Shown: positions 1 to 47,207 of the stretch, piece by piece | How positions within the stretch are numbered: position 1 is the stretch's first letter | Layout of the letters: each line of letters starts with the position of its first letter | Position numbers and translations under genes: made by a program | Notes under the pieces: model-generated | Database searches by the model: none | What the model was told of the DNA's origin: nothing | What the model saw: the letters and a program-made list of their open reading frames with translations, nothing else | Source of the DNA: a virus | Length of the DNA: 47,207 nucleotides | Direction: 5' to 3' (one strand) | IMG/VR virus record: IMGVR_UViG_3300009130_000049 | Location: 1-47,207 of that record

Positions 1-119
1 AAGCGACTGGAACGATTGGACAGGAGACGAGCTAGTTCCTTACCTCATAACGGGCTACGATAATCTAAACGACTTCTCTCGATATAGACAAGCTCCCGTA
101 GTACATACCTTTATGCGCT
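1..119. repeat. 119-bp direct repeat of the window ends (circular assembly overlap)
   Basis: Bases 1-119 are identical to 47089-47207. The repeat lies inside the tail-nozzle coding sequence and keeps its frame, which is what a circular contig with an overlap at the cut point produces. It is therefore unlikely to be the physical terminal repeat of the virion DNA. The unique genome length is about 47,088 bp. Confidence 0.9.
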
Positions 120-424
120 CTACTGAGACGGGGTACGGAGAGTTTGAGAACGAAGGAACCTCTAGTCTGTTTATGCAAGCTAGGTGGAACTTCGCCAAGT
201 CAGACGTTAGTGGTAAGTTCGGGGGAATCCAACAGATATACCGCCGACCTAGATACTTCTCAGCAGATACTCCAGAATTCGATAACGGCTTTGAAGTCAT
301 TAACGCAAGATCAAAACTACGAGGTAGAGGCAAAGCTCTACAGATTAAATTCACCGGGGAGGAGGGCAAGAACGCTCACCTCTTAGGGTGGGCTATACAC
401 TACGATGCTAGAAGGAGACCTTAA
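2..424 (+). CDS. Tail nozzle protein (T7 gp12-like), C-terminal part
   Basis: This is the 3' end of the gene that begins at 44984; frame 2 is open from the first base. Joined through the 119-bp overlap, the protein is 842 residues, close to the 794 residues of T7 gp12. The part here carries the last 140 residues and ends in the basic sequence YDARRRP. Its TAA overlaps the ATG of the next gene (TAATG), so the two are probably translationally coupled. The role is inferred from size and from position after a gp11-like adaptor and before the ejection proteins: gp12-like proteins form the distal tube of the short tail. Confidence 0.75.
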   Translation, partial: SDWNDWTGDELVPYLITGYDNLNDFSRYRQAPVVHTFMRSTETGYGEFENEGTSSLFMQARWNFAKSDVSGKFGGIQQIYRRPRYFSADTPEFDNGFEVINARSKLRGRGKALQIKFTGEEGKNAHLLGWAIHYDARRRP

Positions 425-1086
425 TGGGCTTTAGTACGGGTAGTTCAGCGGCTTCAAGGGCCGCTAGAAAAGCAAAACAATTAAAGTTCTTACAGGATAT
501 GAGACAAAGAACGGACGTACTACACGCTATGCGTATGGCCGAGGGTAGTCTAGGTTCTCAAACTGTAGGTAGCGGAGCCGGGCTAGAGGGCTCTGGCTAT
601 CAAGGTGTCTCATCAAGTCTACGTAGCCAAGGGGCAGCTAATTATACCTTAGCGAGAGAGTCTGGTAGACTTAAGAAGTCTATGGAACGAGACATGGCCG
701 CAGCTAAGAGAGGAGCCAACAAAGTTAAGATCGGTATAGCTGTCGCCGCCGCTGTTACTGGTGGCGCACTGGGAGCCGTAGGAGCCGCCGCTGGGTCTGC
801 CGTCTCTGGCGCAATCTCCGGTGCAAGCTCTGGTTTAGCAGTGGGTAACTTCATTAGTTCGGCTGCTACTGGTAATGTTGATAGCGCGTTAAGTTCCGCA
901 GGAGGAGCCCTCAAAGGTATGGATTCGCTTATAAAATCAGGTACACAACAGACTTCTAGTGGTCCATCTATTGCTCAGGCACAAATAGAAAACGTATTCG
1001 GACGAGGGGCGGAGATAGTCGATCCTCTAATGAACGCTAATGATGGTATGTTCGGCGCTGGACGTAGCGATACGAGGGTATCTTAA
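424..1086 (+). CDS. Small internal virion (ejection) protein, T7 gp14-like
   Basis: A 220-residue protein starting at ATG 424 behind a good ribosome site (GAAGGAGA). The N-terminal half is basic and helical. Residues about 100-150 form a long Gly/Ala-rich hydrophobic stretch (IGIAVAAAVTGGALGAVGAA) that could span a membrane. Size, the hydrophobic middle and position as first of four large virion genes after the tail nozzle match T7 gp14 (196 residues), which is ejected and inserts into the host outer membrane. Direct similarity to gp14 cannot be judged by eye, so the call rests on context. Confidence 0.6.
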   Translation: MGFSTGSSAASRAARKAKQLKFLQDMRQRTDVLHAMRMAEGSLGSQTVGSGAGLEGSGYQGVSSSLRSQGAANYTLARESGRLKKSMERDMAAAKRGANKVKIGIAVAAAVTGGALGAVGAAAGSAVSGAISGASSGLAVGNFISSAATGNVDSALSSAGGALKGMDSLIKSGTQQTSSGPSIAQAQIENVFGRGAEIVDPLMNANDGMFGAGRSDTRVS

Positions 1087-1089
1087 CCT

Positions 1090-4000
1090 ATGACGACTAC
1101 TAACGAACTCCCACCACGGAGAGAGGTAACACAATCTAGGGTTAAGCCCAGTACTAACGCCTCTAAAAACATAGGCGAAGCCATCGCTCAAGTCACTAAT
1201 AACCCCGAAAGAGCAGACGAGTATCAAGTCTTGTTTCAGGAAACCGGCTCCAAAGGTGAGTGGGATACACTGGAGCAAGCCTATATTAATGCCGAGCATA
1301 GCTCACTGAAGCAGAATATAGTTAAGCGTACTATGAGCAGGGCAGAAGAGTTAGGTCTTGACCCTGTTACCGAACTTAAAGGAGGTGATATAGTATCTGA
1401 TGAGGTAGCCAAAGCATCAAAGAAGGCTATAGCAGTAACGGGCAACCCCTTGGGTAAAGCTCTCGAAGATAGAATCCAAGCTAAAGTAGTACAGAGTGCT
1501 TGGCACGACAATCCAGAAGATGCTAGAGCTGCGCGAGATGAGATAGAAGCTGACATCGTGCGAGACCCAAAAGAGGAGAGAGAGGAGTTCAAGGAGTTCG
1601 CCGCTAGGTTGTACGTAGAAGCCGCTGAAGACGGGCTTGAGGCGGGAGGTATCGCTGAGACTGTGGGAGGGTTTGGTTTTACTATGCTCCCTTTCCAAGA
1701 CACAGTTATGTGGGCCGATCTGCTAGTCCAAAGCGGACTAGAACCCTCCGATGGGACTTGGTATGCTCCAGATTGGGCTCCCGGTGAGGCTAAACAAGCA
1801 CTCAGAGAAGGTTTTAGTAAGTTATCTTTTGAACAAAAGAAAGAGTTTCTTAGAGCCGGAGTAGAGTTTATACAAGCACAACCCTACGGTTATGCCGACT
1901 TTGCTAGTCAAGTATTTATATCGGAGATGACTAGTGAGGAGTTGTTAAAAGGCAACCCTGACGATTCCTTCGGGAGATTTATGGATAACTGGTTTGGGTT
2001 ACTAGAAGCTACAGGTGCGGGTTACGTAGTTAAGAATGTGATGCGTGCCTTTGGGCCTCCTCTGCTTGGTAGTTCTGCTACCGTTATAAAAGCCACGGCT
2101 AACATAGACAAAGTCGAAAGCCAACGACAACTGACCGCTTTGTTAGAGAACCCGCAAGAAGCTATGGAGTTTGGAATATCTCCTGAGCAGGTAGCTAGGA
2201 CTCAATTACCGGGCCACCGGGACTACGAAAAAATTGTAGAAGACTTGCCGGAGGTTTTAGATCAAGACAAAGAGAGGGTAGCCGAGCTATCCAACATAAT
2301 TGGAGAGGTCCGAGACAGGGCTCGTATCTCTCAGCTTAAGCCCGTAGACAAGAAGTCGGCTCTGGTACGAGAACAAGAGAATATAGTCGAGTCTTGGGGA
2401 GGTAAAGTCCGTCCCGGCATGTCCCGTATCAGTCTATTAGAAGACGGTTCCGGGGCAAGGTACAGCGTTATGTTGGGTAAGAACGATAAGGTAGGGTTCA
2501 AATCACAACGTACTGCCTTTGAGCAAATAGAAGAACTCATTAAAATGGGCATAGACCCCACAGAGATTCGGATGTACACTTCGGATGGGTCTACTCTTAA
2601 GAAGTATTTTTCCGGCAAGGAGGCTCTGGAGGAGTTAAAAGGGATACGAGAAGGTACACAAACCTCACGTAGAGGTACGTTCTATGTAGAGTACGATACC
2701 GATTATCTATATAGACCTACTGATAAAGCTCTATTCGGAGACGATCCCGTAACAGCTCCCGTTTGGATGGGCAAGTTGGGTCGTTGGTTAACGGCACCAT
2801 CTGGACACTTCTCTAAGGAAGTAACCGACCCCTTCTTTGAGAATCTACTAGGCGAGTCTACTATCACAGCCGCCTTAGAAAAGATGGTGGCCCCAGTATT
2901 TAAAATGGGTAGGCCAACTCGCCGTAATATCGACAGTATGTACGAGTTTACGGAAGACTTTGCTCGCCGTGAGGGACGCTCACCTAAACAAGCCGACTAC
3001 TTAGAGGCTTTCCCCGAAGCTACACCAGAAGAGTTCCGAGGTCTTTACCTTACTAAGCAGTACTACGAGACAATCTACGACATAAATAACGATAGGTTAT
3101 ATAGAGATTGGAAAGGATTAGGAGTCAAGACTTTACGTAATAAAGTAGACGGCGGTATGATCCACGGAACCCCTCTAACTAGAGAAGCTCTCTCTAATAG
3201 GTACGATGGTAAGGGAGGGTTACACGTATACAATCCCAGAACCCAAGAAGTCGAGGTTCTCTCAACGGAGAAAGTGGACGCTTTATACGCCCGTGGAGCT
3301 AATATCTTGGAGACCCCTATGGAGATCAAGGTAGACGGCAAAAAGCGCGTCACAAACGTCCTGAATGACGCTGAGACGAACTCTGAGTGGGGTCTCACGC
3401 CCCTCTCTCCGTACCCTCTGAAATACGTAGACGGGTATTATCCACGTATGTACGAAGATAGCCACTATATTGAGAAGGTAGTCGCAGGTTCTACTCTAAA
3501 TGGAGTCAATAAAGCGGAGCGTCAAGTCATCGCAGTCTCCTCGACTAGAGAAGAGGCCGATGCTTTCGTTCGGAACATGAACGATAAGGGGGATTCTGGA
3601 GTAGAATACTCAGTAAAGGCTGATCCTCGACTATCCGCTAAAGATAAGACGGCACTTGATAGGGAGCACATGCAAACCGAAGGTCGTCTATTCTTCGATG
3701 ATCGTAATGACCAGCAGTTATATAACATCAACGGCTCAAAGGCTGATATACTATCTCCGGTTAACGCGATACAGCGTACCGCTAGAACCGTATCTCGACA
3801 AGTACGATCCGAAGATTTAGTCAAGAGTATGAAGACTGCGTTCAAGGAGAGGTACGCCAATCTATTTGAGGGAGTATCTTTTGATTCCCTACACAGCTCA
3901 CAAGTATCTGCTAGGTTAAAGGATTTAACAAAGACTGGAGACAACGAGAGTCGCATCCAAGCACAAAAGGCTTGGGACTTATGGGACTATATAGGCGTTA

Positions 4001-5886
4001 TGGAGGGCAACACTAACGGGGAGTGGAACCATTTCCGTAGGTTGGCTCTAGCCGCAGGTGAACAAGTCGGTTATAGACTAAACAAAATTGTACCGGGTTC
4101 TGGTAATTGGTTGGCTAGGAATGGACATAACCTAAAACCCTTAGAGAATATGCGGAGCCTAGCTTTCTTTGACTATATTACCACCCGACCCTTTAGGCAA
4201 GTATTACTACAGGGTTCTCAGCACTTATTCATATCAGCTCTTGATCCTCTTTATATGGGTAAATGGCAATCTGATAGTTTCTTTCTTCTTCAAGGTATGA
4301 AAAAGAAAGGGCTACAGCAGATGGGAGGTAAGAAGTTAACTCAGAGTATGATGAAGCGCAACGCTAAGTTAATGGGACTGTCTGATGCTGAGTACAACCT
4401 ACTTATAAAAGAGTTTGACAAGAGTGGTATTACGCAAACTATTAATAAACACAGCTATGCGGGAGATCGAGCCCCAATATGGGAAACTCCTAAGACTAGA
4501 TGGGGTGACGTAGCTCAAACCGCAGCTAGGACAGCTACGGCAGCACCCATAAGGCAAACGCTACAAAAGGGTTTTGACTTAGGAGAGCAATACAATATGT
4601 CAGCCTCCTATATGATGGCTCTGAGATTACACAAGAAGAAGAAAGGTTATAAAAAGCTGACGGAGTTGGGAGAAGAGGACTGGGTAGAAGTTCAGAACAG
4701 AGCCACTAACCTCGGTCTTGCTATGCACGGAGCAAATACCAGTAAGTATCAGTACGGTATCCTGTCAATACCTACTCAGTTCTTACAGTTTACTCACAAA
4801 ATAGCACTGACTCTATTGGGCCAGAACAAAAACTTCACAAAGGGTGAGGTTGCTAAGTTATGGGCAGGTCAACTTGTTTTGTTTGGTTCGGCAGGTCTCG
4901 GAATAAAACCCGAAGTGGAGTCTCTTATGGCTGAGTATGAACTTGAGAAGTACATAGGCACGGATATGGTGGACATCATAGCTGGTGGTGTGATAGATTT
5001 CACCGTAGACAACACACTACAGAAGTTATTCGATGATCCTGATTTGGACTTCGCGGTAGGCGAGCTTCTAGCTCCCGGCGCAAACGCCATTAATGTTATG
5101 CGATGGTTTGCAGAGCTAGCCTTTGATCCTCCTATAGAGAGTTTAGCTGGTGCTTCTGGTGCTACTTTAGGTAGGATGTACGAAAGCTACGAACAAGCTA
5201 AGATTATAGTAGAACACGAAGAGCTCTCTCTTGAGACTATGACACAAGCTCTGGATAAAGTGGCTCAAGGTGCGCTATCTGGGTACAATGATTTCGCAAA
5301 AGCAAGGTTCGCGTATAATACTGGCAAGTTTATCGCAGCTAATGGTGAGGCACACGCACTAGAGGTAACTCTAGCCGAGGCGTGGGCTAAGGGTATGTTC
5401 GGACTCAATAGTGAGAACGTAAACAACGCCTACCGAATAGCTAAACAAACCTATGAGGACGATTCTCAGCTAAGAGATACTATAAGAGAGTACTATGATC
5501 GGGTAAATAGAATAACCGTAGAGTACGCAGGTGGTCGGGAAACTAAAGAAGGCTATCTCAAAAGAATTATAGCAGAGAAGGTGCTTCTTACTACTATGCT
5601 TGACGAAGACGAGTGGCAACAGGGTATGGTTATCTGGAGAGAATTGGAGAACGCAGCCAGAGTGGATCGTAAGGCCGTATCTGATATGATAGTTGATAGG
5701 ATTTATGACGGAAAATCAATCACTGCCTTTATGATGCAGGAGTGGATTAACCAAGGCGGCGATCCAGAAGATTATCCCAAAGTCGAGAAGCTGTGGAAAG
5801 AACAATTACTACAGAGTCCAGCCCTAAGAGATAGATATGAAGGTCTACTGGACGACGAGATAAAATTTATGGAGAATAAAGAATAA
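1090..5886 (+). CDS. Giant internal virion (ejection) protein, T7 gp16-like position
   Basis: The largest gene in the genome, 1598 residues. It is acidic and helix-rich overall. Weakly hydrophobic segments are visible near residues 1218-1240 (IPTQFLQFTHKIALTLLG) and 1258-1275 (LWAGQLVLFGSAGLGI), which might cross or contact a membrane during DNA ejection. I see no lysozyme or transglycosylase motif at the N-terminus, unlike T7 gp16 (1318 residues); the muramidase is instead at the end of the gene at 7960. The stop overlaps the next ATG (TAATG at 5884-5888). The role as an inner-core or ejection protein is inferred from size, order and neighbours. Confidence 0.6.
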   Translation: MTTTNELPPRREVTQSRVKPSTNASKNIGEAIAQVTNNPERADEYQVLFQETGSKGEWDTLEQAYINAEHSSLKQNIVKRTMSRAEELGLDPVTELKGGDIVSDEVAKASKKAIAVTGNPLGKALEDRIQAKVVQSAWHDNPEDARAARDEIEADIVRDPKEEREEFKEFAARLYVEAAEDGLEAGGIAETVGGFGFTMLPFQDTVMWADLLVQSGLEPSDGTWYAPDWAPGEAKQALREGFSKLSFEQKKEFLRAGVEFIQAQPYGYADFASQVFISEMTSEELLKGNPDDSFGRFMDNWFGLLEATGAGYVVKNVMRAFGPPLLGSSATVIKATANIDKVESQRQLTALLENPQEAMEFGISPEQVARTQLPGHRDYEKIVEDLPEVLDQDKERVAELSNIIGEVRDRARISQLKPVDKKSALVREQENIVESWGGKVRPGMSRISLLEDGSGARYSVMLGKNDKVGFKSQRTAFEQIEELIKMGIDPTEIRMYTSDGSTLKKYFSGKEALEELKGIREGTQTSRRGTFYVEYDTDYLYRPTDKALFGDDPVTAPVWMGKLGRWLTAPSGHFSKEVTDPFFENLLGESTITAALEKMVAPVFKMGRPTRRNIDSMYEFTEDFARREGRSPKQADYLEAFPEATPEEFRGLYLTKQYYETIYDINNDRLYRDWKGLGVKTLRNKVDGGMIHGTPLTREALSNRYDGKGGLHVYNPRTQEVEVLSTEKVDALYARGANILETPMEIKVDGKKRVTNVLNDAETNSEWGLTPLSPYPLKYVDGYYPRMYEDSHYIEKVVAGSTLNGVNKAERQVIAVSSTREEADAFVRNMNDKGDSGVEYSVKADPRLSAKDKTALDREHMQTEGRLFFDDRNDQQLYNINGSKADILSPVNAIQRTARTVSRQVRSEDLVKSMKTAFKERYANLFEGVSFDSLHSSQVSARLKDLTKTGDNESRIQAQKAWDLWDYIGVMEGNTNGEWNHFRRLALAAGEQVGYRLNKIVPGSGNWLARNGHNLKPLENMRSLAFFDYITTRPFRQVLLQGSQHLFISALDPLYMGKWQSDSFFLLQGMKKKGLQQMGGKKLTQSMMKRNAKLMGLSDAEYNLLIKEFDKSGITQTINKHSYAGDRAPIWETPKTRWGDVAQTAARTATAAPIRQTLQKGFDLGEQYNMSASYMMALRLHKKKKGYKKLTELGEEDWVEVQNRATNLGLAMHGANTSKYQYGILSIPTQFLQFTHKIALTLLGQNKNFTKGEVAKLWAGQLVLFGSAGLGIKPEVESLMAEYELEKYIGTDMVDIIAGGVIDFTVDNTLQKLFDDPDLDFAVGELLAPGANAINVMRWFAELAFDPPIESLAGASGATLGRMYESYEQAKIIVEHEELSLETMTQALDKVAQGALSGYNDFAKARFAYNTGKFIAANGEAHALEVTLAEAWAKGMFGLNSENVNNAYRIAKQTYEDDSQLRDTIREYYDRVNRITVEYAGGRETKEGYLKRIIAEKVLLTTMLDEDEWQQGMVIWRELENAARVDRKAVSDMIVDRIYDGKSITAFMMQEWINQGGDPEDYPKVEKLWKEQLLQSPALRDRYEGLLDDEIKFMENKE

Positions 5887-7958
5887 TGTCTACTAAACAA
5901 ACCATATTACCCAAGTCTCAAGTAGACGTTAGTAAGGGTATAGATACTCAAGTGTCTGAGTGGGAGACTGACCTCAAGTTCAATACTGCGGTAGCTGCCG
6001 TAGAAGGTGGCATGAAGGCCGTGGACGATGGTATGAGGAAGTACAACCAGAAGTTCGATGAAGCTCTCGTGGAAGGGATACAAGAGAGGGTCGAAGGTAT
6101 CGAAGATGCCGCCATTGATGAGTTAGCTGCCGCACAACAGCAGAGAGATAACGCCGTAGGCATTGTTGGGGAATGGGGACTTAACGCCATTAACTCTAAA
6201 CAGAAGGCTATCGCTCAAGCTCCTACTTCTTCAATTAAAATGAAGTACGAACTAGAGATGAGGGCTCTCCAGAGAGATTTGATTAGAAGGAGGCCCGATA
6301 AAGCTGCTGAGATTATGAGCGCAACTCAGCGTATGGCTCAAACTTCTAGCTTTGAGATAGCTCTAGCTAGTGTAGAGGCTCAGAACGCCTATGAATCGGA
6401 CCAAGCAAAAGAAGCTAGACGGGTTTATATTCAAACAGGAGTAGAAGCCGGTGTGGATGAGTACTTAGCGTACTCCGATCCCGCAGAGTTCGACCGACAA
6501 AGAGCCGTAATGCTGTACGACCACCAAAAGGCCGCAGACGCAAAGAGAGAGTTGGAGTTTCTAAACACTCAAGGCCAACTAAATGCCCCTCAAATAAACA
6601 AAGCTATAAACAAGACTCAAGCAAGCGCGATGAGTAAGACTCGACAGTATGTGAACGCAGAGCTTGAGCGATTGGTAGGTCTTACTAGCATAGAAGCCGC
6701 TAATGAGTTCTTGCGTAAGGACCCAGAATCGGAGGCTGAAGTTAAAGGGGCCGTACAAAGGGCTATCTCTTTGGCCCGTAGCTCTTACGTGGAGGATGTG
6801 GTAGGATTTTTCAAAGACGGTACGGTAGACTATGACGCTATTGATAAGCAATTAACGGCTTATGACGCGTATAACCAGACCCTACTAGACTCAGTAGGTT
6901 CTGATTACTTCAGAAAGCAATCTCAAATGGGAGATAATATCCTAAATGCGGCGAGGAATGACTCGTTGATGTCAATCCCCGAGGTAGGTACTCTGTTAGC
7001 GGTATCGGAAATTACGGCAAAACTTGGAGATAGTACGTTAGGTAAAGTCGTAAGTCGTACGGCCGAAAATCAAGTAGGAAAAGTAATAGAAGATTGGTTG
7101 AAAAAGCAATATACACCAGAACCCGGTGATAAAAAACTCGCATCAGGCGCAGAAGCCGTCGTTAAAGACGCCTCATTCGATGCCGATAAAACGCTCTATG
7201 AAGCGTACCCAGATGCTAGTCCGCAAGAGATAGAGGAAATGAAGCGGCCACTACCCGGCGCTTTGCTTAGTACTTTAAGTGACTCTAGCTTTGACGTAAG
7301 CAATCCCACTAAGTCTAAAGCGTTTGCTATGATGTTCCACGGTGTAACACAAGACAACCTTACTCAAATAGAGAGACAAAGAGCTAACTCAAAAGAGTAT
7401 ACAGATACATACGTAGAAGTTCTTAACCACCCTAATTATACGAAGATGCTAGATAGCTTAGATAGTACTTCAAGATTAAACGTACAAACAAGGGCAGGAG
7501 AAGTGCTGGACTATGAGTTACACTATATCTTCTTGAACGAGACCGAGGAGCAACTAGGTTACTTGTTTGACGATAAAGCTACGGGTGGGTTTAAATGGCC
7601 TATGGAAGTGGGCCCAGCCTTCAAACCTGAGATGTTAAACCCTAACGAACCAGAGACTATACCAATAGGGGGGCCAAGTAAGGGCCGGGCAATGAACCCT
7701 AATAGATACATGGACGTTAAGCGTATGATGGAATTGACGGCTACCTCCGATGGTCAAATACTCTTTAAAGCTAGGGAAGATTTGGACTTAGACAAAGTGA
7801 ATGCGTACTCTCTACAGTGGTACGTAGATGCCCTTAACGAGAGGTTAGCACCAAGGGCCGCTAAGTACATTAGCGCCTATGGAGTGACGTTTGATGTGCT
7901 TCCCGGCAGAGCAGCCGAGGTTATGGTCCGTAAAATAGAGCAGAGGTTCTATAACTGA
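5886..7958 (+). CDS. Internal virion (ejection) protein, T7 gp15-like position
   Basis: A 690-residue, charged, almost entirely helical protein with no membrane segment and few cysteines. Coiled-coil-like stretches occur throughout, for example residues 60-90 with AAQQQRDNAV. Length and order resemble T7 gp15 (747 residues), which polymerises with gp16 into the periplasmic ejection tube. The start ATG at 5886 overlaps the upstream stop, and the gene is followed one base later by the next ejection gene, so the four virion genes form one translational unit. No catalytic motif was recognised. Confidence 0.55.
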   Translation: MSTKQTILPKSQVDVSKGIDTQVSEWETDLKFNTAVAAVEGGMKAVDDGMRKYNQKFDEALVEGIQERVEGIEDAAIDELAAAQQQRDNAVGIVGEWGLNAINSKQKAIAQAPTSSIKMKYELEMRALQRDLIRRRPDKAAEIMSATQRMAQTSSFEIALASVEAQNAYESDQAKEARRVYIQTGVEAGVDEYLAYSDPAEFDRQRAVMLYDHQKAADAKRELEFLNTQGQLNAPQINKAINKTQASAMSKTRQYVNAELERLVGLTSIEAANEFLRKDPESEAEVKGAVQRAISLARSSYVEDVVGFFKDGTVDYDAIDKQLTAYDAYNQTLLDSVGSDYFRKQSQMGDNILNAARNDSLMSIPEVGTLLAVSEITAKLGDSTLGKVVSRTAENQVGKVIEDWLKKQYTPEPGDKKLASGAEAVVKDASFDADKTLYEAYPDASPQEIEEMKRPLPGALLSTLSDSSFDVSNPTKSKAFAMMFHGVTQDNLTQIERQRANSKEYTDTYVEVLNHPNYTKMLDSLDSTSRLNVQTRAGEVLDYELHYIFLNETEEQLGYLFDDKATGGFKWPMEVGPAFKPEMLNPNEPETIPIGGPSKGRAMNPNRYMDVKRMMELTATSDGQILFKAREDLDLDKVNAYSLQWYVDALNERLAPRAAKYISAYGVTFDVLPGRAAEVMVRKIEQRFYN

Positions 7959-7959
7959 T

Positions 7960-10404
7960 ATGGCTAATATAGGAGGCTTAGTAAAAAGAGGTCTAGAAGC
8001 GGTCGAAGCCGCCTCTGATGCTGGTCGCAGAGCTACGAAATCACCAGATAATGTCGTAGTAGACCCTAATGATTTTATGCAAGGTGTCTCCGAGGACGCA
8101 AGAAGTCGCTTTAAGAACAGCGTAACCAGAGACGAAGGGGGCGTAGCTAGACAATTCCAACTCAACGCCACACCTGACGAGGTAGACGGATGGTTAACTA
8201 AAGATGGTGTAGAAGGTTTTGTGGACGAAGATTCTGAGTGGTTTGTGGACGAAGATTCTGAGTGGGTTTTTGAAAACTTAGACCTCGACTATGAGGACGG
8301 AGCCCTTCCTAATACACTCAACCTTAAAGGTAAGGTTAAGGATGGGGTTCTGGACCTAGAGGATTTGGACGAGGAATCTAAACTACTCTTAGATTGGGCC
8401 ATATCGAGAGAGTGGGGTGAGTATGATATCCCCATATCTTTAGACCTTAATGATATCTTGGACGATGCTACCGAGATACCGGAGTTTGTCCGCACCGCTG
8501 ATGGTAGAGTAGTGCCTCTCAAATCCCCCATAGGTTTCGATAATAACCCCAGAGCCTCCAGATTGGATTCTCAGAGGACTTTGGACGAGACCCCTAGTAT
8601 GATATACCAACTAGATTCAGACGGTAAGAACGCCTCTAGGACCGTCTCACACGTATTCAATCAGGACACAGGGGTACGTAACTTTCAGGCGGCAGCACAA
8701 GTCCCAGATGAGGCAGGGGAGGTTGAACAAGTTAGACTGTATGACGAAGCTCTGAACGATGTTAGGGTCTTGTCTCCTGAGCACCAGACTAACGCGGAGC
8801 TAGAGTCGAGCGGGTGGGCGGCTGAGACTATAAAGTATGCTAGTACCTTGAGTGATAGGAGCTTGAAGAAATTTAACTCCACTAAATCTCTCTATAACGT
8901 AGGCTTGTTGGATAAGGATTCTGATTTTGCAAAGAAGCCTATCATCTTTAGGAACGTAGGCTCTGATGCTTTAGATGACGAAGGGTTGCCTCTGAGCTTT
9001 AAGCACGGCAAAGAAGTAGGTATGCACGGAGGATCAAAGTATCAGACCACACTATTCCGGTACGATGAAAGACTCGTAGGCGTACCTGAAGCGCGACAAG
9101 AGTTAGAAAGGCAGATGCGGGCCCTAGGTGAAATGATCGGAGACCCCGATAAGTTTCGTAGGGACTTAGAGGAAATCTTTCAACGCAACGTAGTGAGAAC
9201 TAAAGAGGGTTCGTTTTTTGAGTTCGAGTTAAAGCCAGATATTGCAGATGACTTTAATGAATACTTTGCAAAAGAGTTTGGGAACTCGACAAAAGACCCC
9301 GATGCGTATCAAGAGATAACTTCCAGCTTGATCATAGCCTCTAGTCACGCCAAAGCTCAGTTCGAGACTGGGTTTATAGTTACCGGGAAAAGCCCATTAG
9401 TTCTTAGGAACTATGAACTAGATATGACTCCATCAAGAATAGCTGGTCAACTTGAGACTATGAAGAGATTTAAGAAGTCTGAGTATGAAGAGACTTTAAA
9501 GCTGATAAAGGAGAATGGGTCGGACGTTAAATCAGATAAATTCCAAGAGGCAAAAGAAGCCTTGCACAGTCTAGTGGAACAAGAAGGCTTTGACCACATA
9601 TTATATAATAACACTGTTGATTCCGCTGGAGGGATGCCTTCCGTTATTGTTTGGCGGGATGATACTATTGAGATTTTAGGTATGAGAGAACAAGGTAATA
9701 GCATAGGTTCGTACACAAAAGCGTTTAGTGCTTTGCTTCCTGTAGTGGCAGGAGCCGCTTTATCAGGCGCTCCGGCTAACGAAGCCATAGCTGCGCCTGT
9801 AAATGAGGAGGCCGTAGCAAGTTACTCAGACCCCACACTAGAAGGGGCTTTGCCTAACTGGTACGATGAGAAAAGTGTAGACCCTAAATCTTACATGGGT
9901 CAACTGATGTTGTTTGAAGGGTTGCACGACAAAGCTGAGTACCTAACTTACCGCAATAAAGACGGCGAGAGGGTGACGGAGAAGAAGTTAACCGTAGGAC
10001 ACGGACACTTAGTAAAGGATGGGGAGATAAATAAGGAGACTGGCGAGCCTTTTAAAGAGGGGGACGTTATATCCAATGAGTACGCAAGAGAATTGTTCGA
10101 GCAAGACTTTGACACAGCACAACTAAACGCCTTAAAGGAGGCACGTAGGTTGGGTCTAATGGACGATAAGTTTATCGAACCTTTGACTCACGTTATGTAT
10201 CAGCTTGGTCCTACTGGATGGAAGGGGTTTGAGGATACGAGAAAGATTCTAAAGAAAGCCGGGAAAGCCCAAGGAAAAGAAAGAGCAGAACTACTAGAGG
10301 ATGCAGCAAGGGTGGTAGTAAACTCTAAGTGGAATAAACAAACCGAAAACAGATCGTTATGGTTCCAGAACGAACTACGCAAATATGCTATGAGTATAAA
10401 ATAA
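7960..10404 (+). CDS. Ejection protein with ART-like central region and C-terminal GH24 muramidase
   Basis: 814 residues. The N-terminal third is very acidic and holds a duplicated eight-residue unit. Residues about 320-575 resemble the ART-like domains of phage polyvalent proteins: an early FRNVG and GMHGGSKYQT, then a late GFDHILYNN followed by VIVWRDDTIEILG. Residues about 580-610 are a hydrophobic signal-anchor-like stretch (FSALLPVVAGAALSGAP). Residues about 640-814 are a T4-type lysozyme: E653 in LFEGLHDK, D668, and T678 in LTVGHGHL match the E-D-T triad of glycoside hydrolase 24. The enzyme would cut peptidoglycan during entry, and perhaps at lysis, because no separate endolysin gene is visible. 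The ART assignment is tentative; the muramidase call is firm. Confidence 0.75.
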   Translation: MANIGGLVKRGLEAVEAASDAGRRATKSPDNVVVDPNDFMQGVSEDARSRFKNSVTRDEGGVARQFQLNATPDEVDGWLTKDGVEGFVDEDSEWFVDEDSEWVFENLDLDYEDGALPNTLNLKGKVKDGVLDLEDLDEESKLLLDWAISREWGEYDIPISLDLNDILDDATEIPEFVRTADGRVVPLKSPIGFDNNPRASRLDSQRTLDETPSMIYQLDSDGKNASRTVSHVFNQDTGVRNFQAAAQVPDEAGEVEQVRLYDEALNDVRVLSPEHQTNAELESSGWAAETIKYASTLSDRSLKKFNSTKSLYNVGLLDKDSDFAKKPIIFRNVGSDALDDEGLPLSFKHGKEVGMHGGSKYQTTLFRYDERLVGVPEARQELERQMRALGEMIGDPDKFRRDLEEIFQRNVVRTKEGSFFEFELKPDIADDFNEYFAKEFGNSTKDPDAYQEITSSLIIASSHAKAQFETGFIVTGKSPLVLRNYELDMTPSRIAGQLETMKRFKKSEYEETLKLIKENGSDVKSDKFQEAKEALHSLVEQEGFDHILYNNTVDSAGGMPSVIVWRDDTIEILGMREQGNSIGSYTKAFSALLPVVAGAALSGAPANEAIAAPVNEEAVASYSDPTLEGALPNWYDEKSVDPKSYMGQLMLFEGLHDKAEYLTYRNKDGERVTEKKLTVGHGHLVKDGEINKETGEPFKEGDVISNEYARELFEQDFDTAQLNALKEARRLGLMDDKFIEPLTHVMYQLGPTGWKGFEDTRKILKKAGKAQGKERAELLEDAARVVVNSKWNKQTENRSLWFQNELRKYAMSIK
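8218..8265 (+). repeat. 24-bp perfect tandem duplication
   Basis: Two identical 24-base units (8218-8241 and 8242-8265) encode FVDEDSEW twice in the acidic N-terminal region of the muramidase-bearing ejection protein. The frame is kept. It looks like a recent slippage or unequal-exchange event. Confidence 0.9.
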
Positions 10405-10406
10405 TA

Positions 10407-10688
10407 ATGAGTGACGATAATAAAAAAGACGATGCCATAAGCAGAGCACAGATATTCTATGAAGTCAAGAGGTTAGCGGATAGATTAGACGCTATAGAAG
10501 ATAGACAAGCAAATCAGATTAGTGTGTTGTTCACTAAACAAGGACACACTGAGGCCGAGGTTGAGACTATTAAGGCGTGGTTGTCTAAGTATAAAGGATT
10601 CCTAGGTGGGATAGTATTTGTGTTTACTATATTCTGGGCTATTATGCTATTCCTTAAGTCTGCTCTATTGAAGATGGTGACGGCGTGA
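10407..10688 (+). CDS. Putative holin or membrane-anchored coiled-coil protein
   Basis: 93 residues from the ATG at 10407, two bases after the ejection gene's stop. A longer frame extends upstream into that gene, but the 10407 start fits the operon spacing. The first 65 residues are charged and coiled-coil-like. One strong membrane helix follows (FLGGIVFVFTIFWAIMLFL, about residues 68-87) with a short polar tail. This soluble-coil-plus-C-terminal-helix plan is shared with XhlA-type lysis proteins. Its place directly before the spanin genes supports a holin or lysis-accessory role, but small membrane proteins cannot be assigned from topology alone. Confidence 0.6.
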   Translation: MSDDNKKDDAISRAQIFYEVKRLADRLDAIEDRQANQISVLFTKQGHTEAEVETIKAWLSKYKGFLGGIVFVFTIFWAIMLFLKSALLKMVTA

Positions 10689-10810
10689 CTAAAATCCACC
10701 TATTACTAATTGTGTTTACTTACATCGGAGCTTTCATATTTGGTTACTGCGATGGATTATTACTTGAGTGCTACATACAGGCTTGGTTAGGGTTGGAACA
10801 GCATGGTTAG
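10685..10810 (+). CDS. 41-residue single-span membrane protein of the lysis cassette
   Basis: A GTG start at 10685 overlaps the previous stop in the classic GTGA arrangement, and the stop at 10808-10810 overlaps the next ATG at 10803. The peptide has one hydrophobic helix (LLLIVFTYIGAFIFGY, residues 6-21), two cysteines and a short amphipathic tail. Being locked by overlaps on both sides is good evidence that it is translated. It could be the true holin, a holin partner or an antiholin; sequence alone does not say which. Confidence 0.65.
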   Translation: MTKIHLLLIVFTYIGAFIFGYCDGLLLECYIQAWLGLEQHG

Positions 10811-11111
10811 TATGGTCTTTAGTTTAATATCTACTTGGTGGAAAGGTACTGGGTCAAGTAATATACTTACTATAGTATTGTTAGGCGCGTCAGCCTTGTG
10901 GGGAATTGATGAGTGGAGAGACAATAGAAGATTAGCTAATGCGGAAGAACACGCCGCCTATATATTGAGACAGAACAACGAACATACCGAAGATGAGTTT
11001 GAATCTTTGACGCAAGATACGATAGAGTTACAGGAACTAAGAAATGAGATTGAGCAAGATACAGAGAATAGGGATTTTCTTAATACTCCTATTCCCGATA
11101 GGTACAGGTAG
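10803..11111 (+). CDS. Rz-like inner-membrane spanin
   Basis: 102 residues: a short N-terminal tail, one membrane helix (ILTIVLLGASALWGI, about residues 21-35), then a long charged periplasmic coiled coil rich in E, Q, N and R. This is the plan of an i-spanin, which spans the periplasm and fuses inner and outer membranes at the last step of lysis in Gram-negative hosts. The partner lipoprotein gene begins inside this gene's 3' end in another frame, the overlapping Rz/Rz1 architecture known from several phages. The host should therefore have an outer membrane. Confidence 0.8.
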   Translation: MVSMVFSLISTWWKGTGSSNILTIVLLGASALWGIDEWRDNRRLANAEEHAAYILRQNNEHTEDEFESLTQDTIELQELRNEIEQDTENRDFLNTPIPDRYR

Positions 11112-11316
11112 TGTAGGTTGTTCTAGGTTTGGTTTGAGAAATAATGAATCTAATTATAATTATTATCCTATCCCTAGTATCTACTTACAACCTTGTAATC
11201 TACCAGAAGAAGAACCAAAGACTATTGGTGATTTGATATATCAAAAAGAATTATATAGATATTGTTCTATTCAAAGTAACAGACACAAAGAACAAATAAA
11301 AGAATTATCAGATTAA
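11044..11316 (+). CDS. Rz1-like outer-membrane spanin lipoprotein
   Basis: 90 residues, starting 68 bases inside the Rz-like gene in a different frame, with an AGGA eight bases before the ATG. The N-terminus is a lipoprotein signal: basic residues, hydrophobic core (IFLILLFPIGTG) and the lipobox-like SVGC with C26 as the probable lipidated cysteine. The mature part has several prolines and ends in a charged helix able to pair with the i-spanin. It closes the late operon: the terminator follows within ten bases of the stop. Confidence 0.8.
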   Translation: MRLSKIQRIGIFLILLFPIGTGSVGCSRFGLRNNESNYNYYPIPSIYLQPCNLPEEEPKTIGDLIYQKELYRYCSIQSNRHKEQIKELSD

Positions 11317-11321
11317 GAAAA

Positions 11322-11339
11322 AGGGGGCCGAAGCCCCCT
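11322..11339. terminator. Bidirectional intrinsic terminator between converging arms
   Basis: A 7-bp perfect GC stem (AGGGGGC/GCCCCCT) with a 4-base loop sits between the end of the rightward late operon and the end of the leftward early operon. Read on the minus strand the loop is TTCG and a run of five T follows, an excellent intrinsic terminator. On the plus strand the tail (CTCTTTGTTTA) is weaker. It probably stops both transcripts and limits collision or antisense reading. Confidence 0.85.
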
Positions 11340-11347
11340 CTCTTTGT

Positions 11348-11440
11348 TTACCCCATAATAATAAAAGGCAAACTTACTAAAGAAAATAGAACAACTCCTA
11401 TGGCTATTGCAAATACTATTTCAATTATAAAATCAAACAT
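11348..11440 (-). CDS. 30-residue membrane peptide
   Basis: ATG at 11440, one base after the TGA of the upstream gene, and TAA at 11348-11350 just before the terminator. The peptide is almost entirely one hydrophobic helix (IVFAIAIGVVLFSLVSLPF). It would be the last gene of the leftward operon. There is no separate ribosome site, so translation would depend on coupling. The function is unknown. Confidence 0.45.
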   Translation of the reverse strand: MFDFIIEIVFAIAIGVVLFSLVSLPFIIMG

Positions 11441-11441
11441 A

Positions 11442-11645
11442 TCATTTAGTATTATCAACACTGAGTTTCAACTCTGGACTATGGTTTAAGCTCAAGAAGA
11501 ACTCATATTTGATATCATTCTCATCAAGCAACGAGAAGGATAAACCATCCAAGTCTCTGTTCTGAGCAAGAAACTCACCTAAAGTTAACATAACATCTAC
11601 ACCAGTAGCGTTCTCAAAATCTAATTCAAATTCCTTATCCGTCAT
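11442..11645 (-). CDS. Small acidic hypothetical protein
   Basis: 67 residues, strongly acidic, no cysteine and no membrane helix. Its start overlaps the stop of the DUF3310-like gene by four bases (ATGA), so it is probably made in step with that protein. I do not recognise the family. Alternating hydrophobic and acidic residues suggest a small compact fold or a protein-binding peptide. Confidence 0.65.
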   Translation of the reverse strand: MTDKEFELDFENATGVDVMLTLGEFLAQNRDLDGLSFSLLDENDIKYEFFLSLNHSPELKLSVDNTK

Positions 11646-12061
11646 TCGCTCTCTCCTTTCACGTTACGTAGTCGTTTCTTTTCCTGTTCAGCAAACCAGA
11701 TAATCTTATCTAGGTCATACTCAGCAGATACTCCCTCTTTGTGCCCCATACGGTAACAAGCCTTAAAGATATTTCCCATATTGAAGTTCATGTTACGGTG
11801 ATTAATCAAATCCCCCAGCTCTTTAGCACTAGGTGGTAACACGTAGTAAGCGGAAGACCAACCACCAGTATTGGTAGGTTTGTTATCTGGGTCAGCTCCC
11901 GTAATACTAGAGTATGTTCCGTACTCCTTGGAATAGATACCCGGCCCTACCTCTACTGATGTAGCGGAGATTAAGTCCTCGGCACAAGTACCCGGTAGTC
12001 CCTCCATTTCAGGTAATACGTTAGGGTATTTACCCAAACCTTCTTCAAAGATACTTGTCAT
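11642..12061 (-). CDS. DUF3310-domain protein
   Basis: 139 residues. Residues about 85-135 match the DUF3310 pattern: INHRNMNFNMGNIFKACYRM, then a glycine turn and DLDKIIWFAEQEKKRL. This domain occurs in many phages, sometimes as part of a nucleotide-kinase-like protein (T7 gp1.7), and is usually encoded near nucleotide metabolism or replication genes, as here with NrdJ. The N-terminal 80 residues are Gly/Ser/Thr-rich and unrecognised. The start overlaps the 3' end of the upstream zinc-ribbon gene by 17 bases. The biochemical function is not known. Confidence 0.7.
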   Translation of the reverse strand: MTSIFEEGLGKYPNVLPEMEGLPGTCAEDLISATSVEVGPGIYSKEYGTYSSITGADPDNKPTNTGGWSSAYYVLPPSAKELGDLINHRNMNFNMGNIFKACYRMGHKEGVSAEYDLDKIIWFAEQEKKRLRNVKGESE

Positions 12062-12215
12062 ACGGACCTTCCTTTACATAGCCCCGTGTAGCCGGGGGGA
12101 GTTTATTCATAGTAGTAGAGCCACACTTGCGACACTGGGGAATCTCGTCTGCTTTTAACCAGAGTTCCTCCTCGTGCCCACAAGCGGAGCATTGGTAGTC
12201 AAACACTTTTACCAC
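12045..12215 (-). CDS. 56-residue zinc-ribbon protein (FmdB-like)
   Basis: GTG start at 12215 with a near-perfect AGGAGGT five bases upstream, which decides the start. The peptide begins VVKVFDYQCSACGHEEE and has a second CRKCGS pair, giving the CxxC-(n)-CxxC ribbon and the FDYxCxxCGH opening of FmdB-type regulatory proteins. The tail is basic and Pro/Gly-rich. It overlaps the DUF3310 gene by 17 bases. A structural zinc ion is likely; the target is unknown. Confidence 0.75.
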   Translation of the reverse strand: MVKVFDYQCSACGHEEELWLKADEIPQCRKCGSTTMNKLPPATRGYVKEGPYDKYL

Positions 12216-12227
12216 ACTATACCTCCT

Positions 12228-12425
12228 CTAGTTATTGGATCGAACACAGTCTGTCTCCTTTGCGCTAGGGTGTTCACAAGCGTCCATAAACAAAGACGCA
12301 TTGAATCTAGGGTTACGCAATAGAGCGTAATCAATGTAGTGTTTGACGGCCAACGCTTTGTCTCCACTCTCAGGGAGGTGAGAAAAGGATTCCGCCACAG
12401 CTACAAAGTCTTTACGAGTAATCAT
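12228..12425 (-). CDS. Small hypothetical protein
   Basis: 65 residues beginning MITRKDFVAVAESF. It looks like a short helical protein of a type often seen in phage replication operons, with a conserved-looking RNPRFNASLFMDAC segment. The gene lies between two zinc-ribbon genes and has no membrane helix. The family was not recognised and no function is proposed. Confidence 0.65.
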   Translation of the reverse strand: MITRKDFVAVAESFSHLPESGDKALAVKHYIDYALLRNPRFNASLFMDACEHPSAKETDCVRSNN

Positions 12426-12427
12426 AG

Positions 12428-12547
12428 TTACTTACCTTTGGTTTTACAGTTAGGGCAAACATGATAGCCCACATCTCTGAATCTCAACAGAGTCCAGAAC
12501 TCACTACGACACTTGCTACAGTGCTTCAGCATCTTAAGTCTTCTCAT
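12428..12547 (-). CDS. 39-residue zinc-ribbon miniprotein
   Basis: ATG at 12547 overlaps the NrdJ stop in an ATGA arrangement (12544-12547). The peptide is very basic and contains CSKC and CPNC pairs 19 residues apart, a minimal zinc ribbon. Coupling to nrdJ and the intact four-cysteine pattern argue that it is a real gene. It might bind nucleic acid or act with the reductase, but neither can be shown from sequence. Confidence 0.7.
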   Translation of the reverse strand: MRRLKMLKHCSKCRSEFWTLLRFRDVGYHVCPNCKTKGK

Positions 12548-14406
12548 AGTTCGCAAGAACCTCCATGACAAGCCAACTCCTGACTGCCGGTTGTATTATC
12601 TTCATCCTCGACTGAGAGGTTAATCTCGTGAGGCATCGCTTCTAACAACTTATTGTACTCCTCCTCGGTGATCTCCTCATAGGGAGCTTGTGGATAGATG
12701 TGGTCATTGTGCGGGAAGAATGATACCCCGTTCATAATGTCCCAGTTACTATATACCCAAGCTCCTACCTCCATCCATTCGTACTCTTGTACGTAGATAG
12801 AGACTGAGGGTTTGTGCTCACACCACTTGGTAGCGAAGACCTTCCAGTGTTCAAGCTGTTCAATAGCCGACAAATCCTTAACACACAACGCATCCTCTGG
12901 AGCACGGTGAGGGAATGAGAACACTAATTCTCTAGGGTTCTGCAAACTTTCCTCAACAGGGACACCAGCATCCACAAGGGCACGACTAACAGGGTCGTTA
13001 ATATCGCCCCGCACCCGCCTAATATAATAAGGAGCGTAACGAGGGTGTATTCCAGAACTCGAATCAACGAGTTGCGAAACCGTACCACTAGGCTTGACGC
13101 AAGTGACCGCTGCCGCTTGGTTAACTCCAAGTATCTCAGAAAAGTGAGCGTTAGTAGCAACCGCAAGTTGTTTAAGGGCTTCAAGGTTACTCTCCCATCC
13201 GTTATCTTCGGGGTCTTGTAGTGGTGCAAAGTCCATAATGCCTGTGAGGGATACTCCAAGTAGTGCTTCCTCTTTGGTATTGTTAGTCCACTCCGAACTT
13301 AAGTATCTAAAGTTTGTTTGAGTGGCCTGTAAAGTACCTAGGATAGTAGCCAGTTCAACTTTGCGGCTTATCGTGTCCATCGTATCATGGTCCCTCAATA
13401 CTACTTCAGTCAGGTTACAGAATTGTTTAGACCTTAGTACTATTTCTGAGCAAGGGTTTGTTCCGAATTCGTAGTCGCTATCCCTCCGGCTTGGTGACAT
13501 AGCTTGACTAGCTGTTCGATTGAATACTCCTCGCTCACCTGCCTTACTACGATAGAGAGACTCCCACTCTTGCATGAAAATGCCCATGTCTGGTCGCTCT
13601 GTATAGCAGACAGAGTTATTGGCAAGGGCTCGTTGGGGCTCGCTGGTGTACCAGTCTCCGCACTTTGCTTCTCTAAGTCTAGGGTCAGATAAGTTAGAAA
13701 GAGACAAGAGAGCAGAACGCCTAACACCACCGCATACCACCACTTCTGCAATTTTACAAACAACATCATGCACCTCCAAGCTGTTTAGTTTTCTTCCGGC
13801 TGCTCCTTTAAAAAGTCTAACACAGTAGTTAAACAATTCTTCAAGAGGTTCTGGGCCACTAGAACGGCCTCCGAATGTTCGGAGTACCTCCCCGGCAGGT
13901 CGGAGACTAGATGTGTCCCATCTAGGCACTTTACCTTGATAGAGTAACGATATGAGTTCTCTGAGTCCAGTGGCCCATCCGATTTTTGAATCTCCAATGT
14001 GAATAGTTGTGTCGCTTCCATGAAATTCCTCCGCTACCTCTGGTAGTTTGTTGATGTACTGCCGTTCCACACTGAAGCCTACTCCAGTACCACACATCAA
14101 GACATAAAGTATCTCGTCAAAGACTCGTGGATTATCTACTGCTACATACGAGCAGTTGTAACCCGCTACATTATCCCTTGCTAGTGCTGGCCCCGCTGTC
14201 ATTAGGGCTCTCATACTAGGCATTACTTCAAAGTTAAGTATCGCACTACGTAACTCCTCCCACGGAATCTCATTATCCTCATGAGACTCTCGTTTGAAGT
14301 GAGCTATATAGCGGTCAACGGTTTCTTCCCACGTTTCCCTACGCTTTTCCTCCGGTAAGTATCGAGCGTATCTGCTCGTGAATATGTACTGCTGATAGCT
14401 ATTCAT
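12544..14406 (-). CDS. nrdJ: Adenosylcobalamin-dependent ribonucleotide reductase (class II, monomeric type)
   Basis: 620 residues. It converts ribonucleoside triphosphates (or diphosphates) to deoxyribonucleotides using vitamin B12 to generate a thiyl radical. The active-site pattern N317-P-C319-S-E321 matches the NxCxE thiyl-radical site. C85 and C330 match the substrate-reducing pair, and the 11-residue spacing from C319 to C330 equals that from C408 to C419 in the Lactobacillus leichmannii enzyme. C613 and C618 form the C-terminal swinging pair (CHGGSC), again with the same spacing. There is no R2-type partner gene. It is shorter than the about 740-residue Lactobacillus enzyme. B12-dependent RNR is a hallmark of cobaviruses. 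Confidence 0.93.
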   Translation of the reverse strand: MNSYQQYIFTSRYARYLPEEKRRETWEETVDRYIAHFKRESHEDNEIPWEELRSAILNFEVMPSMRALMTAGPALARDNVAGYNCSYVAVDNPRVFDEILYVLMCGTGVGFSVERQYINKLPEVAEEFHGSDTTIHIGDSKIGWATGLRELISLLYQGKVPRWDTSSLRPAGEVLRTFGGRSSGPEPLEELFNYCVRLFKGAAGRKLNSLEVHDVVCKIAEVVVCGGVRRSALLSLSNLSDPRLREAKCGDWYTSEPQRALANNSVCYTERPDMGIFMQEWESLYRSKAGERGVFNRTASQAMSPSRRDSDYEFGTNPCSEIVLRSKQFCNLTEVVLRDHDTMDTISRKVELATILGTLQATQTNFRYLSSEWTNNTKEEALLGVSLTGIMDFAPLQDPEDNGWESNLEALKQLAVATNAHFSEILGVNQAAAVTCVKPSGTVSQLVDSSSGIHPRYAPYYIRRVRGDINDPVSRALVDAGVPVEESLQNPRELVFSFPHRAPEDALCVKDLSAIEQLEHWKVFATKWCEHKPSVSIYVQEYEWMEVGAWVYSNWDIMNGVSFFPHNDHIYPQAPYEEITEEEYNKLLEAMPHEINLSVEDEDNTTGSQELACHGGSCEL

Positions 14407-14601
14407 CTATTCTACTCCGAGGGTTTCCCCCTCTCCAAAACATTCCACACACTCTAGTTTATCTCCGGCTAGGTTAGTGTAACCCACTCCATTACAGAGT
14501 GGGCACACTACCGGAACACAGTGCTCTACTTTATGGGCGTGTCCCTTCCCCAGTATGTCGGGGAGAGACCGCCTATACTCCTGCTTCTTCCAGCTACCCA
14601 T
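14407..14601 (-). CDS. Small DnaJ-like zinc-finger protein
   Basis: 64 residues with CPLCNGVGYTNL and CVECFGEG, two CxxC pairs with the glycine spacing of DnaJ central zinc fingers. The N-terminal 30 residues are basic. It ends directly before the nrdJ start and overlaps the upstream gene by one base. Such isolated zinc modules are common next to phage nucleotide-metabolism genes, but the role is unknown. Confidence 0.65.
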   Translation of the reverse strand: MGSWKKQEYRRSLPDILGKGHAHKVEHCVPVVCPLCNGVGYTNLAGDKLECVECFGEGETLGVE

Positions 14602-14825
14602 TATCCTTCTTCCTGAACAGGATAAAATCTAGCATACTTAGTGCTAGTGAAGTAGCCATCATACGGGATAGTAGTACCTATACCGAACTTAAGGCGTGGT
14701 ACATGGAAGTGTTCACCATCCCATTTAGCTGTATTCCAACCATCCCTCTCAGCATAGCCAAAGTAGTACCTACCCTCAACGAGTTGGGTCTCCCTTAGCC
14801 AAGCCTTATGATTAAAGTCACACAT
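14601..14825 (-). CDS. Small hypothetical protein
   Basis: 74 residues, rich in aromatic residues and glycine (GRYYFGYAERDGWNTAKWDG), with no cysteine pairs and no membrane helix. The sequence suggests a small beta-rich fold. It overlaps the neighbouring genes by one base on both sides, which supports translation. The family was not recognised. Confidence 0.6.
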   Translation of the reverse strand: MCDFNHKAWLRETQLVEGRYYFGYAERDGWNTAKWDGEHFHVPRLKFGIGTTIPYDGYFTSTKYARFYPVQEEG

Positions 14826-15565
14826 TACACTAGTACTCCATCTCCTGTTTTCTCAAGTCTAGTACGTCCACGTAGATTAGTACCACAATCCTTACACTTG
14901 TACCTCTGGTAAGTTTGAGTAGAGGTTCTCTCTATCCCCTTCTTAACTACCTCCTTAGAGCCACAGTTTCGACACGTAGGCTCATCAGAGTTAAGCCATA
15001 GGCCCATGTTAGGGTGCTTCTTAATCCACGGTAAGAGGACCATATAAAGCTCCTCAAGCAGCCTTACATCTTGGATGTTATACTCCTTCATCACTCTCCA
15101 AGCAGAGGCTTTACCGTCCATACAATCCCTCCACAACTCCATGCCTTTGTGTTGTACTTTACCACCCAGACCTAGCTGTTGGCACACGAAGTCCAGCTTG
15201 TTAGACGAGAACCTGAACTGGCTACGTACCGTAGAGAGTAGATCGACTTGATGATAGGGAGAGGGAGGCTCGTAGCCCCAGAGCACAAACTCTCGGTTGA
15301 TTGTGGGTATATCAAATCGCTTACCATTGTAGTGTACAACAACGTCAGCCTCATCCAACAAAGCCCAAAGCTCATCTAACATAGCTTCCATACCGTGATG
15401 GTGGACCGACTTAAAGTAAACTCTCTTTTCCCCGTCCCACTTAGCGGCAAAGCAGAGTGTGTATCCGGGCTTTACGATTTGATTAATCCCTACATCTTGC
15501 TTAAACAATCCCCACGTATAAGCTAAGTTTGGTGCTGTCTCAATATCAAGATGTAACTTCTTCAT
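14825..15565 (-). CDS. DnaQ-like 3'-5' exonuclease with C-terminal zinc ribbon
   Basis: 246 residues. The first 185 form an RNase H-fold exonuclease: Exo I is LHLDIET (D7, E9), Exo II is HYNGKRFDIPTIN (D85), Exo III is YNIQDVRLL (Y162, D166). A C-terminal extension holds CRNCGS and CKDCGT (C198, C201, C224, C227) with basic residues between, a DNA-binding-type zinc ribbon like those of transposase N-termini. The polymerase at 17376 has its own proofreading domain, so this enzyme more likely trims DNA ends or degrades host DNA or RNA. It overlaps the endonuclease I gene by 20 bases. Confidence 0.85.
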   Translation of the reverse strand: MKKLHLDIETAPNLAYTWGLFKQDVGINQIVKPGYTLCFAAKWDGEKRVYFKSVHHHGMEAMLDELWALLDEADVVVHYNGKRFDIPTINREFVLWGYEPPSPYHQVDLLSTVRSQFRFSSNKLDFVCQQLGLGGKVQHKGMELWRDCMDGKASAWRVMKEYNIQDVRLLEELYMVLLPWIKKHPNMGLWLNSDEPTCRNCGSKEVVKKGIERTSTQTYQRYKCKDCGTNLRGRTRLEKTGDGVLV

Positions 15566-15989
15566 CTTTAAACTCCTTTATCCAATCTGCGGGTATCTCT
15601 CCGACACAATAGGGGTAGCCCTCTTGTTCGGCCCATTGACTATACCTTGTCTGACTCATACGGTGAATCTTGTTGTCTCTCATAAACACCATTCTTAAGT
15701 CTAGTTCCGGGTGTAGTTCTTTCATCGCCACCATTTTCTTTCGGTCTTTAGCTGAGAACTTACCCTTTACTTCTAGTATAGTCTCGAACCCTTGGCCCCC
15801 TACATCATAGTTTAGAAAGAAGTCTGGGGTATACCAATGGTTAGAGTACACTTCCTTACCGCCGCACTCGTGACATTCTCCACGTAGTTTGTTGTAGTAA
15901 TTGAAGGACTCTCTCTCGTACTCAAAGGGTATCCCGTTATCTTCTAGTTGTTTAGCTATCCTTTTCTCAAAGCCACTACGAAACGTCAT
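15546..15989 (-). CDS. Endonuclease I (Holliday-junction resolvase, T7 gp3 type)
   Basis: 147 residues, the length of T7 endonuclease I (149). It begins SGFEKRIAKQLEDNGIPFEYE and has the catalytic pattern YTPDFFL (D56) followed by ILEVKGKF (E73, K75), matching T7 D55, E65 and K67. The enzyme cuts four-way junctions and branched replication intermediates, and in T7 it also breaks down host DNA. An additional CHECGG pair (C39, C42) lies in a loop before the catalytic Asp. The gene overlaps its neighbours at both ends. Confidence 0.9.
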   Translation of the reverse strand: MTFRSGFEKRIAKQLEDNGIPFEYERESFNYYNKLRGECHECGGKEVYSNHWYTPDFFLNYDVGGQGFETILEVKGKFSAKDRKKMVAMKELHPELDLRMVFMRDNKIHRMSQTRYSQWAEQEGYPYCVGEIPADWIKEFKDEEVTS

Positions 15990-16888
15990 AAGGGAATCTC
16001 CGGTACTTTAGGTTCTTTCGATACGTTAGTTAAGAACACTGGGCCGTTAGAATACTTAAACGCTCTAAGATTGGGATGGCAATCTTTCTTGAAGGGGCAG
16101 TAAGAGCAGGTGGTACATAGCTTCTTGTTCCCTGACTTGCCTTCCGGTACTTCATACGTCTCCAGTCTAGGAGGTAGCTCATCTTTGAGAACGAAGTTCT
16201 CTAGTTGCTCTACCTTCTTCTCTACGGTATCGTCTGGGTTTTCCATAAGCGTAGTATCTACAGGTACTACATTGACATGCCCGTTCTGTTTATCTACCAT
16301 AAGCAGGGCGGGGTTATTCTTTAACCCCTCACGCCTTCTGTACCACTCTACTTGTGCTCTGTACCCAAACCCATCGTTACCTCCATCTATACCTTCTCGT
16401 TTGTATCGGTTGAACATAAAGGTGGAGGCGGACTTAACGTCCACCATTACTCCATCTATGATGGCATCACATCGACCTCTAACTACCCACCCATTAGAGT
16501 ACTCTTTCTCGTATACCTCTTGTTGGTGTGTTACTGAGTGCCCCGCCGCTTTAGCCAGATACAGAACTAACTCCTCCACCATGTGACCATACTGAAACTT
16601 AATCTTAGTATGTCCAGCCAAAGGCTCAGGAGTATACCGAGGGTCGTGTGGGGCATGGGAGTCGATAGCGTATGCTGTCTGTCTAGTGCAGGGCTTACCT
16701 ATCTCCGAGGCATAGAGAACACGCTCTTTACGAGCGCGTCTCTTGCCACGAAGTTCTGTCTGTAATGCTTCTGATAAGTTATGAGCATAGTCTACTAAGT
16801 CTTCTACAGGTAGGCTGTTGTCCTCACCTGAAGTAAGAACCTCATAGATATCCTCAGACAGAGTGTCGATTCGTTTAGTGTTAGACAC
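15986..16888 (-). CDS. Cas4-like PD-(D/E)XK exonuclease with Fe-S cysteines
   Basis: 300 residues from a GTG at 16888, just after the upstream stop. The nuclease core shows GRCDAIIDG (D141), VDVKS (D150, K152) and a QVEWY element (Q179). C67 in GKPCTRQ together with C261, C264 and C270 in CTTCSYCPFKKDC gives the C-(n)-CxxCxxxxxC pattern of Cas4/AddB iron-sulfur nucleases. Such phage enzymes resect DNA ends for recombination. It lies between an OB-fold protein and a Holliday resolvase, a sensible recombination trio. No cas1 or CRISPR array is nearby, so a CRISPR role is not suggested. Confidence 0.85.
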   Translation of the reverse strand: MSNTKRIDTLSEDIYEVLTSGEDNSLPVEDLVDYAHNLSEALQTELRGKRRARKERVLYASEIGKPCTRQTAYAIDSHAPHDPRYTPEPLAGHTKIKFQYGHMVEELVLYLAKAAGHSVTHQQEVYEKEYSNGWVVRGRCDAIIDGVMVDVKSASTFMFNRYKREGIDGGNDGFGYRAQVEWYRRREGLKNNPALLMVDKQNGHVNVVPVDTTLMENPDDTVEKKVEQLENFVLKDELPPRLETYEVPEGKSGNKKLCTTCSYCPFKKDCHPNLRAFKYSNGPVFLTNVSKEPKVPEIPL

Positions 16889-17386
16889 TTAGGCTACCTC
16901 TTGCTCCGCCAACATCTTAGTCACCTTGTCTAAGGTTGAACGACCACTAGCAAACGAGGTGATTTGAGGGGCCAAAGTCAGAGCCACCTCCAGTACGTCT
17001 CGTGAGCTTGCGCCCTCTGGCATAGTAGCAATAGCAATAGCGGTAGCGTGAGCCATAGAGTTCTGGTTAATGATTACATTCTGACCATCGTCTGCTGGTA
17101 CTGGATACTTAATACTCCCTCGACCGCCGCTACTTGGTGCAGGTCGGGGTGAGCTACCAGCACTAACAACTTGCCCACCGCCAGCGGCCATAGGTTTCCA
17201 CTGGTTCCACTTATCCTTCTCAATGTTCTTATCAAAGGGGTCGCCTACGGTATGCCCCTTCTCCCAGCCTACATTGATCTCCTCACCGAAGCTGTCTACC
17301 GTAAGATAACTAAGAGTGAAGGGCTTACCTGCCTTGCTTACTTTGTTTTCTTTACGGATATTGGTAATGGTTCCTTTAACTTGCAT
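16889..17386 (-). CDS. Putative single-stranded DNA-binding (OB-fold) protein
   Basis: 165 residues from the ATG at 17386. An AAGGAGG nine bases upstream favours this start over one 11 codons earlier. The N-terminal 50 residues look like an OB fold (MQVKGTITNIRKENKVSKAG, then alternating beta residues ending NVGWEKGH). A Gly/Ser/Pro linker follows around residues 65-90, then a helical C-terminus. Its position between polymerase and the Cas4-like nuclease fits an SSB that coats unwound strands. The usual acidic C-terminal tip of SSBs is absent, so the call is moderate. Confidence 0.6.
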   Translation of the reverse strand: MQVKGTITNIRKENKVSKAGKPFTLSYLTVDSFGEEINVGWEKGHTVGDPFDKNIEKDKWNQWKPMAAGGGQVVSAGSSPRPAPSSGGRGSIKYPVPADDGQNVIINQNSMAHATAIAIATMPEGASSRDVLEVALTLAPQITSFASGRSTLDKVTKMLAEQEVA

Positions 17387-19412
17387 TGTTTTTATCCTCC
17401 TTCGGATAGACTGTCTCAAACTCTAGTTTAAGGGGTACTTCAATCTCTACGTTAGTCCACTGTTTGTATAGTACAGGCAGAACATCTTCGCAGAGAGTTT
17501 CTAATACGTTAGTTACATTATGATTAGACATAGAATTCTCTGTAAAGTTCCCGTCACCGTATAAACTATCATGAACAGTGTTGGTGAATAGGAACTCCTT
17601 GAGGTACTTCTGTTTGTCATAGTATCGTTGGAATGTGTGCGCTAGGGCTATATAGGTCGGCACTATATCTCCAGTAGACCAGCCTTGTGATCTGTAGTTA
17701 CAAGCGTGAGTCCAACTAGGCTCCATCTTACCTGAGAACTTACTCTTGTACTCCTTATAAAAGAAGCTCCGGCCCGTCTCAGACATAAAGCGCATGGTCG
17801 CTACTTGTTCCCCATTACTGTTAAACTCAGTAGAGTATGAGAAACCTCTGCGCTTTAGTCTGTTGTGGAAGTCCTTATAGAAAGCCTTTAGTGTGGGGTA
17901 TCTATCAAAGAAGGCATCGCACACTTGTTTCACTACCTTGGTATCTACTCCAGATTCGCTGGCTAACTTTTTAACACCTCCTCCGTAGATAGTTCCGAAC
18001 ACAATACCCTTAACTGTTCTTCGCATCTCTGGCCCTAAGCCTACTTGTTTGCTGACGGTATCGTGAATGTCTGTTCCGGCTAATAGATCGGCCAGCAACT
18101 GCTTATCTCCTGATACGTGAGCTGTACCACACACCTCAAGCTGCTTAAAGTCTGGGGTAAATCTACCGTAACTAGAATCAAATCGGTTAACGAACAGTTC
18201 ATCAATCTCTTTGGGCATATTCTGTAGATTGGGACGACTGCTACTTAACCTACCTGTAGCGGTAGCCGCTTGGTTAAATGTACCGTGTATAGTATCGGTC
18301 TTATATTCCGACAAGTACTTACCTATCGGTTCGATATAAGTACTCAGTAACTTGTTACACTTACGCCATTCTTGTATCGTTTGTATATACTCACCTGCCG
18401 GTGTCTTTGGGTCAATTTCCGAAAGCAGCTTCGTGAGGTTCTTATCGTTGACTGAGAAGCCTAGAGTTTTATTCGGGATACCTAGTATTTCTTGCAGCTC
18501 CCCGTGGCTTATGACGGGAGGTATCTCATAAAGTTCCTCGTAAGTAACGAACTTAGGATTACCATTCTTATAGTTCCCCTCTTGGCGGCGGCGTTTGATC
18601 TTGATAGGGAATCCTAATATAGCTTGGTTAATTGATCGGTTGGTCGTTAGTTTAGAAAGGACTGCTTCCTGTATTTCAGGCGGAACCATAGCCCGCCTAA
18701 AGTATTCCCTAATGTAAACACGCATAAAGGACTCTAAGGTATCGCGCTCGTTCTGTAGTTTCATAGAGGTCTTGTATAGCTTGGACTTATCTACCTTGAT
18801 ACCATTCCACTCCATCTCTGCTAGGGCCATAGTAGTCCTCGCTGCTATGTTTACCAAGACCCGTTGTTTATCGCTTAGTTTAAACCATAGATGTGTAAAG
18901 CACTCAGCCGTTACATCTACGTCCCTTGTTAAGTACTCAGCCAAATCCTCTCGGCGCATAGTTTCTGTAGTACCTCCGTTCTTGATATGCTCAGAGAGAC
19001 TATCTAGTTTACCATCTGCTAAACCGCAGAACTCAGCAATCTCATCCAGTTTAGCAAACGGAGTACCTGTGATAAGGTGGTACATCACCTGCAAATCATA
19101 GGCCATCACTATATTTTTGAAATAATCAGGATCACCGTGCTTTCTAAGATAGTGCAAATCAAACTTAACATTCGTACCTACTACTGCGATGGGTGTTGGG
19201 TAGAGAAAGACGTGTATATCCTCCGGTATACGAGTACGAGTATCAGTTTCAGTTAGTTTTTTATAGCCAACTAACAGCGCCTTGTTGTCATAGTAGAAGG
19301 GATCAGCACTAAACTCACCGGGGCTTCGCATAGTGCTCTCAACATCAACGGCATATAACGGGATAACCTCTCCAAAGTGAGTTCCGTCTATTATATCATC
19401 TACTATTTTCAT
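17376..19412 (-). CDS. polA: Family A DNA polymerase with 3'-5' proofreading domain
   Basis: 678 residues. It replicates the phage genome. Exonuclease motifs: AVDVEST (D23, E25), NVKFDLHYL (D85), YLTRDVD (Y160, D164). Polymerase motif A is PDFKQLEVCGTAHVSGD (D421). The O-helix is RRTVKGIVFGTIYGGG (R465, K468, F472, Y476), with phenylalanine at the position equivalent to E. coli F762. Motif C is TVHDSLYGD (H614, D615). Motif A normally reads ELR where this protein has EVC, so the conserved Arg is replaced by Cys. No 5'-3' exonuclease domain is present. It overlaps the helicase gene by four bases. Confidence 0.95.
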   Translation of the reverse strand: MKIVDDIIDGTHFGEVIPLYAVDVESTMRSPGEFSADPFYYDNKALLVGYKKLTETDTRTRIPEDIHVFLYPTPIAVVGTNVKFDLHYLRKHGDPDYFKNIVMAYDLQVMYHLITGTPFAKLDEIAEFCGLADGKLDSLSEHIKNGGTTETMRREDLAEYLTRDVDVTAECFTHLWFKLSDKQRVLVNIAARTTMALAEMEWNGIKVDKSKLYKTSMKLQNERDTLESFMRVYIREYFRRAMVPPEIQEAVLSKLTTNRSINQAILGFPIKIKRRRQEGNYKNGNPKFVTYEELYEIPPVISHGELQEILGIPNKTLGFSVNDKNLTKLLSEIDPKTPAGEYIQTIQEWRKCNKLLSTYIEPIGKYLSEYKTDTIHGTFNQAATATGRLSSSRPNLQNMPKEIDELFVNRFDSSYGRFTPDFKQLEVCGTAHVSGDKQLLADLLAGTDIHDTVSKQVGLGPEMRRTVKGIVFGTIYGGGVKKLASESGVDTKVVKQVCDAFFDRYPTLKAFYKDFHNRLKRRGFSYSTEFNSNGEQVATMRFMSETGRSFFYKEYKSKFSGKMEPSWTHACNYRSQGWSTGDIVPTYIALAHTFQRYYDKQKYLKEFLFTNTVHDSLYGDGNFTENSMSNHNVTNVLETLCEDVLPVLYKQWTNVEIEVPLKLEFETVYPKEDKNNAS

Positions 19413-20653
19413 TTGATACTCCCAACAGAAGTGAACCTACCGAGGTCTTCATCGAACTTAGCCTCGAACTTACCATGCCTAGCGTTCTTATGCATACGTC
19501 CGGTCGTAGGTTTCTTGTTCTTAGGTATGCTAAAGAACCTACTATATGGAAGGTCTGGGTCTTTGCCAATCATTATCATAACATCAGCCTCTCCTTGTAC
19601 ACCAGTCTTAGAGCCATATAGTTGAGTCTGATCTAGGTACTGCTGGCCTTCGGCAGAAGCATCTGCTTGTGCAATCGCTACTACTGCTCCATGCTCCTTA
19701 GCAGTACGTCTACTAAACTCTGCTAGTTTCCTATAGCGAGCGATCTCGTCCATATTCTTATAGCCTCCTATCTTATCCAGCACGTTGAGTCCTATCAACC
19801 AACAGTCGGGGTTAGCTCTAAGTACTCGCTCGATATCTTGCACTGACATACCCGGCTGGTCATAGATATAAATCTTACGGTCATTAAGATACTTATTGTA
19901 AGCCGTCTCTACTGATGCGGGGTCTGCTTCGATAGCGGTGCTGTCTACACCTAGTGCTGACTGGATCACTCGCAGTCCAATCTTATTACCTCCTTCTTCG
20001 TTATTAAAGATGATGGCGTTCTTACCCTCCGGTAGTTGGTTAAGCATATAGGTAAACTCTGAAGTTAAGAAGCTAGTGCCTCCACATTCAGGTCGCTTAC
20101 CGACTAGGATGAAGTCTCCTTCGTGTACTTGACCTACTGTTAGATTCAAATCATCCAATCGCCAAGAGATTCCCGGCCCCTTAATGACCTCATCTACTAG
20201 CTTGGATACGTCCATGTCTACAAAGTAGTCCTCTTTAGGAACTAGAGTACTCTGATGCCTCTCCATAAGAGAGAATATCTTATCTACACCATCGGTGTTG
20301 GACTTTGATTCAATGGTTTTTATACACTCCTGTATATCCTCGGATAACTTTAGCTCGTTAAGGCGGGATACTACTCCAACGTCTAGCGTCTCCTTCTCAG
20401 TGGTATCTAAGATCGCGTCTACTATATCGTGCCAAGTAGGTTTAGCGGTGGGGTGTTGGTCTATGTGTATGAAGTTGCGTAAGTCACTCCACTCAAAAGA
20501 ATCCTCTTTGGGATTCTGGGTATACCATTCTGAAATATCATCAATGATTCCGGCGCACTCTTTGGTTAAGCGAAAGCCTCGGATGTATTTGATATACTCA
20601 TCATGCCTCTCCCTGCTATTAAGTAGGGCGATTAGTTTAGTATCTTTAATCAA
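19409..20653 (-). CDS. DnaB-like replicative helicase with altered Walker A and B motifs
   Basis: About 414 residues. The start is probably the TTG at 20653, four bases after GGAGAG; a TTG at 20665 is also in frame. The RecA-type core is clear: a catalytic-Glu element IIFNNEEGGNK, then AIAQADASAEG and YGSKTGVQGEADVMIMIG, typical of SIO1-type phage DnaB proteins. The Walker A segment reads VGKRPECGGTSF, with Gly where the phosphate-binding Lys should be. The Walker B segment reads CWLIGLNVLDKI, with Asn where the Mg-binding Asp should be. It lies between primase and polymerase, where the fork helicase belongs. Whether it hydrolyses ATP normally is open. Confidence 0.85.
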   Translation of the reverse strand: MIKDTKLIALLNSRERHDEYIKYIRGFRLTKECAGIIDDISEWYTQNPKEDSFEWSDLRNFIHIDQHPTAKPTWHDIVDAILDTTEKETLDVGVVSRLNELKLSEDIQECIKTIESKSNTDGVDKIFSLMERHQSTLVPKEDYFVDMDVSKLVDEVIKGPGISWRLDDLNLTVGQVHEGDFILVGKRPECGGTSFLTSEFTYMLNQLPEGKNAIIFNNEEGGNKIGLRVIQSALGVDSTAIEADPASVETAYNKYLNDRKIYIYDQPGMSVQDIERVLRANPDCWLIGLNVLDKIGGYKNMDEIARYRKLAEFSRRTAKEHGAVVAIAQADASAEGQQYLDQTQLYGSKTGVQGEADVMIMIGKDPDLPYSRFFSIPKNKKPTTGRMHKNARHGKFEAKFDEDLGRFTSVGSIK

Positions 20654-20666
20654 AACTCTCTCCAAA

Positions 20667-21596
20667 TTATGTAGTAAGTTGTTTTACTACGGCAGTAAAT
20701 AGTTCCTTATCCACCATGTGCTTTGGTTCTTTAGGCTCAGTATAAAGTACAGTCTCGCACATACCTAAAGTAAGTAGACTTTGTGCTATATCCGCAGCTT
20801 GATTCAGTACTACTTTGCTGTCGTTGTCTAGCCACACCAGAATCCTATCGAACTGTTCAGCATACCTATAGAGAGACTCAATCCTTATGAATGTACCGGC
20901 CAAAGGTAGCGCCCAAACACCAGAACTACCAGCTACTTCCGCTACTCTAATAGAAGATAGCAAGTCCTCGGTAATTACTAAGAGCCTAGTATCATTAGAG
21001 AAGTCACTACTAAAGGGGTAGCTACGATCATCATCACTGTCTCGACCTAACTTATAGCCTAAGTACTTGATTTTCTGTGTACTTTCTACGGCCCTTAGCT
21101 GCACATAACTGGCTTTGTCATGGTCGTCTTTTGGGTAGAAGTACATTAAGCGGTGCATCTCTGAATCAAAACAAATGTTATACTTATGTATTTGCTCTCT
21201 AGTTAAGTGGGCGTTCCTAAGAATTGTTTTAGCACTATCGGGGTATTCATTGAGCTCCTCCGGTGTAAGTAAAGAGTGAGGGTCTGGACTGTACTCATAG
21301 TTGCGAGCACTTTTAAGGAATTTGTTCGTCGGTAAGTAGTCCTCATAGCTTCCACCAATGCTATAGCAAGTGTTACGAGTGTAGCTATCAGAGCGAGCCC
21401 TAACCATGTTAGAGCCTCCGCAGTTGTGACAGTAAGCCAAACGTACATCAGGTTTGCCATCAGGTATGGTGATATAAAGCCTACGTTTAGTGTCCTCTCC
21501 CGCTGGGCATCCCTCGTGGTTGAATCTATAAGTCCCCGGCTGTTGGGTATGAGGTACTAGTTTGTTAATCAGTCTCTTGGTTATCTTGTCTGCCAT
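20667..21596 (-). CDS. DNA primase (zinc-binding plus TOPRIM), separate from the helicase
   Basis: 309 residues. The N-terminal zinc site is HEGCP plus CHNCGG (HxxC and CxxC instead of four cysteines). The central region resembles the primase linker and RNA-polymerase domain. The TOPRIM motifs are LLVITEDLLSSI (catalytic Glu) and RILVWLDNDSK (DxD). It makes RNA primers at the fork. T7 fuses primase and helicase in gp4; here they are two adjacent genes. The final codons lie one base before the helicase frame, and a zinc-finger gene overlaps its start. Confidence 0.88.
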   Translation of the reverse strand: MADKITKRLINKLVPHTQQPGTYRFNHEGCPAGEDTKRRLYITIPDGKPDVRLAYCHNCGGSNMVRARSDSYTRNTCYSIGGSYEDYLPTNKFLKSARNYEYSPDPHSLLTPEELNEYPDSAKTILRNAHLTREQIHKYNICFDSEMHRLMYFYPKDDHDKASYVQLRAVESTQKIKYLGYKLGRDSDDDRSYPFSSDFSNDTRLLVITEDLLSSIRVAEVAGSSGVWALPLAGTFIRIESLYRYAEQFDRILVWLDNDSKVVLNQAADIAQSLLTLGMCETVLYTEPKEPKHMVDKELFTAVVKQLTT

Positions 21597-21732
21597 CAGT
21601 CTCTACCTCTATGGTTAGTGTCTCATAAGCTACGCCTCGGCATTTAGAACAGAGGTCATCGTAGTCCTGAGTGTGGGGGTTGATAGTAATATCTAACCCT
21701 TGCATAATCTTATCGCACCCTTTACATCTCAT
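21565..21732 (-). CDS. Small zinc-finger protein
   Basis: 55 residues from the third of three consecutive ATG codons (21738, 21735 and 21732 are all in frame). It begins MRCKGCDKIM and contains CSKCRG, giving paired CxxC motifs 22 residues apart in a layout common among small T7-like phage proteins. It overlaps the upstream membrane-protein gene by 11 bases and the primase start by 32. It probably binds zinc; the target is unknown. Confidence 0.7.
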   Translation of the reverse strand: MRCKGCDKIMQGLDITINPHTQDYDDLCSKCRGVAYETLTIEVETDGRQDNQETD

Positions 21733-22141
21733 CATCATTCCCCGTAAAGGTAGGCAAGGTATAGTTATACTCCTCGAACAAAGCTAGACTCTCCTCACTC
21801 GGTGAGCCTACAGTTAGAGCGGCCTTATCTAGTAGTGCTTGACTAGCCTTATCTAACTTACCATAAGAACTTAGGGCTATCGTAGCATCACGGAATAGGT
21901 AGGTGTAGTAGGCGCTGGTGGTGTTAGCCCACTCAGCAATACTAAATAACTTACGGCTATTTAGATTATCTCTATAGCTAGTAACACAATAGTAGATACA
22001 ACACAACCACGGCAACACTCCCATGAAGTCGTGGTTCAAAGCACTGACCCCTGCCGCAAGACCAAAGACTATAACACAAGCGACTACTGTATACTTGTGA
22101 ACATTACTAACTAACTTCCCTTTGAAAATAACTTCGCTCAT
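21722..22141 (-). CDS. Two-span membrane protein
   Basis: 139 residues. Two hydrophobic helices lie near residues 17-35 (YTVVACVIVFGLAAGVSAL) and 40-55 (MGVLPWLCCIYYCVTSY). A soluble helical C-terminal part of about 80 residues follows. The start overlaps the CobT-like gene by four bases. The presence of a membrane protein in a replication operon is unexplained; it might anchor a complex or act on the envelope. The family was not recognised. Confidence 0.65.
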   Translation of the reverse strand: MSEVIFKGKLVSNVHKYTVVACVIVFGLAAGVSALNHDFMGVLPWLCCIYYCVTSYRDNLNSRKLFSIAEWANTTSAYYTYLFRDATIALSSYGKLDKASQALLDKAALTVGSPSEESLALFEEYNYTLPTFTGNDDEM

Positions 22142-23961
22142 TTTATTACTGCCTCTTTTAAAGTATCAAGTAAAACATTATCTAACTCAGAAACACTTTC
22201 GATTACCTTATAGTTATTATAGAATCTCTCTACGTTCTGATCTAGTATTCCAATAGCATACAAATCTATATCTCCTCGTGATTGTATATCTTCTGTAACT
22301 AGAGACAGACCTACGGCAGCGTCTCCTCCCTCTACACAAGTAGGACAACCATCACTTAATACGATTAAGATTTTGCGTTTCTCTTTCCTCTTAGCTAGTC
22401 TCTTAGCTGCCCAACATAAAGCATCGGCATCGTGATTACCTCCACTATCCTTAGTGAAGCGAGTAAACCTAGCGGCTATGTCCTTGTCAGTATAGTTGGT
22501 GTCTGAGAAGGCTTTTACTATCCCATTATTAAACACCTTTCCCTTGTAGTGGCTGTAATCATACCTAGTAGAGAAGGTAAGTAGTTCGACAGGTATATGT
22601 AGACTCTTATCGAACACATTAAGTATTCTACTAGCAGCAGCACAAGCCACCTCTCGTTTCTGTCCCCCCATAGAGCCCGACCAATCTACTAAGATTGTAA
22701 CACAAGTGTCGATGGACATACCTTCAGTCTTGGTCTTAAAGATACGTTGGTTCCAGTCTGTTGTACCTATAGCTACCCTAAAAGTATTTCGTTTATGTAT
22801 CTTGCCCGACTTCCTCTCTGTCTGTAACCTAGAGCGTGTCTGTACTTGTATGTACTTTCTTATTTGATTGCCTAGCAGTCTAGTGTCTAGGTCAGAGCTA
22901 AGATATTTACTATCAGGTTCCGGTAACTCCTTCATTTTATTAAGGTTTATCTCTATCATTCTATCAGGTGATGCTGGTTCCCATTTGTCTAAGCTGTTAT
23001 CATAGTTGGAATAATCTATAGACATACCCGCAGTAGGTTCAGCGTCACTCCCTTGTATATCTTCGGAGTGCTGTAACACTTCCCACGGAACAGTTTCAAA
23101 TTCGGTACGAACTTCAGTAGCCTTACCTTTATCACTAGTCTCCTTATCTTCTCCCTCTCCTTGCGTTTCATCTCCAGCTTCAGCCTCAGTTGACTCTCCC
23201 TCGCCGTTAGAATCAGGTTCGGGTTGCTGTTCCTCCTCAGTCTCATTATCTTCGGATTCAAACTCACCATAGATTTCCTTATACAAGTCTTTGGTAAACT
23301 CATATACCTCATCAGGTGTGCTTGTAGAGTTAAGTCTAGTATCCCAACCATCTGTCTTTAGTTTGTTGGCTAGTTCTTTAGACTCCTCTGGTATCGCTTC
23401 GGCTAACTTGTGGTTAGCACTAGTTCCTATCATGTCCCAATCTCGGCGGGACTCTAAGGCAAATAAAGATACGGCTTGTTGCTTTATATAATCCTCCGAG
23501 CTTGTTTGTTCTTCTGATAGACTAGAACTTACATCAGCTAACTTGCCTACTGTAATAGCTAGACCGGCTCCCAAGTCTATCTTATCTCCTAAGTACTTCT
23601 CACAATGGACTCTCTCCATAGCGGTATCTTCGATAAGATTCCAGATAGAATGTAACCGCTTCATATTCTCCTTAGAGGTGGGATAGTCTAGTTGATGTTG
23701 CTCCAATAAATCATAAGTCCGTGACCTAGTAGCATGAATAGGCTCATGTATATACATACGTTTAAGTAGTATGCTATCTTCATGAGACATAGGGTAGCCA
23801 CGGAAAGGTAGGGATATAGTCTTTCTTCCGTCTGATGTTATCTCACAATACGGTACAGTACTGTCGCTATCTAGCTTAACCACTACGCCCATCTGCTCAC
23901 TACGCCGCTGGACTATAGCTTTCAAGTCCCAATCACTAACAACTCTACTCTTTAAATCCAT
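22138..23961 (-). CDS. CobT-like VWA-domain protein with N-terminal HEXXH motif
   Basis: 607 residues. The N-terminal region has MYIHEPIHATRS (HEXXH at 72-76) and NLIEDTAME about 35 residues later, a zincin-like arrangement seen in CobT-type proteins. Residues 234-280 are a strongly acidic linker. The C-terminal VWA domain has the MIDAS motif VDWSGSM (D426, S428, S430), an acidic D510/D512 segment and VLSDGCP (D537). In cobaltochelatases, CobT binds Mg through the VWA domain and works with the AAA+ protein CobS, which is encoded eight bases upstream here. It may help B12 synthesis or be a MoxR/VWA-type chaperone in the phage. Both options are inference. Confidence 0.8.
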   Translation of the reverse strand: MDLKSRVVSDWDLKAIVQRRSEQMGVVVKLDSDSTVPYCEITSDGRKTISLPFRGYPMSHEDSILLKRMYIHEPIHATRSRTYDLLEQHQLDYPTSKENMKRLHSIWNLIEDTAMERVHCEKYLGDKIDLGAGLAITVGKLADVSSSLSEEQTSSEDYIKQQAVSLFALESRRDWDMIGTSANHKLAEAIPEESKELANKLKTDGWDTRLNSTSTPDEVYEFTKDLYKEIYGEFESEDNETEEEQQPEPDSNGEGESTEAEAGDETQGEGEDKETSDKGKATEVRTEFETVPWEVLQHSEDIQGSDAEPTAGMSIDYSNYDNSLDKWEPASPDRMIEINLNKMKELPEPDSKYLSSDLDTRLLGNQIRKYIQVQTRSRLQTERKSGKIHKRNTFRVAIGTTDWNQRIFKTKTEGMSIDTCVTILVDWSGSMGGQKREVACAAASRILNVFDKSLHIPVELLTFSTRYDYSHYKGKVFNNGIVKAFSDTNYTDKDIAARFTRFTKDSGGNHDADALCWAAKRLAKRKEKRKILIVLSDGCPTCVEGGDAAVGLSLVTEDIQSRGDIDLYAIGILDQNVERFYNNYKVIESVSELDNVLLDTLKEAVIK

Positions 23962-23969
23962 GTATCACC

Positions 23970-25076
23970 TCACTTATCTATAGTTTCACCGAATACTTGG
24001 CGATAAATATCTGCGAGTACCTCCTTGTCGGTGTCTTGGGCTGAGTTATATACAGCATAGCGGAAGGCTTGGCCTATATTTCGCAAGTCCTCTATGCTCT
24101 GGCCCCATGATAGAAGTTCTCGGATGGATATAGTCTGCTCTAGTTTGTTAGTAGTGAACCCAGTCCTAGCTAGGCCCGCGACTTTAACCATCTTGTCTAT
24201 AAAAAACTTAGGCATATCCTTAAACTGTTTTTGTACTAGCTCAATCTCCTCGTCTGGTTTTAGATAGTCTATGTAGACACTACGTCTAATGCGGTTAAGG
24301 GTAGATACATCTTGAATCTCCGCCGTAAACTTACCGCTAGTATCTCCAGTGCCGTTAGTGTTGTCTGTTAGTACTAACTTAAAGTCATGAATCGGTGCTG
24401 CTAGGTTGCGGCTAACACCTTGAGCGTCCTGTAGGTTAAGAACATGGGGGTACTCAAAGGTGGACTGCAAAGCCATCAAACAGTGTGATGGTATACGGAA
24501 CACCTCATCCAGTACTAATAGACCGCCGTGCTTAACTGCGAGAGTGACATCTGTATCACAATGCTTTGTAATAGGGGTGTTAGATACAGGGTCAGTGGTG
24601 ACTTGAGTACTACCCAACAGCTCAGAGACTTCCATCTGTCCGTGACCTGACACTCTAAGGAAAGGCATACAACACTGCGCTGCAATCTCTTTAGCGATAC
24701 TTGTTTTGCCTGTCCCAGTAGGGCCATACAATAACAGAGTACCCTTTGAATACATCCCATACATTACCTCCTCTATAGTCTCAGCGTCTAGGTGGTAGTC
24801 AGTGTCTCGCTCAGGGATTAGGTGACGTACCTCCTCTGCCCAGTACTCCTTATCATAAAAGGGTACGGGTATATCAGGTATAGTAGTAGGTTCCCAACCG
24901 AACACCTCACTAAAGTATAGCTCGTTGTCCTCTAGCTCAAACTCTTTTGGTGTACCTAAATAACTATCTACCTTTTCATCCTTTTCTAGTACTTGACTAA
25001 ACAGGTGAGACTTATCTTCGGTGTTCTTTAGTCTATCATATATCAAAGACTCTAAATCTTTATCTGTACCTGACAT
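23970..25076 (-). CDS. CobS-like AAA+ ATPase
   Basis: 368 residues. Walker A is YGPTGTGKTS (118-125), Walker B is GLLVLDEVF (186-191), sensor 1 is LTDNTNGTGD and the arginine-finger region is LNRIRR. The TDNTNGTGDTSGKF block followed by a partner-binding segment is characteristic of CobS rather than of MoxR proteins in general. CobS-type rings drive the cobalt chelatase or remodel a VWA partner. The CobT-like gene follows directly, so the two proteins probably form one machine. Residues 1-60 are acidic and may regulate ring assembly. Confidence 0.85.
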   Translation of the reverse strand: MSGTDKDLESLIYDRLKNTEDKSHLFSQVLEKDEKVDSYLGTPKEFELEDNELYFSEVFGWEPTTIPDIPVPFYDKEYWAEEVRHLIPERDTDYHLDAETIEEVMYGMYSKGTLLLYGPTGTGKTSIAKEIAAQCCMPFLRVSGHGQMEVSELLGSTQVTTDPVSNTPITKHCDTDVTLAVKHGGLLVLDEVFRIPSHCLMALQSTFEYPHVLNLQDAQGVSRNLAAPIHDFKLVLTDNTNGTGDTSGKFTAEIQDVSTLNRIRRSVYIDYLKPDEEIELVQKQFKDMPKFFIDKMVKVAGLARTGFTTNKLEQTISIRELLSWGQSIEDLRNIGQAFRYAVYNSAQDTDKEVLADIYRQVFGETIDK

Positions 25077-25094
25077 CTTACAATCTCCGTGTCT

Positions 25095-25370
25095 TTAGTG
25101 GGTGGTTGGTGTGATTAGATGGTGACTATCTAAGTAGGGGTCACTTCCTTTATGTATAGTTAATACAGAATCGGGGAATAAATCCCTAAGCAGTAGTGCT
25201 CCTTCTTCTGCATCATATCTGTTGGCATACTCTGACCGAGGCATAGTATATAGAGTATCCATAGCAGTATCTTCATCAGATAGTTGGTCTGCTATATACT
25301 CCTTATACTCAGCGTCATAAGAGACGGGGACACCATCCTTCCTAATATAGTGCGGCATATCATCGCTCAT
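25095..25370 (-). CDS. Small acidic hypothetical protein
   Basis: 91 residues with many Asp, Glu and Tyr residues and no cysteine pairs or membrane helix. A good ribosome site (AGAGGAGC) precedes the ATG at 25370. It is the last small gene before the CobS-like ATPase, with only 18 bases between them. The family was not recognised. Confidence 0.6.
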   Translation of the reverse strand: MSDDMPHYIRKDGVPVSYDAEYKEYIADQLSDEDTAMDTLYTMPRSEYANRYDAEEGALLLRDLFPDSVLTIHKGSDPYLDSHHLITPTTH

Positions 25371-25395
25371 TAGTTCTGCTCCTCTTTTTCTATCA

Positions 25396-25779
25396 TCACT
25401 CAGTCTCCAGTTCTGCGGCTATGCGGTTGCGTACTGCGCTGTACTTACACAGCGGGTCGCCCAACCGTATGTGTTCAAGTAAAAGCGTGTTGCAATCCCG
25501 CAGCAGTTCATCCTTACGTTCAATGTCGGCGAGGAGATGGTCGCGTTCTGCCCAGACCTCCGCGTAGTCTTCCATGGTCTGGTTGTATATCTCATCTTGG
25601 TTTTTGTTACGCTCATTAGCCGCATCCAGTTCGGTTTTGTAGTGCATATAAGAATCGTGTAAATCGCCATACTCCACGCGGGCGACATTAAGTTCGGCGC
25701 GGAGTTCCTCGCAGACTATAAGCAGATGCTCAGTAGATTCCTCCCATGTCATCCCTTGAATGTCTTTCTTGTCAGTCAT
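25396..25779 (-). CDS. Coiled-coil protein (MTDK-type N-terminus)
   Basis: 127 residues from the ATG at 25779, chosen because AAGGAGC lies at proper distance; a longer frame begins 30 codons upstream inside another gene. It is almost wholly coiled coil (AERDHLLADIERKDELLRDC) and ends RNRIAAELETE. That ending and several internal stretches resemble the protein at 25962, so the two look paralogous. The DNA here is visibly richer in GCG and CGC than the surrounding phage genes. Function unknown. Confidence 0.6.
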   Translation of the reverse strand: MTDKKDIQGMTWEESTEHLLIVCEELRAELNVARVEYGDLHDSYMHYKTELDAANERNKNQDEIYNQTMEDYAEVWAERDHLLADIERKDELLRDCNTLLLEHIRLGDPLCKYSAVRNRIAAELETE

Positions 25780-25798
25780 AGTACAAGCTCCTTGGTCA

Positions 25799-25969
25799 TT
25801 ACCTCTGGCTATGGATTGTCCAGTGCTTACCGCAGTTACCGCACACGGATTCAATCTTCCATATATCATCTGATGGTAGGGTTATCCACATATCAGGTTT
25901 GATAAAATGCAGGAACCAACAGTAACCGAAAAACTTTATGGGTTTAAAGGCACTATCTTTGTCAGTCAT
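25799..25969 (-). CDS. 56-residue protein with a CxxC pair
   Basis: ATG at 25969 overlaps the stop of the upstream gene by eight bases, with GGAGAAGG before it. The peptide starts MTDKDSAFKP, is aromatic-rich in the middle (FGYCWFLHFI, WITLPSDDIW) and contains CGNCG near its end. The MTDK start is shared with neighbouring small genes. It may be a small zinc-binding or membrane-associated peptide; the function is unknown. Confidence 0.55.
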   Translation of the reverse strand: MTDKDSAFKPIKFFGYCWFLHFIKPDMWITLPSDDIWKIESVCGNCGKHWTIHSQR

Positions 25970-26606
25970 TGTCCTTCTCCAGTTCTGCGGCTATGTCCCA
26001 ATCAAGTTGGCAGTTATCACACACAGGAAGGCAGTGGTTATCTTTACTACACGCTACAAAGTCTGAGTTTTGTAGCTTTTTACGCAACAACGCATCCTTC
26101 TGCTCACAGTCGTCGCGGAGTTCTTCCCTATCTTTAGCCCAATTATCAGCGATAGATTGCCATAGCTTCAGCTCTCTATCCTTCGCATCCAGTTCGGCTT
26201 GCTTCTGGTCGAGGGCGGTGAGAAGGGTGGCTGAATGCTTAATTTCTACCTCTGCCATAACTTTGGACGCGCCTTCTGGCATAGCGCCTATCACGCGCAA
26301 AGCGTGGCGCGTTTGTAATATGGCGGCTTGCAGGTTATTCGCCTCAACATCCGGCTTATCCTGTTTACTGGTCATCGCTTGCTCTATGGTCGCTTCCAAT
26401 TCAGCAACACGGGCGCGGAGCCTCTCGTTATCGGCGAGCAGGGAATCGCAATCATCCATGCACTCTTGAGTTTTCCAGCTTGGCAGGTTTTCTATTTTGG
26501 TCACTCCGTCTGCGGCGGTACTGGAGAATAGAGGCATAACCCTGCGCCTTGCCTTTTGCCTCTTCCGTATCGCTTCTATATCCGGCGTATCCTGTTTACT
26601 TGTCAT
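25962..26606 (-). CDS. Coiled-coil protein with internally duplicated N-terminus
   Basis: 214 residues. It begins MTSKQDTPDIEAI and, about 77 residues later, repeats MTSKQDKPDVEANN, so it looks like two related genes fused in frame. Coiled-coil segments (ADNERLRARVAELEATIEQA; later AELDAKDREL) alternate with a Cys-rich C-terminal part (VACSKDNHC, VCDNC). The end WDIAAELEKDND resembles the end of the 25396 gene. The codons look different from those of the core genes. Function unknown; recent acquisition or shuffling is likely. Confidence 0.6.
   Translation of the reverse strand: MTSKQDTPDIEAIRKRQKARRRVMPLFSSTAADGVTKIENLPSWKTQECMDDCDSLLADNERLRARVAELEATIEQAMTSKQDKPDVEANNLQAAILQTRHALRVIGAMPEGASKVMAEVEIKHSATLLTALDQKQAELDAKDRELKLWQSIADNWAKDREELRDDCEQKDALLRKKLQNSDFVACSKDNHCLPVCDNCQLDWDIAAELEKDND
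26339..26384 (-). repeat. Imperfect 46-bp repeat, downstream copy (partner 26570-26615)
   Basis: About 40 of 46 bases match the segment at 26570-26615. Each copy covers an AGCGATGAC start context and the codons for MTSKQD-PD-EA. The upstream copy is the real start of the 26606 gene; the downstream copy lies inside it and could act as a second start. Confidence 0.7.
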
Positions 26607-26615
26607 CGCTCGCTC
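26570..26615 (-). repeat. Imperfect 46-bp repeat, upstream copy (partner 26339-26384)
   Basis: This copy contains the start codon (26604-26606) of the 214-residue coiled-coil gene. It matches 26339-26384 at about 40 of 46 positions, counted by eye. Confidence 0.7.
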
Positions 26616-26621
26616 CAGTCC

Positions 26622-26768
26622 TCAGGTTAGTATCTGGTAGAGTAAATCGCAGATGGGTTCAGCGAATACCACAAGGGTTATCGCAAGGGTTCCGAGTGTT
26701 TTATCTTTCAGAGTTAACTCCTTACTGAAGTAATTGTTACTCTTTGAGTCAGTATCTTTATCAGTCAT
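26622..26768 (-). CDS. 48-residue single-span membrane peptide (MTDK-type N-terminus)
   Basis: ATG at 26768 with AAAGGAGAG upstream; it overlaps the previous stop by eight bases. It begins MTDKDTDSKSNNYF and has one hydrophobic helix (TLGTLAITLVVFAEPICDLL, residues 24-43). The opening codons nearly match those of the 25969 gene, so the translation-start module appears to be reused. Function unknown. Confidence 0.6.
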   Translation of the reverse strand: MTDKDTDSKSNNYFSKELTLKDKTLGTLAITLVVFAEPICDLLYQILT

Positions 26769-26934
26769 TGTTCTCTCCTTTAACCTCACGCCACGGGTTA
26801 GTGTATGATACGTAGAACCCGAACTGAGAATCCTCGTCTTGGACGTGACACATACTGGCTAGTAGTTGTGTTACTACTCCCTTGCGCCCGTCGTACTCTA
26901 TAGTCATACCGACTTCAGGTTTTTTACGAGGCAT
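26761..26934 (-). CDS. 57-residue hypothetical protein
   Basis: ATG at 26934, one base after the upstream stop. The peptide reads MPRKKPEVGMTIEYDGRKGV, followed by alternating beta residues, so a small SH3-like barrel is plausible. The 3' end doubles as the ribosome site of the next gene. The family was not recognised. Confidence 0.6.
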   Translation of the reverse strand: MPRKKPEVGMTIEYDGRKGVVTQLLASMCHVQDEDSQFGFYVSYTNPWREVKGENND

Positions 26935-26935
26935 C

Positions 26936-27187
26936 TTACTTCTCCTTAACTACTTGAAAACTAAAGGGATAACCGGGCTCTTTATCTAGAGCCAACAACA
27001 AATCTTTAAAGTCCTTAGTACACAGGTGGTGCGTAATCTTACCTGAAACTTTATCAGTCTCTCGGATAATATACCGGCGCTTACCTCTCCTAGCTTTGCG
27101 ATAAGCTAAAGGAAAGTAACTCAAACATAGTATAATGGCAACCAATAGCCCCACTATACTGACCATGATGTGCAAAAATAATTCCAT
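26936..27187 (-). CDS. Small membrane-anchored protein
   Basis: 83 residues from the ATG at 27187, ten bases after AAGGAG. An in-frame GTG at 27196 is too close to that site. It has an N-terminal membrane helix (FLHIMVSIVGLLVAIILCLS), then a very basic stretch (YRKARRGKRRY) and a cytoplasmic domain of about 45 residues. The positive-inside rule puts the C-terminus in the cytoplasm. It could recruit a host factor to the membrane; the function is unknown. Confidence 0.6.
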   Translation of the reverse strand: MELFLHIMVSIVGLLVAIILCLSYFPLAYRKARRGKRRYIIRETDKVSGKITHHLCTKDFKDLLLALDKEPGYPFSFQVVKEK

Positions 27188-27208
27188 AATACCCACTCTC
27201 CTTCTAGC

Positions 27209-27379
27209 TTAATCGAATCTGATACACTGATAAGACTTGTCTATAGTAGGGCCAGCTACGCGCAGCCCTTCTTCAAGACACTCTTTATAAGTTTGAAAAT
27301 CTTTAGTGTACTCTACAGTTGAGTGTGTATACACTCCATTGTTGTAGTGCAGTACCCAAATAACTAACAAAGCCTTCAT
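27209..27379 (-). CDS. 56-residue protein with N-terminal hydrophobic segment and two cysteines
   Basis: ATG at 27379, TAA at 27209. The peptide starts MKALLVIWVLHYNNGVYTHS and has two cysteines 18 residues apart near the C-terminus, able to form a disulfide. The short hydrophobic start could be a weak export signal or a core strand. Similar small proteins with this look occur in many marine phages. Function unknown. Confidence 0.55.
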   Translation of the reverse strand: MKALLVIWVLHYNNGVYTHSTVEYTKDFQTYKECLEEGLRVAGPTIDKSYQCIRFD

Positions 27380-27419
27380 AATAAACTAGCCCTTATACTA
27401 GATACTATTCAAAATAAAA

Positions 27420-27551
27420 TTAAATAGTATTAAATTTTATTAGTCTATAAAATATATATAATAAAAACAATAAAAGAAAAGGGATACTGCGTATCCCACA
27501 AACATAACACACTAGAAATACTGTGGCTAACAATACACATAATATGAACAT
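27420..27551 (-). CDS. 43-residue two-span membrane peptide
   Basis: ATG at 27551, one base after the TAA of the upstream gene. An in-frame extension upstream would run through that gene and is less likely. The peptide is nearly all hydrophobic (MFILCVLLATVFLVCYVCG and FLLLFLLYIFY) with a short basic tail. The DNA is AT-rich and no strong ribosome site is visible, so coupling is assumed. Confidence 0.45.
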   Translation of the reverse strand: MFILCVLLATVFLVCYVCGIRSIPFLLLFLLYIFYRLIKFNTI

Positions 27552-27552
27552 A

Positions 27553-27849
27553 TTATTTAGGCTCCCTCTCAGATTCAAATGCATAGCATCTATCCCAATC
27601 TTCATGATCAGGTATAGTCTTACGGAATCCGTCTCGGATTTGTTGTGAGTTATAACCCATGCCACGTAGTGTTGCTCTTATAGTGGCAGCATCCACATCA
27701 GCGGCAAGCCACTCACTAATCATCTCATATACCTCATCTAACACTTGTACGTGTTGAGCCAAGTACCTCATAAGCAAATCCCATTGTGGTTTAATGCCCA
27801 TTTCACGCTTGATTCGGTGTAGTTCAGAGTCGCTAATCATGATGTGCAT
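27553..27849 (-). CDS. Hypothetical helical protein
   Basis: 98 residues from the ATG at 27849, preceded by GAGGA at eight bases. It is predicted mostly helical, with a repeated-looking pattern of a helix, GMGYNSQQIRDGFR and a charged tail; the GMGY segment resembles a small helical domain such as UBA. No cysteine pairs or membrane helix. The family was not recognised. Confidence 0.6.
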   Translation of the reverse strand: MHIMISDSELHRIKREMGIKPQWDLLMRYLAQHVQVLDEVYEMISEWLAADVDAATIRATLRGMGYNSQQIRDGFRKTIPDHEDWDRCYAFESEREPK

Positions 27850-27938
27850 TTAATATGTCCTCATTATGTAGGTGATAAGGTGAGCAGTTTTGGAATGGAT
27901 AGCTTACTCAGGCTATGTGCGCTCTCAGGGGGGACGTA

Positions 27939-28316
27939 TTAGGCTACGTCTGACTCCACTAGGGTCTCGAATCCAACCTTGGTCTGCACTCGACCATCGG
28001 CGTTAACGAGTGCTACCTGTACCTGATTATCGCGCTTGTCCGCCATTTCATAGCGGCTACGACCGACCACCCATACTTTAGTATGGCCCCGACCGTTCAC
28101 ATTCAAGATGATGCCAGACTCTCCAGCTTTAGCTGCCAACTCACGAGCCTTCGGTAGCATCCTACGTGCTTGCTCCAACGTCCGCTCCTTAACGGGCGCT
28201 TTAGGCTCCTCGGCACTAGGCTCTGAATCGTCGATTTGCTTTGCAATATAGTCCAGCACCACGCTCATTTTTTCTTCGAGTGATGCAATTCTATCCGCTT
28301 GTTTTGGCTTGCTCAT
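27939..28316 (-). CDS. Hypothetical protein with N-terminal coiled coil
   Basis: 125 residues. The N-terminal 35 residues form a coiled coil (ADRIASLEEKMSVVLDYIAK). A Pro/Glu linker and a basic helix follow (TLEQARRMLPKARELAAKAG), then a beta-rich C-terminus (SGIILNVNGRGHTKVWVVG). The helix plus beta region could bind nucleic acid. A pair of large hairpins lies just upstream in its mRNA. The codon pattern is more GC-rich than that of its neighbours. Confidence 0.6.
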   Translation of the reverse strand: MSKPKQADRIASLEEKMSVVLDYIAKQIDDSEPSAEEPKAPVKERTLEQARRMLPKARELAAKAGESGIILNVNGRGHTKVWVVGRSRYEMADKRDNQVQVALVNADGRVQTKVGFETLVESDVA

Positions 28317-28362
28317 AACGTGATTCCTTCGGCACTTTGGCCGTCAATGGTTTTGGTAAGTA

Positions 28363-28417
28363 ATTAATCTATTTCTCTCTCTTTCACTTCGTGAAAGAAG
28401 AGAGAGAAATAGTTAAT
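28363..28417 (-). other. Long RNA hairpin 1 in the early leftward transcript
   Basis: The arms 28369-28387 and 28391-28412 pair over about 19 bp with one 3-base bulge and a 3-base loop, and AT pairs extend the stem on both sides. It lies in the 181-base gap between two small genes. No T-run follows on the minus strand, so it is not a normal terminator. An RNase III processing site or mRNA-stabilising element is more likely. Confidence 0.7.
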
Positions 28418-28447
28418 TTCTAATGGTTCCGTCGTCCTCGCCCCTTT

Positions 28448-28486
28448 CCACCTAAAACATACCCCCTTCGGGGTATGTTTAGGTGG
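28448..28486 (-). other. Long RNA hairpin 2 in the early leftward transcript
   Basis: A 17-bp stem with a single bulged A and a 4-base loop, 30 bases from hairpin 1. No T-run follows on the minus strand; on the plus strand only TTTGG follows. Together with hairpin 1 it forms a structured intergenic element in the early mRNA. Confidence 0.7.
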
Positions 28487-28497
28487 TTTGGTCGGCC

Positions 28498-28659
28498 CTA
28501 TACGCGGGTGAGCCAGAACGGAGACTCTAAAAGGAGCTTACGCTCCTTATAGTCGAGGCTTTCGAGCCACTCCCAGTCGGCTAAACCCGTGGGCATAACG
28601 AGGGCGGTGTTTTCTACACAAGTAGAAAAGGAAGGATAGTTAATTAGCATCATCATCAT
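28498..28659 (-). CDS. 53-residue hypothetical protein with repeated ATG start
   Basis: Four consecutive ATG codons (28648-28659) start the frame, preceded by CGGAG at nine bases and by the upstream stop at 15 bases. The peptide contains a Trp-rich middle (LADWEWLESLDYKERKLLLE) and ends PFWLTRV. Two perfect short hairpins (28531-28548 and 28610-28629) fall inside the coding sequence. Given the ribosome site and operon spacing it is probably real. Confidence 0.6.
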   Translation of the reverse strand: MMMMLINYPSFSTCVENTALVMPTGLADWEWLESLDYKERKLLLESPFWLTRV

Positions 28660-28674
28660 GGTTTTAATCTCCGA

Positions 28675-28896
28675 TTAAGCGTTATGAAAGTGTTCGAGAA
28701 TGTCGATAACCTGGCCCATAGTATATCCTTTGGATATAAGGTAGGAGGTGGCCCACTCCTCCTCCACTACTTCGTAGTGAGATAACTCCTCGATCCCTTG
28801 ATCGACCCTATTATCATAGACTTCGTCTATGGCTTCTTGCGTGTACCCAGCGAATTCCATCATGCAAGCGAGCGATTCAGCGTCTGAATTTTTCAT
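28675..28896 (-). CDS. First leftward early gene: small acidic protein
   Basis: 73 residues, very acidic (many D and E), mostly helical, with CGGAG eight bases before the ATG. It is the first gene after the leftward promoter at 28934-28962, so it should be made earliest and strongly. Small acidic early phage proteins often bind or mimic host DNA-binding proteins, but nothing here proves that. The family was not recognised. Confidence 0.65.
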   Translation of the reverse strand: MKNSDAESLACMMEFAGYTQEAIDEVYDNRVDQGIEELSHYEVVEEEWATSYLISKGYTMGQVIDILEHFHNA

Positions 28897-28933
28897 TACG
28901 TTAACTCCGTTAAGTTTTGACTATCGAGATTCC

Positions 28934-28962
28934 ATCTTAGCACAGGGGGCCGAGGATAGCAA
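28934..28962 (-). promoter_or_regulatory. Sigma70-type leftward early promoter
   Basis: On the minus strand: TTGCTA (28962-28957), a 17-base spacer and TAAGAT (28939-28934) with the extended -10 TGC directly before it. Transcription would start near 28927, about 30 bases before the first early gene. As no phage RNA polymerase is encoded, a host-type promoter here is expected. Confidence 0.7.
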
Positions 28963-28978
28963 ATCAGCGCTAGGCTAA

Positions 28979-29023
28979 GTAGTTTCCTGAGGCTCCCCCT
29001 AAAGGGAGAGCCGAAGAAACTAC
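28979..29023. repeat. 45-base imperfect inverted repeat
   Basis: Outer arms GTAGTTTC/GAAACTAC are perfect, and an inner GGCTCCCCC/GGGAGAGCC stem has one mismatch. It lies just upstream of the leftward promoter. It may bind a regulator, act as a terminator for reading from the other side, or be part of an origin. Confidence 0.65.
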
Positions 29024-29087
29024 GTAAGAGGCCGTCGAGAGACCGACCTCCAATCGCGAAAGACAATCACGCGGGGACGTGCGGAAG

Positions 29088-29120
29088 ACTACCGCGTAAC
29101 ACACGCGAATAACTACCGCG
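29088..29120. repeat. Direct repeat ACTACCGCG (two copies, 24-base period)
   Basis: Copies at 29088-29096 and 29112-29120, each followed closely by a GTAAC. The surrounding 80 bases are CG-dinucleotide-rich. This could be an iteron-like protein site. Confidence 0.5.
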
Positions 29121-29216
29121 CGTAACGCGAGGATTCTAGGGGTCTATCGAGTTGATATATCTTAAAGGGTTAAAGTACCCCATATTCCTTTTAGTTATGA
29201 ACGAGTTATGACGGGG

Positions 29217-29235
29217 GTTTCACGGTGTTTCACGG
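29217..29235. repeat. Direct repeat GTTTCACGG (two copies, 10-base period)
   Basis: Copies at 29217-29225 and 29227-29235, one helical turn apart, as expected for a site bound by a protein on one face of the DNA. Confidence 0.5.
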
Positions 29236-29347
29236 GTTAAAGTGTAAAAACATCCGACACCATCTTTTTAGACCCGGTCTAGAGGGGGGTTAGGGGTGGC
29301 CCCACCTACGGTGTAATGCACCTTAAAATTTTCTAACAGAAATTATC

Positions 29348-29366
29348 GGATACGGGGGATACGGGG
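29348..29366. repeat. Direct repeat GGATACGGGG (two copies, 9-base period)
   Basis: Copies at 29348-29357 and 29357-29366 share one base. They sit at the edge of the A+T-rich block. Confidence 0.5.
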
Positions 29367-29404
29367 GGTTTGAAACTTAAAGGCCTTAAGAGGGTTTTGG
29401 GGGT

Positions 29405-29531
29405 AGTGTATAAGTTATTGATATTATTAATAGTAAAATAAAAACCCCTTATAAATTATATATATAAGTGGAACCCCTATATATAATATATTATAGTATA
29501 TATATATATATATTAACATACATAGTATATA
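29405..29531. other. A+T-rich block with TA runs; candidate DNA-unwinding element
   Basis: Nearly all A and T except two ACCCCT patches. It contains (TA) runs at about 29457-29466 and 29494-29513. Easy melting next to short direct repeats is the usual look of a phage replication origin. TA runs can also be miscounted in an assembly. Confidence 0.55.
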
Positions 29532-29534
29532 CTA

Positions 29535-29555
29535 AACGCCGCCTCAAGCGGCGTT
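29535..29555. terminator. GC hairpin, possible weak terminator
   Basis: An 8-bp perfect stem AACGCCGC/GCGGCGTT with a 5-base loop. The T-run is poor on both strands (TTAC plus; TTTAG minus). It could insulate the control region from the late promoter. Confidence 0.45.
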
Positions 29556-29586
29556 ACTTAACCAATACTCAACCTCTCTAGTTAAG

Positions 29587-29592
29587 TATAAT
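29587..29592 (+). promoter_or_regulatory. Possible -10 box for the rightward arm
   Basis: A perfect TATAAT about 128 bases before the small-terminase start. No good -35 box lies 16-18 bases upstream, so the promoter would need an activator or another sigma factor. Confidence 0.35.
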
Positions 29593-29719
29593 ATATCAAA
29601 CTTAAGACCATAAAGATTATTTTAACGATATATTGAACTTTTTTCAAATCCCATGGTCTAATAATAGTGTAAGTCGCGTTTTTCTAACTATGCGAATTTC
29701 CAACGGAGGACTAGACCAC

Positions 29720-30235
29720 ATGACCACCACAACGAGTTTCAAGGACAAAAGAGGACGGTATTTGACCGAGTCCTTGTTCGTAGAGAAGAAACGCAAAGAC
29801 TCACCGTATGACCCAGTATTCACTCTGAGGGACGAAGACCTTATCACAGGGGAGATATCTCTTAGGAGAAAGTACTTAGAGTACGCCGACCCCACCGAGT
29901 ATAAGTTCGCCAAGGCCATGTTAGGGGACTTCAAACATTGGCAAATACTCTGTGAACGAGAGTGGTTCAAACCTTACGTAGAGGCGTGGAGAATAGAAGT
30001 CCAAGTACAAATCGAGTCTGACGCAGTACAAGTATTCAAAGAGGTGGCAAAAGACAAACAGCACTCAGGACGAATACAAGCTGCGAAGGCTCTCCTAGAC
30101 AGACCTTGGGAAAAGAAACTTTCCCTCAGAGGACGACCCTCTAAGAAGGAGATCGAAGGATACAAGAAGAATATCGTTCGGGATTCCGAAGACGTTGACA
30201 ACGACTACAATAGACTTTTGAAGGCTCAAGACTAA
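29720..30235 (+). CDS. terS: Putative terminase small subunit
   Basis: 171 residues from the ATG at 29720, nine bases after CGGAGGA; an in-frame start 29 codons earlier lacks such a site. The middle is helical (FKHWQILCEREWFKPYVEAW), followed by a VAKDKQHSGRIQAAKALLDR segment typical of small terminases, where related phrases precede the oligomerisation region. The C-terminus is basic then acidic. It would recognise phage DNA and load the large subunit, encoded 4.2 kb downstream after the two adhesin genes. It directly abuts the next gene (TAA-ATG). Confidence 0.6.
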   Translation: MTTTTSFKDKRGRYLTESLFVEKKRKDSPYDPVFTLRDEDLITGEISLRRKYLEYADPTEYKFAKAMLGDFKHWQILCEREWFKPYVEAWRIEVQVQIESDAVQVFKEVAKDKQHSGRIQAAKALLDRPWEKKLSLRGRPSKKEIEGYKKNIVRDSEDVDNDYNRLLKAQD

Positions 30236-32632
30236 ATGGCACAAGACGACAAGTACATCGCTTTAGAGAAGATCAGTTCGGGGTATCGTGCCCAGAACCA
30301 ACTCAACCAGAACTTCGAGCTAATCGAAGAGGCTATCAATACCATCGCCGCATCGGTGACGGTAACGCAGCAAGACATAACAAACATTACCAATATCACA
30401 AATAACATTACGAACATCGAATCCTCTGTCGATGAGTTCGCTGAATACACCGAGGACCATATCCTCCAAGCGGAAGACGCTAATAAGGTTATTCAGCTCA
30501 AGGGTGAGACCGACATGAGCTTGGTTATCCCCTCCGACTCCGCTGTTTCCTTTCCCGTAGGGACCAGTGTGGAAGTCGTCCAGACGGGTGATGGGGCCGT
30601 GGTTATCTCCGGTGCTACGGGTGTGACTGTCAACACACCAGATAACTACACCCTCACCCGCAAATTCTCTGCTGGCATGGTTCGTAAGACCGGAGCAAAC
30701 GAGTGGCGCTTGCAGCGTTACTGGCTAGAGAGTGCTCCCGTACCTCAACCAGAAGACCCCGACCCAACTGATCCTGAAGACCCTACCAACCCCGGTACTC
30801 CAGATCAGAACACGCCTATGGGTCACTGGATCAACAACCAAACAAACGAGTGGGATAATGAAGGAGAGTTCCTCGGCCTAGCCGCGTACCCCAACGTCAA
30901 GGGGATCGTATATCGCCTAGAGCTGAAACAAATCGAAACGGCCCAGAGCACCGCCGCAACGATAGACACCGATTGGTCAATCGTAGAAGACCGCTTGAAC
31001 GCTCTACAGAACTCCAGTGATGCTGAGACCAAAGCCAAGAAGATGCAAGTCTTCATCGAAATGAAAAGTTTCGATAACCAAAACCCCGCACCACTCTGGT
31101 ATAACGAGGCGGGTCTGTGTACCAAATACAACAACAACGGATACATCTTACACTGGTGGGACCCTACAGTACGGGACCGTCTCGTTGAGATTTATCAAAC
31201 CGTACCTACGAGTGTAAAGGATCACCCCAACTTCGGAGGGTTCACTTTCCAAGAAACGGCCACAGGCCAGCCCGTAGTTGTGGCTTGGTCAGCGGGCTCC
31301 TATGACGCAGGAGACATCGTAACAAAAGGCGGTGAGCTGTACATAGTCGTAGACGGAGGAACAGACAGCGGGACTGGTCCTAGTGGTACTAGTGGAGAGT
31401 CTACCTCTGGTGGAGTAACTTATCTGTGGAACGCCACAGGAACCACCGCAGATGATGTTGATCGTAACTATACGGCAAACAACGCCGAAGCCTCAATAGT
31501 CTCTATCGTAGCGACTATGTGCCAGTATCAACCTAACCATCACCACTTCCTGTTTGCTAACTTTATATCAGGAAACACGCTAGGTATCCTAGATGTAGTA
31601 GACGGCCTCACGGCCAACTACTCCAACTTTGTTTGGGCCAGCCCCGACATATTGCCCGGAGCTTCCTCTCTAATTGATTGGAATAGAGTATACGGCATGA
31701 TGCGTTCACGCCAAGACACCGCCGTAAGGTTCGGGTGCTCTTGCCAGTTCGATTCCTACGAACAGGATTACCCACCGACACGAGTCCCAGCAGCAGGTTC
31801 TTACAAACTTCCCCCAGAAGACGCGGGTGAAACTACTTGGTCTATGGAGGAGATGTTCTTGTGGGGAGTTGAGAAGCTACACCTCGAATGGTGTTTCTGG
31901 AACAACGCTACGAAGCCTTACCCTAAACGGAACTGGCTCACGGACGGTAGCGCCGTAGCTAACAAGTACCCGACATGGACCTCAGAGCGTGGAGCTATCC
32001 CAGTAGCGGCACAGAAGGATTTGGAACACCCGTTCTGGAATAGCAAGAGTAACATCGAATCAATTGAAAAGATCACGGCTTCTTCCGAAGATTGGGAAGA
32101 ATCTGTCAACGCTTTCCAAACCCCTAACGTAACCTCTTGGAAGGTTTTCGATACATCAGATTTAGCAGAAGTGGATGGAGGAGAAGGGGAGCACCACAAT
32201 ATCTCCGGTACTATCGCAGACGGAGATTATCCTTGGGTAGTAGGCCAAGAGTATATACTAGAGCTAGTCGGAGAAGCTGCAACACAACCAGCTATTCGAC
32301 TACAAACTAGGAACGCTGCGGGCGAATACGATACTCTATTCTTTGATCTTACATCAGGAGGAGCCTTAGGCGAAGGTTCTGGCACAGGCCGTTATCACGA
32401 CTACGAGAAAGATAGTTCAGTACCTAACGGACCGCCCTCTCCGAAGGATTCAGACTACGTTAAGTGTCAGATGTATTTCACACCGAAGCCAACAAACTCA
32501 GATGCGGGGGATGTTGTTATTCGTATCAGTTCTAGTTCAGGTACGGCTGTAGGAGACCAAGTCTATATAGGCACAGGGTCCAACGCATTTAACTGGGGCA
32601 TTTGCCGCATCAATCCAAAGGTACGTAAGTAA
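30236..32632 (+). CDS. Tailspike with TIM-barrel-like glycosidase region and inserted carbohydrate-binding-like module
   Basis: 798 residues. Residues 1-62 are a virion-anchor type start (ISSGYRAQNQLNQNFELIEE) and a short trimer coil with repeated TNI units. Residues 90-160 are a small beta domain common in phage fibres. A Pro/Asp linker (168-193) leads to a TIM-barrel-like region: GIVYRLELKQIE, KMQVFIEMKSF, and NFGGFTFQET with E340 as possible acid/base. Residues about 347-399 (VVAWSAGSYDAGDIVTKGGE onward, ending VTYLW) look like a CBM5/12-type module inserted in the barrel. The C-terminus is beta-rich. It probably binds and cuts a surface polysaccharide; the glycosidase family is not identified. 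Confidence 0.7.
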   Translation: MAQDDKYIALEKISSGYRAQNQLNQNFELIEEAINTIAASVTVTQQDITNITNITNNITNIESSVDEFAEYTEDHILQAEDANKVIQLKGETDMSLVIPSDSAVSFPVGTSVEVVQTGDGAVVISGATGVTVNTPDNYTLTRKFSAGMVRKTGANEWRLQRYWLESAPVPQPEDPDPTDPEDPTNPGTPDQNTPMGHWINNQTNEWDNEGEFLGLAAYPNVKGIVYRLELKQIETAQSTAATIDTDWSIVEDRLNALQNSSDAETKAKKMQVFIEMKSFDNQNPAPLWYNEAGLCTKYNNNGYILHWWDPTVRDRLVEIYQTVPTSVKDHPNFGGFTFQETATGQPVVVAWSAGSYDAGDIVTKGGELYIVVDGGTDSGTGPSGTSGESTSGGVTYLWNATGTTADDVDRNYTANNAEASIVSIVATMCQYQPNHHHFLFANFISGNTLGILDVVDGLTANYSNFVWASPDILPGASSLIDWNRVYGMMRSRQDTAVRFGCSCQFDSYEQDYPPTRVPAAGSYKLPPEDAGETTWSMEEMFLWGVEKLHLEWCFWNNATKPYPKRNWLTDGSAVANKYPTWTSERGAIPVAAQKDLEHPFWNSKSNIESIEKITASSEDWEESVNAFQTPNVTSWKVFDTSDLAEVDGGEGEHHNISGTIADGDYPWVVGQEYILELVGEAATQPAIRLQTRNAAGEYDTLFFDLTSGGALGEGSGTGRYHDYEKDSSVPNGPPSPKDSDYVKCQMYFTPKPTNSDAGDVVIRISSSSGTAVGDQVYIGTGSNAFNWGICRINPKVRK

Positions 32633-34488
32633 TGGCTGATAAGATTGAACTCAAACGGATAGACAAGAACACTGATGTCCAAGGCATCAATGATAATTCC
32701 GCCACTATCGAAGAGGCCATCACCAACACTCTTAGTCGAGATGGTACTACTCCAAACCACATGGAGGCCGACTTAAACCTTAACTCAAATAGAATCACTA
32801 ACCTGAAAGATGGTACTAACCTCAACGATGCGGTCACGCTTCGTCAGTTAACGGAAGCTGACGCGCTGAATATCGTAGGCGACCCTATCTCTCAAGACAT
32901 TATCGGAGAGACCTTTTACCCCGTAGAAAGCGGTTCTATGGAGTATCTCTCTGGTTGGAGAGATCGAGGAGACGACTCAGTACTCTCCGCCTATAACGTC
33001 AACAACAACTATCCCGTAGGAGATGTGCGGCGCTATAACGTAGTACCCAATAGCACAGCCGATCAAAGTGCTCTGATACAAGAAGCCGCAAACATCAAGG
33101 ACGCAGGGTCCAACTACCAAGACCTCTTGTTTGCCGAAGGTACTTACGTTATCACCTACGTAGAGTTCGGTAATCAGAACGTCCGATTTAACGGAGGCGT
33201 ACTCAAACAAGCCGCAAATAGTATCGTCTCAGATTGGAACACCAGCCTCACAGTGTATGGTGTCTCTTACCGAGACGGAGCAAGTTGGATTAACTTCCAC
33301 GACTTCGCGTTTGACGGCAACACTACTAATCAACCTTACATCGGTAGCACCGCCACCGCCTTTAAAGCGGCAGGGTTCTACGGAGAAAACGATGAGACCC
33401 TAGGAGGCACGAAGTCAAGTTACCCTGAGCGTATCTTGTTCGTAGGTTCTACCGTAGTGTGGGACACTCACGGAGACGGTATCATAGGTAACGATACGTC
33501 CTCTATCCAGATAGCAAACTATAAACCTTTCCGCAACACGGCTCCCGCCTTTAAGGACAGTGAGTGGTTGAGGGGTGGGTCAGACTATCGTATGTCGGTA
33601 GGTGTAAGTAACGTACCTGCCTTTCGCGCCGCTACTCCCGCAGACCTACAGAGTTCCTTCTCAGGGTTTGTATCCCAACCTCAACCGGGAACGAGCGTAG
33701 TCCGAATCGGTGCGGGTGTTTGTACTGACCAAGGAAACAAAATCTGGATCAGGCACGACAGGCCCGTTGATGCGGGAGGTCTCTACACAGAGATAGACTT
33801 AGCGAATCAGTGGAGTCCCTCCAGCGCCGGATACGCTTTAGGTACTGAGACGACTTATGACTCAACCTACCCTTGGTTTGAGGTGTTCGTAGTCAGTAAC
33901 GATGATGGAGACATCTCGTTCGTAATCGACAACGCCACAGACTACCACGTATCCGAAGGAAACGTATACGAAGGTTCCTCTGTAGCTTTTAACTTAAGAC
34001 AAGACCCTAGCCTGATCTCACAAGGATTTACGTACTATCGCCGTGTGGCATACTTACGTATGAACAGTAGCTCTCAATGGGAAGTTTACGAACAGATAGG
34101 CAATCGTTACATTTGGCAAGAGCCTAGCTTAGAGGCTATCTCTGTGCCGATGCACGGTGCGACAGTACCTTACAAACTAACCGGAGCCCCGGCTCAAGCT
34201 AGAGCCATCGTAGGCATCCAGCTCAACGGTGCAACCACGGGAGTAGGCGGTAAGATTTTCGCACAAGTACGTGAAACATTTATGTTGAACGGTCAAGTTG
34301 GCTCGTACTTCGATGCCATTATTAGGGTAGGTACGGCAGACAAACAACACGTAGCTTACGAGTGTGAGCGCCGAACAGATGAAACACGGGAAATTGAAGC
34401 GGAGTTTGAGCGTGACCTCGGCACGGAGGATTGGGGCACGTATGCTATTCGTTGTCGTGGCTTCGTAGATGACCGCATTGAGCAGTAA
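32632..34488 (+). CDS. Second tail fibre or tailspike
   Basis: 618 residues. The N-terminus (IELKRIDKNTDVQGINDNSA, then IEEAITN) parallels that of the preceding spike. A fibre-stalk motif follows (DLNLNSNRITNLKDGTNLND), as in T7-type fibres. Around residue 135, YNVVPNSTADQSALIQEAAN matches the first turn of pectate-lyase-like beta-helix tailspikes. The remainder is beta-rich with no recognised active site. It starts with a TAATG overlap and its 3' end overlaps the large-terminase start by 20 bases. It is probably a receptor-binding protein. Confidence 0.7.
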   Translation: MADKIELKRIDKNTDVQGINDNSATIEEAITNTLSRDGTTPNHMEADLNLNSNRITNLKDGTNLNDAVTLRQLTEADALNIVGDPISQDIIGETFYPVESGSMEYLSGWRDRGDDSVLSAYNVNNNYPVGDVRRYNVVPNSTADQSALIQEAANIKDAGSNYQDLLFAEGTYVITYVEFGNQNVRFNGGVLKQAANSIVSDWNTSLTVYGVSYRDGASWINFHDFAFDGNTTNQPYIGSTATAFKAAGFYGENDETLGGTKSSYPERILFVGSTVVWDTHGDGIIGNDTSSIQIANYKPFRNTAPAFKDSEWLRGGSDYRMSVGVSNVPAFRAATPADLQSSFSGFVSQPQPGTSVVRIGAGVCTDQGNKIWIRHDRPVDAGGLYTEIDLANQWSPSSAGYALGTETTYDSTYPWFEVFVVSNDDGDISFVIDNATDYHVSEGNVYEGSSVAFNLRQDPSLISQGFTYYRRVAYLRMNSSSQWEVYEQIGNRYIWQEPSLEAISVPMHGATVPYKLTGAPAQARAIVGIQLNGATTGVGGKIFAQVRETFMLNGQVGSYFDAIIRVGTADKQHVAYECERRTDETREIEAEFERDLGTEDWGTYAIRCRGFVDDRIEQ

Positions 34489-36013
34489 GAAAGAACAATT
34501 AAGGATAGCAGCGGAAGCTGATCTCGCCACTTTCATTAGGTTAGTGGCCCCTCACAGAGTCTTGGGCCATGTGCACGAAGACTTAATTAAGTGGTGGGAC
34601 CGAACAGACGCGAAGAGTCATCAGCTAGTTCTGATGCCGCGAGATCACCAGAAGAGTGCTATGATAGGATTTAGAGTAGCTTGGGCCATAACAAAAGACC
34701 CCACACTGACAGTACTCTATATCTCAAGTACGGCAAACTTAGCCGAGAAACAGTTATCCTTTATAAAGGATATATTAACCTCTAAACAGTACCGGACCTA
34801 TTGGCCGGACATGGTAGAGAAAGAAGAAGGTAAGCGTACCAAGTGGACATCCAACGAGATATGTGTGGATCATCCCAAACGTAAAGAAGAGGGAGTTAGA
34901 GACCCAACAATTTTCACCGGGGGACTAACCACTTCACTTACGGGTATGCACTGTAACATAGCAGTACTAGATGACGTAGTTGTACAGGAGAACGCCTACA
35001 TCAAAGAAGGTCGAGACAAGGTACGCCAACAGTATTCCTTGCTGGCTTCTATTGAAACAACGGGCGCAAGAGAGTGGATCGTAGGTACTAGATACCACGG
35101 CTCTGATCTGTACGGAGAGTTGCAAGATATCGTAAAGAAAGTTGTAGATGAGCACGGCAACATAGTTGACCAAGACTATGTGTACGAGACCTACCAGAAA
35201 GAAGTAGAGTCTAATGGAGACGGGAGTGGTGAGTATCTGTGGCCCCGCCAACAGCGTAAGGATGGTAAATGGTTTGGTTTCAATCCAGAAATACTTGCCA
35301 TCAAACGGGCTCAGTACTTAGACACAAGCCAGTTCCGAGCCCAGTACTACAACAACCCTAACGATCCAGACAACCAGAATATCGGAGATGATTATTTCCA
35401 ATACTACGATAGGAAGAGATTAGAAAAAAGGGGTTCGCAGTGGTACGTGAGTGGACAGCCAATTCATATATATGCCGCCATTGACTTTGCGTTCTCCCTT
35501 TCTGCTAAAGCTGACTACTCTGCCCTAGTTGTGGTTGGAGTAGACTCGGAAGGTAATTACTATGTACTGGCTATTGATAGGTTCAAAACAAACAAGATAT
35601 CAGAATACTATAAGAGGGTCATGGAAGCCCACGAACATTGGAACTTCCGAAAGATTAGAGCTGAAGTATCAGTGGCACAGGAAGCTATTGTCGAGTCCCT
35701 TAAAGATAAAATCAAAGAGTCGGGCCAATCCTTATCAATAGATAAGTTTAGACCCACTCGGATGCAAGGCTCGAAAGAGGAGCGTATAGACGCGATACTT
35801 AATCCGAGATATGAGAACATGGCAGTATGGCATTATAGAGGTGGTCTGTGCCAAGAACTAGAAGATGAACTCAGGCAACACAGACCCCCACATGACGACA
35901 TCAAAGACGCTCTGGCTTCGGCTATTGACCTAGCAAAGATACCTAGGCAAATGAAACAAAGGACAGAAAATAACGTGGTATATGATAACAGATTTGGCGG
36001 GATTAAATTCTAA
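34469..36013 (+). CDS. terL: Terminase large subunit
   Basis: 514 residues. The ATPase domain has a Walker A variant LMPRDHQKSAM (about 56-64), an ISSTA coupling-type motif and Walker B IAVLDDVV (164-171). The RNase H-fold nuclease has AAIDFAFS (D339), KADYSALVVVGVD (D349) and the late HDDIKDALASAID. It cuts concatemeric DNA and pumps it into the capsid. It overlaps the fibre gene by 20 bases and the portal start by one base. Confidence 0.93.
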   Translation: MTALSSKKEQLRIAAEADLATFIRLVAPHRVLGHVHEDLIKWWDRTDAKSHQLVLMPRDHQKSAMIGFRVAWAITKDPTLTVLYISSTANLAEKQLSFIKDILTSKQYRTYWPDMVEKEEGKRTKWTSNEICVDHPKRKEEGVRDPTIFTGGLTTSLTGMHCNIAVLDDVVVQENAYIKEGRDKVRQQYSLLASIETTGAREWIVGTRYHGSDLYGELQDIVKKVVDEHGNIVDQDYVYETYQKEVESNGDGSGEYLWPRQQRKDGKWFGFNPEILAIKRAQYLDTSQFRAQYYNNPNDPDNQNIGDDYFQYYDRKRLEKRGSQWYVSGQPIHIYAAIDFAFSLSAKADYSALVVVGVDSEGNYYVLAIDRFKTNKISEYYKRVMEAHEHWNFRKIRAEVSVAQEAIVESLKDKIKESGQSLSIDKFRPTRMQGSKEERIDAILNPRYENMAVWHYRGGLCQELEDELRQHRPPHDDIKDALASAIDLAKIPRQMKQRTENNVVYDNRFGGIKF

Positions 36014-37839
36014 TGGTAGCGGGAAGCAAAACGGTAGTTGACTACGAATCCATTATCCAACCCGATGATGCCGCTACTACTGTAGCTAACCGTTGGCAAG
36101 GTTGGAAGTCTAGCCGTGCCGATTGGGAGGAGCAGAAGAAGGAGCTAAGAGATTATATCTTTGCTACGGATACTAGCACCACGACTAATAGCCAGCTACC
36201 GTGGAAAAATTCCACCACTATCCCCAAGCTATGTCAGATTAGAGACAACCTACACGCGAATTATATGGCGGCACTTTTCCCGCACGATGATTGGTTTGAG
36301 TGGCAAGGGATGTCTGAGGAGGCTGTGACTCAAGAAAAAGCCAAGACTATTCTCAACTATATGAAGAACAAAGTACAACAGAGTGCTTATATTGAAGAGA
36401 TGTCTAAGCTAGTCTACGACTACATTGACTACGGCAACTGTTTCGCAGAGACGGTGTACGTACACGACACTCACGTAGATGCAGATAGCGAAACTACGAT
36501 TAAGTATATCGGCCCTAAGATAAACCGAATCAGCCCATATAACATAGTGTTTGATGTGAACGCTAAGGATTTCCAGAGTACGCCTAAGATTGTGCGTAGT
36601 GTACTTTCTCTAGGAGAACTTAAGGCTCTAAAGGAGAGTGTTCCCGAATCTCTGGCTTGGGTAGATAAGGCCATCGACCGCACCTTTGACACAAGGGAAA
36701 AGGTAGCTAATGGTTCATACACAGAAGACGACCTTATACGGAACGCCATCTCCATAGATGGGTTTGGTTCTATCTACGACTACTACAACTCAGGTAAGGT
36801 AGAAGTACTAGAGTTTTATGGAGACTTCTACGACCAAGAGAAAGATGAACTACACAGCAACTACAAGACGATAGTTATAGACCGCGCTATCGTAGTCTAT
36901 GCCGCCCCTATTGATGGGTGGTTAGGACGCTCTCCCATTGAGCACGTAGGGTGGAGACAACGTCCAGATAACTTAATGGCGATGGGACCGCTAGATAACC
37001 TCGTAGGTATGCAGTACCGTATCGACCACTTGGAGAATCTTAAGGCGGACGTATTTGACCAGATAGCTCACCCAGTAGTAGTTCACTACGGGGAAGTAGA
37101 GGATTGGGAATTTGGTCCCGGCCAGCGAGCTTACGCGGACCAAGACGCTAGAGTAGAGTTTATCAGACCAGACGCTACGGCACTTAACGCAGACTTCCAG
37201 ATACGTGAACTAGAGACTAAGATGGAAGATATGGCAGGTGCTCCGAGACAAGCTATGGGTATTCGGACTCCCGGTGAGAAGACTGCTCACGAAGTTCAAA
37301 CACTAGAGAATAACTCTGGTCGAATCTTCCAGCACAAGACTACTCACTTTGATAGACACCTCAACTCGCGCAACCTCAATCAGATGTTAGCGTCTGCTCG
37401 CAAGAACATAGAACTGGGAGAGTCTATCCGAGTACAAGACCCCGATACGGGAGTCATTGAGTTCCAGACCATCGCCAAAGAAGACATCACAGGCAAGGGT
37501 CAATTAGTTCCGAAAGGAGCTTACCACTTCGCTAGGAAAGCTCAGATATACCAGAACCTTGCCGGGTTCGTTAACTCAGCCGCTTACGCTGACCCTGATG
37601 TGAAGTCGCACATCTCAGGCATCGAACTGGCTAAACTCACACAACATCTCTTAGACTTAGACGAGTACAAAGGACTAGTCTTACCTAACATACGAATCGC
37701 AGAGAACACCGAGACGCAGAAGGCCATTACATCTTCTGAGGAAGAGGTATCCGCCGATGCCTCTATTGACCCAGAGATGGTGGCTGAAGATGCAAGTATG
37801 CTAGGTATGGGAGAGATGATGGGACCACAGGATGTATAA
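36013..37839 (+). CDS. Portal (head-tail connector) protein
   Basis: 608 residues directly after TerL with a TAATG overlap, the usual place for a podovirus portal. The N-terminal part has WKNSTTIPKLCQIRDNLHAN and the long helical middle ends in AGAPRQAMGIRTPGEKTAHE, a stretch typical of large phage portals. The C-terminal 50 residues are acidic. Twelve copies would form the ring through which DNA enters and leaves. Confidence 0.88.
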   Translation: MVAGSKTVVDYESIIQPDDAATTVANRWQGWKSSRADWEEQKKELRDYIFATDTSTTTNSQLPWKNSTTIPKLCQIRDNLHANYMAALFPHDDWFEWQGMSEEAVTQEKAKTILNYMKNKVQQSAYIEEMSKLVYDYIDYGNCFAETVYVHDTHVDADSETTIKYIGPKINRISPYNIVFDVNAKDFQSTPKIVRSVLSLGELKALKESVPESLAWVDKAIDRTFDTREKVANGSYTEDDLIRNAISIDGFGSIYDYYNSGKVEVLEFYGDFYDQEKDELHSNYKTIVIDRAIVVYAAPIDGWLGRSPIEHVGWRQRPDNLMAMGPLDNLVGMQYRIDHLENLKADVFDQIAHPVVVHYGEVEDWEFGPGQRAYADQDARVEFIRPDATALNADFQIRELETKMEDMAGAPRQAMGIRTPGEKTAHEVQTLENNSGRIFQHKTTHFDRHLNSRNLNQMLASARKNIELGESIRVQDPDTGVIEFQTIAKEDITGKGQLVPKGAYHFARKAQIYQNLAGFVNSAAYADPDVKSHISGIELAKLTQHLLDLDEYKGLVLPNIRIAENTETQKAITSSEEEVSADASIDPEMVAEDASMLGMGEMMGPQDV

Positions 37840-38134
37840 AGACTTTGTAGACTTTCCTGATATAGATATCCCAGAGGGAAAACCTAAAGAGGTATCTAAG
37901 CAATGGTTAAAAGACACAGACGAGGAAAGTAACAATAAATTCAAAGCGACACTTCTTAACCGTAGTGCGCAGAGGATATTCGACTTGGAACGAGAAATCC
38001 TTATATCTAAATATAGGGCGATCCAATCCAAGAAGATTGACTTAGAAAGACCTGATATCAAGTCGGCACTTCTCTATAATGAGGGGTACTTACAAGCTAT
38101 TAGGGATATATATAAATTACTCCCAAGACCATAG
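37832..38134 (+). CDS. Small helical protein between portal and scaffold
   Basis: 100 residues. The start overlaps the portal stop by eight bases. It is charged and helical, with no cysteine pairs or membrane helix. The position suggests a minor head or assembly protein. The family was not recognised. Confidence 0.65.
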   Translation: MYKDFVDFPDIDIPEGKPKEVSKQWLKDTDEESNNKFKATLLNRSAQRIFDLEREILISKYRAIQSKKIDLERPDIKSALLYNEGYLQAIRDIYKLLPRP

Positions 38135-38146
38135 GAGATCGAAAAC

Positions 38147-38875
38147 ATGACCGATGTTATTGAAGGCTTAACTAAGCCCGTAGAAGAACCTACCAAATTG
38201 GTAGACACATTAGTTGGTGAAGGACGGAAGTACGCCTCTGTAGAAGATTTAGCTAAAGGACGAGTAGAAGCCGATAAGCATATCGAACAGATTGAAGCAG
38301 AAAACAAACGCATGGTCGAAGACCTTGCTAAGTTAGAAGCTCAGGTAAAAGAATCAACGACCCTCGATTCAGTAGTTCAAGCCCTGAAGCCAGCCACAGT
38401 GGGAGAAGGTGAGGATAACCAAGACTCGTTTAACCCATCTGATATTGAAAGTCTGGTTGCTCAGACGATTGATAAAAGAAACGCAGCAGAAAAAGCTAGT
38501 GCGAACCGTAAGCTCGTCAACGATACGTTAATCTCCGCCACAGGCGGTGATGCCGTAAAAGCTGGTGAGGTACTTAAGGATCGCTTAAGCAAGATCGGTA
38601 TGGACGCGGAACAGTTCTCTAATCTGTCCCATGTCTCGCCCGAAGCTGCACTCAAACTAATTGATATTAACAACACAAACTATAAACGAGCAGACAGTCC
38701 ATCTGGTATGGCGAAGTCAGACAGTGTTTCTCAAAGCTCCGGTGGTGTGCGCAATAAAGCATACTACGATGCGCTTAAGAAAAGCATGGGTCTGGGTAAA
38801 TTCTATGCTGATACGAAACTACAGAAACAGTATCAGGATGATTACGCGGCAAATCAGACAGACTGGCTTAAATAA
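38147..38875 (+). CDS. Capsid scaffolding protein
   Basis: 242 residues with an AGGAG ribosome site. It is acidic and helical with a coiled coil at about 65-90 (HIEQIEAENKRMVEDLAKLE), a flexible Ser/Gly part near residue 190 and a basic C-terminal helix. This plan and the position immediately before the major capsid gene identify a scaffold that guides procapsid assembly and leaves before DNA packaging. Confidence 0.82.
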   Translation: MTDVIEGLTKPVEEPTKLVDTLVGEGRKYASVEDLAKGRVEADKHIEQIEAENKRMVEDLAKLEAQVKESTTLDSVVQALKPATVGEGEDNQDSFNPSDIESLVAQTIDKRNAAEKASANRKLVNDTLISATGGDAVKAGEVLKDRLSKIGMDAEQFSNLSHVSPEAALKLIDINNTNYKRADSPSGMAKSDSVSQSSGGVRNKAYYDALKKSMGLGKFYADTKLQKQYQDDYAANQTDWLK

Positions 38876-38892
38876 TCTAGGAGATTAACTAA

Positions 38893-39891
38893 ATGTCTAT
38901 TACTACTGGCATGACAGCTACTCACCTGACTCGTAGTCAACTGTGGCAGAATGAACTGAAGGAACAGCTTCTCGACAGCTTGGATTCTGAAGCGCGTGTG
39001 CGTTGGATTTCCGAGTTTGGCGATGGCGACAACCTTACTATCCCTTCTATTGGTGAAGCCTCAGTACGTGATTATGAAGAAGACACGGCTATCAAATATG
39101 ATTCACTGGATAGCGGTGAGTTCAAGTTCAACATCACGGAATACAAGTCAAGTGGTCTTTACATCACGGAAAAAGCCCGACAGGACGCATACTACGCGGC
39201 CCAGTTGGAAGCCTCTTTCGTACCTAAACAGGCTCGCGCTATGGGTGAGAATCTGGAATCGGATATCCTTTCGGTTGCAGATGCCACCAACACTAAGTGG
39301 GCACACAAACAGACCAAAGCCAACCCTAACGAAATCAACGGCGCTTCTCACCGTTTTCGCGGTGGATCAAGCAGCTCTGGTGTTGCCGGTCAGATTGAAA
39401 TCGCTGACTTTGCTAAAGCACTGTACGCACTTAAACGTGCCAATGTGCCGGATCAGAGCTTGATCGCAATCGTTGACCCTAGCGTTGAATATATGTTCAA
39501 TACGCTTAGTGAAGTAGTTAGCATAGCTAACCCTACTCCTCAGTGGGACGCTATCAACCAGACGGGTATCGCTAACGGTATGCGCTTTATCCGAAACCTT
39601 TATGGTTTCGATATCTACGTCTCTAACTATCTGTCTCAGACGAGCGAAGCTGAACCCACTCTGGGTTACAGCACAGCAGGTGTAGCAGGTGATGTGAACA
39701 ACATCTTCTTCTCTGCCGCTTCGCCGGACATCCTGCCCTTCATTGGCGCTTGGCGACAGATGCCGAAAGTTGATTCGGAATACAACAAAGACTTCCAGCG
39801 CGAAGAGTACGTCACGACCGCACGTTATGGTCTGGACCTCTATCGTCCTGAGAACCTTGTTTCCGTTCTAACTTCGCCTACTATTAGTTAA
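38893..39891 (+). CDS. Major capsid protein
   Basis: 332 residues behind a strong site (TAGGAG). Features fit an HK97-fold capsid protein of T7-like phages: an N-terminal arm, an E-loop-like segment with YEEDTAIKYDSLDSGEFKF, a spine helix region (QLEASFVPKQARAMGENLES) and a C-terminal domain. By eye the codons favour CGT, CTG and GGT far more than most genes here, as expected for the most abundant protein. It forms the icosahedral shell. Confidence 0.9.
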   Translation: MSITTGMTATHLTRSQLWQNELKEQLLDSLDSEARVRWISEFGDGDNLTIPSIGEASVRDYEEDTAIKYDSLDSGEFKFNITEYKSSGLYITEKARQDAYYAAQLEASFVPKQARAMGENLESDILSVADATNTKWAHKQTKANPNEINGASHRFRGGSSSSGVAGQIEIADFAKALYALKRANVPDQSLIAIVDPSVEYMFNTLSEVVSIANPTPQWDAINQTGIANGMRFIRNLYGFDIYVSNYLSQTSEAEPTLGYSTAGVAGDVNNIFFSAASPDILPFIGAWRQMPKVDSEYNKDFQREEYVTTARYGLDLYRPENLVSVLTSPTIS

Positions 39892-39902
39892 GGGGAATTA
39901 TT

Positions 39903-40463
39903 ATGACTAACAAACGAAACGGTTCATGGATCAATGCTGATGGTTTGATTATCGGTTACGGTTCTCGCGAAGTAGACCTCGGAGTAGGCAAGTCTAGCCG
40001 TGGCGGTAACTCAGAAGAGATTACCCTCACAATCGACTTGGCGGCACTTTCTGGTGTAGCAACTAACGCTAACGTCTTCGTACCGACTGGTGCTGAAGGT
40101 TATCGCCTTGCCAACATCCCTAAGATTCCGTCCAACTCTTTTATTGAGTCTGTTACGGTATCTCAGATTGAAACTGACGCAGCCAAACTGCCTACTTCTG
40201 GTACTAACGTATCTGTGGGCGGTGTGTCTGATACTGGTTTCAGTTCGGGTACGTTGTTCTTGAACCAGCAGGTTCGTGCAGACCATGACGCAGCCGGTGA
40301 GACGGTGGTATATACCGCTGCCGCAGCGGGTGAGGGTGGTTCTGCTGTAGGCGGTATCTCTCACGGTACGCATGATCTGTACCCTGTACCGGTTATTTCT
40401 GGTACTTACGATGGTGGTACACTCCGGGTTGTTATCCGTTACTCAACGGGTAAACTGGCCTAA
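39903..40463 (+). CDS. Probable head decoration protein
   Basis: 186 residues directly after the capsid gene, with similar highly biased codons and before a terminator-like hairpin. The sequence is beta-rich and Gly/Ser/Thr-rich with no cysteine and no helix of length, as in capsid-stabilising decoration proteins. The assignment comes from position, composition and apparent expression level rather than from a recognised motif. Confidence 0.6.
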   Translation: MTNKRNGSWINADGLIIGYGSREVDLGVGKSSRGGNSEEITLTIDLAALSGVATNANVFVPTGAEGYRLANIPKIPSNSFIESVTVSQIETDAAKLPTSGTNVSVGGVSDTGFSSGTLFLNQQVRADHDAAGETVVYTAAAAGEGGSAVGGISHGTHDLYPVPVISGTYDGGTLRVVIRYSTGKLA

Positions 40464-40466
40464 CAT

Positions 40467-40488
40467 TAGAGGGGCTTCGGCCCCTCTA
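40467..40488 (+). terminator. Hairpin terminator or attenuator after the capsid genes
   Basis: A 9-bp stem (TAGAGGGGC/GCCCCTCTA, with the C-G pair closing a TTCG loop) follows the decoration gene. The T-run is missing, so it is probably a partial terminator that lowers downstream expression, in the place where T7 has its Tphi terminator after gene 10. Confidence 0.65.
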
Positions 40489-40505
40489 TCTCTAAGGAAT
40501 AGTAT

Positions 40506-41426
40506 ATGTCTTCTTTAAACGATCTTACGTATAACGCTCTAGGCAATCTAGGCTACGGTGGAGCCTTGGCTGATCGACTGCGAGCTTTTGAAAGAGATAA
40601 TAATCTCAAAGGAAACGACTCGTGGAATCGTTTCCTCGCAGAAAGCGGTTACACGCAAGGGAGTTTGAACGATAAGAAATATTCTTTCTTTAGAGATGGA
40701 GGTGTCTTGTCCAGATGGGAAAGAGTTTTAGTAATAGGAGACTCTTGGGCTAACGATAATGGAGACTATCCTAAGTGGGTGACAGCAGCCCCGGTTATGT
40801 GTGAGGGAACGAGTAACTGGACAAACTGCGACAGGAATGAAGCGGTTGCTGGACGAAGAGTCGATGAGATGCGAACCAACCTCACAAGTATGTTGGCGGC
40901 ACATCCCACCATAGACTCTGTAATCATTAACGGGGGAACTAACGACTTCTCAGCGGGACGTACTGCTTTTAATGTATTCTTAGATATGCAAGCCATAATC
41001 CAAGAAGTACAAACTCAACCTAATATCCGAGACATGATAGTTATCAACTGCCCCCCAATAAAAGGGAACGCTGGATATACCGCCGCTAAACAAGCGGAAA
41101 TAGATACGTATAACTCTGATGGCACAGAGAATCTTGAGGCGTTAGGGGTGTGGATAGTTGATGTTTATGGTCTCGTAGAAGGCACAGGAGCAGAAGAAGA
41201 TACGATCCGCTTTGAGTATGGGCAGAGCTATCCCGCAGACCCTAGAACGGACTGGATACACATCAACCAAGACACGGCTCGTGATGTTTTAGCACCTCTT
41301 ATTGATGCTACGATACTACAAGCGAAAGCCGGAGCCCCTTGGAGGGGCCAACTGACTGCCTATGAAACAGCACTGGCCCTTAATGGTGTTGTTTTGATGG
41401 ATGAGAATGGAAATGATCTTATATAA
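40506..41426 (+). CDS. Virion-associated SGNH (GDSL) esterase
   Basis: 306 residues. Residues 1-60 look like a small virion-attachment domain (LNDLTYNALGNLGYGGALAD). The hydrolase has block I VLVIGDSW (S80), a block II Gly in AVAGRRVD, block III INGGTNDF (N146) and block V TDWIHIN (D249, H252). The Ser-Asp-His triad and Asn make a complete SGNH site. Phage enzymes of this type remove acetyl groups from capsule or O-antigen. Its place after the capsid genes suggests a head- or tail-bound enzyme. Confidence 0.8.
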   Translation: MSSLNDLTYNALGNLGYGGALADRLRAFERDNNLKGNDSWNRFLAESGYTQGSLNDKKYSFFRDGGVLSRWERVLVIGDSWANDNGDYPKWVTAAPVMCEGTSNWTNCDRNEAVAGRRVDEMRTNLTSMLAAHPTIDSVIINGGTNDFSAGRTAFNVFLDMQAIIQEVQTQPNIRDMIVINCPPIKGNAGYTAAKQAEIDTYNSDGTENLEALGVWIVDVYGLVEGTGAEEDTIRFEYGQSYPADPRTDWIHINQDTARDVLAPLIDATILQAKAGAPWRGQLTAYETALALNGVVLMDENGNDLI

Positions 41427-41437
41427 AGGAAACTAAA

Positions 41438-42853
41438 ATGCCGACAGAGAAGAATTTTATAGCGTTAGATGGTGACCCAGTACAGACCCCTAATGGTCTA
41501 CGCCAACCTACGCTACTAGTAAACAGCTATGACGATCAAGTAATACACCAAACTCCTACAGGTCTGATTTGGGGTGGGGTATTAGAAGTGACTCCCGGTC
41601 AGACTCAGATAGACACAGCACACGCAGGAGCAGGTCGTATTAATACCAGCTTAGGCGATCCTCAGTCGAGTTCGGGGTTTACGGATATTACGTGGGAAGA
41701 AGAGTCAAATATCCCTATCGCGAATATAGCTACTGAACCTTTGACTTGGTACAAACGGGATATGAGTGGGACGCTAATCGCTCAGAATGTACCCTTCACA
41801 GTAGAAGATTATAGAGACTACATTGTTATTGGGTCAGTTCTACATCCCCTCGGTACTATCACTAAGTTTGCTCCGGCTCCTTTTAGTGCGTTAGGCAGTG
41901 GCAATTTGAGCCAATTCCTTGCGGCTTCCGGGGGATTTAGTGTTACGGGAAACCAGTTCGGGCCCAGTGGCGCGAACCTACTACTTAGCAAAACAGAGGG
42001 AGAAGTGTTCCAGCTAGGCGCAAACTATGAGAATGACCCAGAACTACCTAGTTTAGTAGCTTCCCCAGCTCTAGCAGACCAACAGATATTTTATGTTTAC
42101 TCAAACGCGGCAGGAGATGATCTGGACGTAGTAGTTACCGCAGGAGTTGAACCAAGTTGGTGGGATGATGGTAGTGGTACTATACAAACCCAAGGGGGGA
42201 ACAAGAAAGCGACAGCACACTATATATATCATTTTCCTATTACTGGATCTTGGGCAATACGCTTAGGTAATATGACGTATAAAAACTTAGCTACTGCCGT
42301 GGAGATGGCAGAGGGCCAGCGACCATTCGTCAATGAGGATTTTAAGAACCAAGGATATCTCGCTTGTGTTCTAGTAACCACGGTGGACTGCTCCGACCTA
42401 ACCGATCCACGAGATGCTCAGTTTTTTAATGGGAGCAACATCTTAGGGTCCGGTTTAAATAACACTACGGTCGGGGTTTCAAAACCTTTGGAGTATGATA
42501 CTGAGATTTCTGGTTATGTTCCTTTAGATTCTATCGCACACATAGATGCTGCGGGGACGACACAAACTCTCGTAGAGTGTGAAGTCAAAGATCGTTTTAT
42601 TATGTACTTTGGGGGAACTAGCCATGAGGCAGGGACTACGATAGCTCGCTCTGCTGGGGTGACGATCAATGGCCTTGCCGAAGACTATACCTTTACTGGA
42701 CGAATACTGTATGGACAATGTTCTAGCACAAACGATTGGACACTGACGGAAGTTGGAGCAAATAGAACGACTATTGACGAAACAAAACTACTGGCGGGAC
42801 TTGCTGGTGGACAACTATATGTAATTGAGGCTTGTGTAGGAGGCACAGAATAA
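41438..42853 (+). CDS. Beta-rich virion structural protein
   Basis: 471 residues, rich in Gly, Thr, Asp and beta-type alternation, with no catalytic motif seen. It begins MPTEKNFIALDGDPVQTPNG, a start resembling phage fibre or baseplate-associated proteins. It lies between the esterase and the LamG-like gene and ends in a TAATG overlap. It might be a head fibre or an adaptor for the esterase; this is inference from context. Confidence 0.55.
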   Translation: MPTEKNFIALDGDPVQTPNGLRQPTLLVNSYDDQVIHQTPTGLIWGGVLEVTPGQTQIDTAHAGAGRINTSLGDPQSSSGFTDITWEEESNIPIANIATEPLTWYKRDMSGTLIAQNVPFTVEDYRDYIVIGSVLHPLGTITKFAPAPFSALGSGNLSQFLAASGGFSVTGNQFGPSGANLLLSKTEGEVFQLGANYENDPELPSLVASPALADQQIFYVYSNAAGDDLDVVVTAGVEPSWWDDGSGTIQTQGGNKKATAHYIYHFPITGSWAIRLGNMTYKNLATAVEMAEGQRPFVNEDFKNQGYLACVLVTTVDCSDLTDPRDAQFFNGSNILGSGLNNTTVGVSKPLEYDTEISGYVPLDSIAHIDAAGTTQTLVECEVKDRFIMYFGGTSHEAGTTIARSAGVTINGLAEDYTFTGRILYGQCSSTNDWTLTEVGANRTTIDETKLLAGLAGGQLYVIEACVGGTE

Positions 42854-43830
42854 TGCAAATTTTAGACAAACTAGGTATCAATACGCTGAGTATGCGTGGA
42901 GCAGGTACGGAATTTAACACTCTATCTCGTTTCTTTCAGAGCGTAGATGAGGCTACTTCATCTGTAGCCAACGGCGACTATGTACCCGTACCCGGCGTAA
43001 CTAACGCCGTGTTGGTACTAGGCGAAGGTATCATGGTATGGGACTTCGATATTGAGCACTTTGTTCTTATCTCTGAAGTAGCTACCGCAGGTATTCAGTC
43101 TCCTAAGTTCATCGAACTGGATGGAGCTAACGACTACGTCAACCTACCTACTCTCTCTGGTGGATCAGAAGATGCGCTAGACTTCACTACGGACTGGTCT
43201 TTGGGGATTACGTTCGTTGGTTTGCAGTCGGGCTCTGATGGTCTAAACGTGTGCCTGTTCCGCAACGGAGGTTGCAGCATCAACCTAAAGCGTGGCGGTA
43301 CTAACTGGGGTCTGTATGTGACTTCGGATGATAACTTATACGACGCAGCGACACGCGCACAGGCTAACACTTGGTACGCACCGGGTGACTTTTCTCGTGT
43401 GTTGTTTGCTTATAACGCTACGACTAGCCGTCTTAAGTATTACTTAGGCGATCCCGCACTAGGCACTTACGCTATGCGAGCGAATCTGTTTATTCCTGCA
43501 TCTATGGTATCCGGCCAGAGTCACGGTACTGCGTTAGAGATCGGTAATTCTTGGGATGGGCCGGGAGGCTCAACCTTTGATGGTACACACTGGGATGGTG
43601 GTATCAACAACCTGATCGTATCTAATACAGAACTGACCGGACCACAGGTGGATGAGTTTTTCCAGACAGGTGAAGACTTCACTACTCACGAATACTACAG
43701 CGACTTGACCAGCTATTGCCGATTGGGTGAGGATACATACCCGAATGTTGTAGACGACAAGGGCAATATCACGGGCGGTGTACTCGTTAACGGTACAGCA
43801 GAAGACTTCAAAGACGTACCTACGGTATAG
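42853..43830 (+). CDS. LamG-like (concanavalin A-like) virion protein
   Basis: 325 residues from the ATG at 42853, with AGGAGG ten bases upstream. Residues about 95-290 have the LamG pattern: FIELDGANDYVNLPTLSGG, a central GTNWGLYV, then WDGGINNLIVSNTELTGPQV before a final helix. These domains bind carbohydrates. Codons look strongly biased like the capsid gene, which suggests high copy number, for example a capsid-surface adhesin. No catalytic residues are expected for this fold. Confidence 0.65.
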   Translation: MQILDKLGINTLSMRGAGTEFNTLSRFFQSVDEATSSVANGDYVPVPGVTNAVLVLGEGIMVWDFDIEHFVLISEVATAGIQSPKFIELDGANDYVNLPTLSGGSEDALDFTTDWSLGITFVGLQSGSDGLNVCLFRNGGCSINLKRGGTNWGLYVTSDDNLYDAATRAQANTWYAPGDFSRVLFAYNATTSRLKYYLGDPALGTYAMRANLFIPASMVSGQSHGTALEIGNSWDGPGGSTFDGTHWDGGINNLIVSNTELTGPQVDEFFQTGEDFTTHEYYSDLTSYCRLGEDTYPNVVDDKGNITGGVLVNGTAEDFKDVPTV

Positions 43831-43834
43831 TCTC

Positions 43835-44653
43835 ATGGCTAAAACTGTACTAGAGATAACGCAGAACATCCTGAGTTCTTTGGATTCAGACGAGATAAAC
43901 TCTCTATCGGATACAATGGAGGGCCAACAAGTAGCAGGACAAGTGGCTATCGTATATGAGCAGATTGTAACGGAATACGACCTACCCGCTACAGGAATAC
44001 AGTTCCAGTTGTTTGACGCTGATGTTCCCCAAACTACTAGTATGAAATTGCCACCCAACGTACAGAGTGTTTCCGATCTTCGGTATGATGTGCGAGAAGA
44101 TGTAGACGGGCTACCCAACTACAAGAGCATCACATACCAAGACCCGGAGACCTTTGTATCTAAACAACTTAACCTAACGGAAGAAACTAACGCGGAAGAG
44201 ATTACCCTACCTTCGGGTACAGTAATCAAAGTCCGTAACGATAAGGGGCCGCAGTATTGGACTACGTTCGATCAGAAGACTATTTACTTTGATAGCTATG
44301 ATTCGAGCGTAGACTCCAGCCTCCAGCCCACTAAGACCTCTTGCTTAGGTACTCAATACAGCGAGTTGGTAATATCAGACAATACTATTATCGACCTGCC
44401 CAGAGAGCTTTACGTATTTTTGGAGTTCCAAGCCTTAGAGCTTTGCTTCGATCTGTATGGTGGTGGTGCTCCTAATAAGGTACGCAACATGGCCCGTAAA
44501 GCTAGGGTTCGCTGTCAACGCAACAGGGACAAACTACGATTGGCTAGTTCTACTGGTCCCAACTACGGACGTAACGGAGCGACCAAGCCCGGTCCTGTAG
44601 TGGACATAACTACCGAAGACTACGTGCCCCTACCCAACTATCTAAAATCATAA
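43835..44653 (+). CDS. Head-tail adaptor (T7 gp11-like)
   Basis: 272 residues from the ATG at 43835, which begins just after the previous stop; the same frame runs further upstream inside that gene. The N-terminal helices (EITQNILSSLDSDEINSLSD), beta-rich middle and LPRELYVFLEFQALELCFDL helix fit the gp11-type adaptor that sits between portal and nozzle. It is followed by a small gene and the nozzle gene, the T7 order. T7 gp11 is shorter (196 residues). Confidence 0.75.
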   Translation: MAKTVLEITQNILSSLDSDEINSLSDTMEGQQVAGQVAIVYEQIVTEYDLPATGIQFQLFDADVPQTTSMKLPPNVQSVSDLRYDVREDVDGLPNYKSITYQDPETFVSKQLNLTEETNAEEITLPSGTVIKVRNDKGPQYWTTFDQKTIYFDSYDSSVDSSLQPTKTSCLGTQYSELVISDNTIIDLPRELYVFLEFQALELCFDLYGGGAPNKVRNMARKARVRCQRNRDKLRLASSTGPNYGRNGATKPGPVVDITTEDYVPLPNYLKS

Positions 44654-44668
44654 TCAAGGAGTATATAC

Positions 44669-44977
44669 ATGACCGATGTATCTAAAGAACTGACCCGTTC
44701 ACTTGGGCTCGCTACTAACACAGACGCTAACGGCAAGACTTGGGGTATTCGATGCAACTCTCAAACTGCTCTGTACGAGATTACGCTACAGAAAGAAGAA
44801 GAGTTTGTAAAACCAAAGCAGTACCCCAAAGAGTCCAAACTCCACGGAGCCTTCACTAAAGCTATCCTCGCAGAGCGAGTAATCCAAGAGTGGTTAAAAA
44901 CTTCTTGGGATTATAACGATGCCCAAGTAATCAAAGCGACTCGAAAGAAAGCTAAACAAAAAGCCGAAAAGGAATAA
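44669..44977 (+). CDS. Small hypothetical protein in the tail module
   Basis: 102 residues behind AAGGAG. The N-terminal half looks beta-rich with a TWGIRCNS segment, and the C-terminal half is a basic helix ending in Lys-rich residues. It lies between adaptor and nozzle genes, so it may assist tail assembly. The family was not recognised. Confidence 0.6.
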   Translation: MTDVSKELTRSLGLATNTDANGKTWGIRCNSQTALYEITLQKEEEFVKPKQYPKESKLHGAFTKAILAERVIQEWLKTSWDYNDAQVIKATRKKAKQKAEKE

Positions 44978-44983
44978 TACCTA

Positions 44984-47207
44984 GTGTCTAAAGTCCCCGC
45001 AGATAAAACCTTCTTCAACTTTAGTGCTGGCCTCAACACAGAGGCTAACCCGCTAGCTTGGCCGGAAGGGGCATCCTTCGATGAGGAGAACTTCAAACTA
45101 TTAATTGATGGTTCTCGTAAACGTAGGAACCCCTTGAAGGTAGAAGTTGATGGCGAGGAGTATACCTTCTTGCGGGAGGTTGTATCGGGGAGAGACGCAG
45201 TATCGTCCTACACTTGGAGAGACGCGGGAGGCGATCCTGATAGAGCTATAATAGTTATTCAAGTAGGATTAACTCTACACTTCTTTGAGAATAACCCGAA
45301 GCTATCTACTAATAAGTTTGGCCCAGAGATCGAGTTAGCTAACTTTCTACCTGTTGATTCTCCGAGACAGTTGGCCGGTATACGTAAGAACGCAGTATCC
45401 TTTACCTCTGGTCGAGGTGAGTTGTTTGTATCGCACCCATACTTAGAGCCTTTTAAAATCGGTTTAGTTAAGAATCCAGATGATGATGAATCTGTTTTCG
45501 AGATTGAGAATATCGACATACGTGTACGAGAATTCAAAGATATCGAAGACGGTATAGACCTTCTGACCAAACCCAACTCTCTCAAAGAGTCTCATGCCTA
45601 TAACCTAATCAATAGAGGTTGGAAGTATGGTACTAATCAACGAGGTATGTTGGAGTACTACGCTGAGTTTGACAGGTATCCCTCTAAGAATATGGTGGTG
45701 TGGTATGGTGACGTTGTAGTAAACCCCGGCGATGGTGGGGGAGATCAGAACAACTCGTATACCGGAGGCAAATGGAAGGACTTAGGTAACGTAGTACGGG
45801 ACTGGAACCCAGAGAAGATAGAGGCGGAGTTCTTCGGAGACACTTCCGCACCTAAAGGCGCACTTATTATCAATCCCTTTGATACTTCGGTAGCTAAAAC
45901 TCAAGACGTTCAGATTGATGTAGTCGAGTTTGGGTACGAGGTGCGAGGAAACGCTAATGGGCCTACCCCCACTGATAATGTTATATGGATAGATATAGAC
46001 ACTACCATTCCCGGCAGTAAAGTCTTTAGTGTAGGGGAAAAGTTTACCATAATTGGAACAGAAGGTAAGTACAATACCCCAGATATAGACGATGGAGGTT
46101 TTCAGAAACTACTCAACTTCAGTAAAGAAGCGGCAGAGTGTATCGAAGTAAGTGCCGTAGATGGATCAGGTATACAAAGACTATACTACCAATGGAACTG
46201 GCCGGAGCTTTGGAAGTTTTCGGAGGAACCATTCCGTGAGAAACGGTTAGGGTATATTACCATAGAAGATTTCTATAACACAGAAAATGGTAGACAGTTT
46301 TACCGTAGACCTAGAGCTAATGAGTTCTTCGCGGGACGAATGTTCTATGCGGGTATACAGGACGACATTTGGGGAGACCAGATATTCTTTTCTAAGATAC
46401 TGAGAGACACCAAGGATGCCGGTAGGTGTTACCAGAATAACGATCCCACAGACCCAGAGCTAAACTACTTAGTATCTGACGATGGTGGTACTATACAGAT
46501 TCCACAAGTCGGTGATGTAAAAGCTCTAGCTTCTTGGTCAGACGCTTTGTTAGTATTCGCCACTCACGGAGTATGGGCGGTACGAGGAGACCGAGGTGGC
46601 TTTTCAGCGGACGGGTTTAGCGTAGCAAAACTATCAGATGTACCTTCGTACTCAGAGAATGGAGTTACGGTAACAGACGGAGGAGTAATGTTCACCTCCC
46701 CAAGAGGTTTGTACTTCATAACTCTTAACAAATACGGAGAGATGCAAGTTCAATCGGTAAGCGAGCGAACTATACAAACTCTATGGGACGACTTAGAAGA
46801 TTCCCAAAAGAGTAAGGCGCAGTTCTACTATGATGATTACAATAGAGAAGTACACCTCTTATACTCAGACTTTGATGTAGATAGACCTACCGAATATAAC
46901 GTAGACCTTATTTACGACATGGAGTTAGGCGCTTTCTTTAAGTATAGATTCCCACACACACAACAAACTTATGTTTTGGGTATCGCTATGCTGAACTCTG
47001 TGGATGGTTTGACTAGAGAAAACAAGACTAAGTACTTTATCATAGACGATTCCGGTCAGAAGCTATACGTAGCAGACTATAGCGACACAAGCGACTGGAA
47101 CGATTGGACAGGAGACGAGCTAGTTCCTTACCTCATAACGGGCTACGATAATCTAAACGACTTCTCTCGATATAGACAAGCTCCCGTAGTACATACCTTT
47201 ATGCGCT
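44984..47207 (+). CDS. Tail nozzle protein (T7 gp12-like), N-terminal part
   Basis: Begins at GTG 44984, six bases after the previous stop; no nearer ATG fits. The open frame runs to the window end and continues at base 119 of the start, giving an 842-residue protein. The N-terminal segment (FFNFSAGLNTEANPLAWPEG) matches the opening of gp12-type nozzle proteins, which begin with a short arm and an NxxxNPL-type turn. A beta-propeller-like body follows with repeated DGG/GDxW turns. Six copies would form the tail tube. Confidence 0.8.
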   Translation, partial: MSKVPADKTFFNFSAGLNTEANPLAWPEGASFDEENFKLLIDGSRKRRNPLKVEVDGEEYTFLREVVSGRDAVSSYTWRDAGGDPDRAIIVIQVGLTLHFFENNPKLSTNKFGPEIELANFLPVDSPRQLAGIRKNAVSFTSGRGELFVSHPYLEPFKIGLVKNPDDDESVFEIENIDIRVREFKDIEDGIDLLTKPNSLKESHAYNLINRGWKYGTNQRGMLEYYAEFDRYPSKNMVVWYGDVVVNPGDGGGDQNNSYTGGKWKDLGNVVRDWNPEKIEAEFFGDTSAPKGALIINPFDTSVAKTQDVQIDVVEFGYEVRGNANGPTPTDNVIWIDIDTTIPGSKVFSVGEKFTIIGTEGKYNTPDIDDGGFQKLLNFSKEAAECIEVSAVDGSGIQRLYYQWNWPELWKFSEEPFREKRLGYITIEDFYNTENGRQFYRRPRANEFFAGRMFYAGIQDDIWGDQIFFSKILRDTKDAGRCYQNNDPTDPELNYLVSDDGGTIQIPQVGDVKALASWSDALLVFATHGVWAVRGDRGGFSADGFSVAKLSDVPSYSENGVTVTDGGVMFTSPRGLYFITLNKYGEMQVQSVSERTIQTLWDDLEDSQKSKAQFYYDDYNREVHLLYSDFDVDRPTEYNVDLIYDMELGAFFKYRFPHTQQTYVLGIAMLNSVDGLTRENKTKYFIIDDSGQKLYVADYSDTSDWNDWTGDELVPYLITGYDNLNDFSRYRQAPVVHTFMR
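47089..47207. repeat. 119-bp direct repeat of the window ends (second copy)
   Basis: Identical to bases 1-119 and in the same frame of the nozzle gene. Confidence 0.9.

Follow-up and report, generated by a model that had tools for sequence, protein, structure and literature searches.

A probable relocation of the Walker A lysine in a branch of DnaB-like phage helicases

The helicase gene and its genomic setting

The whole stretch of DNA that we analysed (hereafter the window; IMG/VR record IMGVR_UViG_3300009130_000049, 47,207 bp) begins and ends with the same 119 bp (positions 1–119 and 47089–47207). Given these direct terminal repeats, the window probably represents a complete genome of about 47.1 kb. 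On the (−) strand, a DnaB-like helicase gene lies between a separate DNA primase gene and a family A DNA polymerase gene (Table 1), and this order of primase, helicase and polymerase recurs at nearly all of the loci encoding the altered helicase described below that have enough flanking sequence. The helicase open frame runs from 20665 to 19409 and encodes 418 aa from a TTG at 20665; a second in-frame TTG at 20653, which follows GGAGAG and gives a protein of 414 aa, is likelier to be the start. Elsewhere on the (−) strand, CobT-like (VWA) and CobS-like (AAA) genes of the cobaltochelatase type adjoin each other at 22138–25076, and a ribonucleotide reductase gene at 12544–14406 matches the model for the insertion domain of the B12-dependent (class II) enzymes, so that a class II-like reductase and cobaltochelatase-like genes co-occur in this phage.

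Table 1. Positions in the window of the helicase gene, its motif residues and other phage genes
Feature	Position	Strand	Basis
DNA primase, separate gene, upstream neighbour	20667..21596	(−)	PHROG 47 DNA primase, 1.3e-16
DnaB-like replicative helicase gene	19409..20665	(−)	Pfam DnaB_C, PHROG 19, AlphaFold model
P-loop, K190-R-P-E-C-G-G196-T197	20075..20098	(−)	Translation and alignment
K190 (AAG), P-loop position 1, proposed replacement lysine	20096..20098	(−)	Pairing with Gly at position 7
G196 (GGC), place of the Walker A lysine (position 7)	20078..20080	(−)	Alignment, translation
E223, catalytic glutamate (FNNEE)	19997..19999	(−)	Glu in 148/148 relatives
N294 (AAC), place of the Walker B aspartate	19784..19786	(−)	Model, alignment, tree
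Q333, sensor-like Gln closing the next core strand	19667..19669	(−)	Gln in 146/147 relatives having a letter at that column
R376 to KNK 382–384, basic segment	19514..19540	(−)	Conserved columns; aligns with the DnaB arginine-finger region
Family A DNA polymerase, downstream neighbour, overlaps the helicase stop	17376..19412	(−)	Pfam DNA_pol_A, 6.5e-46
Phage terminase, separate gene	34469–36013		

Homology places the helicase among the DnaB-like (SF4) replicative helicases, with matches to Pfam DnaB_C (5.9e-12; 46 bits against a cut-off of 27) and to the DnaB-like helicases of PHROG 19 (8.7e-38). An AlphaFold2 model (pLDDT 92.7) has the entire DnaB architecture, with both the N-terminal helical domain and the RecA-fold C-terminal domain. 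In the PDB it best matches full DnaB chains (E 5e-20), the closest solved folds being those of E. coli, V. cholerae and other bacteria, and the nearest viral model is the ICP2 helicase. The catalytic glutamate, the H3 glutamine and the basic finger segment are all present and are kept in 145–148 of 148 relatives, with the R and KNK residues of the basic segment almost invariant. The alignment thus bears out an earlier note on this DNA, made from its letters alone, which had described the catalytic glutamate and the later motifs as intact.

The two remaining motifs depart from the family pattern. With its flanks, the P-loop translates as V-G-K190-R-P-E-C-G-G196-T197-S, so that H1 (Walker A) has GGT, with a lysine at position 1, where DnaB-like helicases have GK[ST]. 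The Walker B strand (H2) reads L-I-G-L-N294, with asparagine at the place of the aspartate. In the model, strand 185–190 ends at K190, helix 196–208 begins at G196, and N294 closes strand 288–294. As homology places the protein in PHROG 19 but both motifs that define activity are altered, it is a variant branch of the DnaB-like family and not an ordinary member. The absence of the Walker A lysine and of the Walker B aspartate had been reported in the earlier note and was confirmed by the translation, by a second contig and by a gap-free alignment; the note's quotation of the P-loop, RPECGGTS, begins one residue after K190.

That note had also asked whether an alignment would put the true lysine and aspartate elsewhere in the protein. 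It does not: the cultured relatives ICP2, MEP401/402, VP41s3, Atu_ph03, RHph_X3_9, Bf7 and SI01 align with the window's helicase gap-free across both motifs, and they read [AG]-R-P-x-x-G-K-T at the P-loop and a hydrophobic run closed by D at Walker B (ARPNAGKT and LIVID in ICP2, ARPETGKT and LIIFD in MEP402). Motif columns that are gap-free against relatives of 27–56% identity rule out a misalignment concealing these residues. We found no conserved compensating aspartate near Walker B, the residue three past the asparagine being D, E, L or P.

Profile and motif searches of the window genome revealed no second DnaB-like helicase, in agreement with the earlier note. Of the other recognisable nucleotide-binding genes, only the one for the CobS-like AAA protein encodes a canonical P-loop, a normal GPTGTGKT. 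Among phage contigs with the altered helicase, 13 of 14 had exactly one DnaB_C match; in the fourteenth the Pfam profile scored nothing, and the helicase (L061) is known from a profile of our own. As far as these records show, the altered helicase is the sole replicative helicase of these phages.

Paired residues at P-loop positions 1 and 7

Helicases that share the window's P-loop, K-R-P-x-x-G-G-T, are here called swapped, and their relatives with A-R-P-x-x-G-K-T normal. Position 1 is occupied by Ala, Ser, Gly or Thr in normal helicases and by Lys in swapped ones. A profile-guided scan of IMG/VR added 80 relatives, many of them swapped, and among 148 distinct helicases we found Lys at position 1 together with Gly at position 7 in 48, and a residue other than Lys at position 1 together with Lys at position 7 in 100, with no exceptions. 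The pairing was still perfect in the subset gathered independently of the motif (26 and 98, respectively). Columns 190 and 196 were the only ones to separate swapped from normal helicases fully in both the Walker B Asn and the Walker B Asp lineages; the runner-up scored 0.5.

Direct pattern searches of the viral collection recovered no Lys at position 1 with Lys at position 7, and the five matches to Ala at position 1 with Gly at position 7 included no helicase. That the two lysines never occur together suggests a substitution rather than an added function. Scanning DNA for K-R-P-[ED]-x-G-G-T-[ST]-F returned 51 viral loci, every one of them from this helicase family. The swap pattern had four matches in 84,980 prokaryote genomes, none in a helicase, and no match in plasmids. 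Among cultured phages, for which several hundred related records exist, a P-loop peptide search and 10 further isolates yielded GKT only, and all of the swapped helicases found are on uncultured contigs. On one of these contigs, L119, the swapped helicase is broken up, perhaps by a frameshift or an assembly error, into separate open frames of 195 and 304 codons.

A stretch resembling E-D-H-D at helicase residues 306–309 (about 19739–19750, (−) strand) is enriched in swapped rows of both lineages. It occurs in about half of the swapped rows and has a score of 0.5; given this low score and the poor, uncertain alignment of the loop around it, we do not claim it as a third linked site.

These sequences are metagenomic contigs, and an artefact of sequencing or assembly could in principle produce unusual motifs; the earlier note had raised the prospect that GGC is an error for a Lys codon. 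Any Lys codon is two or more bases away from a Gly codon, which means that a single miscalled base cannot yield the glycine; combined, Lys at position 1 and Gly at position 7 differ from the normal residues by at least four base changes. A second IMG/VR contig (L001/L092), which may derive from a sample related to the window's, matches the window at 99.945% over 7,322 bp, with zero differences within the helicase gene. Codons also vary among swapped members, with AAA or AAG for the lysine and GGC, GGT or GGG for the glycine. Together, the second contig, the 51 pattern loci and the varied codons refute the artefact reading, to which we give next to no credence.

History of the two changes and the case for an active helicase

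We masked the P-loop and Walker B columns and built a tree from 96 helicases. On it, the Walker B difference between Asp and Asn maps to one change, and the Asn lineage has 41 rows. The lysine swap takes at least four state changes on the same tree, a count that lumps gains and reversals. Most rows of the Asn lineage have the swap, and so, separately, does a small group nested within the Asp lineage (L048, L061, L103 and L120), to which L149 and L150 are the closest normal helicases. With the reservation that the tree is a quick build and that the AU tests were chosen after it was seen, forcing all swapped rows into one clade cost 187 log-likelihood units and was rejected (AU p 2e-49), and forcing the Asn-lineage swapped rows alone together cost 44 units, a weaker rejection (AU p 0.003). 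The tree thus argues firmly that the paired change occurred more than once. In these four swapped contigs of the Asp lineage, the match to family A polymerase is divided between two frames, which resembles the two DNA polymerase genes of MEP401/402.

Six helicases of the Asn lineage (L025, L027, L028, L033, L057 and L058) keep a normal GKT, and the Walker A and Walker B changes are therefore separable. As read from the tree, the change from Asp to Asn is a separate, older and tolerated one. The heading of the earlier note, which had the helicase lacking both residues, holds in that both are absent; it treated as one what appear to be two independent events, the asparagine being older and found also beside GKT. 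In these six, a normal GKT stands beside a Walker B asparagine that occurs naturally across a whole lineage.

With both classical motifs altered in the window's protein, one could picture a regulatory or structural ring that binds ATP without hydrolysing it, and a passage of PMC5445408 suggests that SAMD9 proteins with GGT/S are possible non-hydrolysing binders. We consider such a ring improbable. The catalytic glutamate is invariant in all 148 sequences, dN/dS between close swapped pairs is mostly 0.05–0.16, indicating purifying selection, the second, independent swapped lineage retains the Walker B aspartate, and the genomes have no other replicative helicase. Some phages use the host DnaB together with a loader of their own, and a dead or loader subunit partnering host DnaB would have precedent in them. 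This is more improbable still: the protein has the complete two-domain DnaB fold, its gene is flanked by primase and polymerase genes of the phage itself, as in ICP2-like and MEP phages, and loss of function is unlikely to give the exact paired change repeatedly. The earlier note had offered both of these roles, and the conserved glutamate, purifying selection and position in a cassette with the sole helicase disfavour them. Its remaining suggestion, an unusual way of binding ATP, is the one of the three that we found supported, although the note had missed the lysine at position 1, its sharing across a large clade and the exact pairing.

On the evidence of sequence and model, we judge it likely that the window's protein is active as a replicative helicase and that Lys190 takes over the role of the absent Walker A lysine. 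Only slightly less firmly, we think that in this family of replicative ring helicases natural evolution has repeatedly shifted the lysine from position 7 to position 1, and that the resulting helicases remain active motors with a different grip on phosphate.

A proposed phosphate grip and its parallels

In a classical P-loop, the lysine at position 7 spans the beta and gamma phosphates, with its amine adjoining the backbone at the start of the loop. We propose a DnaB-type RecA-fold ring motor in which the phosphate-binding lysine would have been relocated from the place of G196 to K190. From the end of the strand that precedes the P-loop, the K190 side chain would approach the beta and gamma phosphates from the opposite side of the loop and reach them, presumably contacting ATP in the same subunit. 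The amine of a position-1 lysine would fill the same space, probably only once the position-7 side chain is gone; glycine at position 7 would clear that side chain, and the need to clear it fits the residue found there. Glu223, Thr197, Gln333 and the basic segment, which by analogy with DnaB may act as an arginine finger, would perform hydrolysis as in DnaB, and the amide oxygen of Asn294 would hold the water bound to Mg. The swapped helicase would thereby hydrolyse ATP and unwind DNA, although the paired P-loop change together with the Walker B asparagine could lower or abolish hydrolysis in the window's protein.

The ATP sites of DnaB are at subunit interfaces, which leaves room for a different role of the same lysine: Lys190 may contact phosphate across the interface or mainly signal between subunits, while the loop backbone and Thr197 hold ATP in cis. 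In keeping with this, the signature lysine of KGGxxGK[ST] proteins, which acts in trans, is one residue away from position 1, and the extra upstream lysine of HK97 TerL has been suggested, in a passage of PMC9410871, to stand in for an absent trans finger. Signature-lysine proteins retain the position-7 lysine, however, whereas here the two lysines never coincide, and the R376/KNK finger segment is kept. We therefore regard a role in trans as unlikely, and favour contact of Lys190 with ATP in cis.

The lysine of GK[ST] is taken as diagnostic of P-loop ATPases; mutating it is the standard means of killing them, and its absence is used to call a protein inactive. A family in which this lysine was replaced exactly and repeatedly, with close normal sisters, amounts to a natural experiment. 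It could show the limits of P-loop rewiring, whether a single-step route is possible, and how many 'dead' P-loop proteins carry the wrong label. If the relocation is true, nucleotide affinity, coupling or inhibitor sensitivity may be altered. Our searches of the open-licence literature turned up no replicative helicase described with a displaced Walker A lysine; the parallel known there is in phage terminases.

The closest known systems are the DnaB-like helicases of Zobellviridae and podoviruses (ICP2 and the Methylophilales phages MEP401/402; PHROG 19), which have full-length homology to the window's protein at 27–34% identity. They share its two-domain fold, gene order, catalytic glutamate, glutamine and KNK, but differ in having A, G or S at P-loop position 1, lysine at position 7 and the Walker B aspartate. 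The six Asn-lineage helicases with GKT share the window's Walker B lineage but not its Walker A change. Proteins of the ParA/MinD/ArsA type (deviant Walker A, KGGxxGK[ST]) likewise have an extra lysine near the start of the P-loop, but theirs is at position 2 and the position-7 lysine is retained, whereas the window's protein has Arg at position 2 and Gly at 7. SAMD9-family STAND NTPases, with a GGT/S P-loop, have glycine at position 7 as the window's protein does, and a passage of PMC5445408 proposes that an upstream residue compensates and raises the terminase case in its discussion; that residue is His, and these are eukaryotic and bacterial signalling proteins, not helicases.

The nearest parallel for the swap itself is in large terminases, which are packaging ATPases of another ASCE branch, and their swap arose separately from that of the helicases. 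The window's K190…G196-T197 has the terminase-type deviant Walker A pattern (Lys at 1, non-Lys at 7, S/T at 8), in a protein that has a DnaB fold and is not a large terminase, the phage's terminase being encoded elsewhere. In lambda gpA, the deviant lysine is numbered K76. It lies N-terminal to the classical place, where lysine is absent, according to a passage of PMC9410871, which also gives the upstream P-loop lysine of HK97 TerL, K57, as essential by mutation. For Mu gp28, it was proposed that Lys64 takes on the function lost at Leu70 (Mitchell and Rao 2004, as cited in PMC7363723), a spacing of six that is the same as between K190 and G196. This terminase parallel suggests that position 1 may be a general second home for the P-loop lysine.
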